64,000 nucleotides of DNA from Desulfovibrio aminophilus DSM 12254 (GTDB taxonomy: Bacteria; Desulfobacterota; Desulfovibrionia; Desulfovibrionales; Desulfovibrionaceae). The stretch covers positions 1-64,000 of the forward strand of contig NZ_AUMA01000011.1 in assembly GCF_000422565.1 (NCBI RefSeq). The letters are read 5' to 3'. Below are positions 1-64,000 of this stretch, in pieces; position 1 is the first letter of the stretch, and every line of letters starts with the position of its first letter. Position numbers and translations under genes: made by a program. The notes beneath the pieces were generated by a model. It was not told the origin of the DNA, ran no database searches, and saw nothing but the letters and a program-made list of their open reading frames with translations.

Positions 1-40
1 CAGCTTACCGGTACTAATAGATCGTGAGGCTTACCCAAAT
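1..40 (+). rRNA. rrl: 23S ribosomal RNA, 3' end only
   Basis: The first 40 bases match the conserved 3' terminus of bacterial 23S rRNA: the GGTACTAATAG box followed by CGTGAGGCTTACC, as in E. coli. The gene begins upstream of the window. The exact 3' end is an estimate by analogy, good to a few bases. A short hairpin (GAAACTA, ATA loop, TAGTTTC, 55-71) follows in the 23S-5S spacer, and GGGCTT (72-77) can pair with AAGCCC (120-125). Both could be involved in rRNA processing. Confidence 0.93.
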
Positions 41-135
41 CCTCTCTCCCCTATGAAACTAATATAGTTTCGGGCTTTGATGAACCGGATCGGCGCGCTG
101 AACCGCACCACCCCGGGAGAAGCCCAACCATATTT

Positions 136-253
136 GTCTTGGTGGCCTTGGAGGAGGGGACACACCCGATCCCTTTCCGAACTCGGCAGTTAAGCCCTCC
201 ATCGCCAATGATACTGCGATTTTAATCGTGGGAAAGTAGGTCGCCGCCAGGAC
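136..253 (+). rRNA. rrf: 5S ribosomal RNA
   Basis: About 118 nt with the 5S hallmarks: the terminal helix formed by GTCTTGGTGG at the 5' end and CCGCCAGGAC at the 3' end (with G-U pairs), the loop B/C segment CCGATCCCTTTCCGAACTCGG, and the AAGTAGGTCGCCGCCAGG 3' portion. It lies about 95 nt after the 23S end, the usual 23S-5S order, and is followed at once by a strong terminator. It is therefore the last gene of an rrn operon. Confidence 0.95.
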
Positions 254-264
254 AATTTCTTCAA

Positions 265-294
265 AAAAGGCCCCTCAAAATGAGGGGCCTTTTC
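265..294 (+). terminator. rrn operon terminator
   Basis: A perfect 13-bp inverted repeat (AAAAGGCCCCTCA / TGAGGGGCCTTTT, 265-277 and 281-293) with a 3-nt loop, ending in a T run. It lies 11 nt after the 5S gene and is a typical intrinsic terminator. Confidence 0.95.
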
Positions 295-394
295 ACGTTT
301 GCAGCGAACGCGTCCGATCCACCGTCTGCCGGATCAAAGTCTGCGTCGAGCCTTCCCGGTTTGCATCCTTGCGGTGTTGTCCTATAACCGAGTC

Positions 395-1405
395 ATGACA
401 CGGTTCCGTCTTCCGCTCTCGGCTCTGCTGCTCTGGGTGCTTCTGCTGCGCCCGGGCATTCTCTTCGCCTTTCATTTCGACTCCCTGCCCATCGATTGCA
501 CGGGCAACGAGCTCTGCATCATTCAGAACTATTTCGACCGCGACCCCGGTTCCTTCGCCCGTGACCATGCGTGCGGCTTTCTCACCTATGACGGCCACGA
601 GGGCACGGACTTCCGGGTCTCGCGGGCGGACATGGAACGGGGCGTACCGGTGCTCGCTGTGGCAGACGGCATGGTGCGCGCCGTGCGCGGCGGCCAGTCG
701 GACGGTGAGATGTCGCGGCGCGGCAAGGGAGCCCTGCGCGGCCGCGAGGCGGGCAACGCCGTGGCCGTGACCCACGGCGACGGCTTCGAGACTCAATACA
801 GCCATTTGCGGCAGGGCAGTGTCCGGGTGAAGACCGGCGAACGCGTGCGCGCGGGGCAAGTTCTCGGGTTGGTGGGGCAGTCGGGCATGGCCGACTTTCC
901 GCATGTCGAGTTGCTGGTTCGTCGCGGCCGGACGGCGTTTTGTCCCTTCGTGGGCCCCGAGGTCGGACCGGGGTGCGCGGTCAAGGGAACTCCGCTCTGG
1001 AGCGAGGAGCGGCTGGCTGTCGCTCCGCTGGCTTACCGTCCCACGGGATTGCTGCGCGCGGGCTTTGTGGTCAAGCCCCCCGGTTCTGTCAACCATTTTC
1101 TGGACAACTCGCTGCTCCCGGCGCGAGGGGGCGATCCGGACGCCCTGCTCTTCTGCGTGGCCGTGTTCGGCACCCGCACGGGCGACAAGATATCGCTCCG
1201 GCTGCTGGGCCCGGACGGCGTGGTCTTGGCGCGCGACGCCCTGGATTTCGAACGCACCCAGGCCCAGAGCATGTTCTATGTGGGCCGCAAACGAAACAAC
1301 CGCTGGCCCGCAGGAACCTATCGTGGAGAATTCCTGCTCCAGCGTCCCGGCGATCTCGGCGAGGGCGGCACTCTGCGTTTGTCCCGCGACATCGTCCTGC
1401 CGTGA
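395..1405 (+). CDS. Secreted M23 (LytM)-like peptidase or pseudopeptidase
   Basis: 336 aa. The start at 395 was chosen because it gives a clear signal peptide (residues 1-25, Leu-rich, ending near LFA-FHF). An in-frame ATG at 299 would begin right behind the rrn terminator. The middle of the protein carries the lysostaphin-type fold: zinc ligands H68 and D72 (HEGTD), H137 in a YSHL motif, and a lysostaphin-like beta region (AGQVLGLVGQSG). The final HxH motif that normally supplies the catalytic and third zinc histidines reads H170-V-E172, so one histidine is replaced by Glu. The family cleaves peptidoglycan cross-links in the periplasm. With the altered motif, this copy may be inactive or a binding/regulatory LytM protein. 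The C-terminal 140 residues show no domain I recognise. No good RBS is visible. Confidence 0.8.
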   Translation: MTRFRLPLSALLLWVLLLRPGILFAFHFDSLPIDCTGNELCIIQNYFDRDPGSFARDHACGFLTYDGHEGTDFRVSRADMERGVPVLAVADGMVRAVRGGQSDGEMSRRGKGALRGREAGNAVAVTHGDGFETQYSHLRQGSVRVKTGERVRAGQVLGLVGQSGMADFPHVELLVRRGRTAFCPFVGPEVGPGCAVKGTPLWSEERLAVAPLAYRPTGLLRAGFVVKPPGSVNHFLDNSLLPARGGDPDALLFCVAVFGTRTGDKISLRLLGPDGVVLARDALDFERTQAQSMFYVGRKRNNRWPAGTYRGEFLLQRPGDLGEGGTLRLSRDIVLP

Positions 1406-1498
1406 AGCGGCGATGATCCTCTGGTCGACTTTCTTTCCCCCGAGCTGACCCCGGCCGCGCGCCTGGACATGCCGACGACTTTCTGGCTGTAAACGGGA

Positions 1499-4195
<2,697 letters not shown>

Positions 4196-4293
4196 GAAAC
4201 CAGCCTACCCGGGAGAGGGGAAGGCGTCCAGGGGAGTTCCGCCGCCGTCTCGGCTTGTCGGGGCGGACGCGTGTCGCCCTGGGCGACGGGAGA

Positions 4294-4764
4294 TCAGGGC
4301 AGGGATGGCTCCGGCTGTCCGCCCGCGGCCAGGATTTCGGCCCGCTGTTTGAGGGCCTGGTTCATGGCCCGGTAGGCGCCCATGACCTCGGACTGGAGCA
4401 TGCGGATGAAGACAGGCACGAGCATGCCGCCGAAGGTCTCGCCGTGCACGAAGCGGGTCTTGTTGGGGCTCAGCGGTTCGACGATGAAGAAGTGTTCGAT
4501 GTCCATGAGCAGCGGCACGAGCAGGCTGCCGATCCAGCGCAATTCATAGTCCGGCTCCACCTGCACCAGGGTGGCCGTGGCCTTCATGCCGATGCCCGCG
4601 GGCGTGGTGAAGGAGAGCCGGAGCTTGCCGCCGACGCGGAGATCGCCATGGGCCTCGCGGATGAAGGGGTTCCATTCCGGGAACATGGGGAAGTCCGTGA
4701 GCACCCGCCAGACCAGGCTCGGCGCGGCGTGGATTTCGTTTTCGGTGATGAGCGCGCGGGGCAT
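4294..4764 (-). CDS. SRPBCC (START-like) family protein
   Basis: 156 aa. The ATG at 4764 is preceded by a strong AAGGAGGGGG ribosome binding site. An upstream extension of the frame to 5016 has no RBS and overlaps the neighbouring gene. The sequence begins with a classic SRPBCC first strand and helix (I-x-A-xx-V-xx-VLTDF) and a PEWNPF motif, ending in a long amphipathic C-terminal helix. This is typical of polyketide-cyclase/AHSA1-type proteins that bind hydrophobic ligands in a helix-grip fold. The ligand cannot be told. It lies 20 nt downstream of the Old Yellow Enzyme fusion on the same strand and is probably co-transcribed with it, which suggests a shared small-molecule substrate. Confidence 0.85.
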   Translation of the reverse strand: MPRALITENEIHAAPSLVWRVLTDFPMFPEWNPFIREAHGDLRVGGKLRLSFTTPAGIGMKATATLVQVEPDYELRWIGSLLVPLLMDIEHFFIVEPLSPNKTRFVHGETFGGMLVPVFIRMLQSEVMGAYRAMNQALKQRAEILAAGGQPEPSLP

Positions 4765-4784
4765 GCCCCCCTCCTTGTTCCGTT

Positions 4785-6803
4785 TCAGGCCACCAGGGTC
4801 AGGCTCTGGTTCGCGAGTCCGCGCAGAACCCCGGCCGAGACGCTGCCCAGAAGGAAACGCCGCAGGCCGCCCTGGCCCCTGCGGCCCATGATGATCTTGC
4901 CGACCCCTTCCCGCTGCGCCAGATTGAGAATGTCCCGGGCGACCCCGTTGGACCTCCGGGCCAGGAGCAAGGGCACGTCCTCGTCCAGCCCCGCCAATCC
5001 CTTGGCCTCGCTCCACCGTTTCGCGGCATCGCCGGAGCCGTTCTCCAGGATGTGCGCGAAGGTCAGACGATAATCCGGATTGCCGTAGTAGGCGTGGACC
5101 ACGTAGCGAAGGACGAGCAGCGAGGTGGGGGAAAAATCGAAGGGCACCAGGATGCGATCCTGGGCCGGGTGCGGGCCGATGAGTCCGCTGATGCCGTCAT
5201 GGGCCAGGAGCACCCGTTCGGTCCAGGCGGCTCCGGGGCCATGGCAGAGAAGGACCACTCCGAAGCCTCCGGCCTCGGCCTCGTCCAGGATGAGGTTTTC
5301 CGGTCCGCCGCGCAGGGTGCGGTCCTCGAAGCGCAACCGTCCGGGATCGAATCCGAGGCGACGCCAGGTTTCGCGGGCCCACCCTCGGAAGGAGTCCCGG
5401 GCCAGGGCGAAGGCCACGTCGCCGCCCGCCGGGTGGAGGAAGAGCAGCGTGGCCGTGAGGTCGTCCCTGGCGGGAATGCGTTCGCGCCAGTATGTCCGCA
5501 GCAGGTCCAGATCCTCTGCGGAGGTCACGGCCACCAGGGTCTTGAAGGCGTTGCGGTTGAGGAAGGAATACTCCAGGTCCACGCGCTTCTGTTGCTGCTC
5601 GGGGCGGCGCACGCAGTTGAGCCCCTTGTCCAGGACGATGCGCTTGAGACATTCGAAGCAGTCGATGCAGGCGTTCACGCGCCCGCCCTCGCGGGCCTTG
5701 CGCGGCCAGTCTCCGTCGGCCAGCAGGGGACGGCCCAGGCCGATGAGGTCGGCCTCGCCCGCGGCCAGGATGCGTTCGGCGAGGGATGGGGTGAGGATTT
5801 TTCCGGCCGCGATCACGGGGGGCTTGACCCGGACCTTGAGCGCCGCGGCGTCCTCGCGAAGGTAGCCGGGCCGCGCCGTGCGCCGCCGCACCTCGGGATG
5901 GAAGATGGAGTTGTAAGTTCCGGCTGAAACCGAGAAGTAGGACGCGCCCTCCTTCTCCAACATGGCGGCGAATTCCAGGGCTTCCGGCAGGTCCACCCCG
6001 TCCGGGGTCCATTCGCGGGTGAGCAGGCGGAAGCCCACGGGGAAATCCGGGGGCACGGCGGCCCGCACCGCCCGGAAGACTTCCAGGGGAAAGGCCGCCC
6101 GCCGGGCCAGGGGCAGGACGCCGCCGTGGGCCGGGCGGTTGGTGTAGGCCGAGAGGAACTGGGTCAGGAGATAGCCGGTCGCCCCGTGCAGCTCGACCAT
6201 CTCGAATCCGGCGGCCACGGCCCGGGCGGCGGCCCCGGCGAAGGCCCGGACCACGGCGGCGCGCTGCTCCCGCGTCATGCCCGACTGCCAGGAGGCGGCT
6301 TTGCGCATGACCATCCAGGTCAGGCCGAAACGCTCCTCCAGGGGGAAACTCTCCATGAATGCCTTCAGCGAGGCCACGTCGAAGGCCAGGTGTGAGGCGT
6401 CCATGGGCGCGGGCATGAGCGGCAGTTCGATGCGGGCGAAGCGCCCGGCGTGGTTCAACTGGGCGCAGGCCACGGCTCCGGCGTCGCGGATGATCTTGGC
6501 CAGGCGGGTCATGCCGGGCAGAAACTCATCACGGTCCAGGCGCAGGTTGTTGGGCGCGGTGACGCCGTCTCGGGCCACGGCCACGTTGCCCACCACCACC
6601 AGCCCGACGCCGCTTCCGGCCAGACGCCAATAGTGCTCCAGGAGCAGGGGGCTGACATGGCCGTCGGGATAGGCGTATCCCGTGAACAGGGGCAGCGCCA
6701 CGAGGCGGTTCTTGAGCCGCAGCCCGGCGAGCGTGAAGGGCTGGAAGAGGAGCGCCGCGCCGCCGGAAGAGGTGTCCGAAACCGTTTCGGTCATCCGCCT
6801 CAC
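4785..6803 (-). CDS. Old Yellow Enzyme-type oxidoreductase fused to tandem Usp domains
   Basis: 672 aa. Residues about 18-375 form an NADH:flavin oxidoreductase TIM barrel. Features are LKNRLVALP at the FMN entrance, QLNHAGR (115-121), ELHGATGYL (204-212), and a phosphate-binding region ending in LIGLGRPLLAD. It is followed by a CxxCxxC...C cluster (C379, C382, C385, C397), the 4Fe-4S site found in 2,4-dienoyl-CoA reductase and trimethylamine-dehydrogenase-like OYEs. In place of their C-terminal flavin domain, residues about 418-545 look like a degenerate Usp domain. Residues 549-672 are a canonical UspA domain (ILVPFDFS start, ATP-type G640-xx-G643-x9-G653-S). Start at M1 or M4 is unresolved. 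The barrel would reduce an enone or nitro compound, and the Usp part presumably senses nucleotide or stress. Confidence 0.88.
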   Translation of the reverse strand: MRRMTETVSDTSSGGAALLFQPFTLAGLRLKNRLVALPLFTGYAYPDGHVSPLLLEHYWRLAGSGVGLVVVGNVAVARDGVTAPNNLRLDRDEFLPGMTRLAKIIRDAGAVACAQLNHAGRFARIELPLMPAPMDASHLAFDVASLKAFMESFPLEERFGLTWMVMRKAASWQSGMTREQRAAVVRAFAGAAARAVAAGFEMVELHGATGYLLTQFLSAYTNRPAHGGVLPLARRAAFPLEVFRAVRAAVPPDFPVGFRLLTREWTPDGVDLPEALEFAAMLEKEGASYFSVSAGTYNSIFHPEVRRRTARPGYLREDAAALKVRVKPPVIAAGKILTPSLAERILAAGEADLIGLGRPLLADGDWPRKAREGGRVNACIDCFECLKRIVLDKGLNCVRRPEQQQKRVDLEYSFLNRNAFKTLVAVTSAEDLDLLRTYWRERIPARDDLTATLLFLHPAGGDVAFALARDSFRGWARETWRRLGFDPGRLRFEDRTLRGGPENLILDEAEAGGFGVVLLCHGPGAAWTERVLLAHDGISGLIGPHPAQDRILVPFDFSPTSLLVLRYVVHAYYGNPDYRLTFAHILENGSGDAAKRWSEAKGLAGLDEDVPLLLARRSNGVARDILNLAQREGVGKIIMGRRGQGGLRRFLLGSVSAGVLRGLANQSLTLVA

Positions 6804-6979
6804 CCTTGCAAGGGTTTTGAATCCGTGAGGAACCCTAGCAGGCGGCGGCCGAGTGGTCCAGGCCCCGGGCGCCCCGACGATTGCCTCCGGAGCGGCATCG
6901 ATGTTAGGAAGCGCGGGAGGATAATCATTGCCCGGCCGTCCCGGTTCGGCCAGAATCGCGGAGAGCGCACGGGAGCCCT

Positions 6980-8113
6980 ATGAGAACCGAGAGACTGCCC
7001 ACCCATTTCGCCCCGGCGGAGCGCGCCGATCGGGAGACGATCCGCAAGCAGGCGCGCGCCTTCATGGACACGCATTGCGACGCGCTCATGCACGCCGTGC
7101 CGATCATGCTCCTGGTGATCAACGGCCAGAGGCAGGCCATCTTCGCCAACGCCACCTGCCTGAATCTGTTCCGCCTCCAACTGGAGGACGCCTTGGGGCT
7201 GCGCCCCGGCGACTTGTTCGGCTGCGTCCATTCCCGGGAGACCGAAGGCGGATGCGGCACCACGGAATACTGCACCAACTGCGGCGCGGTGCGGGCCATG
7301 CTTTCCGGTCTGGCCGGGACGCGGGCCCACCAGCAATGCCGTATGCTGCGTCAGAGCGAGGGCCGCACCGAGGCCCTGGAACTGGACGTCACCGTGGACC
7401 CCTACGAGCTGTGCGGAGAGCAGTTCGCGGTGCTTTCCATAAAGGATGTGAGCGACGAGGCCCGGCGGCGGGTGTTGGAACGTCTGTTCTTCCACGACGT
7501 GCTCAACGTGGTGGGCGGGGTGCGCGGTCTGGCCGAGGTTCTGCGCGGCGAGGCCCCGGAGAATCTGAGTCGGATTTCCGGCATCCTTTTCGATTCCCTG
7601 GACTATCTGGCCGACGAGATCTTGAGCCAGAAGGATCTCATTGCCGCCGAGAACAACGAGTTGCGGTCCCGTCCGGCGGATTTGCGCGCCCTGGAGTTTC
7701 TCCTGGAGACGGGTGACGCCTTCGCCAAGGGGCCCGCCGCCAGGGGCGTGACCGTGGCCGTGGCTCCGGAGGCCAGGAATTTCGCTCTGCGTGCTGATCC
7801 CGTGCTTCTGCGGCGGGTCATCGGCAACATGATCAAGAACGCCATGGAGGCGTCCCGGCCGGGACAGACCGTGCTCCTGGGGTGTCGGGCCGAGGGCGGC
7901 GAGGGCGCCTTCTGGGTGCATAACGAGGCCGTCATGCCCCGCGAGGTGCGCCTGCAGATCTTCAACCGCTCCTTCTCCACCAAGGGTCGGGGGCGGGGCC
8001 TGGGCACCTACAGCATCCTGCTCATCACGGAACGCTATCTTCGCGGTCGGGTGGAGTTCTCCTCCCGGGAAGGCGAGGGGACCGTGTTCCGCGTCGTCTT
8101 GCCGCTGGCCTGA
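6980..8113 (+). CDS. Cytosolic PAS-domain sensor histidine kinase with Cys-rich PAS
   Basis: 377 aa, no transmembrane segment. A PAS domain spans about residues 35-158. A dimerisation/phosphoacceptor region with H172 (FFHDVLNVVGG) follows. The HATPase_c domain shows the N box (NMIKNAMEA), a short G1 region and RGRGLGTYSI. The PAS domain carries an unusual cysteine set: C82, C92, C98 and C101 in a GC-x5-C-xx-C arrangement, plus C60 and C120. This suggests metal, Fe-S or redox sensing, which is inference. No response regulator lies next to it, so its partner is elsewhere. The gene is divergent from the OYE-Usp gene across a 176-nt gap and is followed 35 nt later by an unknown gene that may share its mRNA. 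Confidence 0.85.
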   Translation: MRTERLPTHFAPAERADRETIRKQARAFMDTHCDALMHAVPIMLLVINGQRQAIFANATCLNLFRLQLEDALGLRPGDLFGCVHSRETEGGCGTTEYCTNCGAVRAMLSGLAGTRAHQQCRMLRQSEGRTEALELDVTVDPYELCGEQFAVLSIKDVSDEARRRVLERLFFHDVLNVVGGVRGLAEVLRGEAPENLSRISGILFDSLDYLADEILSQKDLIAAENNELRSRPADLRALEFLLETGDAFAKGPAARGVTVAVAPEARNFALRADPVLLRRVIGNMIKNAMEASRPGQTVLLGCRAEGGEGAFWVHNEAVMPREVRLQIFNRSFSTKGRGRGLGTYSILLITERYLRGRVEFSSREGEGTVFRVVLPLA

Positions 8114-8148
8114 CCCTGTCCGGCCGCACACACCAACACGGAGGACAC

Positions 8149-8703
8149 ATGTTCGATCCCAAGGAATGCATTCTCTACAGCGGCGGCGCCGGCGGCGCCG
8201 AGGCCGAGTTCGGGGCCCAGGCCGAGCGCTACGGCCTGCAGGAGGTCCATTTCAGCTTCGAGGGCCACCAGCCCGCCCGGGCGCGCGGCCTGCGCGTGCT
8301 CACCAGCGAGGAGCTGGCGCTCAAGGACGTGAGTCTGGGCTACGTCTCCAAGCTCATGAACCGCACCTTCAGCAGCGCGCCCAAGTTCCGCGCCGTGCTG
8401 CAGAGCATCTGCTGGCAGGTGAGCAGCGGCCACGAGGTCTTCGTGGTCGGCTCCATCCTGCCCGACGGGACGGTCAAGGGCGGCACGGGCTGGGGCGCGG
8501 AGTACTCCAAAATCTGCAACAAGCCCCTGTACGTCTTCGACCAGGAGCGCAAGAACTGGTTCCAGTGGGTCGAAACGGAGTGGCGGGCCGCGGTGGACCC
8601 GATCATCGGCCACCACCACTTCACCGGCACGGGCACGCGCTTCTTGACGGGCGAGGGCCGCGAGGCCATCGTCGGGCTGTTCGCCCGCAGCTTCAGCCGC
8701 TAG
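8149..8703 (+). CDS. Uncharacterised Rossmann-like (possibly SLOG-type) protein
   Basis: 184 aa, with a GGAGG ribosome binding site 6 nt before the ATG. The N-terminus has a strand followed by a Gly-rich loop (YSGGAGGAEAEFG, about residues 10-22). The last third contains another Gly/Thr-rich segment (TGTGTRFLTGEGREAI). This resembles nucleotide-binding SLOG/YpsA-type folds in which a GG loop follows the first strand, but the match is by eye only. His-His-His (GHHHFTGTG) and several Trp residues are notable. It sits directly behind the PAS kinase and before a strong terminator, so the two genes probably form one transcript. Function is unknown. Confidence 0.7.
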   Translation: MFDPKECILYSGGAGGAEAEFGAQAERYGLQEVHFSFEGHQPARARGLRVLTSEELALKDVSLGYVSKLMNRTFSSAPKFRAVLQSICWQVSSGHEVFVVGSILPDGTVKGGTGWGAEYSKICNKPLYVFDQERKNWFQWVETEWRAAVDPIIGHHHFTGTGTRFLTGEGREAIVGLFARSFSR

Positions 8704-8743
8704 CGGATCGTCGAATCCGCGACGGCGACCGAAAAGCCGCGAA

Positions 8744-8775
8744 AAGGCCCTGGAGATCGACACCTCCAGGGCCTT
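8744..8775. terminator. Bidirectional terminator between convergent genes
   Basis: A 12-bp perfect inverted repeat (AAGGCCCTGGAG / CTCCAGGGCCTT) with an 8-nt loop. It lies between the plus-strand unknown gene ending at 8703 and the minus-strand DUF1786 gene ending at 8789. T/A-rich flanks are short. Confidence 0.75.
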
Positions 8776-8788
8776 GTCGCATCGGAAA

Positions 8789-9832
8789 TCAGTCTTCGAG
8801 CCCGCGCAGCCGCAGACCGTGGAGCAGGCCGAAGCAGCCCGCCAACATCATGTCCCCGCCGGGGGCCGGGAAGCTGACGCCGTAGGGAGTGAGCAGGTCG
8901 CGCCGGGGGCCCAGGACGAAGGTGGGCGTGAAGTCTCCGGCCGAGCGCGGCGGGTCCAGCCGCAGGCAGCCGTGGCCGCCGGAGCCGAAGACCTCGGCCG
9001 AATCCAGGACTCCCGCGCGGAAGCGTTCCAGGTGGTCCCAGAGGACCGGGGCCTCGATCATGCCGGTGTGGTGCTCGTAGACGCCGAGAATGCGGTCTTG
9101 ATGGATCAGGAAGGCCACGGTGTGGCCGTTGCCCACGTTGACCACCAGCACGCCGCGCTCCTCGGACAGGGCCCGGAGGCCGTCGTCGAACAGGGCTCCG
9201 AGCACGGCGGCCGCGCCGGTGTCGGCCACCGGCCCGCCGCCCATGCTCGTCTGGAGGTCGGCCAGGCGGGTCATCTCCGGCGGCGGGACATCGAAGATCA
9301 GGGCCTCGGGCCGTCCCTCGGATTCGAGCAGGATGCGCTCCCAGAGCCGGAAGCGCCCCCGGCGGTTGCTTCCCGGGCCGCCGGGATGGAAGCCGTGGTC
9401 CTGGGCCGCGGCCGTGATCCGTTCCGGCCAGGGCAGCCCGGCGGCGTCCAGCAGCCGATGCCAGAAGTCCGGGTCGAAGTCCGTGAGGAGCAGGGGCTCG
9501 TGGTCCGGGGGGCATTCCTCGCTGAGGACCACGCCCATGCCCTCGATGCGGGTCAGGTCGTCGCCCAGGGAATGGGCCGCGTTGCGCGTGGCGGCCGCCT
9601 TCAGGCCGCGCTTGAGGTGCTCGCGCAGGGCGCCGCCGAAGCCGCCGCCCATGTTCCGGCCGTGGAGCCAGACGTGGCGGCCCGCCTCGGACAGGGCCCG
9701 CAGGCGCGCGGCCACGGCCCGGGCCGGAGTCGGAAGCACGAACTTGGGGCAGTTCTCCAGCCGCAGTCCGGGCTGGTGATAGAAGACGTCCTGGGTGCCG
9801 CTGCCGATGTCGAGAATGAGCGTGCCGGGCAA
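8789..9832 (-). CDS. DUF1786 family protein (actin/Hsp70-like ATPase fold suspected)
   Basis: 347 aa. The N-terminal LILDIGSGTQDVFY is the hallmark of DUF1786 and resembles the phosphate-1 loop of ASKHA-fold ATPases. A second Gly-rich element, VVNVGNGHTVAFL in the C-terminal half, resembles phosphate-2. Some annotations call such proteins pyruvate formate-lyase activating enzymes, but no CxxxCxxC radical-SAM motif is present, so that name does not fit here. It is the last gene of an ABC transporter operon (16 nt behind the ATPase gene). That points to a role in using or processing the imported compound. The reaction is unknown. Confidence 0.82.
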   Translation of the reverse strand: MPGTLILDIGSGTQDVFYHQPGLRLENCPKFVLPTPARAVAARLRALSEAGRHVWLHGRNMGGGFGGALREHLKRGLKAAATRNAAHSLGDDLTRIEGMGVVLSEECPPDHEPLLLTDFDPDFWHRLLDAAGLPWPERITAAAQDHGFHPGGPGSNRRGRFRLWERILLESEGRPEALIFDVPPPEMTRLADLQTSMGGGPVADTGAAAVLGALFDDGLRALSEERGVLVVNVGNGHTVAFLIHQDRILGVYEHHTGMIEAPVLWDHLERFRAGVLDSAEVFGSGGHGCLRLDPPRSAGDFTPTFVLGPRRDLLTPYGVSFPAPGGDMMLAGCFGLLHGLRLRGLED

Positions 9833-9848
9833 GATGGCCTCCGCGTGG

Positions 9849-10613
9849 TCAGTCCTGGGCGATTTCCTTCCAGAGCATCTCCATGATGTCCTTCTTGATG
9901 GCCGTGAAGCGCGGCGAAACCGTGACCGTGTGGTCGCGGGGACGCTCGATGTCCACCGGAAGCTCGGCCAGGATGCGCCCCGGGCGGCGGGACATGATGA
10001 AGATGCGGTCGGCCAGGAGAATGGCCTCGTCGATGTCGTGGGTGATGAACAGGATCGTGGTCTTGTGCTTCTGCCAGACCTTGAGCAGCAGATCCTGGAG
10101 CAGGAGCCGGGTCTGGGCGTCCAGGGCCCCGAAGGGTTCGTCCATGAGCAGCATTTCCGGCCGGTTGGCCAGCACTCGGGCGATGGCCACGCGTTGCTTC
10201 ATGCCGCCGGAGAGCTGTCCGGGCAGGGCGTTTTCGAATTCCGCCAGGCCCACCAGGTCGAGATAACGGCGCGCGCGCTCCAGGCGTTCGGCCGGGGGCA
10301 TGCCCTTCATGCGCAGGCCGAACTCCACGTTCTTGCGCACCGAGAGCCAGGGAAACAGGGTGTAGGACTGGAAGACCATGCCCCGGTCCGCGCCCGGGCC
10401 GGTGATCTCCCGGCCGTTGAGCACGGCGCGTCCCGTTCCGGCGCGTTCCAGCCCGGCCACGATGTTCAGCAGGGTGGACTTGCCGCAGCCGCTGGGTCCG
10501 ACCACCACCGCCAGTTCGCCCGGGGCCACGCTCAGGCTCACGTTCTCCAGGGCGACCACCTCCTCGCCGCCCAGGCGGAAGCGTTTGCCGATGCCGAAGA
10601 GTTCCAGGGTCAT
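9849..10613 (-). CDS. ABC transporter ATP-binding protein (nitrate/sulfonate/taurine-type)
   Basis: 254 aa. Walker A GPSGCGKST (39-47), Q-loop FQSYTLFPW, signature LSGGM (134-138), Walker B LLMDEP (155-160) and the H-loop THD are all intact, so it is an active ATPase. The SsuB/TauB/NrtD-type sequence fits the permease and binding protein upstream. The ATG at 10613 overlaps the permease stop by 4 nt (ATGA), which indicates translational coupling. A longer open frame upstream is only the shadow of the permease gene. It energises import of a small organic anion or precursor whose identity is not evident. Confidence 0.92.
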   Translation of the reverse strand: MTLELFGIGKRFRLGGEEVVALENVSLSVAPGELAVVVGPSGCGKSTLLNIVAGLERAGTGRAVLNGREITGPGADRGMVFQSYTLFPWLSVRKNVEFGLRMKGMPPAERLERARRYLDLVGLAEFENALPGQLSGGMKQRVAIARVLANRPEMLLMDEPFGALDAQTRLLLQDLLLKVWQKHKTTILFITHDIDEAILLADRIFIMSRRPGRILAELPVDIERPRDHTVTVSPRFTAIKKDIMEMLWKEIAQD

Positions 10614-11401
10614 CGGCCGCCCGCCTTTTCGCTCCAGGGCACCGCCAGCCGGGTGAGCCGCTTGAAGGCGAAGTCCGTGGCCAGGCCCAGCAGGCCGATG
10701 GCCATGAGCCCGGCGAAGATCCGGTCGATGGCCAGGAAGCGCTGGGATTTGAGGATCATGTAGCCCAGGCCGGAGTTGGCGGCCACCAGTTCGGCCACCA
10801 CGAGGTAGGTCCAGGCCCAGCCCACGGTGATGCGCAGGTCGTCCATGATTCCGGGCAGGGCTCCGGGCAGGAGCACCAGGGCGTAGGTCTGGGTCCGGCT
10901 CGCGCCCAAGGTGGCGGCGGCGCGGCAGAGATCCCGGGGCACGGCGGCCACGGAGTCGGCCACCATGAGCACGAGTTGGAAGAAGGTGCCCAGGAAGATG
11001 ACCGCGAACTTCTGGCCGTCGCCGATGCCGAAGTAGAGCAGCGTCAGCGGCACCAGGGCCACCACCGGGAGGTAGCGGGCGAACTCCATGAGCGGGCCCA
11101 GGACCAGCCCGGCCCTGCGCGAGGTGGCCACCAGGACGCCCAGGGGAATGGACACGGCGGCGGCCAGGGCCCAGCCGACCATGACCCGGTAGGTGCTGTC
11201 CCAGGCGTACTGCCAGAGGATGCCTTCGCGCTGCATTTCCACGAAGGCCCAGAGCACCGCGTGGGGTTTGGGCAGGAAGAGATCCTTGACCGCCCCGGAG
11301 TAGGCTGCGGCGCACCAGATTCCCAGCAGGACCCCGAAGGTTCCCGCCACGATGCCGGTGCGGCCGGCCAGCCGCCCCAGGGCCGGGGCGCTTCGGCTCA
11401 T
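10610..11401 (-). CDS. ABC transporter permease (SsuC/TauC-type)
   Basis: 263 aa with about six membrane helices. The BPD_transp_1 EAA loop is visible as R-AAATLGASRTQTYALVLLPGALP (split here: AAATLGASRTQ, then the LPGALPGIM end). The family forms the homodimeric membrane channel of nitrate/sulfonate/taurine/thiamine-precursor importers. It starts 2 nt after the binding-protein stop and overlaps the ATPase start by 4 nt, so the three genes form one translation-coupled unit. Confidence 0.9.
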   Translation of the reverse strand: MSRSAPALGRLAGRTGIVAGTFGVLLGIWCAAAYSGAVKDLFLPKPHAVLWAFVEMQREGILWQYAWDSTYRVMVGWALAAAVSIPLGVLVATSRRAGLVLGPLMEFARYLPVVALVPLTLLYFGIGDGQKFAVIFLGTFFQLVLMVADSVAAVPRDLCRAAATLGASRTQTYALVLLPGALPGIMDDLRITVGWAWTYLVVAELVAANSGLGYMILKSQRFLAIDRIFAGLMAIGLLGLATDFAFKRLTRLAVPWSEKAGGR

Positions 11402-11402
11402 G

Positions 11403-12374
11403 CTACCTGGCGGCCTCGGTCACGGCCTTGTCCGAGATGAGCCCGTCCACGTCCAGGGTCTTGGAGATGATGCCCTTGGCCTGCCAGAAGGCTCCGGCGC
11501 GGGCCGCCACCTCGAAGATGTTTCCCGGCTTCTTGCGGTCGAAGAAGTCCACGTTTTCGGTCTTGCCGAAGAAGCGCACACCTTTGGCCATGTCGGCCAT
11601 CTCCTCGGTCTTGAGGCCCATGGCCTTGGCCATGAGGGCGTTGCCCGCGTCCGGGTTGGCCTTGTACCAGGCCACGGCCTCGTACCAGGACTTGGCCAGG
11701 GCCACATCGGCGCCGGGGTTCTTTTCGACCGCCTCCTTGCGCAGCGCGAGCACGTCCACGATGGTCCGGGGGAAGTCCTTGCTGGTCACCAGCACGTGGC
11801 CGCCCTTGCGCTCCGAGGATTTGGAAAGCCAGGGCTCCCAGGTCACGGCCGCGTCCAACTGCTCGGCCACGAAGGCCGCGCCCGCGTCGCTGGCGGCCAT
11901 CTCCTGGATGGTCAGGGCGTTCTCGGCCACCCCCGCCTTTTTCAGTGCGGTGAGGAAGAAGAAATAGGAGGTGGTGGATTTGTCCAGGCCAACGGTCTTG
12001 CCCTTGAGGTCTGCCAGGGTCTTGATCGCGCCGGAAGACACGATGCCGTCGCCGCCCGCGGATTCGTCCATGGCGCAGACCACCATTTCGGGTGTGCCCT
12101 TGGCGAAGTGGATGACCTCGCGGTCGAGCACGTTCCCCACGCCGTCGATGGAGCCCGAGGCCATGGCCGCGGCGTACTGCGACTCGTCCTCGATGACGGT
12201 CAGCTCCACGTCCAGTCCGTTTTTCTGGAAGAATCCCTGCTCCTTGGCGATGTACAGGGGGCCGTATCCCACCCAGGTGGCGTGGGCGATCTTCAGGGTC
12301 GCGCCCGCCAGGGCGGGAGCGACCGCCAGACAGACAAGGGCCAGGACGATCAGGGCTTGCGCCGCGCGTTTCAT
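11403..12374 (-). CDS. ABC transporter substrate-binding protein (NMT1/SsuA-like)
   Basis: 323 aa. Sec signal peptide at residues 1-24 (positively charged start, Ala/Leu/Val core, APALAG cleavage region). The mature protein begins with LKIAHATWVGYGPLYIAKEQGFF, quoted in two parts as LKIAHATWVGYGP and LYIAKEQGFF, the typical start of NMT1/THI5- and SsuA-like periplasmic binding proteins. A DESAGGDGIV motif follows at the usual position. The start at 12374 is supported by the GGGAGG ribosome binding site and the signal peptide. First gene of the ABC-DUF1786 operon. The likely ligand is a small organic sulfonate, amine or pyrimidine-type molecule, which cannot be resolved from sequence. Confidence 0.9.
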   Translation of the reverse strand: MKRAAQALIVLALVCLAVAPALAGATLKIAHATWVGYGPLYIAKEQGFFQKNGLDVELTVIEDESQYAAAMASGSIDGVGNVLDREVIHFAKGTPEMVVCAMDESAGGDGIVSSGAIKTLADLKGKTVGLDKSTTSYFFFLTALKKAGVAENALTIQEMAASDAGAAFVAEQLDAAVTWEPWLSKSSERKGGHVLVTSKDFPRTIVDVLALRKEAVEKNPGADVALAKSWYEAVAWYKANPDAGNALMAKAMGLKTEEMADMAKGVRFFGKTENVDFFDRKKPGNIFEVAARAGAFWQAKGIISKTLDVDGLISDKAVTEAAR

Positions 12375-12451
12375 GAGAACCTCCCGGATTGACGAGAAAT
12401 GGTTTGCCGGATGGATGTAGCGGGAAAGGGCGTTCCAGGCAAGGGCCGCGC

Positions 12452-12790
12452 TCAATGCAGGCGGCTGCCCGGGGGCGCGTCGCGCTCCGGCTCCACGAGG
12501 ACCACCCGGCCCTGGGCGTCCTTCACGCCGAGAACGAGCACCTCGCTCATGAAGTCCGCCACCTGGCGGGGCGGGAAGTTGACCACGGCCAGCACGAGCC
12601 TGCCCGCCAGATCCTCGGATCGGTAGATATCCGTGATCTGGGCGCTGGACTTCTTCACGCCCAATTCCGGGCCGAAGTCGATCCACAGCCGGTAGGCGGG
12701 CCGACGGGCCCCGGGGAACTCCTCGGCGCGCAGAATCAAACCCACGCGCACATCCACCTTGAGAAAGTCGCCGAACGCGATCTGCTCCAT
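12452..12790 (-). CDS. csaA: CsaA-like tRNA-binding-domain protein
   Basis: 112 aa, the typical CsaA length. It is a single OB-fold tRNA-binding domain (VDVRVGLILRAEEFPGARRP, ending FMSEVLVLGV and LVEPE), also found at the C-terminus of MetRS and in Trbp111. CsaA proteins are described as homodimeric, tRNA-binding and chaperone-like. The ATG at 12790 was chosen because the family starts there (F-x-DFLKVDVRVG). The open frame beyond it is a shadow. It is divergent from the lipase-like gene across 99 nt. Confidence 0.9.
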   Translation of the reverse strand: MEQIAFGDFLKVDVRVGLILRAEEFPGARRPAYRLWIDFGPELGVKKSSAQITDIYRSEDLAGRLVLAVVNFPPRQVADFMSEVLVLGVKDAQGRVVLVEPERDAPPGSRLH

Positions 12791-12889
12791 GACCTGTCCC
12801 TGTTCACGGATTTCTATAACGGCAGAGGGCCCGGCGCAACCCGGACCTTGGCCTTGACCGGGGCGGGGCCTTGCAGCACAACACGAAAC

Positions 12890-13708
12890 ATGCGCCTGCT
12901 GCTCGTTCCGCTCGCTCTCGTGCTCCTCGTGGTGGGACTGAGCTATACCCTGTTCCTGCTGGCGAACCTGCGCTCCGGCCATCTGGCGAGGATGCGCCGG
13001 AAGCCGGGCGGCGCGGCCCTGCCCATCGCGCGCGGCCTGCTCGCCGCCCTGGCCGAGCAGGTTCTGCTCATCGGCACCTATCCCCTGGGATGGCTGCCCC
13101 AGCGGGAGCGACGCGCGGGGGGGCCGTTGGTGCTCCTGGTCCACGGCCTGTACCACAACCGCGCGGCCTGGCTTCTTTTTCGCCGCCGCCTGACCCGGGC
13201 CGGGTACGCCGACGTCCGGTTCTTTTCCTACAATTCCTTCACCCGGGATTTCGAGGGGCTGCGCCGTGAGCTGAGCGAGCGCATCCTGGACCTCGCCGCC
13301 GAGGGCGACGCGCCCGTGGCCCTGATCGGCCACAGCCTGGGCGGTCTGCTCCTGCGGGCGGCGGTCTGCGACGAGCGCCTGCGCGGCCGGGCGGCCTGTC
13401 TGTTGACCCTGGGAGCGCCGCACCGGGGCAGCGCCCTGGCCCGACTGGCGATGAGCGGCCTGGGGCGGAGCCTGCGGCCCGATACACCGCTCATGCGTGG
13501 ACTGGCCGTGCTCCGCGAACCTTCCGATCTGCCTCGCCTGGCCCTGGTGTCGCCGGTGGACAATATGGTCCTGCCCGCCGAAAATCTGCTCCCGCCTGTG
13601 GGCTGGGACGTGCGGGAAGTGGCTCCCATGAGCCACGTGGCCATGCTCTACCATCCCGAACCGGCCCGTCTGGCCGTCGAATTCCTGGAACAAAATCTGC
13701 CGCGCTAG
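12890..13708 (+). CDS. Membrane-anchored alpha/beta hydrolase (lipase-like)
   Basis: 272 aa. An N-terminal hydrophobic segment (about 2-22) acts as membrane anchor or uncleaved signal. The hydrolase core has the oxyanion-hole HGLYHNRAAW and the nucleophile elbow GHSLGG. The downstream VSPVDNMVLP (Asp) and SHVAML (His) complete a probable Ser-Asp-His triad. The pattern is that of triacylglycerol-lipase/PGAP1-like esterases. Substrate is unknown. The stop lies 7 nt from the convergent kup stop. Confidence 0.83.
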   Translation: MRLLLVPLALVLLVVGLSYTLFLLANLRSGHLARMRRKPGGAALPIARGLLAALAEQVLLIGTYPLGWLPQRERRAGGPLVLLVHGLYHNRAAWLLFRRRLTRAGYADVRFFSYNSFTRDFEGLRRELSERILDLAAEGDAPVALIGHSLGGLLLRAAVCDERLRGRAACLLTLGAPHRGSALARLAMSGLGRSLRPDTPLMRGLAVLREPSDLPRLALVSPVDNMVLPAENLLPPVGWDVREVAPMSHVAMLYHPEPARLAVEFLEQNLPR

Positions 13709-13715
13709 GCGGCCG

Positions 13716-15602
13716 CTAGAGTTCGACCATGGAGCCCAGCTCCACGGTGCGCGAGGGTGGGATGCCGAAGAAGGTGGTCGGACGCCCGGCGTTGCGGGAG
13801 ATGAAGGCGAACAGGCGTTTGCGCCATTCGCGCATGTGGGCCGGGCCCGAGGGCAGGATGGTCTCCCGGCCGAGGAAGAAGGTGGTGGCGGCCGGGTCGG
13901 CCGAGACGCCCCGTTCCCTGGCCAGCCGCAGGATGTCCGGCACATGCGGGGTTTCCATGAATCCGTATCGGGCGATGATTCGATAGAACCCGTGGTCCAG
14001 GGATGTTATTTCGACGCGTTCGGACTCCGGCACCGTGGGATCGTTGGCCGAGCGCACGGTCAGCAGGAGCACGGTCTCGTGCAGAACCTTGTTGTGCTTG
14101 AAGTGGTGCAGCAGGGTCACGGGCGTGCCCTGGTCGCTGAGGGTCATGAACACGGCCGTTCCCGGCACGCGGTGAGGCTTGAAGGTGCCCACGTCGCCGA
14201 TGAAGATGTCGATGGGCAGGCGGCTGGTCCTGGACTTGGCCGCCAGTTCCGCGCGGCCGCGCTTCCAGGTGCTCATGAGCAGGCTGATGCAGAGGGCGAT
14301 GGTCAGGGTGATCCAGCCGCCGTCGGCCAGCTTGAGCAGGTTGGTGCCCAGGAAGGAAACGTCGAAGAGCAGAAACAGGGCCACCAGCAGCGCGGCCTTG
14401 TAGGGCTTCCAGCGCCAGCGTCCGGTGGACACGAGAAAGTAGGCGATGGAGGTGATGGTCATGGTGGCCGTGACCGCGATGCCGTAGGCCCCGGCCAGGC
14501 GGGAAGACTCCTGGAAGGAGAGCACCAGGCCCAGGCAGCCGAGCATGATCGCGTAGTTGACCATGGGAATGTATATCTGGCCGCGCTCCTGGCCCGAGGT
14601 GTGCACGATGCGCATGCGCGGGCAGTAGCCCAGCTGGATGGCCTGCTGGGTCAGGGAGAAGGCCCCGGAGATCATGGCCTGGGAGGCGATGATCGTGGCG
14701 ACGGTCGCCAGCGCCACCAGGGGGTAGAGCAGGGCCGTCGGAGCCATGAGGAAGAAGGGATTCGACGCGGCCGAGGGCGAGGCCAGAAGCAGCGCCCCCT
14801 GGCCGAAGTAGTTCAGCAGGAGCGCGGGCAGAACTAGGCCGTTCCAGGACAGGCGGATGGCCCTGCGGCCGAAGTGGCCCATGTCCGCGTAAAGCGCCTC
14901 GCAGCCGGTGATGCAGAGCACCACCGAGCCGAGGACCACCATGCCGTGCAGGCCGTTGGCCCGGAAGAAATGCGCCGCGTGCAGGGGGTTGATCGCCTCC
15001 ACGATGCGCGGGGTTTGAACGATGTGCAGCAGCCCGAGCCCCCCGAGGGTCAGAAACCAGAGGATCATGACCGGGCCGAACAGGCTGCCGATGCGGCCGG
15101 TGCCGTGCTTCTGGATCAGGAACAGGCCCAGGAGAATGACGCAGGTGATGGGCAGGACGGCGGGCTCCAGGGCCGTTGTGGCCACGGAGAGGCCCTCCAC
15201 GGCCGAGAGCACGGACACGGCCGGGGTGATGATGCCCTCGCCGTAAAGCAGGGCCGAGCCGAACACCGCCGCCAGCACGATGGCCGCGCGGATCTTGGGC
15301 CCCAGATCGTCGCCCGGCGTGCCGCGCGCCGGGAGCAGGGCCAGGAGGGCGAAGATGCCGCCCTCGCCGTGGTTGTCGGCGCGCAGGATGAAGGTCACGT
15401 ATTTCACCCCCACCACGATGAGCAGGGACCAGAAGATGAGCGAGACCACGCCCAGAACGTTGGCCTCGTTGAGCGCGATCGCGTGCAGGCCGTGGAAGCA
15501 TTCGCGCACGGCATACAGGGGGCTCGTGCCGATGTCGCCGAAGACCACGCCCAGGGCGCCCAGCGCCAGGGCGCTCATCCGTGAGCTTCGTCGGTCATCC
15601 AT
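13716..15602 (-). CDS. kup: Potassium uptake protein Kup
   Basis: 628 aa, full length for KUP/HAK K+:H+ symporters. It starts with the family signature LGVVFGDIGTSPLYAV, followed by about 12 membrane helices (to about residue 450) and the hydrophilic C-terminal domain (FIGDVGTFKPHRVPGTAVF region). The ATG at 15602 overlaps the PilZ gene stop by 8 nt. A second ATG at 15578 (MSALALG) would also fit, and neither has a strong RBS. It is last in a motA-motB-pilZ-kup unit, an unusual place for a potassium transporter. Confidence 0.92.
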   Translation of the reverse strand: MDDRRSSRMSALALGALGVVFGDIGTSPLYAVRECFHGLHAIALNEANVLGVVSLIFWSLLIVVGVKYVTFILRADNHGEGGIFALLALLPARGTPGDDLGPKIRAAIVLAAVFGSALLYGEGIITPAVSVLSAVEGLSVATTALEPAVLPITCVILLGLFLIQKHGTGRIGSLFGPVMILWFLTLGGLGLLHIVQTPRIVEAINPLHAAHFFRANGLHGMVVLGSVVLCITGCEALYADMGHFGRRAIRLSWNGLVLPALLLNYFGQGALLLASPSAASNPFFLMAPTALLYPLVALATVATIIASQAMISGAFSLTQQAIQLGYCPRMRIVHTSGQERGQIYIPMVNYAIMLGCLGLVLSFQESSRLAGAYGIAVTATMTITSIAYFLVSTGRWRWKPYKAALLVALFLLFDVSFLGTNLLKLADGGWITLTIALCISLLMSTWKRGRAELAAKSRTSRLPIDIFIGDVGTFKPHRVPGTAVFMTLSDQGTPVTLLHHFKHNKVLHETVLLLTVRSANDPTVPESERVEITSLDHGFYRIIARYGFMETPHVPDILRLARERGVSADPAATTFFLGRETILPSGPAHMREWRKRLFAFISRNAGRPTTFFGIPPSRTVELGSMVEL

Positions 15603-16356
15603 GGGTTTTGAAGGTCGTGGGCCAGGGCACGGTCTTGTTTTGCCCGGGGCTTTTCAAGGTGGTCTGACAGGGTGAGAGGATCTGTTGGGCCAGACGGGAC
15701 AGGAATCGGGATTCCTGGATGGTCAGACCTTTGAACTGCACCCCGGCCAGGGACCGTCCCTCGCGTCCGGCGTCGGGCGCGGTCCAGCGGATGGTGGCCG
15801 TGAGCGGCATGCGCCCGCCGTCCGGGAAGGTCAATTCGAAATTCAGGGGCTTGCCCTTGGCGGCCTCTCCACTCAGGGCGAGCAGGGCCCCACCGCCCGA
15901 GACGTCCAGGAGTTCGGCCTCCTCGCGTCCGGCCACGATCACGCCCAGGCCGTCCTCCGGGGTCACCCGGGCCCGGGCTTGCATGCGGATGGCCGTCGGC
16001 CTCCAGCCCTCGTCCGGCGGCGGGGTCAGGCCTAGGGCTGCCATGGGGCGGCCCTTGCCGCCGGACGGATAGGAGGGGAAGAAGCGCAGCACCCGGGCGT
16101 TGTAGCCTAGGGGCAGGGAGCAGGTGGATTCCCCCGGGGGCGCGGGGGGGAACACGGCCACTTCGAGCACCGCGCCCAGCAGGGATTTTGAGACCGCCGG
16201 ATCGGGCTGGCCGACCACGAGCATGCCCGGCCGCCGCTCGAGGACGGCGGTGCGGCGGGCGTCCACGCGGTCGCGCATGGGATCCGCGGAGACGATCAGG
16301 AAGACCCGGTCGCCGGGGCGCAGGGCCGAGGGCGCGGTATCGCTGCCGGCGTTCAT
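15595..16356 (-). CDS. PilZ-domain protein, probable c-di-GMP effector of motility
   Basis: 253 aa. The N-terminal part (1-120) resembles the YcgR-N/PilZN domain (GDRVFLIVSADPM). A C-terminal PilZ domain follows, with Arg-rich RMQARARV and the D-x-S-x-x-G motif DVSGGG that binds c-di-GMP. It starts 5 nt after the motB stop, so it belongs to the mot operon. By analogy with YcgR it may act as a c-di-GMP-controlled brake on the stator (inference). Extension of the frame upstream to 17184 is a shadow of motB. Confidence 0.85.
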   Translation of the reverse strand: MNAGSDTAPSALRPGDRVFLIVSADPMRDRVDARRTAVLERRPGMLVVGQPDPAVSKSLLGAVLEVAVFPPAPPGESTCSLPLGYNARVLRFFPSYPSGGKGRPMAALGLTPPPDEGWRPTAIRMQARARVTPEDGLGVIVAGREEAELLDVSGGGALLALSGEAAKGKPLNFELTFPDGGRMPLTATIRWTAPDAGREGRSLAGVQFKGLTIQESRFLSRLAQQILSPCQTTLKSPGQNKTVPWPTTFKTHG

Positions 16357-16361
16357 GATGC

Positions 16362-17309
16362 TCAGGGTTTGGCCGGGACGACGCCCTGGGCCTTGGCCGC
16401 GTTGGCCGGAACCTTGGCGGTCGTGTCGGGCGCGTTGGCCGGCACGTTGGCCGGCAGGGCCGACTTTGGGGCCGGGGTTTGGGGAATGCGCACTTCCGGC
16501 GGCGGAGGCGGTCCGGCCGGGCCTGTTCCGGCGGCCTTGTCGTCGCGGTAGAGCAGAATGCTGATGCGGCGGTTGCGCGGGTCGTCGGGGTTGCCCTTGA
16601 TCAGCGGTTGGCTGGCGGCGTAGCCCGCCACGCGCACGAGCCGGTCCGAGGAGACGCCGAAATGCTCCAGGAGCAGGCGGGCCGAGGAGGCCCGGGCCGT
16701 GGACAGCTCCCAGTTGGTGTAGCGGGAGTCGGCATAGCCCGCCGAGTCGGTGTGTCCCTCGACGGCGAATTTGTTGGACAGGCCCTTGATGTGCTCGGCC
16801 ACGGCTTCCAGGGCCCGCTGGCCTTCGGGGGTGAAGGAGAAGCTGCCCTTCTCGAAGATGGGGTGGCCGTCCTTGTGCAGGATCTGGATGCGCACACCGC
16901 CCTCGAAGGTGTCCACCAGCACCTGGTCCTTGATGTCCGACAGGCGCTCCTCGATTTCCTTGCGCAGGCCGCTGGCCATCTCCTCCTGGGCGCGCTCCAC
17001 GTCCGAAACCGCAACCTGTGGCAGGGGCTTGTTGTCGGCCCCGCGTTCGATCCGCATCGGGATGGGCTGGCCGGCCTCCTCCATGAACATGGGACGCTTG
17101 CCGCCCTTGTCGAACAGGCTGAATTCCTTGAAATACCCCTCCAGCTGGACCTTTTTCTCCTGGGGGGTCGCGTTGACGAGCCACATGAGCAGAAAGAAGG
17201 CCATCATGGCGGTCACGAAGTCGGCGTAGGCCACCTTCCAGCTGCCGCCGTGGGCGCCGCCTTCGACCTTGTTGATCTTCTTGATGATGATGGTCTTGTT
17301 TTCAGGCAT
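16362..17309 (-). CDS. motB: Flagellar motor stator protein MotB
   Basis: 315 aa. A short cytoplasmic N-terminus is followed by a single helix containing the proton-channel aspartate D30 (VAYADFVTAMMAFF). A plug region precedes the OmpA/MotB peptidoglycan-binding domain (about 150-262: VEGHTDSAGYADS, NWELSTARA, RRISILL). The last 45 residues are a low-complexity Ala/Pro tail (repeats of PAN and NAP), longer than in most MotB proteins. The operon partner motA lies 56 nt upstream. Confidence 0.95.
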   Translation of the reverse strand: MPENKTIIIKKINKVEGGAHGGSWKVAYADFVTAMMAFFLLMWLVNATPQEKKVQLEGYFKEFSLFDKGGKRPMFMEEAGQPIPMRIERGADNKPLPQVAVSDVERAQEEMASGLRKEIEERLSDIKDQVLVDTFEGGVRIQILHKDGHPIFEKGSFSFTPEGQRALEAVAEHIKGLSNKFAVEGHTDSAGYADSRYTNWELSTARASSARLLLEHFGVSSDRLVRVAGYAASQPLIKGNPDDPRNRRISILLYRDDKAAGTGPAGPPPPPEVRIPQTPAPKSALPANVPANAPDTTAKVPANAAKAQGVVPAKP

Positions 17310-17365
17310 GGATCAGATGTCCTTGGCCGCCGTCACCGGCCGGGCCGGGATCGCGGCGTCGGGGA

Positions 17366-18229
17366 TCAGCCCTGCTTGCGGGCCTGCTTGAGAATCTCCT
17401 CCACTTCTTCGAAGGAGGGGCGTTCTCCGCTGGGGATGGCCCGACGCGCGGCTTCCAGGGCCATGGGCGGGGGCCAGCCCAGGGCGAAGGCGATCATGGC
17501 CGCGCGGACCACGCGCAGCATGGCGTCCTTGGTCTTGGCCTTGTTCTCCATGTTGGCCGCCAGCGGGCCGAGGAAGCCGTAGCAGGCCAGGATGCCCAGG
17601 AAGGTGCCCACCAGGGCCGCGCCGATGCTGTGGCCCAGCACCTCGGGCGGTTCGCTGATCTTGCCCATGGTCAGGACGATGCCGAGCACGGCGGCCACGA
17701 TGCCGAGACCCGGCAGGGAGTCGGCGGTGCGGTTCAGGTAGTGGGGCGGGTGCATGGCGTGGGCGTGGTGGGACTCGAGGTCGATGTCCATGAGCGCTTC
17801 CAACTCGTGCGGCTCCATGCCGGCGGCCATGAACGTCTTGAAGTTGTCGCAGATGAAGTCCCGCACCTCGTGGTTCTTGAGCACGCTCGGGAAACGGGAG
17901 AAGATGGTGCTCTTGTCCGGGGCGTTGACGTGGGATTCGATGGCGATGACACCCTCCCGTCGGGCCATGCCCAGGAGGTCGTAGAGGACCATGAGAATCT
18001 CGACGTAGTCCTTCTTCTCCGGATCCTTGCCCGTGAGGACGCCCACCAGGTTCTTGAAGATGTCGATGACGACCTTGAGCGGGGCCGAGATGAGCAGGGA
18101 TCCGAGCGCCGCGCCGCCGATGATGACCACTTCGGCGGGCTGGAAGAGCACGCTCAGGTTGCCGTGTTCCATGAGATAGCCGCCGATGACGGCTCCCAGA
18201 ACCACGACCATTCCGATGATGGCGAACAT
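17366..18229 (-). CDS. motA: Flagellar motor stator protein MotA
   Basis: 287 aa, standard for the longer LafT/MotA class. Four membrane helices are evident: two near the N-terminus (MFAIIGMVVVLGAVIGGYLME and a second), and two after the cytoplasmic loop (LPGLGIVAAVLGIVLTMG with the conserved PGLGIVAAV motif, and ALVGTFLGILACYGFLGPLA). The cytoplasmic loop carries the charged residues that contact FliG. First gene of motA-motB-pilZ-kup. It forms the inner-membrane proton channel with MotB. Confidence 0.95.
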   Translation of the reverse strand: MFAIIGMVVVLGAVIGGYLMEHGNLSVLFQPAEVVIIGGAALGSLLISAPLKVVIDIFKNLVGVLTGKDPEKKDYVEILMVLYDLLGMARREGVIAIESHVNAPDKSTIFSRFPSVLKNHEVRDFICDNFKTFMAAGMEPHELEALMDIDLESHHAHAMHPPHYLNRTADSLPGLGIVAAVLGIVLTMGKISEPPEVLGHSIGAALVGTFLGILACYGFLGPLAANMENKAKTKDAMLRVVRAAMIAFALGWPPPMALEAARRAIPSGERPSFEEVEEILKQARKQG

Positions 18230-18331
18230 TCCGTATCCTTAGAATGGCGAACCGGCGTTCTTGCCGGTGGACGCTCCCGCCGGGTGAACCGGCGGCCCCC
18301 CCGGCCGCCGCATATCCCAGCACAACGTATG

Positions 18332-18360
18332 ATCCTAAGGTCACGGAGCGGGAAAGGCAA
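18332..18360 (-). promoter_or_regulatory. Candidate sigma-70-type promoter for motA operon
   Basis: Minus strand: TTGCCT (18360-18355), 17-nt spacer, TAGGAT (18337-18332), about 100 nt before motA. The leader then contains a GGCGGCC/GGCCGCC hairpin (18291-18309). No FliA-type box was seen. The call rests on hexamer similarity alone. Confidence 0.35.
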
Positions 18361-18424
18361 CAGCTAAAGAAAGAAGCAGCGAAGCCTTCCCGCCCGGAAA
18401 TGCCCGCTTGGCGGGATCGAGCGG

Positions 18425-20011
18425 TCAACGCCCCAGGACTTCGAGAATTTTCGCCTTGAGGGCCTCGGGCTGAAAGGGCTTGGTGATGAAGGCGGTCACG
18501 CCCGATTTCTCCGCAAGATTGCGTTGGGAGGCCTCGGATTCGGTGGTGACCATGATCACGGGCACGTTCTCGCACCCCTCGGTGGCGCGCAGGCGTTCCA
18601 CCAGTTCCATGCCGTCCATGACCGGCATGTTCATGTCCGTGACGACCACCTCCACGACCTCCCCGGACTCGATGATGTCGTAGGCTTCCTGGCCGTTGGC
18701 CGCGGTGAGCGGCTCGAAGCCCAGGTCGGTGAGGATGGCCCGGTGCAGGGCCAGCATGGAGCGGGAGTCGTCGGCGGCCAGGGCCTTGCGCGTCCCGGAC
18801 TCGGCCCGGGGCAGGCGGTCCAGGTCGTCCTCGGCGCGTTCGCCGCCGATCTCCTCAAGCTTTTCGCGGAAAGCGGCGATGATCTCGGCATCCCGCGACT
18901 CGGCCAGGGCGTCCATCAGGGCGGCCGCCGCACCCTCGAACTCGTAGAGCGCGTCGAAGAGGCGCAGGGCCTTGGAGGCGATCAGGGCTTTGGCCAGCCG
19001 GTCGCTCTGCTCGTCGGCCTTGGTCAGGAGGGCGGTGAGGGCCTTGATCATGCCCGGGCTCACATGCCGCTCCAGGCCCATGACCACGGCCATGAGGATC
19101 AGGTCGTCTTTCTCGTTCACGCCGTCCATGAGGCAGATCAGGCCCTTCATGGTTCCGATGCGACCCAGGGCCTCGTACACGGCGTACTTGACGTTGGGGT
19201 CCGAGGCCAGGCCCCGGTCCATGGCGCTCACCAGGATGTCCGCGCCCTTCCTGTGGCCGATGAAGCCCAGGAGGTTCGCGGAGAGGATCTTCTCGTCCGT
19301 GTCGCCGGACTCCAGGCGCGCGCCAAGGAGAGGGACCACCGGCTCGCCGATCCGAACCAGGGTGTCGGTGATGATCCTGCGCACCGTGGGGTTCTTGTGG
19401 TGCAGCCGCTCCACCAGGAAGGTCAGAGTTTCCGGTGTGCCGAAGGCGGCCAGGGCCTCCACGGCCTTCCAGGTGGTCACCTCGCAACGCTCGAAGGCCT
19501 CATCGGTTTCGTTGCCCTGGACGATCGCCATGAGCGCGGGGATGGAGGGCGCGTCGCCCATGGCCCCGAGCATTTCGATGCACAGGGCCGAGGTGAACGC
19601 GTCCGCCGCGGTGAGGTGCTTGCGGAACAGGGGCAGGGAAACCGGGTCGCGGAGCCGCGACAGGGCGGTGAGGATTTCCAGAATCTGATCGGGATCGGTT
19701 TCGGCCTCGCCCAGGGAGGTGAGCACCGGCGCGGCCGAGGTGAAGCCGTATTCGCCGATGACGCGGATGCACAGGGTCCGGTATCCGACGTGGCCGGAGG
19801 CCAGGCCTTCCACGGCCTTGGCCTCGTGCTGGGAGAGCACGGCGTTGAGGGCGTTGACCACCATGTAGTCGATGGAGGTGTCGCCCAGGGGCCGCCTGAG
19901 CAGATCCAGAAGACCGGGCAGGGCGGTGATGTCCTTGCTGCCCGTGATCTCGTTCAGCAGGGTGATCTGGTCCAGAAAATCCATGTCGCGGAAGCTGTCA
20001 AGCATGCCCAT
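18425..20011 (-). CDS. HEAT-repeat protein with C-terminal CheY-like receiver domain
   Basis: 528 aa. Residues 1 to about 395 are alpha-helical repeats of HEAT/PBS-lyase type (recurrent patterns such as ALARIG, VRRIITDTLVRIG, ILSANLLGFIG, YAVYEALGRIG). Residues about 408-528 are a receiver domain with the acidic pair (AADDSR), phosphoacceptor D459 (VVVTDMNMPVMDG), Thr (MVTTES) and K511 (TKPF). It directly follows cheX (47-nt gap). CheX is a CheY-P phosphatase, so this receiver is its plausible substrate. The helical scaffold presumably binds a partner, whose identity is unknown. Receiver at the C-terminus behind HEAT repeats is an uncommon order. Confidence 0.87.
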   Translation of the reverse strand: MGMLDSFRDMDFLDQITLLNEITGSKDITALPGLLDLLRRPLGDTSIDYMVVNALNAVLSQHEAKAVEGLASGHVGYRTLCIRVIGEYGFTSAAPVLTSLGEAETDPDQILEILTALSRLRDPVSLPLFRKHLTAADAFTSALCIEMLGAMGDAPSIPALMAIVQGNETDEAFERCEVTTWKAVEALAAFGTPETLTFLVERLHHKNPTVRRIITDTLVRIGEPVVPLLGARLESGDTDEKILSANLLGFIGHRKGADILVSAMDRGLASDPNVKYAVYEALGRIGTMKGLICLMDGVNEKDDLILMAVVMGLERHVSPGMIKALTALLTKADEQSDRLAKALIASKALRLFDALYEFEGAAAALMDALAESRDAEIIAAFREKLEEIGGERAEDDLDRLPRAESGTRKALAADDSRSMLALHRAILTDLGFEPLTAANGQEAYDIIESGEVVEVVVTDMNMPVMDGMELVERLRATEGCENVPVIMVTTESEASQRNLAEKSGVTAFITKPFQPEALKAKILEVLGR

Positions 20012-20058
20012 GTCTCACTCCGCCAGGGTGTTCCGGCGCGGCCTCGGGGGGGCCAGGC

Positions 20059-20517
20059 CTACTCGAAACAGAATTCGATGGTGAAGTCGCCGTGCTCGGT
20101 CTGGAAGGGAATGGCCATGATCGGGGTCTTGGCCATGTGCGAGATGGTGTGCCCGTCGCCCATGATCACCGAAGGCGTGGAGCCCTGGAAGACCATGCCC
20201 TTCTCGGCCAGCCCGGCGCGGGCCTGGCCCGAGACCATGTTGGTGATCTCGCCCACCGCGTCCCGCACGTCGTTCATGATGTCGCTGATGTCGTCCCCGA
20301 GCATGCCCTTGACGATGGCCACGGCGCAGGGACGGGAAAAGGAGATGGACACGCTGCCGTTCTTTTCGCCGGTAAGGCCCACGAGGCCGGTGACGTCGCC
20401 TTGGGCCACCGTGTTTTTCTTCACGAAGGGCTTGCCCGCCACGGGCGTGATGAAGGCCATGGTCGAGATGACGTTGATGGCGGCCTTGATGAAGGGTTTG
20501 GCCAGTTCGACATCCAT
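20059..20517 (-). CDS. cheX: CheX family CheY-P phosphatase
   Basis: 152 aa. The ATG at 20517 follows a GAGGAG ribosome binding site, and the frame extension beyond it is a shadow. The CheC/CheX signature E-x-x-N is present as E90-I-T-N93 within GEITNMVSGQ, and GMLGDD precedes it. Only one such motif is seen, as in CheX. CheX dephosphorylates CheY-P, and here it is transcribed just ahead of the HEAT-receiver protein. It is divergent from the MFS gene across 181 nt. Confidence 0.9.
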   Translation of the reverse strand: MDVELAKPFIKAAINVISTMAFITPVAGKPFVKKNTVAQGDVTGLVGLTGEKNGSVSISFSRPCAVAIVKGMLGDDISDIMNDVRDAVGEITNMVSGQARAGLAEKGMVFQGSTPSVIMGDGHTISHMAKTPIMAIPFQTEHGDFTIEFCFE

Positions 20518-20591
20518 GCGCGTGCTCCTCTCGGTCCGTGGGGCGGGGGGATCCGCCTTTTGGCCCACGATATGCCGTGGTTGTATGTCCG

Positions 20592-20616
20592 CCCGGGCTT
20601 TCGGGTCAAGCCCGGG
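20592..20616. repeat. Inverted repeat in cheX/MFS intergenic region
   Basis: CCCGGGCTT (20592-20600) and AAGCCCGGG (20608-20616) with a 7-nt spacer. It lies in the middle of the divergent intergenic region and overlaps a possible minus-strand -35 (TTGACC). It could be an operator. No regulator can be assigned. Confidence 0.45.
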
Positions 20617-20698
20617 GCCGAGAATATAACATCCCCGCCGTCGAGCCGCGTTCTGCGCCGTTGCGTCAGGCCCGAGCCGGGGCTATGAAGGTCGGACC

Positions 20699-21901
20699 AT
20701 GACGCGACGCACGCGCGAGACCTCCGAGCGGACCCTGGCCGCCGCCCTGCCCGCGCTGCTCTGCGTGAGCACCCTCTATCTGCTCAGCTTTCTCGCCCGA
20801 ACCATCCTGGCCCCGCTGCTGCCCGCCGTGCGGGCCGAACTGGGCCTGGGGCACGCGGCCTCCGGGGAACTTTACCTTCTGTTGGGGAGCGGGATCGCGC
20901 TGGGGCTTCTTTCAAACAGCTTGGCGGCCAGCCTCCTGGACCATCGCCGCGCGGCGGTCCTTTCCGCCGTGTCCACGGGCGCGGCCCTGCTCTGGGCGGC
21001 CGCCTCCGGCGGCATGGAGTCCTTCCGTTGCGCGCTGTTCGCCGTGGGCCTGGGCGCGGGCCTCTACCTGCCCTCGGGCGTGGCCATCGTGACCGCAACC
21101 GTTCGGGCGCCGGACTGGGGCAAGGCCCTGGCCCTGCATGAGCTGGCTCCGAATCTGAGCTTCGCCCTGGCTCCGCTCTTGGCCGAGGCCATGCTCCACT
21201 GGCTTTCCTGGCGCGTGGGCTTGGCCGTGCTGGGCGTTCTGGAAATCTTGGCGGGTCTGTTCTTCCTGGCCGGGCGTCTGGGCGTGGGACTGCGCGGCAG
21301 CGCTCCGAGGCCCGGGGTGCTGCGCGGGCTCATGCGCGAACCGGCCTTTTGGGCCGTGGTCTGCGCCTTCGGCCTGGCCGTGTCGGCCAGCTTCGGCACC
21401 TACTCCATGTCCACGCTGTACATGGTGGACCGGGGCATTCCGCGCCCGCAGGCCAACGGGTTCCTGAGTCTGGCGCGGCTGGCGGCCCTGTTCGCGGCCC
21501 TGGGCGCGGGCTGGGTCACGGATCGGCTGGGCCCCACGGCCACCCTGCGGGCCTACTTTCTGGGCATGGGCGCGGCCCTGGCCTCCCTGGGGCTGGCCCC
21601 CACGGCGGTCCTGCCGTGGCTTCTCGTGTGCGAGGCGGTCTGCTCGGTGTTCTTCTTCCCGGCCTGCGTGGCCGCCCTGTCGCGGGCTTTTCCCGGCGAA
21701 CTGCGCAGCCTGACCCTCTCCCTGGCCGTGCCCCTGGGCCTGGCCCTGGGCCTGGGCGGCGTGCCCGTGGCGCTGGGCGCGTTCGGGGACGCCGGGGTTT
21801 TCGGGCTGGGGTTCGTCCTGCTGGGCGGGCTCGTATGCTGTGGTCTGCTTCTGCCCCGCCGTCTGCGGCCGCGCCTTGCCCGGTCTGACGAAAGGGGATA
21901 G
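20699..21901 (+). CDS. MFS transporter
   Basis: 400 aa with 12 predicted membrane helices, and loop residues typical of major facilitator proteins (GLLSNSLAASLLDHRRAA between helices 2 and 3, GWVTDRLGPTATLRAY in the second half). The substrate is not evident. It is the first gene of a run of plus-strand transporter genes but is separated by 25 nt from nupC, so co-transcription is possible. Confidence 0.85.
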   Translation: MTRRTRETSERTLAAALPALLCVSTLYLLSFLARTILAPLLPAVRAELGLGHAASGELYLLLGSGIALGLLSNSLAASLLDHRRAAVLSAVSTGAALLWAAASGGMESFRCALFAVGLGAGLYLPSGVAIVTATVRAPDWGKALALHELAPNLSFALAPLLAEAMLHWLSWRVGLAVLGVLEILAGLFFLAGRLGVGLRGSAPRPGVLRGLMREPAFWAVVCAFGLAVSASFGTYSMSTLYMVDRGIPRPQANGFLSLARLAALFAALGAGWVTDRLGPTATLRAYFLGMGAALASLGLAPTAVLPWLLVCEAVCSVFFFPACVAALSRAFPGELRSLTLSLAVPLGLALGLGGVPVALGAFGDAGVFGLGFVLLGGLVCCGLLLPRRLRPRLARSDERG

Positions 21902-21926
21902 TCCAAGTCACGAATCGGAGACGACG

Positions 21927-23171
21927 ATGGGGATGTTCCAAAGTGTCCTGGGCCTGTTCGCCCTGGTGCTTCTCTGCTGGCTGGTGAGCGAAAATCGCAA
22001 GGCCGCGCGTCTGCGGCCCGTAATCACCGGTCTGGGGCTCCAGTTCGCCGTGGCCCTGGTGCTGTTCAAGCTCCCGGCCTGTCGGCAGGCCTTCCTCTGG
22101 CTGAATCGGGCGGTGGCGGCAGTGGAGGAGGCCACCCGCAGCGGCACGAGTTTCGTCTTCGGCTATCTGGGCGGCGGGCCGCTGCCCTTCACCGAAAGCT
22201 ACCCCGGCTCGGCCTTCGTGCTCGCCTTCCAGGCCATTCCCCTGGTCCTGGTGGTCAGCGCCCTGTCCTCGCTGCTTTTTTACTGGCGCGTTCTGCCCCT
22301 GGTGGTGCGCGGCTTCTCCTGGGTGCTGGAGAAGTCGATGCGCATCGGCGGAGCCCTGGGGCTGTCCGTGGCGGCCAACGTCTTCGTGGGCATGGTCGAG
22401 GCCCCTTTGATCATCAAGCCCTATCTCGGCCGCATGACCCGCAGCGAGCTGTTCACCTGCATGACCAGCGGCATGGCGACCATCGCCGGCACGGTCTTCA
22501 TCCTCTACGCCGGCATCCTGCGCCAGACCATTCCCGACGCCCTGGGGCATCTCCTGGCGGCCTCGGTGATCAGCGCCCCGGCCGCCATCCTCGTCTCCCA
22601 GCTCATGATCCCGGAAACCGAGGACATCTCCCTGGGCAGGGTCGATCCTCCGCGCACGGCCATGAGCAGCATGGACGCCGTGGCCCAGGGCACGGCCGAC
22701 GGCATCGGGCTGTACCTCAACATTCTGGCGATGCTCGTGGTGCTCATCGCCTTGGTGGCTCTGGGCAATTCCCTGCTGGGCCTGCTGCCGGACGTGGGCG
22801 GCGCGCCGCTTTCGCTCCAGCGCCTGGCGGGCTGGATTCTCGCGCCGCTGGCCTGGCTCCTGGGCGTGCCCTGGGCCGAGGCCCATACGGCCGGAACGCT
22901 CCTTGGCGTGAAGGTGGTGCTCAACGAGCTGCTGGCCTTCGTCGATTTGGCCGCGCTGCCTCCCGGGGCGCTGTCGGAGAGAAGCCGGCTCATACTGACC
23001 TACGCCATGTGCGGCTTCGCCAATTTCGGCAGTCTGGGCATCATGATCGGCGGCATGCGCGCCCTGGTTCCGGAGCGCGCCCGCGAGGTCGCCGAATTGG
23101 GGCCGCGGACCATCCTCTCGGGATTTCTGGCTTCCTGCATGACCGGCGCCGTGGTCGGCGTCATTCTTTGA
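21927..23171 (+). CDS. NupC/CNT family nucleoside transporter
   Basis: 414 aa. The ATG at 21927 gives the standard NupC N-terminus (MGMFQSVLGLFALVLLCWLVSE). Family features include a G-x-x-x-F-FGYLGGG region, F-AFQ-x-P helix (FVLAFQAIPLVLVVS), G-x-x-M-x-x-x-F-x-C (TCMTSGMATIAGTV) and NEL-AF (VLNELLAFVDLA) followed by CGFANFGSLGIMIGG. It imports nucleosides by H+ or Na+ symport. It is followed 13 nt later by a hydrolase gene. Confidence 0.92.
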   Translation: MGMFQSVLGLFALVLLCWLVSENRKAARLRPVITGLGLQFAVALVLFKLPACRQAFLWLNRAVAAVEEATRSGTSFVFGYLGGGPLPFTESYPGSAFVLAFQAIPLVLVVSALSSLLFYWRVLPLVVRGFSWVLEKSMRIGGALGLSVAANVFVGMVEAPLIIKPYLGRMTRSELFTCMTSGMATIAGTVFILYAGILRQTIPDALGHLLAASVISAPAAILVSQLMIPETEDISLGRVDPPRTAMSSMDAVAQGTADGIGLYLNILAMLVVLIALVALGNSLLGLLPDVGGAPLSLQRLAGWILAPLAWLLGVPWAEAHTAGTLLGVKVVLNELLAFVDLAALPPGALSERSRLILTYAMCGFANFGSLGIMIGGMRALVPERAREVAELGPRTILSGFLASCMTGAVVGVIL

Positions 23172-23184
23172 GGAGCGGTTGCGA

Positions 23185-23931
23185 ATGAACTACGTGATTC
23201 ATCCCATCGTCATGGGCAGCAAGGTGTTCGACAAGGGCATGATGACCTATCAGCACGGCTACGGAACGCCCTACGTCATCCCCATCTACTGCTGGTACCT
23301 GGAGGGCGGGGAGAAAAAGATCCTCGTGGACACGGGCGAGATGCGGCCCATCCGCTCCGAGGACCGGGAGAAGGCTCTCGGCGGGCGCATCCACACCTTC
23401 GAGGAGGGTTTGGCCCTCTACGGCCTCAAGCCCGAGGACATCGACATCGTCATCCACACCCACCTGCACAACGACCACTGTGAGAACGACAGCCTCTGCG
23501 TGAACGCCGTGATTTACGTGCACGAGGCCGAGCTGGCCGCCGTGCATGACCCGCACCCGCTCGATTTCCGCTACCTGGAAGACTACATTGAGGAGGTCGA
23601 GGAACGCGGCCAGATCGTGCCCGTGAGCGGGGACATGGAAATCGTTCCCGGCGTGCGCGTGATCCACACCCCGGCGCACACGGACGGCGGGCTCACCGTG
23701 CTCGTGGACACGGCCAAGGGCGTGGCCGCCATCACCGGCTTCTGCGTCATCATGGAAAACCTGGAACCGCCTCGCGAGGTCCGGGGCATGGAGATGGAGG
23801 TCATCCCGCCGGGAACCTGCACGAATCCCAAGGCGGCCTACGACATCCTGCTCAAGGTCAAGGGCCTGGCGGACATCCTTCTGCCCTTGCACGAGCCGCG
23901 CTTCGCCTCCACACCGTCAATCCCGGAGTAG
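23185..23931 (+). CDS. Metallo-beta-lactamase-fold hydrolase (AHL-lactonase-like)
   Basis: 248 aa. The ATG at 23185 sits 9 nt behind AGGAG, so it is preferred over the TTG at 23179. The binuclear zinc motif HxHxDH is intact (H93-L-H95-N-D97-H98). The next ligands are in HTPAHTDGG, then a Thr/Asp-rich strand and LPLHEPRF at the end. Length and motif spacing resemble AttM/AiiA-type N-acyl-homoserine lactonases. Many such proteins act on other lactones or esters, so quorum quenching is not claimed. It lies between nupC and an AEC transporter gene, all closely spaced. Confidence 0.85.
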   Translation: MNYVIHPIVMGSKVFDKGMMTYQHGYGTPYVIPIYCWYLEGGEKKILVDTGEMRPIRSEDREKALGGRIHTFEEGLALYGLKPEDIDIVIHTHLHNDHCENDSLCVNAVIYVHEAELAAVHDPHPLDFRYLEDYIEEVEERGQIVPVSGDMEIVPGVRVIHTPAHTDGGLTVLVDTAKGVAAITGFCVIMENLEPPREVRGMEMEVIPPGTCTNPKAAYDILLKVKGLADILLPLHEPRFASTPSIPE

Positions 23932-23935
23932 GGCC

Positions 23936-24847
23936 GTGGCCGAAATCCTGGCGGGCATCGCGCCGATTTTCGCCCTCATCCTGGCGGGCTACGGACTCAA
24001 ACGTGTCGGTTTCCCTGGCGAGGGGTTCTGGCCGGACCTGGAGCGGCTGACCTACTACGTGCTTTTTCCGGCCCTGCTGGTGGACAGCCTGTCGAGCAAG
24101 GAGACGGCTGGGCTGCCCGTGGCCCTGCCCGCCCTGGCCCTGATTCTGGCAGTCTGCGCCACGGCCCTGCTGCTCCTGCTTCTGCGGACCCGCCTCGGGC
24201 TCTCCGGCCCGACCTTCACCTCGGTCCTGCAGGGCAGCATCCGGCCCAACACCTACGTGGGCCTCTCCCTGGCCTCGGTCCTGCTCGGGGTCCAGGGACT
24301 GGCCCGCTCCGCCGTGGCCATGGTGGTCCTGGTGCCGCTGGTGAACACCCTGGCCGTGGCCGCGCTCAACCGCTACGGCGAGGGCCGACCCCGGACCGGC
24401 CTGATCGGGGTGCTCCGGGAGCTGGCCAGGAACCCGCTGATCCTGGCCTGTCTGGCCGGGCTTCTGCTCAACTCCCTGGGCCAGCGTCTGCCCTTCGGGC
24501 TCTCCGACATCGCGGCCATCCTCGGCCGGGGGGCCCTGCCCCTGGCGCTGCTGGCCGTGGGCGCGGGCCTGCGTTTTCAGCAGACCCAAGGAGCCCCGCT
24601 GATCCTGGCCTGTCTCTTTCACCTGGTGGTGCAGCCGCTGTTCGCCGCGGCGGCCTGCTCGGCCCTGGGCGTGGACCCGGAATCCCGGCTGGTGGTGATC
24701 ATCTTCACCGCCGTTCCGGCCTCGGTATCGTCCTACATCCTGGCACGTCAGATGGGCGGGGACGCGGACCTCATGGCCTCGGTGATCACGCTCGAAACGG
24801 CCGTCTCGGCGCTGACCCTGCCCCTGGCCGTGGCTTGGCTGGGGTGA
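23936..24847 (+). CDS. AEC (auxin efflux carrier) family transporter
   Basis: 303 aa, beginning with GTG at 23936, 4 nt after the upstream stop. About ten membrane helices in two halves. Typical AEC features are IAPIFALILAGYGLKR at the N-terminus, YYVLFPALLVDSL (helix 2, LFPALL) and ILARQMGGDADLMASVITLET near the end. Bacterial members carry malate, malonate or other organic anions. The substrate here may relate to the product of the upstream hydrolase (inference). Confidence 0.88.
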   Translation: MAEILAGIAPIFALILAGYGLKRVGFPGEGFWPDLERLTYYVLFPALLVDSLSSKETAGLPVALPALALILAVCATALLLLLLRTRLGLSGPTFTSVLQGSIRPNTYVGLSLASVLLGVQGLARSAVAMVVLVPLVNTLAVAALNRYGEGRPRTGLIGVLRELARNPLILACLAGLLLNSLGQRLPFGLSDIAAILGRGALPLALLAVGAGLRFQQTQGAPLILACLFHLVVQPLFAAAACSALGVDPESRLVVIIFTAVPASVSSYILARQMGGDADLMASVITLETAVSALTLPLAVAWLG

Positions 24848-24920
24848 TTCCGGCCTTGCCTTTCCGGTCCACATCCGGCACAAGGCCAGGCATTGAACGA
24901 AATCCTCCAAGGAGCACGAC

Positions 24921-25304
24921 ATGGCAGAAGACTTCCGCAAGCTGTTGAAGGAAGCCAACCGCAGCGATGACTGGGGGCGCTACTTCGAGGACATCGTGGT
25001 GCAGGGCTTCCTGGTCCTCTCGGCCCAGGCCAGCAGTGTGCACGCCAGCATCCCCGAGGAGACCCTGGACGACCCGGACGCCTATGAGGCCTGGCAGGTG
25101 TCCCTGAGCCAGAACGGCAAGCGCACCCTGACCCAGAAAGGCTACGGCGCGTGGGATGAGCTGTCCCGCAAGCCCTGGGCCGAGCACTTCACGCCGCACG
25201 AGATCGACGGCATCATGGAGGCGGAGTTCGTGCCCACGGCCGTGGTCCAGCAGATCTACGAGGACCTGCTGGCCTGGAAGAAGGAGCCCTGGACCGGGGA
25301 CTAG
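24921..25304 (+). CDS. Conserved-looking hypothetical protein
   Basis: 127 aa, with an AAGGAG ribosome binding site 6 nt before the ATG. Soluble, acidic, rich in aromatic residues (W at several sites) and helices. It has no cysteine and no recognisable motif. The stop overlaps the convergent DUF554 stop (shared CTAG, 25301-25304). It follows the AEC gene by 73 nt. I do not recognise the family. Confidence 0.75.
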   Translation: MAEDFRKLLKEANRSDDWGRYFEDIVVQGFLVLSAQASSVHASIPEETLDDPDAYEAWQVSLSQNGKRTLTQKGYGAWDELSRKPWAEHFTPHEIDGIMEAEFVPTAVVQQIYEDLLAWKKEPWTGD

Positions 25305-25984
25305 CCGAAGATCAGGGTCAGGACCACGACCACCGGCAGGGCGGGCAGGAGGTTGGAGAGCTTCACGCGCTTGATGTCCAGGAGCGTGAAGCCGATGCCC
25401 AGGATGAGCACCCCGCCCGTGGCCGTGAGCTGGGCGATGAGCAGGGGCGAGAAATACTGCTGGAAGACCCCGGCGAAGAGGGTCAGCCCGCCCTGGTAGA
25501 GCAGCACGGGCAGGAAGGAGAAGAGCACGCCCGCCCCGTAGGTCGAGGCCAGGGCCACGGAAGCGAAGCCGTCCAGGATGGACTTGGTGTAGAGCACCGT
25601 GGCGTCGCCCCGGATGCCTTCGTCGAAGGAACCGATGATGGCCATGGCTCCGATGCAGAAGATGAGCGAGGACGTGATCAGGCCGTCGGTGAAGGCCGCG
25701 TTCTTGGACCGCACCACGGCCTTCAGCTTGCCCGCCAGGATCTCGAAGAGCCCTTCCAGGTTGAGCAGTTCGCCGAGGATCCCGCCCAGGAGTACGCTGA
25801 AGATCAGGATGAGGATGTTTTCCACCTTGAGGGCCATCTGGATGCCGATGAGCAGGACGCAGAGGCCCAGACCCTGGAAGACGATGGCCCGCACGCGTTC
25901 GGGAAAGCGGTTGTGCAGGAGCATGCCGATGACGCTGCCGAGGATGATGGCCAGGGCGTTGACCAGGGAACCCAGGGGGAGCAT
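25301..25984 (-). CDS. DUF554 family membrane protein
   Basis: 227 aa with about seven membrane helices. It begins with the family pattern LGSLVNALAIILGSVIGMLL and contains FCIGAMAIIGSFDEGIRGD, quoted as FCIGAMAIIG and DEGIRGD. DUF554 (YdfK-like) proteins are putative transporters of unknown substrate. The ATG at 25984 is the family start. The open frame reaching back over the tRNA region is spurious. Confidence 0.88.
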   Translation of the reverse strand: MLPLGSLVNALAIILGSVIGMLLHNRFPERVRAIVFQGLGLCVLLIGIQMALKVENILILIFSVLLGGILGELLNLEGLFEILAGKLKAVVRSKNAAFTDGLITSSLIFCIGAMAIIGSFDEGIRGDATVLYTKSILDGFASVALASTYGAGVLFSFLPVLLYQGGLTLFAGVFQQYFSPLLIAQLTATGGVLILGIGFTLLDIKRVKLSNLLPALPVVVVLTLIFG

Positions 25985-26108
25985 GGATTTTCCTTGTGTT
26001 GCGGTGCCGACGCGGCGGGGATAGCAGGTCCGGCCCGCGCTGGCAAGCGGACCCGGGTTCGCCCATTGACACGTTGGGCCGAGCTCCCCTATGAAGAAGT
26101 CCCTCCGT

Positions 26109-26195
26109 GCCGGGATGGCGGAATTGGTAGACGCAGCGGACTCAAAATCCGCCGGTGGCGACACCTTGGGGGTTCGACTCCCCCTCCCGGTACCA
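26109..26195 (+). tRNA. tRNA-Leu (anticodon CAA)
   Basis: 87 nt class II tRNA with long variable arm. Acceptor stem GCCGGGA/TCCCGGT, encoded CCA, anticodon stem GCGGA/TCCGC around loop CTCAAAA with anticodon CAA (reads UUG), T-arm GGGGGTTCGACTCCCCC. It stands alone between the divergently read DUF554 gene and the convergent RND operon. Confidence 0.96.
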
Positions 26196-26214
26196 GAGAA
26201 AACCGTTGGATGAC

Positions 26215-26246
26215 AAAGGCTCCCGGCCGACAAGCCGGGAGCCTTT
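26215..26246. terminator. Terminator after tRNA-Leu, shared with RND operon end
   Basis: A 13-bp perfect inverted repeat (AAAGGCTCCCGGC / GCCGGGAGCCTTT) with a 6-nt loop, followed by TTTCTTGTTT on the plus strand. It lies 20 nt behind the tRNA and 55 nt behind the convergent outer-membrane-factor gene, so it can serve both strands. Confidence 0.9.
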
Positions 26247-26300
26247 CTTGTTTCACGTGCATTGAATGGAGCGGGGAGTAACGCGGCCTTCGTCGCGTCG

Positions 26301-27782
26301 TCAGCGTGCGGCCTGGGGCGCGGGGGCCTGAGGGGCGGAGGGAGTCGCGGTTCCGGGCTCGGGCTCGGGCGTCCAGCCGCCGCCCAGGGTCTTGTACAGG
26401 GTCAGCAGGTTGGTCATCCGCGCCAGACGCAGGTCGACGAGGTCCTGCTGGGCCAGATAGAGGGTGCGCTGGGCGTCGAGCACGGGCAGGAAGCTGTCCA
26501 CGCCGCCCCGGAAGCGCATCTCCGAGAGGTTCAGGCTCGCCTGGGCGGCCTCCACGACCTTCTTCTGGGACAGCAGGCGCTCGTCCAGCGTGGCGCGCTG
26601 GGACAGGGCGTCGGCCACTTCGCGGAAAGCGGTCTGGATGCTCTTCTCGTATTGGGCCACGGCGATGTCGCGGTTGACCTTGGAGACTTCCAGGGTGGCG
26701 ATGTTGCGGCCCGTGTCGAAGAGCGGCAGAACGAGGCTCGGGGCGAAGAGCCAGGCCTGGGAGCCCGAGTCGAAGAGGCCGTTCAACTGGTGGCTGGCCG
26801 TGCCGAAGCTGCCGGTGAGCGAGATGCGCGGGAAGAAGTTGGCCCGCGCCGCGCCGATGTCCGCGTTGGCCGCCTTCAGTTCGTGTTCGGCAGCCAGGAT
26901 GTCCGGGCGGCGTGCGATGAGGTCCGAGGGCAGGCCCGCCGGGATGTCGCGCGGCTCGGCCACCTGGTCCAGGTTGGCCGCCGGGGGCAGGGTCGAGGGC
27001 AGAGGCTGCCCCAGGGCCAGGCGCAGGGCGTTTTCGGCCAGGGCCACCCGGCTCACCGAGGCGGAGGCCTGGACCCGGGCGGACTCCAGGCCGGTTTCGG
27101 CCTGGCGCAGATCGAGTTCCGTGGCCGCGCCGAAATCGAAGAGCTTGCGGGTCAGGTCATAGGTCTGGCGGCGGTTCTCCACCGTCTCCCGGTTCAGGCG
27201 CAGGCGTTCGCGTTCGGCCACCAGGGCCGCGTAGTCTCCGGCGATCTCGGCCACGAGGCTGATGTGCGCGCTCTTGCGGGCCTCCTCGGTGGCCAGGTAT
27301 TTCTCCAGAGCCTCGTCGCTGAGGCTCTTGACCCGGCCGAAGAGGTCCAGCTCGAAGGCGCTCACACCCAGGCCGACGCTGTACTGCCGCGAGGTGGTGG
27401 CCCGGCCGGAGGAGGAGAGGTCGGCGGGGAAGCGTTGCTGGGCGCTGCCCGCCTCGGCGTTCAGCGTGGGCAGGCGGTCGGCCCGCTGGATGCGGTACTG
27501 GGCCTGGGCCTTTTGGATGTTCAGGGCGGCCACGCGCAGGTCGCGGTTGTTGGCCAGCCCGATCTGCACCAGGGTCCGGGTGTCAGAATCCTGGAGGAAC
27601 TCGCGCCAGTCCAGGTCGGCGGCGGCCGTCGAGCCCTGCGTCAGGGTCGCGCCTTGAGCGGCCGCTCCCTCGGGCCAGGCGGCCTCCACGGGCGCCGCCG
27701 GGCGTTCATAGTCCGGGGCCATGGTCATGCAGCCGCCCAGCAGGGCGGTCAGCGCGGCCAGAATCAGGATGCGTGCGCGCAT
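26301..27782 (-). CDS. RND efflux outer membrane factor lipoprotein (NodT/OprM family)
   Basis: 493 aa. A lipoprotein signal with lipobox LLGGC puts the lipidated cysteine at C18, followed by the family start MAPDYERPAAPV. Two repeated coiled-coil/beta units of the TolC-like fold are evident (AGLPSDLIARRPDILAAEHELKAA, quoted as GLPSDLIARRPDI and AEHELKAA; L-DLFGRV-SLS). The last 25 residues are a Pro/Ala-rich tail. It forms the outer-membrane channel of the tripartite pump and starts 1 nt after the permease stop. Confidence 0.92.
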   Translation of the reverse strand: MRARILILAALTALLGGCMTMAPDYERPAAPVEAAWPEGAAAQGATLTQGSTAAADLDWREFLQDSDTRTLVQIGLANNRDLRVAALNIQKAQAQYRIQRADRLPTLNAEAGSAQQRFPADLSSSGRATTSRQYSVGLGVSAFELDLFGRVKSLSDEALEKYLATEEARKSAHISLVAEIAGDYAALVAERERLRLNRETVENRRQTYDLTRKLFDFGAATELDLRQAETGLESARVQASASVSRVALAENALRLALGQPLPSTLPPAANLDQVAEPRDIPAGLPSDLIARRPDILAAEHELKAANADIGAARANFFPRISLTGSFGTASHQLNGLFDSGSQAWLFAPSLVLPLFDTGRNIATLEVSKVNRDIAVAQYEKSIQTAFREVADALSQRATLDERLLSQKKVVEAAQASLNLSEMRFRGGVDSFLPVLDAQRTLYLAQQDLVDLRLARMTNLLTLYKTLGGGWTPEPEPGTATPSAPQAPAPQAAR

Positions 27783-27783
27783 A

Positions 27784-30700
27784 TCAGTGTCCTCCCTCCT
27801 GAGCGGCCGGCTTGTCTCCGGCCTGCGAGGGTTTGCTTGCGTGATCGTGCTTCTTCTTGCCCGGGAAGGAGCGGAAGACCAGGACGAAGAAGACGGGCAC
27901 GAAGAAGATGGCCAGCACCGTGGCCGAGATCATGCCGCCCATGACGCCGGTGCCGATGGCGTTCTGGCTGCCCGAGCCCGCCCCGCGCGAGAGGGCCAAC
28001 GGCAGGACGCCCAGGATGAAGGCCAGGGAGGTCATGAGGATGGGCCGCAGCCGCAGCCGCGCGGCCTCCAGGGTCGCCTCGAAGAGTGATCGTCCCCCTT
28101 CGTGGAGGGCCTTGGCGAACTCCACGATGAGGATGGCGTTCTTGGCCGAGAGGCCGATGGTCGTCAGCAGGCCCACCTGGAAGTAGACGTCGTTGGCCAG
28201 CCCGCGGAGGTTGGCCGCCAGCAGCGCGCCGATGACGCCCAGGGGCACCACGAGCATGACCGCGAAGGGCACGGACCAGCTCTCGTAGAGCGCGGCCAGG
28301 CAGAGGAAGACCACCAGGAGCGAGATGGCGTAGAGCATGGGGGCCTGGGCCCCGGCCAGGCGTTCCTGATAGGAGAGTCCGGTCCATTCGTAGCCGATGC
28401 CCTCGGGCAGCTTGGAGGCGATCTCCTCCACCGCGGCCATGGCCTCGCCCGAGCTTTTGCCTGGGGCGGGCATGCCGAGGATCTCCACGGCGGGTCTGCC
28501 GTTGTATCGTTCCAGACGCGGCGATCCGTAGCTCCAGTGACCCGTGGCGAAGGTCGAGAAGGGCACCATCTCGCCCAGGGTGTTGCGCACGTACCAGCGG
28601 TCCAGGTCGCCGGGCAGCATGCGGAAGGGCGCGTCGGCCTGGATGTAGACCTTCTTGACCCGCCCCTTGTCGATGAAGTCGTTGACGTAGGCGCTGCCCC
28701 AGGCCGAGGAGAGGGTCTCGTTGATGGTCGCCAGGGAGAGGTTCAGGGCCTTGGCCTTCTGCTGGTCGATGTCCACGTTGTATTCCGGCACGTCGTCCAG
28801 GCCATTGGGGCGCACGGCCATGAGCCGGGGATCCTTGGCCGCCATGCCGAGGAACATGTTGCGGGCTTCCATGAGCTTGGCGTGGCCCAGGCCCGCGCGG
28901 TCCTGCAGCTCGAAGTCGAAACCGCTGGCGTTGCCGAGTTCCATGACCGCCGGAGGCGTGAAGGCGAAGACCATGGCGTCGCGGATGGAGGCGAAGATGC
29001 CCATGGCTCGACCGGCCAGGGCCTCGGCGCGCAGATCCGGGCGGTCGCGCAGGTTCCAGTCCTTGAGCTTGACGAAGGCCATGGCGTTGTTCTGGCCGTT
29101 GCCCGCGAAGCTGAAGCCCGCCACCGAGAACACCGATTCGACGGCTTCGGCCTCGTCGTCCAGGAAGTGGTCCTCCACCGTGCGCAGGACCGCCAGGGTG
29201 CGCGGCTGGGTGGCTCCGGCGGGCAACTGGACCTGGGTGAAGATGAAGCCCTGGTCCTCGTCCGGGAGGAAGGCCGTGGGCATGCGCACGAAGAACAGGA
29301 CCATGGCCCCCACGATGGCGGCATAGATGACCATGTAGCGCCAGCCGCGCCGGATCATCCGGTTCACCGCGCTTTCGTAGCCGCGCGTGCAGGCGTTGAA
29401 TCCCCGGTTGAACCAGCCGAAGAAGCCGCGCTGGGGGACGGAATGGTCCATGGTCACGGGTTTGAGCATGGTGGCGCAGAGCGCCGGGGTCAGCACCAGG
29501 GCCACGATCACCGAGAGGACCATGGCCGAGACGATGGTGATGGAGAACTGGCGGTAGATGACGCCGGTGGAGCCGCCGAAGAAGGCCATGGGGATGAACA
29601 CGGCCGAGAGCACCAGGGCGATGCCCACCAGGGCGCCGGTGATCTGGCCCATGGACTTGCGTGTGGCCTGGCGCGGCGGCAGGCCCTCCTCGGCCATGAC
29701 GCGCTCCACGTTCTCGACCACCACGATGGCGTCGTCCACCAGCAGGCCGATGGCCAGGACCACGCCGAACATGGTCAGGGTGTTGATGGAGAAGCCGCAG
29801 ACCGCCAGCACGCCGAAGGTGCCCAAAAGCACCACGGGCACGGCGATGGTCGGGATGAGCGTGGCCCGGAAGTTCTGCAGGAAGAGAAACATGACCAGGA
29901 AGACCAGGCCGATGGCCTCGGCCAGGGTCTTGAGCACCTCCTCCACGGAGATGCGCACGAAGGGGGTGGTGTCGTACGGGTCCACCACCTTCAGGCCGTG
30001 GGGGAAGTACTTGGCCATTTCCTGGACGCGTTCGTGAACGTTCTTGGCGGTTTCCAGGGCGTTGGCCCCGGTGGCCAGCTTGATGGCCAGGGCGGTGGCC
30101 GGTTTGCGGTTGTAGAAGCCCAGAACTTCGTAACTCTCCGTACCCAGTTCCACGCGGGCCACGTCGGAGAGGTTCACGGTGGAACCGTCGGGGTTCACCT
30201 TGAGAAGGATGTTCTCGAATTGGTCCACGGTCTGGAGCCGGGACTGGGCGTTGATGGTCACGTTGAGCTGCTGGCCGGGGACGGCCGGGGCGCCGCCGAA
30301 CTGCCCGGCCGAGACCTGGGCGTTCTGGGCCCGGATGGCCTCGGCCACGTCCGCCGGGTTCAGGGCGAAGTTGTTCAGCCGGTTCGGATCGAGCCAGACG
30401 CGCATGGCGTACTGCGATCCGAACAGGGTCACGTCGCCCACGCCGTCCACGCGGCTGATGTCGTCCTGGACGTAGGTGGCCACATAGTCGGCGATGTCGA
30501 AGTTGGTCATGCCGCCGTCCTCGGAAATGAAGCCGAGGAGCAGCAGGAAGTTGGAGACCGCCTTGGTGACCCGGATGCCCTGGCGCTGGACCTCTTCCGG
30601 CAGCAGGGGCGTGGCCAGTTGGAGCTTGTTCTGGACCTGGACCTGGGCGATGTCCGGGTTGGTGTTGGCGTCGAAGGTCAGGGTGATGGTCACGTTGCCC

Positions 30701-30954
30701 GCGGAGTCGCTGGTGGACGACATGTAGCGCAGGTCGTCCAGACCCTGCATCTTCTGCTCGATGACCTGGGTGACCGTGTCTTCCAGGGTCTTGGCCGAGG
30801 CTCCGGGGTAGGTGGCGTCGATGGCGATGGCCGTGGGCGCGATGGGCGGATACTGGGAGATGGGCAGCTCGACGATGGCCAGCACGCCCGAGAGCATGAT
30901 CAGGATGGCGATGACCCAGGCGAAGACCGGGCGGTCGATGAAGAAACGAGCCAT
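27784..30954 (-). CDS. RND multidrug efflux permease (HAE1/AcrB-like)
   Basis: 1056 aa, the AcrB size. The N-terminus [17 protein letters not shown] is characteristic of HAE1 pumps. D407 and D408 ([13 protein letters not shown]) are the proton-relay aspartates at the AcrB positions, and the matching lysine lies in [13 protein letters not shown]. Two large periplasmic loops and 12 membrane helices are present. It exports hydrophobic or amphiphilic compounds by proton antiport. The C-terminal 25 residues are Lys/His-rich. It sits 16 nt behind the adaptor gene. Confidence 0.95.
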
Positions 30955-30970
30955 GATGGTCGCACCGATC

Positions 30971-32176
30971 CTACTGCTTGTCCGCCGGGGCTGCCGAGGC
31001 GGGGGTGGCTGCGGGAGCGGGGGTGGAGGCCGTGGGGGCGGGCTGGGCCTTCATGCCGGGGCGCACCTTCTGGAGGCCGTCCACGATGAGCCGGTCGCCG
31101 GCGTTCAGGCCGGAGCGCACCAGCCACTTGTCGCCCATGGCGCGGTCCACTTGGACGATCCGCTGCTCCACGGTGCCGTCGGGAGCCAGGACCAGGGCCG
31201 TGGCCTCGCCCTTGAAGTTGCGGGTCACGCCCTGCTGCGGGGCCAGGATGGCCTGCTCGCTCACGCCTTCCTCCAGGACGGCGCGCACGAACATTCCGGG
31301 CAGCAGTTCGGCGGAGGGGTTGGGAAACACGGCGCGCAGGGTGATGGCCCCGGTGCTCTGATCCACCGTGACATCGGAGAATTCCAGACGCCCCTCGCGG
31401 GAGTAGGGGGTGCCGTCCTCCAGAAGGAGTTTGACCACGGCCTGATTCTCGCCCGCGCTGCGGAGACGTCCCTCGGCCAGATCGCGCTTGAGACGCAGCA
31501 GTTCCGCGCTGGACTGGGTCACGTCCACGTAGATCGGGTCGAGCTGCTGGACCGTGGACAGGGCCGTGCCCTGACTGGCCGTGACCAGCGCGCCCGGGGT
31601 CACGGCGGAACGGCCGATGCGTCCGGAAATGGGCGAGGTGACCCGGGTGTAGCCGAGATTGATTCTGGCCGTGGCCAGCGCGGCCTTGTCCACTTCCACG
31701 AGGGCCTCGGCCTGCTTGGCGAGGGCCACGGCGTCGTCATAGTCCTGACGACTCACGGCGTTGACCGTGACCAGCTGGGTGTAGCGTTCGGCCCGGAGCT
31801 TGGCCGGGATCGCGTTGGCCTCGGAGCGGGCCAGGGCGGCCTTGGCGCTGTCGAAGGCGGCCTGGTAGGTGGCGGGATCGATTTGGTACAGGATGTCTCC
31901 GGCCTTGACGTCCGCGCCTTCCGTGAACAGGCGCTTCTGAATGATGCCGCCCACCTGGGGCCGGACCTCGGCGATGAGATAAGGGGAAGTGCGGCCGGCC
32001 AGGGTGGTGGTCAGGGAGACGGCCTGGGGCGTCAACTCCATGATGCCCACCTGGGGGAGCTGCGCCTGACCCTTGGAGGCGCCCTCCTGGGCCAGGGCCG
32101 GAAGCGGGCCCCAGAGAATCGCCGCGGCGATTAGCGCCGCGGCTCCGAACCGAATGCTTGTCTTCATGATGCGCAT
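30971..32176 (-). CDS. RND efflux periplasmic adaptor subunit (AcrA-like)
   Basis: 401 aa from the ATG at 32176, which has AGGTGG just upstream. The ATG at 32167 (MKTSIRF) is the alternative. A Sec signal peptide ends near PALAQ-E. Membrane-fusion-protein elements run in order: the first lipoyl half ([21 protein letters not shown], in parts VRPQVGGII and LFTEGADV), a helical hairpin, the second half ([15 protein letters not shown]), then beta-barrel and membrane-proximal domains. The tail is Ala/Pro/Thr-rich. No lipobox was seen. First gene of the pump operon. A small gene lies 157 nt upstream behind a sigma-54-type promoter that may also serve the pump. Confidence 0.93.
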
Positions 32177-32333
32177 GGTCCACCTGAATGGTTGCGTTAA
32201 GTTCCTCAAAAGCCGACCCTGGTCCGCACGGAAAGCGTTCCAGGACAAAGGCGATGCATCGATACACCGAAAAAACACCGGAGGGGAAGGAAAATCGGCT
32301 GGCCCTCCCGGAATCCGCAGCCGCGTGGGCATC

Positions 32334-32606
32334 TCACGCTCCCGTCTCCGTCTTGCGTTCAAGCCACACCGAGTGATGGACCAGCCCGTATTCCCGCAGC
32401 AGCGTGGCGAGATGTTGGCCGATCCTGCTGCGGCCGGCCGGTCCTGCTCCTTCCCAGAACAGGAGGGCGTTCACGTCCGTGGGCAGCGTCGCCTCGACGC
32501 AGACGCGGCAGGCCGTGAGTCCGGGCTCCCGGACCGCCTCCAGGGTCTGTTCCAGGAAATAGGACAGGTCGTCCCGTTTCTCGGCGTCGAAGACGCGCAG
32601 GGTCAC
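32334..32606 (-). CDS. Small hypothetical protein behind a sigma-54-type promoter
   Basis: About 90 aa from GTG 32606. The frame is also open from ATG 32657 (107 aa) and 32714, but those starts fall in or upstream of the -24/-12 promoter at 32672-32657, and neither has an RBS. The protein is soluble, with a ferredoxin-like alternation of strands and helices: TLRVFDAEKRDDLSYFLEQ, CRVCVEATLPTDVNALLFWE, then YGLVHHSVWLE. It has two cysteines (CRVC). I do not recognise the family. The layout resembles small dimeric alpha/beta-barrel monooxygenases, but this is only a visual impression. It lies upstream of the RND operon on the same strand. Confidence 0.55.
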   Translation of the reverse strand: MTLRVFDAEKRDDLSYFLEQTLEAVREPGLTACRVCVEATLPTDVNALLFWEGAGPAGRSRIGQHLATLLREYGLVHHSVWLERKTETGA

Positions 32607-32656
32607 GGCCTCGACCCAGCATGCGGTGCGCTGCGTTTGTTTCACGCGGCCTATCA

Positions 32657-32672
32657 TGCCATAACCGTGCCA
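32657..32672 (-). promoter_or_regulatory. Sigma-54 (-24/-12) promoter
   Basis: Minus strand TGGCACGGTTATGGCA: a perfect TGGCACG -24 block and GG-N10-GC spacing. The -12 block is TGGCA in place of TTGCA (one mismatch). Predicted start near 32646. Three palindromic sites lie about 90, 111 and 139 nt upstream, next to a divergent sigma-54 activator gene. This is the standard enhancer layout. Confidence 0.75.
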
Positions 32673-32727
32673 GCGATGGAATGCTTTGGGTTTTCTGGCG
32701 ACATCTGGGGGCATCAGAAGGAGAAAA

Positions 32728-32792
32728 TTACCCTATGGGGTATTATTTTTACCCCTAGAGGTAATCTTGCTTGAATTTACCATATGGGGTAA
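32728..32792. promoter_or_regulatory. Three near-palindromic sites, probable enhancer for sigma-54 activator
   Basis: Three copies of a TTACCCC-TA-GGGGTAA-like palindrome: TACCCTATGGGGTA (32729-32742, 6 of 7 pairs), TTACCCCTAGAGGTAA (32749-32764, one mismatched pair) and TTACCATATGGGGTAA (32777-32792, two mismatched pairs). Centres are 21 and 28 bp apart. They lie between the activator gene at 32826 and the -24/-12 promoter at 32657-32672, so they could act as upstream activating sequences and as autoregulatory operators. Confidence 0.8.
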
Positions 32793-32825
32793 TCAGGCCT
32801 GGACCGGTAGCCCGGGAGGAGGAGC

Positions 32826-34388
32826 ATGCGCATCGACGCCAACGAGTTTTTCCGCCAGGCCGCGGTGCGGATCTGCGGCAGTCTGGACGTGGAAACGGCC
32901 ATGCGCGACTGCCTGGAATACATCAAGGACTTCATCCCGGCCCAGGTCATGGACATGCGCATCTTCGTGCCCGGGGCCGACGTGCTCAAGCCCGTGGCCT
33001 CGGTGGCCGTGGACGGTTTCGGCGACCATGGCGGGCTCATCCCCGTGACTTCCCAGGGCAAGGAGACTCCCCTCTCGCTTTGGGAAAACATGGAAGAGGT
33101 GGTCATGGTCAACCGGCCCGCCGAATTGCCCAACGTGCGCGAATCGTTGCGGCTCATGGGCCAGGATGGTCAGTATGACTTCTCCATCCTGATTCTCCGG
33201 CTTGATCTCCAGGGGCGGCGCATCGGAGACCTGGGCATCCGGGTCCGTGGCACGGACCGCTATCTTCCGGAGCATGTGGAGCTGTTGCGCCTGTTGCGCG
33301 AACCGTTCGCCATCGCCATGGCCAACGCTCTCAAGCACCAGGAGGTGGTTCGCCTCAAGGACCTCCTGGACGACGACAACCGCTTTCTGCGCACCGAGAT
33401 GCGCGAGCTGGCGGGCGCGGACATCGTGGGCTCGGATTTCGGGTTGCGCGAGGTCATGGCCCAGGTCCGCCAGGTGGCGCCCCTGGAGTCGCCGGTGCTG
33501 CTCCTGGGCGAAACCGGCGTGGGCAAGGAGGTTCTGGCCAACGCCATCCATGAGTTCTCGCCTCGGCGCAACGGCCCGCTCATCAAGGTCAATTGCGGAG
33601 CCATTCCGGACTCGCTCATCGACAGCGAGCTCTTCGGTCACGAGAAGGGGGCCTTCACCGGCGCGGCCGCGCGCAAACGCGGCCGGTTCGAGCGGGCCGA
33701 CGGCGGGACCATCTTCCTGGACGAGATCGGCGAACTGCCGCCCCAGGCGCAGATCCGGCTTCTGCACGTGTGCCAGCGCCACGAGATCGAACGCGTGGGC
33801 GGCAGCGAGCCCGTGCCCGTGAACATCCGCATCGTCGCGGCCACCCACCGCGACCTGAAACGCATGGTCGCCTCGGGGGCCTTCCGTGAAGACCTCTGGT
33901 TCCGGCTGAACATCTTTCCCGTGTCCATCCCGCCCTTGCGCGAGCGCAAGGAGGACATTCCGGCCTTGGTGCATCACTTCATGGAGAGCAAAGCCCGCGA
34001 ACTGAAGATGCGTGAGCGCCCCGTCCTGCCGCCGGGAGCCTTGGAGCGTCTTGCCGGCTACAGCTGGCCGGGCAACGTGCGCGAACTGGAGAATACGGTG
34101 GAGCGGGCCATGATCCGCAGCCGCGACGGGGTGCTCGTGTTCGAGACTCCTCGGCCCGAGGACGCGGTTGCCGGGGCGGACCCGGATATGCCGGACGAGG
34201 GCCGCTTTCTTTCCCTGGACGAGGCCGACGCCCGGCATATCCGCAAGGCCATGGCCCTCTCCAGGGGAAGAGTCAACGGACGGGGCGGCGCGGCGGAACT
34301 CCTGGGACTGCACCCGAACACCCTGCGCAAGCGCATGAGCCGCCTGGGCATTCCCTTCGGCCGCAAGGCCGCGCCGTTCAAAGCCTGA
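32826..34388 (+). CDS. Sigma-54-dependent transcriptional activator (GAF-AAA+-HTH)
   Basis: 520 aa, with GGGAGGAGG just before the ATG. The N-terminal GAF-like sensor spans about 10-170. The AAA+ domain has Walker A GETGVGKE (228-235), the sigma-54 contact loop GAFTGA (275-280), Walker B TIFLDE and arginine-finger region. A C-terminal Fis-type HTH (GGAAELLGLHPNTLRKRMSRLG) follows. The layout is that of NorR/FhlA-like activators that sense small ligands directly. It is divergent from a -24/-12 promoter with three palindromes between, so its target is probably the small gene and the RND pump operon. The ligand is unknown. Confidence 0.92.
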   Translation: MRIDANEFFRQAAVRICGSLDVETAMRDCLEYIKDFIPAQVMDMRIFVPGADVLKPVASVAVDGFGDHGGLIPVTSQGKETPLSLWENMEEVVMVNRPAELPNVRESLRLMGQDGQYDFSILILRLDLQGRRIGDLGIRVRGTDRYLPEHVELLRLLREPFAIAMANALKHQEVVRLKDLLDDDNRFLRTEMRELAGADIVGSDFGLREVMAQVRQVAPLESPVLLLGETGVGKEVLANAIHEFSPRRNGPLIKVNCGAIPDSLIDSELFGHEKGAFTGAAARKRGRFERADGGTIFLDEIGELPPQAQIRLLHVCQRHEIERVGGSEPVPVNIRIVAATHRDLKRMVASGAFREDLWFRLNIFPVSIPPLRERKEDIPALVHHFMESKARELKMRERPVLPPGALERLAGYSWPGNVRELENTVERAMIRSRDGVLVFETPRPEDAVAGADPDMPDEGRFLSLDEADARHIRKAMALSRGRVNGRGGAAELLGLHPNTLRKRMSRLGIPFGRKAAPFKA

Positions 34389-34396
34389 GCCGCTGG

Positions 34397-35789
34397 TCAA
34401 TCCTCGCGGCCGCGGAATCCTTCGGCGGCCATGCCGAGACGGCGCAGGATCTTCTGGAGGGAGACCCGTTCCAGGCCGGAGAGGCGCGCGGCCTGGGAGA
34501 CGTTGCCGCCGGTCTCCTCCAGGAGCCGCTGCATGTAGGAGCGGGTGAAGTCGTCCACCAGCCGATGCTTGGCGTCCTTGTAGATTTCCAGCCGAGAGAT
34601 GGCCGGGGTCGGGCCGCCGCCCGGGGTGTCCAGGAGCCGGACCTGGGCCTGGGTGATCATCGGGCCGGGACAGAAGACCACCAGTCGACGCACGAAGTTC
34701 AACAGCTCCCGCACGTTGCCTGGCCAGGGGCGGCAGCGCAGGTATTCCAGGGCGTCATCGGCCAGTTCCTTGTCGCCGGAGTCCAGCTCCCCGCATGTTT
34801 CCCGGAGGTAGTGCCGGACGAGGATCGGGATGTCGTCCGGCCGTTCGCGCAGGGAGGGCACGCGCACCGTGAGCACGTTCAGGCGGTAGAAGAGATCCTC
34901 GCGGAAGGCTCCCGAGGCCACCCGGGACTCCAGATTCTGGTTGGTGGAGGCAAGGATGCGCACGTCCACCTTGACGTTCTCGCTGCCGCCCACGGGCCGC
35001 ACCGCGCCCTCTTCCAGGGCCCGCAGAAGCTTGGGCTGCAGGTGCGGGGGCAGATCCCCGATTTCGTCCAGGAGCAGGCTGCCGCCGTCGGCGGTCTGGA
35101 ACAGACCACGCCGGGGCTGGTCCGCGCCGGTGAAGGCTCCCTTGACGTGTCCGAAGAGTTCGCTCTCCAGAATCTGATCCGGGATGGCCGTGCAGTTCAG
35201 GCTCACCAGCCGCCGCGATCCCCGACGGCTCAATGCGTGGATGGTTCGGGCCACCAGTTCCTTGCCCACCCCGGATTCGCCCAGGATGAGCACGGTGTAG
35301 TCCGTTGCCGCCACGGCCTCGATCCGTGTCCGCAGGTCGCGGATGGCCGGGCTCTCGCCGATGAACCGGGCGCAGGAACCGCAGGTGACCACGGCCGCCC
35401 GCAGGCGGCGATTTTCCGCCAACAGGGCCGAGCGTTCCAGCCCTTTGCTCACGGCCCTGTAGAGGCCGTCCTGGTCGATGGGCTTGGTCAGAAAGTCATA
35501 GGCTCCGGCCTTGAGCGCGGCCACGGCCGTTTCAATGGTGCCGAAGCCTGTGAGCAGAATCACGGACAGGAGGGGGTGACGGGCCAAGGCCTGGTCCAGC
35601 AGCGCGGCGCCGTCCATGCCGGGCATGCGCAGGTCGGTGAGCAGCAGGCCGCAACGGTTCTCACGCAGCGCCGCCAGGGCCGACGGGCCGTCATGGCGGA
35701 CCAGCACGGGGTTGTTCGGAAAGCCCTTGGTGATGAGTCTGGCCACGCCGTTGGCGAAGTCGACCTCGTCGTCGACCACGAGGATGACG

Positions 35790-35812
<23 letters not shown>
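34397..35812 (-). CDS. Sigma-54-dependent response regulator (NtrC family)
   Basis: 471 aa. Receiver domain with DD (14-15), phosphoacceptor D60 (LLLTDLRMPGMDG) and K110 (LTKP). AAA+ domain with Walker A GESGVGKE (178-185) and GAFTGA (225-230). C-terminal Fis-type HTH (NVSQAARLSGLERVSLQKILRRLG, in part NVSQAARLSG). A cysteine pair C144/C147 (CGSC) lies in the linker. It overlaps the end of the upstream sensor kinase gene by 23 nt, so the two form a pair. The likely target is the -24/-12 promoter at 42713-42728 ahead of the YeiH transporter operon on the same strand. Confidence 0.93.
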
Positions 35813-38210
<2,398 letters not shown>

Positions 38211-38316
38211 GATTGCCTGTCCGGTTCTCGCCTGGTCCTGGGCCGTCGCCCGTCGTCGCCCGCGTGGAGGTTCCCGGTTTCAGGCATAGTCGCCCGTCGA
38301 AGAGAGTGTCAAGGCA

Positions 38317-38364
38317 CGCCGGAGGCCTCGGGTCGGGGCGAGTGAACCTCGAGGCCTTCCGGCG
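38317..38364. terminator. Long hairpin, possible terminator between 38373 gene and sensor kinase
   Basis: CGCCGGAGGCCTCGGGT (38317-38333) pairs with ACCTCGAGGCCTTCCGGCG (38346-38364), with one bulge and one mismatch. The T tract on the minus strand is poor, so it may only attenuate or stabilise the mRNA. Confidence 0.45.
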
Positions 38365-38372
38365 CGGCCGGG

Positions 38373-38609
38373 TCAGCGCGCGGCGGGCGGCCGCCCGGAG
38401 AAGACTTCAGCCTCCCAGGCCTCCACGTAATACAGGCTGGTGCCGGGATTCTTGGCCCAGGCGCAGTCGCCGTGGAAACTCCGCTCCACGGGCCAGGCGC
38501 TTTTCCGGGACAGGGCCTCGTCCAGGCTGCCGGCCTCGACGATCTCCTCGGATGTCGCCGAGAGCTTGCCCTGGGGGCCCCAGATGTAGCGGACCTTGTA
38601 CTGGTTCAC
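38373..38609 (-). CDS. Small hypothetical protein
   Basis: 78 aa, GTG start with a GGAGGG ribosome binding site 6 nt upstream. Small soluble protein with a beta-rich start (YKVRYIWGPQGK), a helix (SLDEALSRK), then aromatic residues (WAKNPGTSLYYVEAWEAEVF). No family is recognised. It lies just behind the terminator of the YeiH operon and ahead of the sensor kinase gene, on the same strand as both. It may be part of the same regulon by read-through. Confidence 0.6.
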   Translation of the reverse strand: MNQYKVRYIWGPQGKLSATSEEIVEAGSLDEALSRKSAWPVERSFHGDCAWAKNPGTSLYYVEAWEAEVFSGRPPAAR

Positions 38610-38624
38610 GATTGCCCTCCGTGG

Positions 38625-38658
38625 GAAAAGGCGGGGCGGACGGTTTCGTCCGCCCCGC
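38625..38658 (-). terminator. Terminator of the YeiH transporter operon
   Basis: An 11-bp perfect GC-rich stem (GCGGGGCGGAC / GTCCGCCCCGC, 38631-38641 and 38648-38658) with a 6-nt loop, followed on the minus strand by CTTTTCCC. It lies 12 nt behind the stop of the 56-aa membrane protein gene. Confidence 0.85.
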
Positions 38659-38670
38659 GCGGTCGTGCGA

Positions 38671-38841
38671 TCAGACGCCGTGGGCGCCGGGAATGAAGCT
38701 GCTCACGAAGTAGAGCACCACCAGGAGCACGACGCCCAGGCCGAAGCCCCAGGCGCAGAGGCGCTTCTCCACGTTGCTCAGGGGCTCGTATTCCATCTTC
38801 TGGATTTCCTCTTGAAACTTGAGATCCTTCATCTGTTCCAT
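38671..38841 (-). CDS. 56-aa single-helix membrane protein, partner of YeiH-like transporter
   Basis: 56 aa, with a GAAGGAGA ribosome binding site. Residues 1-28 are charged and amphipathic (repeated Glu/Lys, Met-rich), and residues 30-49 form one membrane helix ending in FIPGAHGV. It starts 20 nt behind the second YeiH-like gene and is followed by the operon terminator. Size and position suggest an accessory subunit or regulator of the transporter. No family is recognised. Confidence 0.75.
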   Translation of the reverse strand: MEQMKDLKFQEEIQKMEYEPLSNVEKRLCAWGFGLGVVLLVVLYFVSSFIPGAHGV

Positions 38842-38861
38842 TGTATCTTCTCCTTCAATGA

Positions 38862-40304
38862 TCAGGCCGTGGCGAGCGGGGGCAGCATGCCGTGGAAGAA
38901 CAACCAAGAGATGAACAGGCCCACCCAGATGATGAACCCGAACAGACAGACCACGTACACGGTGGTCAGCTTGCCGATGCCCTCCTCCATGAGTTTCTTG
39001 AAGTTGGAGACCACGCCGATGGTGAAGAAGGTCAGCACGAAGAAGACCCGGCGCAGGGAGCCCAGGGCGCCGACCATGGTCTTGCCCATGCCCATACCTT
39101 CGGCGGAATAGGTGCAGACGATGAGCAGCAGAAGGAAGGTCAGGATGTAACCGAGAACGAAGCGGGGGAAGCGCTGCCAGACTTCACCGAAGTTCATGCG
39201 CTGGCCTTCCTTGCATTCGATTTTGGCGCACCAGAGCCAGGCCAGCACGAAGGACCACAGACCGATGAACACGTCGATGAAGACCTTCACCGTGGTGGTG
39301 ACCATGACCACCCAGCCTTCCTGATACTTCAGGCCGTCCACGCTCAGGGCCTTGGCCCGGATGAGCGCGTCGGCGATGGCGCCGCTGGCCACCGCGCCGC
39401 CGTCGGACTTGACGGCCAGGCCCATCCAGCCGCCGGCCACCATGGGTTCGCCGTGCAGGAACCAAGCCGCCACGAAGGGCAGGATGAGCATCTCCACGCA
39501 GGTGAACACGACCACCAGCGAGGAGACCATGATCGGCACCACGGGCCGAGCGCGGATGGCGCCGCCGGTGGCGATGGCCGCGGACACCCCGCAGATGGAG
39601 ATGCCCGAGGCCAGGGGCGCGGCCCATTCTCGGCTGAACTTGAAGTACTTGCGCGAGACGTAATAGACCACGGTCCAGTAGATGAGGTAGGCCTCGACGA
39701 TGGCGCACAGGCCCCGGAAGATGATCGAGGAGGCCAGGCCCATGGCGTCGGCGGCCTTCACGCCCAGTTCCGCGCCCATGATGACGATGGCGATCTTGAC
39801 GAACATCTCGGGACGGCAGGCTTCCTTGAGCGTCTCGGAGAGGCCGGGCATGAAGTTGCCGACGAAGATGCCCGCCAGCAGGGCCAGAATGAATCCGGCC
39901 TCGCCGGTGAGCCCCAGGGACCAGGGGATGCCGGCCTTGGCCAGCTTGTCCGGGGTGACGGCGATGTAGGCGTAGTGGCCCGCCGCGAAACAGAGGTAGC
40001 TGACGAAGAAGACGATGGTGAAGCCCTTGATGAACTTGCCCACGTCGCCCCGCAGCAGCTTGACGGCCCAGGCGAGAATCCCCGTGATGGCCACGTAGGT
40101 GATGAGCAGCGACGCGATGCCCGGTAGGCTCTTGTAGGCCCCCGTCGACGCCGAGAGCATCTTGTCCAGGCTGAGCCAGGTGTTGGACTTGACTGCCCAA
40201 CCCAGCAAGTCCACACCCAGAACGTTGAAGCCCGCAAGGACGAAGATGAGCGACCCGACGAGCAGGGCCATCTTATCTTCCGTGAACCCAACCTTACCCC
40301 TCAT
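38862..40304 (-). CDS. YeiH/UPF0324 family putative sulfate exporter, second copy
   Basis: 480 aa, AAGGAG ribosome binding site 8 nt before the ATG. About 11-12 membrane helices. Family motifs are visible: SGISICGVSAAIATGGAIRARP (in parts SGISICGVSAAIA and GGAIRARP), a Gly-rich GGWMGLAVKSDGGAVASGAIAD stretch (in part GGAVASGAI), and RRVFFVLTFFTIGVVSNFKKL near the end (in part FFTIGVVSNF). UPF0324 members are annotated as putative sulfate exporters. The function is not proven. It is distinct from the first copy at 40804 (no periplasmic insert), so it is not a recent duplicate. Preceded by a structured leader. Confidence 0.88.
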   Translation of the reverse strand: MRGKVGFTEDKMALLVGSLIFVLAGFNVLGVDLLGWAVKSNTWLSLDKMLSASTGAYKSLPGIASLLITYVAITGILAWAVKLLRGDVGKFIKGFTIVFFVSYLCFAAGHYAYIAVTPDKLAKAGIPWSLGLTGEAGFILALLAGIFVGNFMPGLSETLKEACRPEMFVKIAIVIMGAELGVKAADAMGLASSIIFRGLCAIVEAYLIYWTVVYYVSRKYFKFSREWAAPLASGISICGVSAAIATGGAIRARPVVPIMVSSLVVVFTCVEMLILPFVAAWFLHGEPMVAGGWMGLAVKSDGGAVASGAIADALIRAKALSVDGLKYQEGWVVMVTTTVKVFIDVFIGLWSFVLAWLWCAKIECKEGQRMNFGEVWQRFPRFVLGYILTFLLLLIVCTYSAEGMGMGKTMVGALGSLRRVFFVLTFFTIGVVSNFKKLMEEGIGKLTTVYVVCLFGFIIWVGLFISWLFFHGMLPPLATA

Positions 40305-40325
40305 ACTCCCAACTCCTTATATGTT

Positions 40326-40411
40326 GGTTGTCCCGCGCCGGACACATGTCCGGGCGGGGTGCAACCTTACGCGCCATGTCGGATCCGGGACGCCGACGCT
40401 TTCGCGTCGGC
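40326..40411 (-). promoter_or_regulatory. Structured leader upstream of second YeiH-like gene
   Basis: On the minus strand two hairpins precede the ribosome binding site. The first is an 8-bp stem GCCGACGC/GCGTCGGC (40392-40411) closed by a GAAA tetraloop. The second is a long stem (40326-40366) in which GGTTG...CAACC brackets CCGGACA/TGTCCGG. No T tract follows, so neither is an ordinary terminator. They could set mRNA stability or translation of the downstream transporter. Confidence 0.6.
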
Positions 40412-40504
40412 TCGAACGGCCCCGGTTGGTTGTGTAGTTCTCTCCGTGTTGCGGCGGCGGGCCCATGCGGCACGATTGATGATCACCGGCCCAATCCGCT
40501 CAAG

Positions 40505-40738
40505 TTAGTCCTTCTCAAGGGCGTTGGTTATGAAACGTTCCGATTCGATCACTTGTTCGACGTCCGTGTAGTAATAGCGGCTGGGGTCGATGCCGTTGGC
40601 GTCGAGATAGATCGACATCCTGTTCAGGATGCCGCAGGAGCGGGTCACCAGCGGCAACAGCAGGTAGGTGAAGATCAACATCGACCCGAGGGCCAGGGTG
40701 AAATTGCGAAGCCGCAACGGCCAACTCTGCGTGAGCAT
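40505..40738 (-). CDS. 77-aa single-helix membrane protein between two YeiH-like genes
   Basis: 77 aa, ATG with AAGGAAGG upstream. Residues 13-34 form one membrane helix (LALGSMLIFTYLLLPLV). The C-terminal half is soluble and aromatic (DPSRYYYTDVEQVIESE). It follows the first YeiH-like gene by 65 nt. It shares no visible sequence with the 56-aa protein downstream, but the pattern of transporter plus tiny membrane protein is repeated. Family unknown. Confidence 0.72.
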   Translation of the reverse strand: MLTQSWPLRLRNFTLALGSMLIFTYLLLPLVTRSCGILNRMSIYLDANGIDPSRYYYTDVEQVIESERFITNALEKD

Positions 40739-40758
40739 GGAAATCCTTCCTTGTTCTC

Positions 40759-40783
40759 GCCGGGGGGAGATTCTCCCCCCGGC
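40759..40783. repeat. Intercistronic stem-loop behind first YeiH-like gene
   Basis: An 11-bp perfect stem (GCCGGGGGGAG / CTCCCCCCGGC) with a 3-nt loop, 21 nt behind the transporter stop. The T run lies on the plus-strand side (GGCTTTTTCG), where there is no gene to terminate. On the minus strand it more likely protects or separates the mRNA segments of the operon. Confidence 0.6.
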
Positions 40784-40803
40784 TTTTTCGACTCTCAGTG
40801 CGA

Positions 40804-42543
40804 TCAGATCTTCGCGGTGACTTCAGGGAACACGTGGTAGAACATGACGTAGGCCATGGCGATGGTCAGGATCAGGTTGAAGGTTTGGCCGCAGACGTAC
40901 AGGATGAGCGGCTTGCCGCCCTTGAAGTACTTGGCCAGCTCACGGAAGTTGGTGGCCAGACCGATGGCCGCGAAGGACAGGGCGAAGAACCAGCCGCGCA
41001 GGAGGCGGGTTCCGCCGCGCACCACGCCCTGGTCGATCATGGAGTAGCCCAGGTCCTTGCCCAGGCCGCCGTCCAGCAGGGAGAAGAGGATCGAGGCCGC
41101 CAGGAAGCCCAGCACGAACTTGGGAAAGCGGTTCCAGATTTCGATCGCGCCGACCTTGCGGCCCGCCTCGCACTCCACCTTGAGACACCAGTACATGGCC
41201 ACGCAGAAGGCGGTGACGCCGATCAGGACGTTCTGGATCATCTTGATGGTCGCGGCCACGTACATGGCCTTCTCGCCCAAGAACGCGCCGGCCGCGGCCA
41301 CCGCGCCGGTGGAGTCGATGGTGCCGCCCATCCAGGCGCCGCCCAGGATCTCCGGGATGCCCACGGCCTTGATGAAGGCCGGCATGGCGATCATCATGAT
41401 GGCGGTGAACACCAGGGACAGGCCCACCGAGAGGGTCAGCTCCTCCTTCTTGGCCCGGCAGGCGGCCGCCGTGGCGATGGCGGCGGAGGTGCCGCAGACC
41501 GACATGTCGGCGGAGATGACGATGTTCAGGGTCTTGGAGGGCATCTTCAGCACCTTCTGGCCGAAGATGTACGTGCAGACGAGCACGATGGGGGTCACGA
41601 CCCAGGCCACGAAAATGCCGGGCAGGCCGATGGCCACGATCTTGTTGAAGAGCACTTCCGCGCCGAGCAGCACCAGGCCGCTCTTGATGAAGAATTCCAC
41701 CTGGCAGGCGGGGAGAACCCACTTGGGCGTGCCGATGGTGTTGGCGATGATCATGCCCAGGATGACGCCCCAGGCTTCCGCGCCGATGCCGTATTGCTTG
41801 CTGATGGACTGGTGTCCGAGCATGTAGGCCACGGTGGCGACGAGGAAGACGATGACGAAGCCGACGGCGAAGTCCTTGAAGCTCGAGCCCATGAGGGTGA
41901 TGCCCGCGCCGAAGAGGATGATCAGGACCGCGCACAGGCCGATGAGCGTGGGAATGTAGTTGTACGGCTTGTTTTCCGTCTTCTTCTTCGCATCGCCCGC
42001 CTTCCTGTGCTCCATCCGCCAGGCCGTGATCTTGGCCGAGGCTTCATCGTTCAGGGCCTGGTTCTGGAACGCCGCCTGGACTGCGGCGTTCTCCGCCGCC
42101 TGCGCCAGGGCCAGGGCGGCCGATGCGTTGGCCTTGGCCGCCTCATAGGCGGGCATAGCCTTTTCATTCTTGGCCTTGGCCATCTCTTCGTTCTGGACGA
42201 AGGCGTCCAAGGGGTTGCTCTTCCAGGAGCCTGGGGTCTTGGTCCAATGGGAGACGAACTTGCCGAAGGCCGAACTCGAGGCCTTCAACTTGTTCTTGTC
42301 GTCCTGCGCCTTGAACCAGGCGATGGTCTTGAAGGGCGCTCGTTCGGCCTCGGCGCTCTGGATTTGGTTGGCGGCTTCGATCTTGGGGATGAACTCCGCC
42401 TTCGGGCCGAAGCCGAAATAGGCGACGAGGCAGGTGACGATGACCGCGAAGCCCAGCCAGATCGCGAGATAATCTTCCTTCTTCCAGAGATCGGACCAAC
42501 TGCTCTTGCCATGGTCGATGACGACATTGGAATTTGGTTCCAT
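40804..42543 (-). CDS. YeiH/UPF0324 family putative sulfate exporter with periplasmic insert
   Basis: 579 aa. Helix 1 is at about 26-45. A hydrophilic, Ala/Lys/Gln-rich segment of about 145 residues (46-190; for example AKANASAALALAQAAENAAV) follows, predicted helical and extracytoplasmic. About ten further membrane helices follow. Family motifs: MSVCGTSAAIATAAACRAKKEE (in part SVCGTSAAIA), GGTIDSTGAVAAAGAFLG (in part DSTGAVAAAGA) and LSFAAIGLATNFREL. The insert sets it apart from ordinary YeiH proteins. First gene of the operon behind the sigma-54-type promoter at 42713-42728. The leader is about 160 nt. Confidence 0.88.
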   Translation of the reverse strand: MEPNSNVVIDHGKSSWSDLWKKEDYLAIWLGFAVIVTCLVAYFGFGPKAEFIPKIEAANQIQSAEAERAPFKTIAWFKAQDDKNKLKASSSAFGKFVSHWTKTPGSWKSNPLDAFVQNEEMAKAKNEKAMPAYEAAKANASAALALAQAAENAAVQAAFQNQALNDEASAKITAWRMEHRKAGDAKKKTENKPYNYIPTLIGLCAVLIILFGAGITLMGSSFKDFAVGFVIVFLVATVAYMLGHQSISKQYGIGAEAWGVILGMIIANTIGTPKWVLPACQVEFFIKSGLVLLGAEVLFNKIVAIGLPGIFVAWVVTPIVLVCTYIFGQKVLKMPSKTLNIVISADMSVCGTSAAIATAAACRAKKEELTLSVGLSLVFTAIMMIAMPAFIKAVGIPEILGGAWMGGTIDSTGAVAAAGAFLGEKAMYVAATIKMIQNVLIGVTAFCVAMYWCLKVECEAGRKVGAIEIWNRFPKFVLGFLAASILFSLLDGGLGKDLGYSMIDQGVVRGGTRLLRGWFFALSFAAIGLATNFRELAKYFKGGKPLILYVCGQTFNLILTIAMAYVMFYHVFPEVTAKI

Positions 42544-42712
42544 TTCCTAACTCCTTCACATGCGTTCGATACGTTTCCTTCCCGCGGATTCCTCGTTGCC
42601 TCTTTCCAACATCGCGCTGCGAGTTGTTCGCGTGCGCGTCTCGTTCGTCCGCGCGACCGGTTTGGAGCTTCCGGCTCATGACAGGCGGACTCGTGGACGG
42701 TGCCTTTCGTTC

Positions 42713-42728
42713 AGCAACAAGCAGGCCA
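42713..42728 (-). promoter_or_regulatory. Sigma-54 (-24/-12) promoter for YeiH operon
   Basis: Minus strand TGGCCTGCTTGTTGCT: TGGC and TTGCT blocks with exact GG-N10-GC spacing. Predicted start near 42702. It lies in the 335-nt gene-free stretch 42544-42878 between nspC and the first YeiH-like gene, with an inverted repeat about 97 nt upstream. A sigma-54 response regulator is encoded in the same block. Confidence 0.7.
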
Positions 42729-42787
42729 CAACGGCAGAGAGAAAATGACAATTATTTCAGCGCGGAAAGATTTCGGACTGACGGAGG

Positions 42788-42810
42788 GGTGCATCTTTTT
42801 CGGATGCACC
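42788..42810. promoter_or_regulatory. Inverted repeat, candidate enhancer site for the NtrC-type regulator
   Basis: GGTGCATC and GATGCACC, a perfect 8-bp inverted repeat with a 7-nt spacer, centred near 42799. Its distance (about -97) from the predicted start of the -24/-12 promoter is right for an enhancer-binding-protein site. It is not followed by a T tract in either direction that would suit a terminator for nspC. Confidence 0.6.
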
Positions 42811-42878
42811 TGCTTCCTTCAGTTGGCAGGGGGGGAGAGTTGAAAGGCGAGGAGAGCGCGCCGCGCGGGGCGCCTGAG

Positions 42879-44030
42879 TCAGGAAAGGCGTTCCTTGAAA
42901 TCCGGGTAGCCGAAGCTTCTGACGAGGTGCGGCTTGGCCTCGCCCGGCTCCAGGAGCAGGATGGCGGGCAGGTCCACGCCGTTGAAGGTGTTCGTCTTGA
43001 CCATGGAGTAGATGGCCATGTCCGTGAACACGAGCCGGTCGCCCACGGCCAGGGGCCGGTCGAAGGAGTAGTCCCCGGCCACGTCCCCGGCCAGGCAGGA
43101 GACTCCGCCCAGACGGTAGGTGAAGGGCTTCTCGCCGGGCAGTCCCGAACCCACGATGTGCGGCCGGTAGGGCATCTCCAGGACGTCCGGCATGTGGCAG
43201 GGCACGGCCGTGTCCAGGATGGCCTGGGGTGTTCCGCGCTCCACCACGTCCAGCACCTCGGCCACCAGGAAGCCCGCGTCCAGGGCCGCGGCTTCGCCCG
43301 GTTCCAGGTAGACCCGCAGCCCGTGGCGCTCCTGGAAGTCGCGGATGAGGCGGGTCAGCAGGCCGAGGTCGTAGCCCGGCCGGGTGATGTGGTGGCCGCC
43401 GCCGAAGTTCACGTAGGACAGGCCGGGCAGGAAGCGGGCGAAGCGCTCCTCGAAGGCCGCCAGGATGCGCTCCAGGGCGTCGGCCCCGTGCTGGCAGAGG
43501 GCGTGGAAGTGCAGGCCCTCGACTCCCTCGGGCAGGCTGTCGCCCAGTTCTTCGCGCAGGATGCCCAGACGCGAGCCCGGGGCGCAGGGGTCGTAGATCG
43601 GGGTGTGGCCCTCGGAGCGGCCGGGATGCACCCGCAAGGCCAGGCCCACGCGGCGCGGCGCGGTCTCGATCACCGGACGCAGCCGCTCCAATTGGCCCAG
43701 GGAGTTGAAGACCACATGGTCCGCATGGCGGACGATCTCGGCCAGACTGGCGGGGGAGTAAGCGGCGGCGAAGGCGTGCACCTCGCCGCCGAACTCCTCG
43801 CGGCCCAGGCGGGCCTCGTTGGGCGAGCTGGCGCAGACCCCGTCCAGGGCCCAGCGCAGGTGGCCGAAGGCGCTCCACATGGCGAAGGCCTTCAGGGCCA
43901 ACAGGATGCGGCAGCCCGTGGCCGCGCGCACCCGTTCCAGGATGGCCGCGTTGGCCCGCAGCCGGGCGGCGTCCACCAGGAAGCAGGGGCTCGGCACGGC
44001 CCGGGGGTCGAATCCCGGAGCGTCGCTCAC
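42879..44030 (-). CDS. nspC: Carboxynorspermidine/carboxyspermidine decarboxylase
   Basis: 383 aa. GTG start overlapping the stop of the upstream dehydrogenase gene (GTGA). Fold III PLP-dependent decarboxylase: PLP lysine in LLALKAFAMW (K near 47), GLHFHALCQ, FGGGHHITRPGYD (glycine-rich phosphate loop), EPGEA and the C-terminal active-site region DMAIYSMVKTNTFNG (NspC-type). It converts carboxyspermidine to spermidine, the last step of the alternative pathway. Third gene of speA - dehydrogenase - nspC. Confidence 0.94.
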   Translation of the reverse strand: MSDAPGFDPRAVPSPCFLVDAARLRANAAILERVRAATGCRILLALKAFAMWSAFGHLRWALDGVCASSPNEARLGREEFGGEVHAFAAAYSPASLAEIVRHADHVVFNSLGQLERLRPVIETAPRRVGLALRVHPGRSEGHTPIYDPCAPGSRLGILREELGDSLPEGVEGLHFHALCQHGADALERILAAFEERFARFLPGLSYVNFGGGHHITRPGYDLGLLTRLIRDFQERHGLRVYLEPGEAAALDAGFLVAEVLDVVERGTPQAILDTAVPCHMPDVLEMPYRPHIVGSGLPGEKPFTYRLGGVSCLAGDVAGDYSFDRPLAVGDRLVFTDMAIYSMVKTNTFNGVDLPAILLLEPGEAKPHLVRSFGYPDFKERLS

Positions 44031-45208
44031 AGCCAGGTTTCGACCCAGGGCAGGCCGCGCTTGCCCAGTTCGGCCAGGAACGGATCGGGGTCGAACTGCT
44101 CCATGTTCCAGACGCCCGGCTTGCGCCAGACTCCCTGGACCATCATGGCCGCGCCGACCATGGCCGGGACGCCCGTGGTGTAGGATATGGCCTGGGAGTT
44201 GGTCTCCCTGTAAGCCTCCTCGTGGTCGCAGATCTGGTAGATGTAGTAACTCTTCTGTCCGCCGTCATTGGCCTCGCCCCGGATGACGCAGCCGATGCAG
44301 GTGCGGCCCTTGGTCAGCGGGCCCAGGGAGCCGGGGTCCGGGAGCACGGCCTTGAGGAACTGCAGGGGCACGATCTGCTGTCCCCGGTAATCCACGGGGT
44401 CGATGCGGGTCATGCCCACGTTCTCCAGCACCTGGAGGTGCTTGAGATAGTTCTCCGAGAAGGTCATCCAGAAGCGCGCCCGCTTGATCTCGGGGAAGTG
44501 CCGGACCAGGGACTCCAGCTCTTCGTGGTACATGAGCAGGCACTTCTTTTTCCCGATGCCCTCGGGGAAGTCGTAGGTCCAGGAGAAGGACAGGGGGTCG
44601 GTCTCCACCCACTCGCCGTGTTCATAGTAGCGGCCCCGGGCCGTGACCTCGCGGATGTTGATCTCGGGGTTGAAGTTGGTGGCGAAGTGCTGACCGTGGT
44701 CGCCCGCGTTGCAGTCGATGATGTCCAGGGTGTCCATGCGCCGGAAGTGGTGCTTCCTGGCGTAGGCCGTGAACACGTTGGTCACGCCCGGGTCGAAGCC
44801 CGAGCCGAGCAGGGCCATGATCCCGGCCTTCTCGAAGCGCTCCTGGTAGGCCCACTGCCACTTGTACTCGAACTTGGCAACGTCCGGCGGCTCGTAGTTG
44901 GCGGTGTCCAGGTAGTCCACCCCGGTCTCCAGGCAGGCGTCCATGATGTGCAGGTCCTGGTAGGGCAGGGCCACGTTGAGCACGAGCTTGGGCTGGAAGT
45001 CTTTGATGAGCGCCACCAGTTCGGGGACGTCGTCGGCGTCCACCCCTGCGGTGTGGATGGGCCGGGGCAGCTCCCGGGCGATGGCGTCGCACTTGGATTT
45101 CGTGCGCGAGGCCAGCAGGATGTCGGAGAAGATCTCCGGGGCCTGGGCGCACTTGTGCGCCACCACGCGGCCCACGCCGCCCGCTCCGATGATGAGCACC
45201 TTCGACAT
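44027..45208 (-). CDS. Carboxynorspermidine/carboxyspermidine dehydrogenase
   Basis: 393 aa. The ATG at 45208 has AAGGAGGTG at ideal distance, so the GTG at 45217 is less likely. N-terminal Rossmann fold with VLIIGAGGVGRVVAHKCAQ (NADPH-binding GxGGxG). Saccharopine-dehydrogenase-like catalytic domain (CNAGDHG, FNPEINIREVTARG, in part). It condenses aspartate semialdehyde with putrescine (or diaminopropane) and reduces the imine to carboxyspermidine. The gene context with speA and nspC supports this over lysine metabolism. Confidence 0.93.
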   Translation of the reverse strand: MSKVLIIGAGGVGRVVAHKCAQAPEIFSDILLASRTKSKCDAIARELPRPIHTAGVDADDVPELVALIKDFQPKLVLNVALPYQDLHIMDACLETGVDYLDTANYEPPDVAKFEYKWQWAYQERFEKAGIMALLGSGFDPGVTNVFTAYARKHHFRRMDTLDIIDCNAGDHGQHFATNFNPEINIREVTARGRYYEHGEWVETDPLSFSWTYDFPEGIGKKKCLLMYHEELESLVRHFPEIKRARFWMTFSENYLKHLQVLENVGMTRIDPVDYRGQQIVPLQFLKAVLPDPGSLGPLTKGRTCIGCVIRGEANDGGQKSYYIYQICDHEEAYRETNSQAISYTTGVPAMVGAAMMVQGVWRKPGVWNMEQFDPDPFLAELGKRGLPWVETWL

Positions 45209-45286
45209 GATGTCCACCTCCTTGGCGCGAAGCGCCGATGCGGGGACCCTCCCCGCATTTCTGGAAAAGCCGGGAACCGGCCCGGT

Positions 45287-47206
45287 TCAGCGTTCGTAGT
45301 AGGTGTAGCCGCGCAGCCCGTCCTCGAAGGCGCACATGATCTCGCGGCGTTCGCGGGCGGTGATGCGACCCTCGCGCACCCCGCGTTCGGCGGTCTCTCG
45401 GAAGCGTGTGAGCAGGCGCTTGGGGTTGAACTCCACGTAGGAGAGCACGTCGGCCACGGTGTCGCCCTCGGCCTCGCGTACGAAGTCGAAGGCCCCGTCC
45501 TCGTGGACCCGGATGGAGACCACGTTGGTGTCGCCGAGGAGGTTGTGCAGGTCGCCCAGGGTTTCCTGGTAGGCCCCGACGAGGAACACGCCGAGGTAGT
45601 ACTCCTCGCTGTCCTTCAACTCATGCACCGGCAGGGCCTTGGCCACGCCGTGAGGGTCGATGAAGCGGTCTATCTTGCCGTCGCAGTCGCAGGTGATGTC
45701 GGCCAGGATGGCCCGGCGCGTGGGCATCTCCTCCAGACGATGCACCGGCATGATCGGGAAGACGTGGCCGATGGCCCAGGAGTCCGGCACGGACTGGAAC
45801 ACGCTCATGTTGGCATAATAGATGTCGGAGATGGCCTCGTCCAGGTCGTCCAGTTCCGGCGGCATCTGCTTGAACTGCTTGAGGAGCACGGCGGCCCGGT
45901 TGACCATGTGCCAGAAGATGGTCTCGGCCAGGGCTCGCTGGCGCAGGCTCACGTGGCCGTGGCGGAAGAGCCCGCGGATTTCGTCGCGGTAGTAAACCGC
46001 GTCGTTGAGGCTCTCCTGCACGTTGCGCACGCTCATGGATTTGGCCGCGTCGTAGAGGTTCTCGATGAGCGTCGGGGTGCCCTCGGGCAGGGCCTTGGGC
46101 AGGGGCTGGGCTTCGAAGCGCGCGGAGTCCAGGATGTTGAAGAGCAGCACCGAGTAGTAGGCCACCAGGGCGCGGCCGGACTCGGTGATGATCACCGGAT
46201 GCTCCACGCCCTTCTCATCCAGCGTCTGCATGACCGCCTCGACCACGTCGGCGCAGTACTCGTCCAGGGTGTAGTTGCGGGAGTTGATGAAGTTGGTGTG
46301 CGAGCCGTCGTAGTCCACGGCCAGACCGCCGCCGAGGTCCAGGTAGCCCATGGCCGCGCCCTCGTCCACCAGGCCGGAGTAGACCCGGCTGGCCTCGATG
46401 ACCGCCGCGCGGATGTCCCGGATGTTCGGGATCTGGGAGCCCAGGTGATAGTGGAGCAGGCGCAGGCAGTGGAGCATTCCCTCGGACCGCAGGCGGTCCA
46501 CCACCTGGACGAGTTGGGCCGTGTCCAGGCCGAAGATGGAGCGGTCGCCGCCGGAGTCGGTCCAATGGCCGCCGGCCTTGGCCGCCAGCTTCATGCGCGC
46601 GCCGAGCATGGGCTCCACGCCCAGGGCCCGGGAGCGCTCCAGGATGAGTTCCAGCTCCGAGGGCATCTCCAGGACGAAGAAGATGTTGAAGCCCATCTTG
46701 CGGGCGTGCAGGCCCAGGTCGATGAACTCTTCGTCCTTGTAGCCGTTGCAGACGAGGCAGGCCTCGGGGTCGCGGAGCATGCCCAGGGCCGCGATGAGTT
46801 CGGCCTTGGAGCCCGCCTCCAGGCCGTGGTGGTGGCGACCGCCGTGGCGGGTGATCTCCTCGATGACCTGCTCCTGCTGGTTCACCTTGATGGGGAACAC
46901 GCCCCGGAACACGTTGCGGTAGGAGAGCCGTTCCATGGCCGCGCGGAAGGCCTCGTGCAGGTGGGAGATCTGGGAGTCCAGGATGTTCTCCACGCGCAGG
47001 AGCACGGGCATGTCCAGGCCGCGTTCGCGCAGGCCCTTGATGACGCGGGGGATGGAGACGCGGACCTTCTTGTTGTCCAGGGACGGGGTGATGACGACGT
47101 GCCCCTCGCGGGAGACGTCGAAATAGCCCGCGCTCCAGTTGCGGATGTTGTAGAGCTCGGCGGATTTTTCCGCGTTCCAGCGCTCCAGGGTGTCCTTTTT
47201 GACCAT
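45287..47206 (-). CDS. speA: Biosynthetic arginine decarboxylase
   Basis: 639 aa, the usual SpeA size. The ATG at 47206 has GGAGG upstream. The longer frame to 47386 has no RBS. Fold III PLP enzyme: FPIKVNQQEQVIEEI with the PLP lysine, LEAGSKAELI, LHYHLGSQIPNI, LDLGGGLAVDYDGS, ITESGRALVAYYSVL and the catalytic Cys in ADITCDCDGKIDRF. It makes agmatine from arginine, the first step toward putrescine and spermidine. No agmatinase or agmatine deiminase gene is in this operon, so the link to putrescine must be encoded elsewhere. Confidence 0.95.
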   Translation of the reverse strand: MVKKDTLERWNAEKSAELYNIRNWSAGYFDVSREGHVVITPSLDNKKVRVSIPRVIKGLRERGLDMPVLLRVENILDSQISHLHEAFRAAMERLSYRNVFRGVFPIKVNQQEQVIEEITRHGGRHHHGLEAGSKAELIAALGMLRDPEACLVCNGYKDEEFIDLGLHARKMGFNIFFVLEMPSELELILERSRALGVEPMLGARMKLAAKAGGHWTDSGGDRSIFGLDTAQLVQVVDRLRSEGMLHCLRLLHYHLGSQIPNIRDIRAAVIEASRVYSGLVDEGAAMGYLDLGGGLAVDYDGSHTNFINSRNYTLDEYCADVVEAVMQTLDEKGVEHPVIITESGRALVAYYSVLLFNILDSARFEAQPLPKALPEGTPTLIENLYDAAKSMSVRNVQESLNDAVYYRDEIRGLFRHGHVSLRQRALAETIFWHMVNRAAVLLKQFKQMPPELDDLDEAISDIYYANMSVFQSVPDSWAIGHVFPIMPVHRLEEMPTRRAILADITCDCDGKIDRFIDPHGVAKALPVHELKDSEEYYLGVFLVGAYQETLGDLHNLLGDTNVVSIRVHEDGAFDFVREAEGDTVADVLSYVEFNPKRLLTRFRETAERGVREGRITARERREIMCAFEDGLRGYTYYER

Positions 47207-47879
47207 CGTTCCTCCGTGCCGGACAGGCCCCAAAGAATGATACACGGGAAAACCGGGTTGCACACGCCGGGGACATGCGGATAGGGTTTCCTTCTCCTTT
47301 TGTAAAGGAAAAAAATGGGCATGTATGCAAATTTTTCGCGACGCATCGGACCAGGGAGGAGGATCGCCAAGCGGAGATGGATTCAAATCTTCTTCAAGGC
47401 GTGATGGTTATGAAATACTGTACACTCTGGCAAGGAAAAAAAGTGTCTTGGATGGTGAGAAAGCATTGCATTTTATTTCTTTATAAAAAGTTGCATGAAA
47501 AAGAACGTTTGCATCATAGCATTATATTGTCCAAAATATAAATGTAAAATGATGATTGATTGTAAGTATAAATGATATTCTATGAAAGATGACAATGATT
47601 TTACTTGGTTTGAAATGCAATTTTGTTGAAAAATCTATCGAATAGAAAAGAGAGTATTGCTCTTTGTATTCATATATAATCAATTGTTTCTCCCTGTTCT
47701 GCATGGGCTTCAATGGCGAGCAAGAACAGTCGGAAAGGTGTCGACGCGGTGCTGCGTTATGGCTGGACGTAGCGGACGGTCCGGCGGGAACGCGGTGATC
47801 GTCCGGAATCGCGAATTGCTTTTCCCTGGGCCTGCGGATAGGAAGAATGCGTTCGCCGCCATCCACGCAAAGGAATTCC
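47207..47879. other. 673-bp gene-free AT-rich divergent region between speA and pglB
   Basis: No credible gene. About 47420-47700 is strikingly AT-rich compared with both GC-rich neighbours. It contains TATAAT in both directions (plus 47675-47680; minus 47526-47521), neither with a good -35. Repeated TTGCAT hexamers occur at 47466, 47491 and 47509, with the complement ATGCAA at 47325 and 47615. A small TCCTTT/AAAGGA hairpin lies at 47295-47309. It probably holds the promoters of both divergent operons and perhaps binding sites for a nucleoid protein. Confidence 0.7.
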
Positions 47880-50039
47880 ATGCCCGAACTTCCGCGCCGT
47901 TATCGTGACGCCCAGGATGCCGTGGGCCTCCGTCCCTCCCCGCGGACGGACTGGGCCTGGCTGCTTCTGTTGACCGTGCTCACCTACGCCTTCGCCTGCG
48001 CCGTCCGGCTGGCCGACGCTCCAGCTTGGCGGCACCCGAGCCTGATCGTGGGCGGCGAGTACATCGCGGCCACTCACGACGCCTACGCCTGGCTGGCCGG
48101 GGCCCTGGGCGTGGGGGATTTCACCGGTTACGCCTTCACCGGCCTGACCCGTTTTCTTCTCCGGATCACGGGGGCCGAGCCGGGCAATTTGGCCTTCTGG
48201 GGTCCGGCCTTCCTGGGCGCGCTGGCGGCCCCGGTGACGCTTTTCTGGGGCTGGCTCCTGGGCGGCCGCACTGCGGGTCTGACCGCCGGGCTCCTGGGAG
48301 CGATCCTGCCGGGATTCTTCGTGCGCACCCGCCTGGGCTACTGGGACACCGACCTGTTCACGCTCTTCGGGCCCCTGTTGGCGGCCCTGTTCCTGGCCTG
48401 CCTCGTGGGCCTGCGCACCGGCCGCTTCGGCGACCCTGCGGAGCGCTCCCGGCCCGTGTCGCCCCTCTGGGCCCTGGCCGCCGGCGTCGTCGCTCGGCTG
48501 GCCGCCCTGCCGCACTCCGACATCTTCCGCCTGGACATCCTGGCCTTCGCCCTGGCCGCGCCGCTCCTGCTCGTCTTCGCCCGGGGCGGGGAACGCCGCC
48601 AGGGCCTGCGCGACCTGACCGTGTTCGGGCTGGCCGCCTTCGCGGGGTGGCGCCAGGGCGACCCGTCATGGCAGTATGCCGTGGGCCTGGGCGCGGCCGC
48701 GTTCCTGGCCTTCGCGGAACGCCTGCCGTCGCCCGCCGCCCGGCGTCTGGCGGAGAACGCCTGGACCTGGGGAGCCGGCCTCCTGCTTCTGGGCCTGGGC
48801 ATCCATATCCTGGACCCGGCCTGGACGCTTCTGGAAAAGGCCGGGGTCTATCTGCAGCCCGTGGCCGAGAACGCCCGCACCGCCGCCGGCGGGCCGCTCT
48901 GGCCGGGCATCACCCAGAGCATCCGCGAGGCCCGGGTCGTGCCCCTGGACGACCTGCTGACCCGTCTGAGCGGGTCGCTGTGGGCCTCCTGCCTGGGGCT
49001 TCTCGGGTTCGCGGTGGTGCTCGCGCTGCGGCCCGAGGCGGTGCTGCTCCTGCCCATGCTGGGCCTCGGCCTGTCGAGCATCTGGCTCGGCAACCGCTTC
49101 GGCATGTTCGCCGGTCCGGCCGTGATGCTCGGCCTGGGCGTGAGTCTGGACTTTCTTCTGCGCCGCGTTCTGCGCGGCCGACGCCTGGAGGCCTTCCTGG
49201 CCCTGGTGGGGCAGGGCCTGCTGGCGGCGGTCCTGGCCCTGCCGCTGGGCGACATGTACCGGGGCCTGCCCGCCACGCCCGTCCTGGACCGGGTGCATGC
49301 CGAGACCCTTCAGGATCTCGGCCTCATGGCTCCGCCGGACGCCCGGATTTGGACCTGGTGGGATTTCGGCTACGCCACGCAGTATTTCGCCCGTCGGATG
49401 ACCCCCACGGACGGCGGCCGCCACGCGGGCCGGGACATCTTTCCCCTGGCCCTGGCCCTGACCACGCCCGACGCCCGCCAGGCCGCGGCCATGATCCGCT
49501 TCGCCGCCTCGCACGGCTTCGACCCGGCCTCGGAGTGGGACCGCCTGCCCGCCGCCGAGGTCCAGGCCGGGATCCAGGGGCTGGACCGCATCGCTCCCGG
49601 CCCGTGGGCCGGGCCGCGCCAGTACCTGGTCGTCACCTGGGAGAACCTCGAACTGGCCGGGTGGATCACCTTCTACGGCTGCTGGGACGTGACCCGGGGC
49701 CAGGGTCAGGGAATGCGGGCCAAGCGCCTGGCGGAGAACTTCCGCCTGGACCGCGACAACGGCACCCTGAATCCGGAGAACGCCTCCTTCCCCATCGCCC
49801 TGGGCGGCCTGGACGTCCTGTCCGCGGACGGTTCGGAGCGCAAGGACTACGGCCGTGAGAAGGCCCCGCGCCTGCTCATCAACCCGGACCGCCGGGACGC
49901 CTTCCTGGTGGATGCGGCGCTGGCCCGAAGCATGCTCGTGCGCCTGCTTCTGGACGACCCGGCGACCCCGGACCTGGCCGCCTCCTTCCATCTGGTCCTG
50001 GACGCCTTCCCCCACATGCGGGTCTACGAGGTCCGCTGA
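47880..50039 (+). CDS. pglB: Oligosaccharyltransferase PglB/Stt3 family
   Basis: 719 aa. About 11-13 membrane helices followed by a C-terminal soluble domain. Catalytic features are the first-loop D67 (THDAYAW), the DxD-type motif in GYWDTDLF (D156, D158), and WWDFG (493-497), the Stt3 signature WWDYG with F for Y. It transfers a lipid-linked glycan to Asn in N-x-S/T sequons at the periplasmic face. The glycosylation genes that follow (flippase, transferases) fit. The ATG at 47880 has AAAGGAA upstream. Confidence 0.92.
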   Translation: MPELPRRYRDAQDAVGLRPSPRTDWAWLLLLTVLTYAFACAVRLADAPAWRHPSLIVGGEYIAATHDAYAWLAGALGVGDFTGYAFTGLTRFLLRITGAEPGNLAFWGPAFLGALAAPVTLFWGWLLGGRTAGLTAGLLGAILPGFFVRTRLGYWDTDLFTLFGPLLAALFLACLVGLRTGRFGDPAERSRPVSPLWALAAGVVARLAALPHSDIFRLDILAFALAAPLLLVFARGGERRQGLRDLTVFGLAAFAGWRQGDPSWQYAVGLGAAAFLAFAERLPSPAARRLAENAWTWGAGLLLLGLGIHILDPAWTLLEKAGVYLQPVAENARTAAGGPLWPGITQSIREARVVPLDDLLTRLSGSLWASCLGLLGFAVVLALRPEAVLLLPMLGLGLSSIWLGNRFGMFAGPAVMLGLGVSLDFLLRRVLRGRRLEAFLALVGQGLLAAVLALPLGDMYRGLPATPVLDRVHAETLQDLGLMAPPDARIWTWWDFGYATQYFARRMTPTDGGRHAGRDIFPLALALTTPDARQAAAMIRFAASHGFDPASEWDRLPAAEVQAGIQGLDRIAPGPWAGPRQYLVVTWENLELAGWITFYGCWDVTRGQGQGMRAKRLAENFRLDRDNGTLNPENASFPIALGGLDVLSADGSERKDYGREKAPRLLINPDRRDAFLVDAALARSMLVRLLLDDPATPDLAASFHLVLDAFPHMRVYEVR

Positions 50040-50085
50040 CCGGCCGCCGCTTGCTTTGCCCGGGGTTTTCCGTAGAAGAACGGTC

Positions 50086-51399
50086 ATGCCGGTCCCGTCG
50101 CCCGCCGCGGAAGCGCGGCGTCATTTCGCCCTGGCGGCCCTGGCGGGCTGCAACCTTCTGGCCGGGTTCCTCTGGCAGGCGGTGATCTACGCCCGCCTGG
50201 GGCCCGGGGCCTCCACCGACGCCCTGGTGGCGGCCGCCGTCGCGCCGCAGGCCTTCACGGGCATGGTCGGGGTGGCCCTGACCAGCGTGCTCATCCCGCT
50301 CTTCGCGGGCGAGGAGCGCTCCGGCCAGAACGCCGACGGCCGCCGCTGCCACCTTCAGATCGGACTTCTCGGCCTCGCGGCGGCCCTGGCGCTCTGCCTG
50401 GCGGCTCCCTGGTGGACCGGGCTGCTCTTTCCCGGCTTCGACGCCGAAACGGCCCGGCTCTGCGCCGGTCTGGCCCGCGTCCAGGCCCTCTGTGTCCCGT
50501 TCCAACTGGCCACCGCGATCCTCTCGGCCTTGCTCTACGCCCGCGACCGGTATGTTTTGGTGGAGGCCGCGGCCCTGGCCGCCACCGCGCCGGGATTGGC
50601 GCTCCTGTATCATTTCCTCCCGGATCGCGGCGTTGAGGTCGCCGCCTGGCTCGGCGTGGGGCGCGCGGCCGTGGTCTGGGCGGTGCTCCTGCCAACCCTG
50701 GGCCGGACCGACGGACGGCCTCCCCGTGTCGGGCTGGCCGCGTTGCTCTGGCGCCGGGGGCGGCCGATCCTGGCCAACACCGCCTACGCCAAGGCCGACG
50801 TGTTCGTGGACCGCTCCCTGCTGTCCATGAGCGCCGGGGGCCATCTGTCGCTCTACGACCTGGCCCAGCAGATGGCGGGCACGGGCGCGAACCTCCTGGG
50901 CAAAGTCTGGGGGGCCACGGCCGTGGCCGGTCTGGCGGCCCGGGCCAAGGCGGGCGACGCGGCCGGGTTCCTGCGCCTCTACCGGCGGCGGCTGGCGCTG
51001 CTGCTGTTTCTTTCCGGCCTCGCCTATCTTCTGCTGCTGGCCGTGGGCGAACCGCTGCTCGGCCTGCTGGCCGGGCGTGGCCGTCTCACCGGCGCGGACA
51101 TGCATACGCTCTGGACCTTCCTGGTCTTGCTGGGCGGGGTGCTCGTCTTCGGTTGCGCCGGAGTGGTCACGGCCGGAGCCTTCTTCGCCCTGGGCGACAC
51201 GCGCACCCCAAGCCTCGCGGCCGCGGCCGCCTTCACCCTGTTCATGGTCGGCAAGATCGTCCTGTTTCCCGTGTTCGGCGTCGCCGGGGTCTGTGTGGCG
51301 GCCAGCGCCTGTTCCCTGGCCTGCGCCCTGGCCCAGCACCTGCTTTTCCGGCGGCTCCTGCGCAAGGGACTCGTCTTCGGGACCGGGGGGGCGGCGTGA
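50086..51399 (+). CDS. MurJ-like lipid-linked oligosaccharide flippase
   Basis: 437 aa with about 12 membrane helices. MOP/MurJ-type pattern: LGPGASTDALVAAAVAPQ near the N-terminus, VALTSVLIPLFAGEE, ILANTAYAKADVFVDRSLLS (part of the lipid-II flippase core) and GDTRTPSLAA. It is shorter than typical MurJ (about 510 aa), lacking the last helices. In this locus it may flip the lipid-linked glycan used by PglB and not lipid II (inference). The stop overlaps the GTG start of the next gene. Confidence 0.8.
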   Translation: MPVPSPAAEARRHFALAALAGCNLLAGFLWQAVIYARLGPGASTDALVAAAVAPQAFTGMVGVALTSVLIPLFAGEERSGQNADGRRCHLQIGLLGLAAALALCLAAPWWTGLLFPGFDAETARLCAGLARVQALCVPFQLATAILSALLYARDRYVLVEAAALAATAPGLALLYHFLPDRGVEVAAWLGVGRAAVVWAVLLPTLGRTDGRPPRVGLAALLWRRGRPILANTAYAKADVFVDRSLLSMSAGGHLSLYDLAQQMAGTGANLLGKVWGATAVAGLAARAKAGDAAGFLRLYRRRLALLLFLSGLAYLLLLAVGEPLLGLLAGRGRLTGADMHTLWTFLVLLGGVLVFGCAGVVTAGAFFALGDTRTPSLAAAAAFTLFMVGKIVLFPVFGVAGVCVAASACSLACALAQHLLFRRLLRKGLVFGTGGAA

Positions 51400-52490
51400 G
51401 GATATGCTGCGTCATTCATTCCCTGGCCCGGGGGGGAGGAGCCGAGAAGATCATGGCCTGGCTTGCCGGGGGACTGGCCGGGCGGGGCCACGAGGTCACG
51501 CTCCTGACCCTGGCCGCCCCCGGGGAGACGCCCTGGTTCCACCCGCAACCGCCGGTGCGCCATGTGTCCCTGGGGCTTGCCTCCGAGTCCCCGAATCCCC
51601 TGGCCGCGATCGTCGCCACCCTCCGGCGGGTCCGGGGCCTGCGCGCGGCCATTCTGGCCCAAGCCCCGGACGTGGTCCTGTCCTTCATGGACCGGGTCAA
51701 TGTCTTGGTCCTTCTGGCCGTGGCCGGGCGCGCGCCGGTGGTCGTGGTCGAACGAGTGCATCCCGGTGGTCATCAGATCGGCCGGGTCTGGTCCGCGTTG
51801 CGTCGCCTGACCTATCCCCGGTCCTCGGCCGTGGCGGTGCAGACCCCGGCGGCGCGGGACTGGTTTCCGCCCGCGTTGCGCGACCGCTGCCGGGTCATCG
51901 CCAACCCCGTTTTCGTCCCCGCCACCGGCGGCGCGGTCAGGACACCCGGTAGACCTCTTGTCGCAAGCATCGGCAGATTGGAGTGCCAGAAGGGCTTCGA
52001 CGTGCTGCTGCGGGCCTTCGCCCTGTCGGCCCAGGAACGGCCGGGGTGGCGGCTGGCGATCTATGGCGAAGGCTCCGAGCGGGCGTCCCTGGAGCGGTTG
52101 CGCGACGATCTCGGCCTGTCGGGCCGGGTCTTTTTTCCTGGATTCACGGACGCGCCCCAGGCAGTGTTGCGCGAGGCGGACGTCTTCGTCCTGCCCTCGC
52201 GCTACGAGGGTTTTTCCAACGCCCTGGCCGAGGCCATGGCCCAAGGGCTGGCCGTGCTGGCCACGGAGACCGCCGGATGCGCCGAGATCGTCCGGCACGG
52301 CCGGGACGGCCTGCTGGTTCCGCCCGGGGACGAGCGGGCCCTGGCCCGGGAGCTGGCCCGGCTCATGGACGACGGCGCGTTGCGGGCGCGGCTGGCCGCG
52401 AACGCCCCGGAGGTTTTGGAACGTTTCGCCCCGGAGGGCATCCTCGACCAATGGGAACAGCTCCTGTCCGCCGCGCGCGGGCAGGAATGA
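51396..52490 (+). CDS. Glycosyltransferase family 4
   Basis: 364 aa. GTG start at 51396 overlapping the flippase stop (GTGA). GT-B fold: N-terminal ICCVIHSLARGGGAEKIM (the GGAE motif binding the sugar donor region), linker, then VASIGRLECQKGFDVLL and the E-x7-E element YEGFSNALAEAMAQGLAV (in part EGFSNALAE). It is similar to GalNAc/hexose transferases of the PglH/PglJ type. It probably adds one sugar to the undecaprenyl-linked glycan. Confidence 0.88.
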   Translation: MRICCVIHSLARGGGAEKIMAWLAGGLAGRGHEVTLLTLAAPGETPWFHPQPPVRHVSLGLASESPNPLAAIVATLRRVRGLRAAILAQAPDVVLSFMDRVNVLVLLAVAGRAPVVVVERVHPGGHQIGRVWSALRRLTYPRSSAVAVQTPAARDWFPPALRDRCRVIANPVFVPATGGAVRTPGRPLVASIGRLECQKGFDVLLRAFALSAQERPGWRLAIYGEGSERASLERLRDDLGLSGRVFFPGFTDAPQAVLREADVFVLPSRYEGFSNALAEAMAQGLAVLATETAGCAEIVRHGRDGLLVPPGDERALARELARLMDDGALRARLAANAPEVLERFAPEGILDQWEQLLSAARGQE

Positions 52491-52499
52491 GGAGAGGCG

Positions 52500-53342
52500 A
52501 TGAGCGGCGGGAATGACCTGCGTTTCGGTTTCGGCGCGAACTGGCGCGCCTTCCTCTCCGTGCTGGACGAGGACCGCATGGCCATCGCGCGGGAGTCCAT
52601 CCGGGAGCTGACCGGCCTGGACCAGCTCGCGGGCCGGACTTTCCTGGATGTGGGCTGCGGCAGCGGCCTGTTCTCCCTGGCCGCCCGGCAGATGGGCGCG
52701 CGCGTGCTTTCCTTCGACTACGACCCCCAGTCCGTGGAGTGCGCCCGGGAGCTGCGCAAGCGCTTCTTCCCGGACGACCCGGACTGGGACATCCGTCAGG
52801 GTTCGGCCCTGGACGCGGACTTCCTGGGCGGCCTGGGAACCTTCGATCTGGTCTACTCCTGGGGCGTACTGCACCATACCGGGGACATGTGGCGGGCCCT
52901 GGCCCAGATGCCGCCGTTGCTCACGGAGCGGGGCCTGCTCGTCGTCTCCCTGTACAACGAATGCGGTTTGCGCAGCCGTTTCTGGCGAGGGGTCAAGCGG
53001 TTCTACTGTCGGTCGCCCAAGCCCGTGCGCTGGGCCCTGCTCCTGGGCATGGTGGGCGTCTGCGAAGGACAATCCGCCTTCCTGCGCCTGGCGCGCGGCC
53101 AGAACCCGCTGCCGTTCAAATTGTGGCGCGAGTATCGCCGCAACCGGGGCATGAGCAAGTGGCACGACTGGGTGGACTGGGTGGGCGGCTACCCCTTCGA
53201 GACGGCCCTGCCCGGCGAGGTGGTGGAGTTCTACCGCCGCCTGGGGCTGCGCCTGGAGCGCCTGAAGACCCCCGGCCCGGGCCACTGCTGCAACGAATAC
53301 GTGTTCGTCCGCCGCGAGGGCGCATCGCCGTGTGCGGCATAG
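52500..53342 (+). CDS. Class I SAM-dependent methyltransferase
   Basis: 280 aa, GGAGAGG ribosome binding site. SAM-binding motif I FLDVGCGSGLFSL, motif II LSFDYDPQSV, and VYSWGVLHHTGDM as motif IV/post-I. The C-terminal part is Arg- and Trp-rich (KWHDWVDWVGGYPFE). Such enzymes occur in surface-polysaccharide loci, where they may methylate a sugar. It overlaps the next gene by 13 nt. Confidence 0.86.
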   Translation: MSGGNDLRFGFGANWRAFLSVLDEDRMAIARESIRELTGLDQLAGRTFLDVGCGSGLFSLAARQMGARVLSFDYDPQSVECARELRKRFFPDDPDWDIRQGSALDADFLGGLGTFDLVYSWGVLHHTGDMWRALAQMPPLLTERGLLVVSLYNECGLRSRFWRGVKRFYCRSPKPVRWALLLGMVGVCEGQSAFLRLARGQNPLPFKLWREYRRNRGMSKWHDWVDWVGGYPFETALPGEVVEFYRRLGLRLERLKTPGPGHCCNEYVFVRREGASPCAA

Positions 53343-55210
53343 CCGGAGTCTGGAGTCCGGGCGGGGCGGACCCGGAAGCCCTGGCCCGTGAGATGGCCGG
53401 AACCCTGGCCCATCGCGGCCCGGACGGGGAGGGCGTCTGGGCCGAGCCGGACGCCGGCCTGGCCCTGGGGCATCGGCGGCTGGCCGTGTTGGAACTTTCG
53501 CCCCTGGGCGCGCAGCCCATGCTCTCGGCCGACGGCCGCTACGTCCTGGTCTTCAACGGCGAGATATACAACCACCTGGACCTGCGCCGGGAACTGGAAG
53601 CGTTGGGCCATCGCTTTCGGGGCGGCTCGGACACCGAGACCTTTCTGGCGGCCTGCGTCCAATGGGGTCCGAGCGCGGCCGTTGAGCGCTGCGCGGGCAT
53701 GTTCGCCCTGGCCCTCTGGGACCGCCGGGAGCGGGCCCTGCGGCTGGTGCGCGACCGCCTGGGGGTCAAGCCGCTGTACTACGGCCGGGCCGGGAGCGAT
53801 TTCGTCTTCGGCTCGGAACTCAAGGCCCTGACGGCCCACCCGGGGTTCGACCGGGGCGTGGATCGCGACGCCCTGACCCTGTTCTTCCGCCACGCCTACA
53901 TCCCCGCCCCGCACACCATCCACCCGGACGCGCGCAAACTCCGGCCCGGAACCATCCTGACCCTGCGGAGCCCCTCGGACCCGGGCGTCGAGGAGGTCTA
54001 CTGGGACGCGGAACGGGTCTGGCGGGAGGGCGCGGCCGCGCCCTTCGCGGGCGGCGAGGAGGAGGCCGCCGGGGCGTTGGAATCCCTGCTGTCCCGGGCC
54101 GTGGAGCAGCGCCTGCTCTCCGACGTGCCCCTGGGCGCGCTCCTCTCCGGGGGGGTCGACTCCTCCCTGGTGACGGCGCTCATGAGCAGGCGTGGCGGTC
54201 CGCCGCCCAAGACCTACACCATCGGTTTCCGCGAGGCGGGCTTCGACGAGGCCCCCCAGGCCCGGGCCGTCGCGGAGTATTTGGGGACCGAGCACACGGA
54301 GCTGTACGTGGGCCCGGCCGAACTGCTGGAGGCGGTCCCGGAGATTCCCCGGCACTGGGACGAGCCCTTCGGGGATTCCTCCCAGATTCCCACGCTCCTG
54401 GTCTGCCGTCTGGCCCGGCGGCACGTCACGGTCTGCCTGGGCGGCGACGGCGGGGACGAACTGTTCCTCGGCTACGAGCGCTACCGCCTCGGGATCGCGG
54501 CCTGGAACACGCTGCGCCGGATTCCGACCCCGTTGCGGGGCCTGCTGGCGGGGATCGGCGGGGTGGTCCCCTGGTCCTGGTACCGGGCCCTGGGCGTCTG
54601 GGGCGTGCGCGTCGGCTGGCGCATGGAGGCTCTGCGCTCCCCGGATCTGCCCGCCTTGTACCGCTATCTCTGCTCCCATTCCAAGATTCCGGCATCCCTC
54701 GTCCTCGGGGGCAAGGAACCGACCACGGCCTTCACTTCGACCGACCCCTCGGGCCTGGACCATTGGGCCTACATGAGCCTGGTGGACGTGAAGAGCTATC
54801 TGCCGGACGACATCCTGGTGAAGGTGGACCGCGCCGGAATGGCCTTCGGCCTGGAGCTGCGTTCGCCGTTCCTGGACCATCGGCTGGCCGAGTTCGCCGC
54901 GAGCCTGCCCACGGCGATGCGCGCGGGCAAACGGCTGCTGCGCCGGGTGCTGCACCGCCATGTGCCCTCGGCCCTGGTGGAGCGGCCCAAGATGGGCTTC
55001 GGCGCGCCCGTGGCCCGCTGGCTGCGCGGGGAGCTGCGGCCCTGGTGCGAGGATCTGCTTGATCCGGCCCGGCTGCGGCGGCAGGGATTCCTCGACGCCG
55101 GGGAGGTGGGGCGGATGTGGCGGGAGTTTTTGGGCGGCCGGGAATACTGGCAGGCCCACCTCTGGGACGCGCTCATGTTTCAGGCCTGGTTGGCGGCGCG
55201 GGGGGACTGA
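53330..55210 (+). CDS. Asparagine synthase (glutamine-hydrolysing)-like amidotransferase
   Basis: 626 aa. The GTG at 53330 is followed directly by Cys, giving the mature Cys1 nucleophile (CGIAGVW) of class II glutaminases. FNGEIYNH and GSDTETFL are also intact. The synthetase domain has the PP-loop SGGVDS (273-278), CLGGDGGDELFLGYERY and EL-RSPFLDHRL. Full-length AsnB type. In glycan loci, such proteins often amidate a uronic acid carboxylate instead of making free Asn (inference). The gene overlaps the methyltransferase by 13 nt and is followed 1 nt later by a glycosyltransferase. Confidence 0.9.
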   Translation: MCGIAGVWSPGGADPEALAREMAGTLAHRGPDGEGVWAEPDAGLALGHRRLAVLELSPLGAQPMLSADGRYVLVFNGEIYNHLDLRRELEALGHRFRGGSDTETFLAACVQWGPSAAVERCAGMFALALWDRRERALRLVRDRLGVKPLYYGRAGSDFVFGSELKALTAHPGFDRGVDRDALTLFFRHAYIPAPHTIHPDARKLRPGTILTLRSPSDPGVEEVYWDAERVWREGAAAPFAGGEEEAAGALESLLSRAVEQRLLSDVPLGALLSGGVDSSLVTALMSRRGGPPPKTYTIGFREAGFDEAPQARAVAEYLGTEHTELYVGPAELLEAVPEIPRHWDEPFGDSSQIPTLLVCRLARRHVTVCLGGDGGDELFLGYERYRLGIAAWNTLRRIPTPLRGLLAGIGGVVPWSWYRALGVWGVRVGWRMEALRSPDLPALYRYLCSHSKIPASLVLGGKEPTTAFTSTDPSGLDHWAYMSLVDVKSYLPDDILVKVDRAGMAFGLELRSPFLDHRLAEFAASLPTAMRAGKRLLRRVLHRHVPSALVERPKMGFGAPVARWLRGELRPWCEDLLDPARLRRQGFLDAGEVGRMWREFLGGREYWQAHLWDALMFQAWLAARGD

Positions 55211-55211
55211 C

Positions 55212-56354
55212 GTGGCGGCGCGGACCCTGCGGATATTCTTCCTCATCCGGGATTTGAACCTGGGCGGAGCCCAGCGCCAGCTCGTCCTTCTGTCCAACGG
55301 GTTGGCGGCCCGGGGACACGCGGTGACCGTGGCCGTGTTTTATGGCGGCGGAGAGCTGGAAGGCGATCTGCGCGGCGTGGAGTTTCTCGACCTGGGCAAG
55401 CGCGGGCGCTGGGATCTGGCGGGCTTTTTCCACCGCCTGGCGGCCGCGGCGCGGCGTTTCCGGCCGGACGTGCTCCACGGCTACCTGGGCACGGCCAATC
55501 TCCTGACTGTGGCGTTGCGGCCTCTGATTCCCGGAGTCCACGTGGTTTGGGGCCTGCGGGCCTCGGAACTGGAGCTGCGCCGCTACGGCCCGGCTTGGCG
55601 GCTGTCGGCCTTGTTGGAGACCCTGTGCTCGCCCCTGGCCGACCGGATCGTGGCCAACTCGCGGGCCGGGCTGGCGGCCGCAACGCGGCGAGGATTCCCC
55701 CGGGGACGACTGGCCCATGTGCCCAACGGCGTGGACGGCGCGGTTTTCGTCCCGGACCGCGAACGCGGCGCGGCCCTGCGCCGGGAGTGGACGGCGGGCG
55801 GCGCGCGGACCCTGGTGGGACTGGCGGGCCGTCTTGATCCCATGAAGGATCACGAAACCTTTCTGCGCGCGGCGGCCCTGGCCCGCCGCGAGCGGCCGGA
55901 CCTGGGCTTCGTCTGCGTGGGCGGAGGCTGGGAGGGGCCGGGCGCGCGGCTGCGAGAGCTGGGCCGGGAACTGGGGCTGGAATCCGCGCTGGTCTGGGCC
56001 GGGCCGCGGGCTGACATGCCCGCGGTCTACAACGCCCTGGACCTGCTCTGCCTTTCTTCGGTGAGCGAGGGGTTCCCCAACGTGGTGGCCGAGGCCATGA
56101 GCTGCGGCCTGCCCTGCGTGGTCACGGACGTGGGCGACGCGGCCGGGATCGTCGGGGACGTGGGCGTCGTGACGCCGCCGCGCGACCCCAAGGCCCTGGC
56201 CGACGGCCTGCTGGCCCTTGTCGGACGCTTGGAGCGCGAGGACGGGGCGCTCCGAGAGCGGGTCCGGGCGCGGGTGCTGGAGCGCTTCGGGGTGGAGGCC
56301 CTGGTGGAGCGGACCGAGACCCTGCTCCTGGAACTCGCTACTCGCCGTCCTTGA
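55212..56354 (+). CDS. Glycosyltransferase family 4
   Basis: 380 aa, GTG at 55212 directly behind the amidotransferase stop. N-terminal IFFLIRDLNLGGAQRQLV carries the GGAQ/GGAE-like donor motif. The C-terminal domain has VGLAGRLDPMKDHETFL and EGFPNVVAEAMSCGLPCVVTD, quoted in part as EGFPNVVAEAM. Its end overlaps the convergent small gene by 17 nt. Last gene of the glycosylation operon. Confidence 0.88.
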   Translation: MAARTLRIFFLIRDLNLGGAQRQLVLLSNGLAARGHAVTVAVFYGGGELEGDLRGVEFLDLGKRGRWDLAGFFHRLAAAARRFRPDVLHGYLGTANLLTVALRPLIPGVHVVWGLRASELELRRYGPAWRLSALLETLCSPLADRIVANSRAGLAAATRRGFPRGRLAHVPNGVDGAVFVPDRERGAALRREWTAGGARTLVGLAGRLDPMKDHETFLRAAALARRERPDLGFVCVGGGWEGPGARLRELGRELGLESALVWAGPRADMPAVYNALDLLCLSSVSEGFPNVVAEAMSCGLPCVVTDVGDAAGIVGDVGVVTPPRDPKALADGLLALVGRLEREDGALRERVRARVLERFGVEALVERTETLLLELATRRP

Positions 56355-56598
56355 TCAGGCGCTGGGCCACATCCAGATCATAGAGCGCCAAAGGGTTGCG
56401 GTCCGCGCCGCGTTCCCGGAACATCTCGGCGGCGGCCTTGACGATCTCCAGGGAGAGCCAGCCGTGGCGCTCCCAGATCCCCGGATCCTCGCGGTTCCAG
56501 AGCCGGAATTCGATGCGCCCCATGCTGTCGCGCACGTACATGCGCGTGTCGTGGTTCTGGAGGCTCGGGTGGTAGTAAAGTCCTCTGTCGTCCTTCAT
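56338..56598 (-). CDS. Small hypothetical protein
   Basis: 86 aa. The ATG overlaps the stop of the YkgJ-type gene (ATGA), so the two are translation-coupled. Basic-acidic mixed, aromatic-rich (LYYHPSLQNHDTRMYVRD, FRLWNREDPGIWERHGW), no cysteine. It may bind DNA or protein, but no motif decides this. The 3' end overlaps the end of the convergent glycosyltransferase. Confidence 0.7.
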   Translation of the reverse strand: MKDDRGLYYHPSLQNHDTRMYVRDSMGRIEFRLWNREDPGIWERHGWLSLEIVKAAAEMFRERGADRNPLALYDLDVAQRLIKDGE

Positions 56599-57224
56599 GC
56601 GTGTCTCCGTGCGGCGGTCAGTGAGGGAGTCAACAGCTCCAGCGGGCGTCCGAACAGAAAATCCAGGATCGCGGGGTCCATGCCCGATTTTTCCGTCAGG
56701 AGCAAGCGGACCTCGCGGTCCCAGGCCAGCATGGCCGCCCGGCTTCGTCGGTCTTCGGGCGCGTCGCTCTCCAGGAGTCCGGCATAGCCGGACACCGGGC
56801 AGCGTCGCTCATGCTCCGCCACGAGTTCCAGCAGGGGGTGCCCGGCCGGCAGGATGTCGCGTCGGGTGAGCCGGTCACGGGCGTAGACCCGCTCGATTTC
56901 CCTGGTGTCGCGGCAGGAGAGGATTCGGCATTCCAGTGGCCGGGTCGTGTAGATGGCGCAGGCCGAGCCTTCGTCGGAGAAGAAGAGACAGGTCCAGGCG
57001 CCATCGCGGCCCTTGATCTTGACGATTTCCGTCTCCAGGGACGCGAGCCGCCCGCCGATCTGGTCCAGGGCGGGCTCACCGGCCCGCAAGGTGAGCAGAT
57101 GCACGAGGTCCGGCCCGCCCGGCGCGCGCAGCAGGGGCAGATCGTCCGTGTGCAGGGCCGGGCCGCCCTTGCGGCAGCACTCCCCGCAACGGACGCAGGT
57201 GGTGGTGTTTCGTTCCGAACTCAA
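56595..57224 (-). CDS. YkgJ family cysteine-cluster protein
   Basis: 209 aa, TTG start at 57224 preceded by AAGAAGAAG. The N-terminus has the zinc/iron-chelating cluster C10-xx-C13-xx-C16-C17 (CVRCGECCRKGG). Further cysteines are in WTCLFF, CAIY (TRPLECRILSC) and RRCPVSGY. This is the pattern of YkgJ/CxxCxxCC proteins. The exact role of the family is uncertain (Fe-S or zinc binding). It is divergent from dsrA across 404 nt. Confidence 0.85.
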   Translation of the reverse strand: MSSERNTTTCVRCGECCRKGGPALHTDDLPLLRAPGGPDLVHLLTLRAGEPALDQIGGRLASLETEIVKIKGRDGAWTCLFFSDEGSACAIYTTRPLECRILSCRDTREIERVYARDRLTRRDILPAGHPLLELVAEHERRCPVSGYAGLLESDAPEDRRSRAAMLAWDREVRLLLTEKSGMDPAILDFLFGRPLELLTPSLTAARRHA

Positions 57225-57405
57225 CTTCTTCTTGAAATGGTGGCGAGTTTTGGGTAATAATTCACAAGCGCCCGCGCAGACTGGGCGACACCCCCCTGGT
57301 TACCCGCATGGCCGACGGATGGCAAGGGAGGTCCGGCAGGGCCCCTTCGGAGGCTGCCGCTTTCAGGCGGAGCCCCCTGAGAGGTCGCTGTCCGGCGTTT
57401 TTCGG

Positions 57406-57435
57406 TTGACAAAAATTGCGGCTTGTCCGTACATT
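57406..57435 (+). promoter_or_regulatory. Sigma-70-type promoter of the dsr operon
   Basis: TTGACA (57406-57411, perfect), 18-nt spacer, TACATT (57430-57435). It lies in the 404-nt gene-free stretch 57225-57628 ahead of dsrA and leaves a leader of about 185 nt. No other element I could assign was seen in that stretch. A GCAAGGCCTTGC palindrome followed by a T run lies in the leader (about 57495-57512) but gives only a 4-bp stem. Confidence 0.65.
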
Positions 57436-57628
57436 GTGGAGCCTGCATTCCGGTTTCCATTTCGGCCTTTCCGCGTGTGGCCGCAGAACGCGCAAGGCCT
57501 TGCTTTTTCTCCGTTCCTTGACTTCAAGAGGATATTCGTCCGGGCATGACGGCCTACGCCGCGGGCCGATGGTCTGGACGTGCGAGATTGGCTGGAAACA
57601 TTTTAAAAAAACAATGGAGGTTAAGGGA

Positions 57629-58942
57629 ATGGCGAAACACAAAACCCCCTTGTTGGACCAGCTGGAAAGCGGGCCGTGGCCCAGCTTTGTGTCCGACATA
57701 AAGCAGGAATGCGAAAACCGGGCCAAGAACGCCAAGGGCGTTGACTACCAGGTCCCGGCCGACTGCCCGGACGACCTGCTGGGCGTTCTGGAAATGTCTT
57801 ATGTGGACGGCGAGACCCACTGGAAGCACGGCGGCATCGTGGGCGTGTTCGGTTACGGCGGCGGCGTCATCGGCCGTTACTGCGACCAGCCCCAGATGTT
57901 CCCCGGCGTGGCCCACTTCCACACCGTGCGCGTGAACCAGCCCTCCGGCCTGTACTACAAGACCGACTTCCTCCGTCAGCTCTGCGACCTGTGGGAACTC
58001 CGCGGTTCGGGCCTGACCAACATGCACGGCTCCACGGGCGACATCGTGCTCCTGGGCACGACCACCCCGCAGCTGGAAGAGATCTTCTTCGAGCTGACCC
58101 ACAACATGAACAACGACCTGGGCGGTTCGGGCTCCAACCTGCGCACCCCGTCCTGCTGCCTGGGCCAGTCCCGCTGTGAGTTCGCCTGCATCGACACCCA
58201 GCAGCTGTGCTTCGACCTGACCCAGACCTACCAGGACGAGCTGCACCGCCCGGCCTTCCCCTACAAGTTCAAGTTCAAGGTCGACGGCTGCCCGAACGGC
58301 TGCGTGGCCTCCATCGCCCGTTCCGACTTCTCGATCATCGGCACCTGGCGTGACGAGATCCGCATCGACCAGAAGGCCGTTGCCGCCTACGCCGGCGGCG
58401 AGATCAAGCCCAACGCGGGCGCTCATGCCGGCCGCGACTGGGGCAAGTTCGACATCCAGAAGGAAGTCGCGGAGCGCTGCCCCTCCGGCTGCATCCGCTA
58501 CGAGGGCGGCAAGCTGGAGATCAACAACAAGGAGTGCGTGCGCTGCATGCACTGCATCAACACCATGCCGCGCGCCCTGCGGATCGGCAACGACCGCGGC
58601 GCCAGCATCCTCTGCGGCGCCAAGGCCCCGATCCTGGACGGCCCGCAGATGGCCTCCCTGCTCGTGCCCTTCATCAAGGTCGAGGAGCCCTACTCCGAGA
58701 TCAAGGAAGTCATCGAGAACATCTGGGACTGGTGGATGGAGGAAGGCAAGAACCGTGAGCGCCTGGGCGAGACCATGAAGCGCCTGTCCTTCCAGAAGCT
58801 TCTGGAAGTGACCAATCTCAAGGCCGATGCCCGCCACGTTCGCGAGCCGCGTCACAACCCGTACATCTTCTGGAAGGAAGAGGAAGTCACGGGCGGCTGG
58901 AAGCGCGAAATCGCCGACTATAGAAAGAAGCACCAGAAGTAA
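57629..58942 (+). CDS. dsrA: Dissimilatory sulfite reductase alpha subunit
   Basis: 437 aa, the same as in well-studied Desulfovibrio proteins. GGAGG before the ATG at 57629. The open frame reaches back to 57416 but has no RBS there. Cysteines C177, C183, C221 and C225 bind the [4Fe-4S] cluster coupled to siroheme (C-x5-C and CPNGC). The ferredoxin insert carries C284, C303, C306 and C309 (CPSGC, ECVRCMHC). With DsrB it forms the A2B2 enzyme that reduces sulfite, in concert with DsrC, in the last step of sulfate respiration. First gene of dsrABD. Confidence 0.98.
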   Translation: MAKHKTPLLDQLESGPWPSFVSDIKQECENRAKNAKGVDYQVPADCPDDLLGVLEMSYVDGETHWKHGGIVGVFGYGGGVIGRYCDQPQMFPGVAHFHTVRVNQPSGLYYKTDFLRQLCDLWELRGSGLTNMHGSTGDIVLLGTTTPQLEEIFFELTHNMNNDLGGSGSNLRTPSCCLGQSRCEFACIDTQQLCFDLTQTYQDELHRPAFPYKFKFKVDGCPNGCVASIARSDFSIIGTWRDEIRIDQKAVAAYAGGEIKPNAGAHAGRDWGKFDIQKEVAERCPSGCIRYEGGKLEINNKECVRCMHCINTMPRALRIGNDRGASILCGAKAPILDGPQMASLLVPFIKVEEPYSEIKEVIENIWDWWMEEGKNRERLGETMKRLSFQKLLEVTNLKADARHVREPRHNPYIFWKEEEVTGGWKREIADYRKKHQK

Positions 58943-58960
58943 CAAGAGGGGGACACCACT

Positions 58961-60106
58961 ATGGCCTTCATCTCTTCCGGATACAATCCTGAAAAACCGA
59001 TGGAAAACCGGATCACGGACATCGGTCCCCGGCACTTCGAGGAGTTCCTGCCCCCGGTCATCAAAAAGAACAAGGGCACCTGGGCCTACCACGAGATCCT
59101 CGAGCCCGGCGTCCTGCTGCACGTGGCCGACTCCGGCGACAAGGTCTACACCGTGCGTTGCGGCGGCGCCCGCCTGATGACCATCACGCACATCCGCGAG
59201 ATCTGCGACATCGCCGACAAGTACTGCGGCGGCCACCTGCGGTTCACCACCCGCAACAACATCGAGTTCATGGTCACCACCGAGGACGAGGCCAAGGCCC
59301 TGAAGAAGGAGCTGAACGGCCGCAAGTTCGCCGGCGGTTCCTACAAGTTCCCGGTCGGCGGCACCGGCGCCGGCGTGACCAACATCGTGCACACCCAGGG
59401 CTGGGTCCACTGCCACACCCCGGCCACGGACGCCTCCGGCACGGTCAAGGCCACCATGGACGCCGTGTTCGAAGAGTTCGTCAACATGCGCCTGCCCGCT
59501 CCGGTGCGCATCGCCATGGCCTGCTGCCTGAACATGTGCGGCGCCGTGCATTGCTCCGACATCGCCATCCTGGGCATTCACCGCAAGCCCCCGATGATCG
59601 ACCACGAGCACCTGGACAACATGTGCGAAGTGCCCCTGGCCGTGGCCGCCTGCCCCACCGGCGCCATCCGTCCCACGAAGACGGAGTGGCAGGGCAAGCA
59701 GGTGAACACCGTCGCGGTCAAGGAAGAGCGCTGCATGTTCTGCGGCAACTGCTACACCATGTGCCCGTCCATGCCGCTCTCTGACAAGGAAGGCGACGGC
59801 ATCGCCATCATGGTCGGCGGCAAGATCTCCAACCGCATCACCCGCCCGGCCTTCTCCAAGGTCGTGGTGCCCTTCATCCCGAACGAGCCGCCCCGCTGGC
59901 CCACGATGACCAAGGTCATCAAGCAGATCCTGGACGCCTACTCCAAGGGCGCCCGCAAGTACGAGCGCCTGGGCGACTGGGCCAATCGTATCGGCTGGGA
60001 GCGCTTCTTCGAGGTGTGCGGGCTGGAGTTCTCGCATCACCTGATCGACGACTTCCGTGATCCGGCCTACTACACTTGGCGCCAGACCACGCAGTTCAAG
60101 TTCTAG
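58961..60106 (+). CDS. dsrB: Dissimilatory sulfite reductase beta subunit
   Basis: 381 aa, the canonical length. GAGGGGG ribosome binding site, 18 nt after dsrA. Siroheme/Fe-S cysteines C151, C188, C189 and C193 (CCLNMC) are all present, so this subunit carries the catalytic siroheme. The ferredoxin domain has CPTGAI and [11 protein letters not shown]. Evolutionarily homologous to DsrA. The 3' side has a strong stem-loop (60116-60142) before dsrD. Confidence 0.98.
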
Positions 60107-60115
60107 GAAAACGGC

Positions 60116-60142
60116 GGGCGCGGGGAGGATCTCTCCGCGCCC
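60116..60142 (+). repeat. Intercistronic stem-loop between dsrB and dsrD
   Basis: GGGCGCGGGGAG pairs fully with CTCTCCGCGCCC (one G-U) around a 3-nt loop. There is no T tract behind it, so it is not a terminator. It probably sets the relative amounts of dsrAB and dsrD mRNA. Confidence 0.7.
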
Positions 60143-60165
60143 GTCACAAACAAGGGGCTAATGCT

Positions 60166-60408
60166 ATGGCGCTTGAACTCAATGAGGCGAAACAGAAGAT
60201 CATTGATTTCTGCAACTCCAAGTCCAAGACCAAGACCAAGTTCTACTTCAACGACTTCACGGATCTGTTCCCGGATGAGAAGGCCCGTGAAGTGAAGAAG
60301 GTTCTCACCGCCCTGGTCAACGAGGGCGAAATGGTCTTCTGGTCCAGCGGCAGCACGACGATGTACGGCCTCAAGGGCGCCGGCAAGCACGCCGAGGGCG
60401 AGGACTAG
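60166..60408 (+). CDS. dsrD: DsrD, winged-helix partner of sulfite reductase
   Basis: 80 aa, AAGGGG ribosome binding site. Contains the DsrD sequence pattern FNDFTDLFPDEKAREVKKVL and FWSSGSTTMYGLKG, quoted in part. The small winged-helix protein is found next to dsrAB in sulfate reducers. Recent work on the family describes it as a protein that binds DsrAB and stimulates its activity, rather than a DNA-binding regulator. The C-terminus is acidic with a Gly/His stretch. Confidence 0.96.
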   Translation: MALELNEAKQKIIDFCNSKSKTKTKFYFNDFTDLFPDEKAREVKKVLTALVNEGEMVFWSSGSTTMYGLKGAGKHAEGED

Positions 60409-60440
60409 ACCGCCTTCCGTCCGCATGGACGATCGAGAGG

Positions 60441-60470
60441 GCCTTGCCCAGTCTTCTGGGCAAGGCTTTT
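60441..60470 (+). terminator. Terminator of dsrABD
   Basis: A 10-bp perfect stem (GCCTTGCCCA / TGGGCAAGGC) with a 6-nt loop followed by TTTTTT. It lies 32 nt behind dsrD and ahead of the cbiA start at 60492. cbiA transcription therefore depends on read-through or its own promoter. Confidence 0.95.
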
Positions 60471-60491
60471 TTCGTTCCAGGACCGCAGCGC

Positions 60492-61883
60492 ATGGCCTCC
60501 ACTCCGCGACTCATCTTGGCCGGTCTTTCCGGCGGCTCCGGCAAGACCATCGTCAGCCTCGGGCTCTGCCGGGCCCTGCTTCAGGCCGGGCACACCCCGC
60601 GCCCGTTCAAGAAAGGGCCGGACTACATCGACGCCGCCTGGCTCGGCCTGGCCGCCCGCGCCGAATGTTCCAACCTGGATCCATTCCTGCTCCCCGCCGA
60701 GACCCAGCTTTCCCTGTTCGCGGGCAAGGCCCAGGGGTTCGATCTCGCTCTCATCGAGGGAAACCGGGGGCTGTTCGACGGCAAGGATGTGGCCGGTAGC
60801 TGCTCCACCGCCGAATTGGCTCGCCTTCTGGCCGCGCCGGTGGTTCTGGTCATGGACTGCACCAAGATGACCCGCACGGCTGCGGCCGTGGTGGCCGGAT
60901 GCCGTAACTTCGAGTCCGGGCTGAATCTGGCCGGGGTCGTCCTCAACCGCACGGCGGGGGAGCGGCATCGACGGATTCTGCGCGAGGCCATTGAGACGTA
61001 CACCGATGTCCCCGTGCTGGGCATGCTGCCCAAGATGGCGGAAAATCCCATTCCGGAGCGGCATATGGGGCTGGTTTCGGACCAGGAACATGTCGACCGT
61101 GAAGCCGCGCTGGACCAGTTGGGACGGCTGGCCGCCGGTTGGCTCGATCTGGAACGGATTCTGGGCGTGGCCCGGAGGGCCCCGGAGCTGCCCGTTTCGG
61201 CGACCCCGCTTTGGCCCGAAACGCCTCCCTCTGATGGACCGGTCATCGGGTATGTCCAGGACGCCGCGCTCTGGTTCTACTATCCCGAGAACCTGGAGGC
61301 GCTTGAGCGCGCCGGAGCCCGCCTCGTCCGGCTGAGTCTGCTGGATTCCGCCCCCTGGCCCGAGATTCACGGCCTGTACCTCGGAGGCGGATTCCCCGAA
61401 ACCCAGGCCGAAGGACTTTCGGCCAACGCGGCCATCCGCGATCACGTGCGCGCCTTGGCCGAGGCAGGATTGCCGATCTACGCCGAGTGCGGCGGCTTCA
61501 TGTACCTCTGCCGTGCCCTGGAGATGCACGGCCGGACCTATCCCCTGGCCGGAGTCTTCGACCTGACCACCACCCTCTGCCCCAAGCCGCAGGGCCTGGG
61601 CTACGTGGAAGCCCTGGTGGAGCTGGACAATCCCTTCCATCCCGCGGGCGCCGTCCTGCGCGGCCACGAGTTTCATTACTCGGCCTGTCTCGCCACGACA
61701 GCCGCCGATTCCTCGGCCTTCGCCCTGCGCATGACGCGCGGACAGGGCCTGTTCCAGGGCCGGGATGGCCTCGTTCGGAACAACGTCTTCGCCGGTTACA
61801 CGCACATCCATGCCTTGGGTGAACGTCATTGGGCCCCACGCTTCGTGACTGCGGCCCAGGACTATCGCCGTCGTCCGCGCTGA
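60492..61883 (+). CDS. cbiA: Cobyrinic/hydrogenobyrinic acid a,c-diamide synthase (CbiA/CobB)
   Basis: 463 aa from the ATG at 60492. An in-frame ATG at 60444 lies inside the dsr terminator. P-loop GLSGGSGKTIVSLGL at the N-terminus, KKGPDYID (metal/substrate loop), EGNRGLFDG, and a C-terminal class I glutaminase domain with nucleophile Cys in AECGGFMYL and later His in GHEFHYS. It amidates the a and c side chains of cobyrinate. In sulfate reducers this gene is commonly linked to dsr and has been suggested to amidate siroheme in DsrAB. Whether this copy does so is unproven. Confidence 0.94.
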   Translation: MASTPRLILAGLSGGSGKTIVSLGLCRALLQAGHTPRPFKKGPDYIDAAWLGLAARAECSNLDPFLLPAETQLSLFAGKAQGFDLALIEGNRGLFDGKDVAGSCSTAELARLLAAPVVLVMDCTKMTRTAAAVVAGCRNFESGLNLAGVVLNRTAGERHRRILREAIETYTDVPVLGMLPKMAENPIPERHMGLVSDQEHVDREAALDQLGRLAAGWLDLERILGVARRAPELPVSATPLWPETPPSDGPVIGYVQDAALWFYYPENLEALERAGARLVRLSLLDSAPWPEIHGLYLGGGFPETQAEGLSANAAIRDHVRALAEAGLPIYAECGGFMYLCRALEMHGRTYPLAGVFDLTTTLCPKPQGLGYVEALVELDNPFHPAGAVLRGHEFHYSACLATTAADSSAFALRMTRGQGLFQGRDGLVRNNVFAGYTHIHALGERHWAPRFVTAAQDYRRRPR

Positions 61884-62325
61884 ATTTTTCTCCTTGTAAT
61901 TGTTTCCTTTTCCCCCTGTGTGGGGCAGGGGGCGCCTTGTCGTCCGCATTCGGGCTTGGGGTAGCGGAGCGTATTGTGCGCCGCCGCAGGCCCGGTACAG
62001 TCTGGATTTTTTCATGATAAAGTTCAGACTCGGCTGGTCAGCTCCGTCATCGCGTCATCTTCTGCTCGTTTTCAGGGCAGATCAGGGGGGAGAAGGCTGC
62101 GGATGCGCGTCAATGAAGCACCGCCGACATTGCGAGATTATCACAAATAAAAACAATGAATTGTGTTGCGATCAAGCTCGGCTGAGGCTTTTCGGGCGGG
62201 AACCGCTCAAGCGTTCCAGGGCAAGGCTCGTTACGGGTGAGGGGGCGGGCATCGTCTGCAACGGATTGAATTTACGTTGCTATCTGTCTTGCGAGATGGA
62301 GGGAGACGGTCAGGTTTGAAAAAGA
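61884..62325. other. 442-bp gene-free stretch downstream of cbiA
   Basis: No convincing gene. A weak hairpin CCCCCTG/CAGGGGG (61912-61932) could end cbiA transcription, but it has no T tract. GC content is lower than in neighbouring genes, with a short AT-rich patch near 62135-62165. An open frame at 61900-62319 exists, but its Cys/Arg-rich composition is not protein-like. No RNA gene was recognised. Confidence 0.6.
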
Positions 62326-62347
62326 AAGGCCGGGGTGTCCCGGCCTT
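62326..62347 (-). terminator. Terminator of acyl-CoA synthetase gene
   Basis: A 9-bp stem (AAGGCCGGG / CCCGGCCTT) with a 4-nt loop. On the minus strand it is followed by TCTTTTTC, and it lies 38 nt behind the stop of the acyl-CoA synthetase gene. Confidence 0.85.
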
Positions 62348-62385
62348 GCGTGTCATGGGAGCGGATCGCTGGGCCCGCGCCGCGC

Positions 62386-64000
62386 TCATTCTTCGAGCTG
62401 TTCCTCGGCGCCGCCGCTTTTCCGTCGCTGATCCTCCTCGCTGCGCAGGGCCCGGCGCAGCACCTTGCCGACCATGGTCTTGGGCAGGGAGGTGCGGAAT
62501 TCCACCAGGCGCGGCACCTTGTAATTGGCCAGTTTGCCTCGGCAGAAGGCGATGACCTCGCTCTTGGTCATCTTTTCGCCGTCCTCCAGGACCACGAAGA
62601 CCTTGACCACTTCGCCGCGTGTTCCATGGGGGATGCCAACGGCCACGGCTTCCTTGATTTTGGGATGGGAGTGCAGCACCTCGTCGATCTCGCGGGGGTA
62701 GATGTTGTACCCGGCCGAGATGATGAGGTCTTTTTTTCGGTCCACGATGTAGAAGTAGCCGTCTTCATCCATGGTCGCGATGTCGCCGGTGTAGAGCCGG
62801 CCATTGCGCAGGACGTCGGCTGTGGCGTCGGGGCGGTTGAAATACCCCATCATGACCTGCGGCCCGCGGATGACCAGTTCGCCCATTTTGCCGGGGGGCA
62901 GGGTCACGGAGCCCACCTCCATGTCCACGATCCAGGCGTCGGTGTCCGGGAATGGCATGCCGATGGATCCGGGCTTGCGCTTGCCGGAGAGAGGGTTGAG
63001 GTGGGTCACGGGCGAGGCCTCGGTCAAGCCGAAGCCCTCAAGGATCTCGGCTCCGGTCATCTTCTTGAACTGGTCGATGTACTCCACCGGCATGGGAGCC
63101 GAGCCGGAGACGCAGAACTTGATGGATTTGAGGTCGTATTTGGCCACGTCTTTTTGTTGGAGCAGGGAGATATACAGGGCCGGGGCTCCGGGGAAGATGG
63201 TCGGCCGGATTTTGTGGATGGCCTTGAGCACGTCCTTGGGCGAGTACCGCGGGAAGGGCACCTGGGCCGCTCCGAGCATGGTCGCCAGATTCATGCAGAC
63301 CGTGAGTCCGTAGATGTGGAAATAGGGCAGGATGCCGATGAAGGTCTCCTGCTGGTCGCCCAGGGTGTGCAGCAGGGCCCGGCACTGCTGCACGTTGGCC
63401 CCGAGGTTGGCGTGGGAGAGCATGCAGCCCTTGGACACGCCGGTGGTGCCGCCGGTGTATTGCAGCACCGCCATGTCCTTCCTGGGGTCCACGCCCTGGA
63501 AGGTGAAGGTGTCCGTGCCCTTTGTGAGCGTGGTCCAAGGCAGCACGCCGGCGCCGTCAAAGGGCACGACCGGGCGGTGGCCGTCCCGGCGGGCCTTGAC
63601 CTTGTAAAGCAGGTTCAGGGGGAAGGCGAGGCAGTCGGCGATGCTGGTGACGAAGAATTTCTCGATGGGGATCTGGTCGCGGAGTTTCTCCACCTTGGGC
63701 CAGAGCAGATCCAGGATGACCAGGGCCCGGGCGCCGGAGTCGTTGAACTGGTGCAGGATCTCCGTCTCCATGTAGAGCGGGTTGGTCATGACCACCACGG
63801 CCCCGGCCCGCAGGACACCCCAGTAGGTGATGATGGCCTGGGGCGTGTTGGGCAGCATGACGGCCACACGGTCGCCGGGCCGCACTCCCTGGGCCCGCAG
63901 ATTGGCGGCCACCGTTTCCGTCATTTTTTTGAGCTTGGAGTAGGTCAGGCGGAAATTCTGGAAGATGACGGCCTTGCGTTTCGGCCAATTTTCGGCCGCG
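62386..64000 (-). CDS. Long-chain acyl-CoA synthetase (AMP-forming), 5' end beyond the window
   Basis: At least 537 codons. The frame stays open to the window edge (AENWPKRKAVIFQNFRLTYS precedes the first internal Met), so the N-terminus is missing. ANL superfamily motifs: YTGGTTGVSKGCMLSH (A3, P-loop), EGFGLTEASPV (A5), YTGDIATMDEDGYFYIVDRKKDLI (A7/A8 region, in part TGDIATMDEDG and DRKKDLI) and the C-terminal lysine region PKTMVGKVLRR (A10). This is the FadD pattern. It activates fatty acids to acyl-CoA in the cytoplasm. A strong terminator follows. Confidence 0.93.
   Translation of the reverse strand, partial: AAENWPKRKAVIFQNFRLTYSKLKKMTETVAANLRAQGVRPGDRVAVMLPNTPQAIITYWGVLRAGAVVVMTNPLYMETEILHQFNDSGARALVILDLLWPKVEKLRDQIPIEKFFVTSIADCLAFPLNLLYKVKARRDGHRPVVPFDGAGVLPWTTLTKGTDTFTFQGVDPRKDMAVLQYTGGTTGVSKGCMLSHANLGANVQQCRALLHTLGDQQETFIGILPYFHIYGLTVCMNLATMLGAAQVPFPRYSPKDVLKAIHKIRPTIFPGAPALYISLLQQKDVAKYDLKSIKFCVSGSAPMPVEYIDQFKKMTGAEILEGFGLTEASPVTHLNPLSGKRKPGSIGMPFPDTDAWIVDMEVGSVTLPPGKMGELVIRGPQVMMGYFNRPDATADVLRNGRLYTGDIATMDEDGYFYIVDRKKDLIISAGYNIYPREIDEVLHSHPKIKEAVAVGIPHGTRGEVVKVFVVLEDGEKMTKSEVIAFCRGKLANYKVPRLVEFRTSLPKTMVGKVLRRALRSEEDQRRKSGGAEEQLEE

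Follow-up and report, generated by a model that had tools for sequence, protein, structure and literature searches.

An Old Yellow Enzyme (OYE) barrel with a [4Fe-4S]-type cysteine motif and two Usp domains are joined in a single protein of Desulfovibrio aminophilus DSM 12254, and this OYE-[4Fe-4S]-Usp-Usp arrangement is real, rare and conserved in some sulfate-reducing bacteria. It appears to be a new accessory arrangement attached to an already known family of enzymes, for which a plausible mechanism can be proposed. The window analysed here (the whole stretch of 64,000 nucleotides, positions 1 to 64,000 of contig NZ_AUMA01000011.1) carries the gene on its minus strand at positions 4785-6803, as an open reading frame of 672 aa when read from a GTG start and of 669 aa when read from an ATG 3 codons further (6792-6794). 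Residues are numbered from the ATG unless the GTG is stated.

In a Pfam scan, the 672-aa protein matches Oxidored_FMN over residues 19-373 (E 4.6e-53) and Usp over residues 549-661 (E 7.4e-13, 49.7 bits against a cut-off of 24), with no further family at E <= 0.1, no Pyr_redox match and no flavin-binding family on the Usp tail. A preliminary description of this DNA had put forward the domain order OYE-Usp-Usp and suggested a search with PF00724 and PF00582. Both families are matched, PF00582 for the second Usp domain only, and the Pfam matches to Oxidored_FMN and Usp, along with the AlphaFold2 topology, bear the order out. The cut-off of no NCBIfam model is reached, the best being mycofactocin OYE 2 (185 bits against 793), and bili_reduct_N scores 159 bits against a cut-off of 425. 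The protein is the sole Oxidored_FMN match in the source genome and one of its 13 Usp matches.

The AlphaFold2 model, built from a 19-sequence alignment (pLDDT 88.2, pTM 0.85), consists of an OYE (FMN) TIM barrel at residues 14-375 (5670..6755), the cluster motif at 376-394 (5613..5669), a linker helix at 399-412 (5559..5600) and two alpha/beta domains at 416-540 (Usp1, 5172..5549) and 546-668 (Usp2, 4788..5159), all on the minus strand. Both alpha/beta domains show the strand-helix alternation of Usp proteins, and no flavin/NAD domain is seen in the model. The possibility that residues 418-672 (from the GTG) form an ordinary flavin domain, for which the preliminary description had called for structure prediction, is rejected, the predicted topology being that of Usp. 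Within the tail, only residues 642-645, which belong to the Usp2 nucleotide motif, fall under pLDDT 50. An insert at residues 136-167 (6294..6389, minus strand), recognised by length comparison and restricted to the fusion lineage, is modelled as two helices (136-148 and 152-167). When the model was compared with solved structures by VIA, 2-naphthoyl-CoA reductase (Z 49.1, 359 residues, 2.2 A, over residues 12-408) and 2,4-dienoyl-CoA reductase (FadH; Z 46.1, 355 residues, 2.6 A) were matched. The best 50 matches listed fall on the barrel (residues 11-402) and include no Usp or ETF chain; as barrel matches filled the list, the tail is hardly probed by this comparison. The Pfam match, the model and the VIA matches all identify an FMN-type TIM barrel of the OYE family (PF00724).

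Four cysteines follow the barrel in a C-x2-C-x2-C-x11-C motif of [4Fe-4S] type, C376, C379, C382 and C394 (379, 382, 385 and 397 from the GTG, as the preliminary description had numbered them), and all four are invariant in the 19 aligned homologues from which conservation was counted. They correspond to the four cysteines of the three-domain [4Fe-4S] OYE proteins of the FadH/NCR/TMADH type, while the C-terminal FAD and NAD(P)-type domains of these proteins are absent. A dinucleotide-motif pattern, sought over a stretch of about 80 residues where the barrel match ends, was present in all eight three-domain proteins and in none of the 21 Usp proteins, in two of which the barrel match ran on so that the stretch tested lay further down. 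Within the barrel, H115, H203, Y208, R256 and R355 are each invariant (19/19). The substrate motif of OYE proteins is H-x-x-[HN]. Its last position, three residues after H203, is occupied by N in 10, S in 6 and T in 3 of the 19 sequences, the window protein having T, and this variation suggests that the active site may differ from that of a standard ene-reductase.

The two Usp domains differ in their motifs. The nucleotide-binding motif G-2X-G-9X-G-[ST] is present in Usp2 in 18/18 sequences (G-2X-G-9X-G-S at 4842..4886, minus strand), as is H581, and absent from Usp1 in 19/19; one sequence fewer contributes to the Usp2 columns. Residues 546-668 thus belong to PF00582 both by family match and by motif. 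Residues 416-540 give no Pfam match over the curated cut-off, and their likeness to Usp lies in their topology and in a weak profile match: hhalign aligns Usp1 with Usp2 at E 6.5e-5 (probability 64%, 45 columns) and with free Usps at E 0.0016 (probability 16%), against E 0.44 and 0.43 for two unrelated controls. With an HMM of Usp1, the Usp domain of a related protein from genome G129, described below, is found at E 1.5e-4 and a single free Usp at 0.0067; the following match is at 1.9, and the remaining free Usps are missed. Usp1 is therefore probably a degenerate Usp domain, on a profile signal that is weak but above the controls and on the modelled topology. The pairing of a degenerate with an intact Usp domain, proposed in the preliminary description, agrees with these counts. 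Its label "ATP-type UspA" is loose, E. coli UspA being without an ATP-binding site (PMC3673472). The motif by itself is no proof of ATP binding, since ATP is bound by some Usps whose motif is degenerate, and others with a good motif have been solved empty (PMC3673472).

Both Usp domains occur in one open frame in 22 proteins (L036-L053, the window protein, G002, L110 and L111), with two more cut at contig ends (L054 and L112); L036 and L037 are near-identical, so that the number of distinct species is somewhat below 22. Full-length matches, none with an internal stop, were found in 5 of 59 near genomes (the source genome included), in 6 of 348 genomes of the same order and in 3 of 85 genomes of another order of the phylum, where one of the three matches runs into the end of its contig. 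An even sample of 395 genomes of the phylum gave the full form in the window genome alone, and a one-Usp form in G129. In the 348- and 395-genome searches, scoring covered the best three candidates per genome. Exact matches to two peptide patterns among 84,980 species (one genome each) gave 28 related loci: 18 with both Usp domains (L036-L053, one without its N-terminus at a contig start), the truncated L054, a protein without the tail in Desulfocicer vacuolatum (L055) and eight OYE proteins without Usp. The hosts are mostly Desulfovibrionaceae and Desulfobacterales, the named hits including Desulfobacterales MAGs; L043, L041 and L037 are labelled only as Proteobacteria, a proteobacterium and a candidate phylum, respectively. 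The fusion is thus rare and patchy, and the architecture count suggested in the preliminary description shows that it is not common. A viral origin is rejected: 16 stretches of viral_contigs matched a pattern, and none encodes a relative.

Since the same architecture recurs across many genomes, a fusion created by frameshift, assembly error or chance is also rejected. Each domain moreover has dN/dS below 1, with the lowest values in the barrel and cluster motif: by a simple counting method, OYE, Usp1 and Usp2 give 0.16, 0.18 and 0.21 between the window and G002, and 0.28, 0.42 and 0.50 between the window and L036.

Two variant forms bear on how the fusion arose. In G129, a genome of another family, L104:8704-11624 encodes, together with an overlapping FAD-protein gene, a barrel with an insert and one canonical Usp domain (541 aa from the ATG). 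In D. vacuolatum, L055:7959-9218 encodes the OYE/four-cysteine part with the insert and ends after the linker; none of the three forward frames further downstream shows a Usp remnant, and nothing in the locus matches the Usp2 profile. The tail therefore seems dispensable at least in this species, which keeps the same OYE/four-cysteine part without Usp domains.

We placed these proteins in a tree of 85 OYE domains, from which 12 loci repeating others were omitted and whose rows, drawn by similarity to the query, are a non-random sample of OYE proteins. A clade of 57 rows emerges with support 100/99, made up of 34 short OYE/four-cysteine proteins, the D. vacuolatum protein without a tail and 22 Usp-bearing proteins (including L054, cut after Usp1). 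Outside it lie all eight three-domain (FAD) proteins and the short four-cysteine rows L015 and L028. Within the clade, 21 Usp proteins and the D. vacuolatum protein cluster together (100/100), with the short row L009 beside them on weak support (94/72). The one-Usp protein of G129 groups with short proteins (98/84), yet a single fusion clade including it is compatible with the data (AU test, p 0.296), so that one or two origins of the fusion could be envisaged. All 23 rows of the fusion lineage, one of them readable only in part, share an insert of about 32 residues that the other 62 lack. The stretch around it measures 44 residues in 21 of the 23, 43 in G129, whose letters are unlike the 44 of the main clade, and 27 in one row that contains unknown bases. 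In the remaining 62 rows its length is 8-21, and in the 36 short four-cysteine proteins 12-16. These 36 rows match over about 370-380 residues, with at most 14 residues beyond the match, and the first cysteine spacing is mostly x3 in the short proteins and x2 in the fusions.

As the fusion lies inside a clade with 34 short proteins while the three-domain proteins lie elsewhere, it is more likely that the Usp pair was added to a form already without an FAD domain, and a simple swap of the FAD domain for the Usp pair is rejected by the tree. The preliminary description had placed the Usp domains "in place of" the usual flavin/NAD domain; the absence of that domain is confirmed, but replacement is doubtful as history, given the tree and the 34 short members of the clade. 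FAD-less OYE/four-cysteine proteins ending just after the cysteines are widespread in Desulfobacterota (L074-L101, L056-L060).

In the window, the fusion gene is followed 20 bp downstream, on the same strand, by an SRPBCC gene (Polyketide_cyc2, Pfam E 3.7e-12; 4294..4764, minus strand), a probable operon partner to judge from the gene order. Of the 7 Desulfovibrio-type loci, 5 (window, L032, L036, L037 and L047) have such a gene on the same strand at a distance of 4-22 bp downstream; none was found beside the fusion in L039 and L040. The next same-strand gene encodes a P-type cation ATPase (1499..4195, minus strand) and the divergent gene on the other side a histidine kinase (6980..8113, plus strand); both are Pfam assignments that recur in L032, L036 and L037 and are given as context only. 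Positions 8149-8703 encode a protein of 184 aa that no Pfam or NCBIfam family matches at E 0.1; the same three loci hold relatives of it. No electron-carrier family is seen among the neighbours in the window by Pfam scan, and a promoter and terminator scan found nothing. Elsewhere, an SDR gene lies nearby in L044, L046, L051 and L053, and 4 of the 12 Desulfobacterales-type loci (L042, L046, L048 and L050) have free Usp genes, single or multiple, no further than about 3 kb from the fusion.

A second neighbour is an FAD protein of about 680 aa (L041:7802-9853 and alike), whose gene is adjacent and convergent in 7 of the 12 Desulfobacterales-type loci that extend 2.5 kb or more downstream, as well as in L055, beside the tail-less gene. 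In G129, the OYE-Usp gene and a gene for a 432-aa FAD protein share 4 bp (L104); an ORF just upstream there resembles a transposase by eye. The FAD protein shows remote likeness to geranylgeranyl reductases, far under their cut-offs, and its top 50 Foldseek matches are mainly flavoproteins of FAD monooxygenase and oxidase type. Its C-terminal region is conserved and gives no Pfam family over the cut-off. In a poor predicted structure (pLDDT 62.5) the strand and helix order of this region resembles the helix-grip (SRPBCC) fold, and an hhalign comparison with SRPBCC is not significant (E 0.24, probability under 1%). Searches for the gene gave no match in the window genome, G001, G002 and G029, and likewise none in nine of another 13 genomes; all nine carry the fusion, and many of these genomes are incomplete MAGs. 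Relatives occur in 24 of the 395 phylum genomes, of which only G129 was a fusion carrier in the phylum search (best three candidates per genome), and in two genomes where the fusion lies apart or is absent, the neighbours of the FAD gene suggest no pathway by eye. The link between this gene and the fusion is therefore only partial, the gene being missing from several fusion genomes and its relatives occurring without the fusion.

The reading that we consider best, and hold tentatively, is that of an externally fed FMN/[4Fe-4S] OYE reductase in which the nucleotide-binding Usp tail modulates activity or docking. We infer the occupancy of the FMN and cluster sites, the external donor and ATP binding. 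The enzyme would be an FMN/[4Fe-4S] OYE reductase without an NAD(P)H/FAD domain of its own. In the absence of an FAD domain, electrons would have to come either directly from NAD(P)H or from a separate carrier through the cluster, and the conservation of the cysteines favours the latter. An external input is also suggested by the 34 of 57 clade rows that have the four cysteines and neither an FAD nor a Usp part. A separate ferredoxin- or flavodoxin-like donor could thus give single electrons to the cluster and from there to FMN, which would pass a hydride to an unsaturated substrate, probably a hydrophobic one, and so reduce it; the substrate class is a guess. The hypothesis of the preliminary description that electrons are delivered without a second flavin would fit this anatomy, with short BilR and its partner BilS as a precedent (PMC10769871). 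The tail would act as a one-chain pseudo-dimer, Usp1 serving as a scaffold that has lost its nucleotide site and Usp2 presumably binding ATP or AMP and altering enzyme activity or partner docking with the energy state of the cell, in a direction that we can only guess. Nucleotide-dependent control or docking is favoured by the likeness of the tail to tandem Usps with a C-terminal nucleotide site (PMC3673472, PMC4750201), and the ATP- or stress-dependent control of a flavin reductase put forward in the preliminary description is likewise a hypothesis.

A more specific version, which we regard as doubtful, is a nucleotide-gated flavoenzyme in which the Usp pair reads ATP or AMP and, by way of the insert, opens or closes the active site or the access of the donor to the cluster. 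If true, an anaerobic ene- or aryl-type reductase would be switched by energy charge within one polypeptide, and a Usp would have a defined biochemical output. The tail could instead be a docking or substrate-presenting part similar to UspE, bringing a hydrophobic ligand or a partner (SRPBCC or FAD protein) to the barrel. The SRPBCC gene directly downstream in five of seven Desulfovibrio-type loci (two of them the near-identical L036 and L037), the FAD-protein gene overlapping in G129 and convergent in 7 of 12 Desulfobacterales-type loci and L055, and the hydrophobic pocket of UspE, which holds an unidentified ligand (PMC4750201), are consistent with such a role. It nevertheless seems unlikely, as no FAD gene was seen in the window genome, G001, G002 and G029 or in nine fusion-carrying genomes out of 13 others, its relatives coincide with the fusion in just one (G129) of 24 phylum genomes, and the SRPBCC likeness of its C-terminus is non-significant.

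It is improbable that the protein is a sensor, with the flavin/[4Fe-4S] barrel reading the redox state, the Usp pair as output and reduction chemistry of minor importance. The altered H-x-x-[TSN] motif and the divergent histidine kinase gene (window, L032, L036 and L037) would suit a sensor, but H203, Y208, H115 and R256 are invariant, the lowest dN/dS is in the barrel and cluster motif, and D. vacuolatum keeps the barrel without the tail, the opposite of what is expected for an output domain. ETF domains belong to the same wider fold class as Usp, and the tail could be an electron-transfer module of this kind or itself bind flavin. It follows the cluster directly, at the place taken by the FAD domains in naphthoyl-CoA reductase and FadH (PMC6502838). 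The classical Usp nucleotide motif in Usp2 and the lack of any flavin-binding family match on the tail make this very improbable. We give practically no credence to an artefact, whether two genes joined by frameshift or assembly or an ordinary flavin domain at residues 418-672, in view of the 22 proteins with both Usp domains in one frame, the predicted Usp topology and the dinucleotide pattern (8/8 three-domain against 0/21 Usp proteins).

The biochemical role of Usps is a long-standing question, with little known of their specific function (PMC12159084), and a Usp pair hard-wired to an assayable enzyme would allow direct tests of nucleotide control by Usp. Beyond this protein, attention is drawn to the larger set of FAD-less OYE/four-cysteine reductases in Desulfobacterota, which would need an external electron donor.

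The best structural matches, 2-naphthoyl-CoA reductase and FadH, belong to the [4Fe-4S] OYE subclass and share with the fusion an FMN barrel that leads into a four-cysteine cluster region. They continue with FAD/NAD(P)H-type domains after the cluster (PMC6502838), whereas the fusion has two Usp domains and the insert; in naphthoyl-CoA reductase, electrons pass from FAD to the cluster and on to FMN (PMC6502838). The FAD-less proteins of Desulfobacterota share the barrel, the four cysteines and the clade (100/99) with the fusion, but have no Usp tail, no insert (12-16 against 44 residues) and mostly an x3 first spacing. Short BilR, a bilirubin reductase, is likewise an OYE barrel without extra C-terminal domains and is accompanied by the flavodoxin-like BilS, its probable electron donor according to the authors (PMC10769871); it belongs to another OYE group than the fusion (bili_reduct_N, 159 against 425 bits) and has no Usp.

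Among the literature matches listed, from a corpus with subscription journals mostly outside it, no description of an OYE or flavin oxidoreductase joined to Usp was found, in agreement with the statement of the preliminary description that it knew of no protein with this order. Usp is likewise an added domain in the known fusions with kinases, transporters, permeases, KdpD and CBS, and the list of such fusions in PMC3673472 (legend of figure 2) includes no oxidoreductase. Among the literature matches, the nearest case in print is a methanogen Usp linked by automatic annotation to a protochlorophyllide-reductase-type domain (PMC12159084), a redox-enzyme-type domain but not an OYE barrel. The tail itself is of the tandem (UspE) type, with two Usp domains and the nucleotide motif in the second only. 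In PA1789, a single chain pairs a degenerate Usp at the N-terminus with one of nucleotide type at the C-terminus (PMC3673472), and E. coli UspE, for which ATPase activity has been shown, has its ATP motif in the C-terminal domain (PMC4750201). UspE and PA1789 are stand-alone tandem Usps, whereas the pair in the window is fused behind a flavoenzyme.
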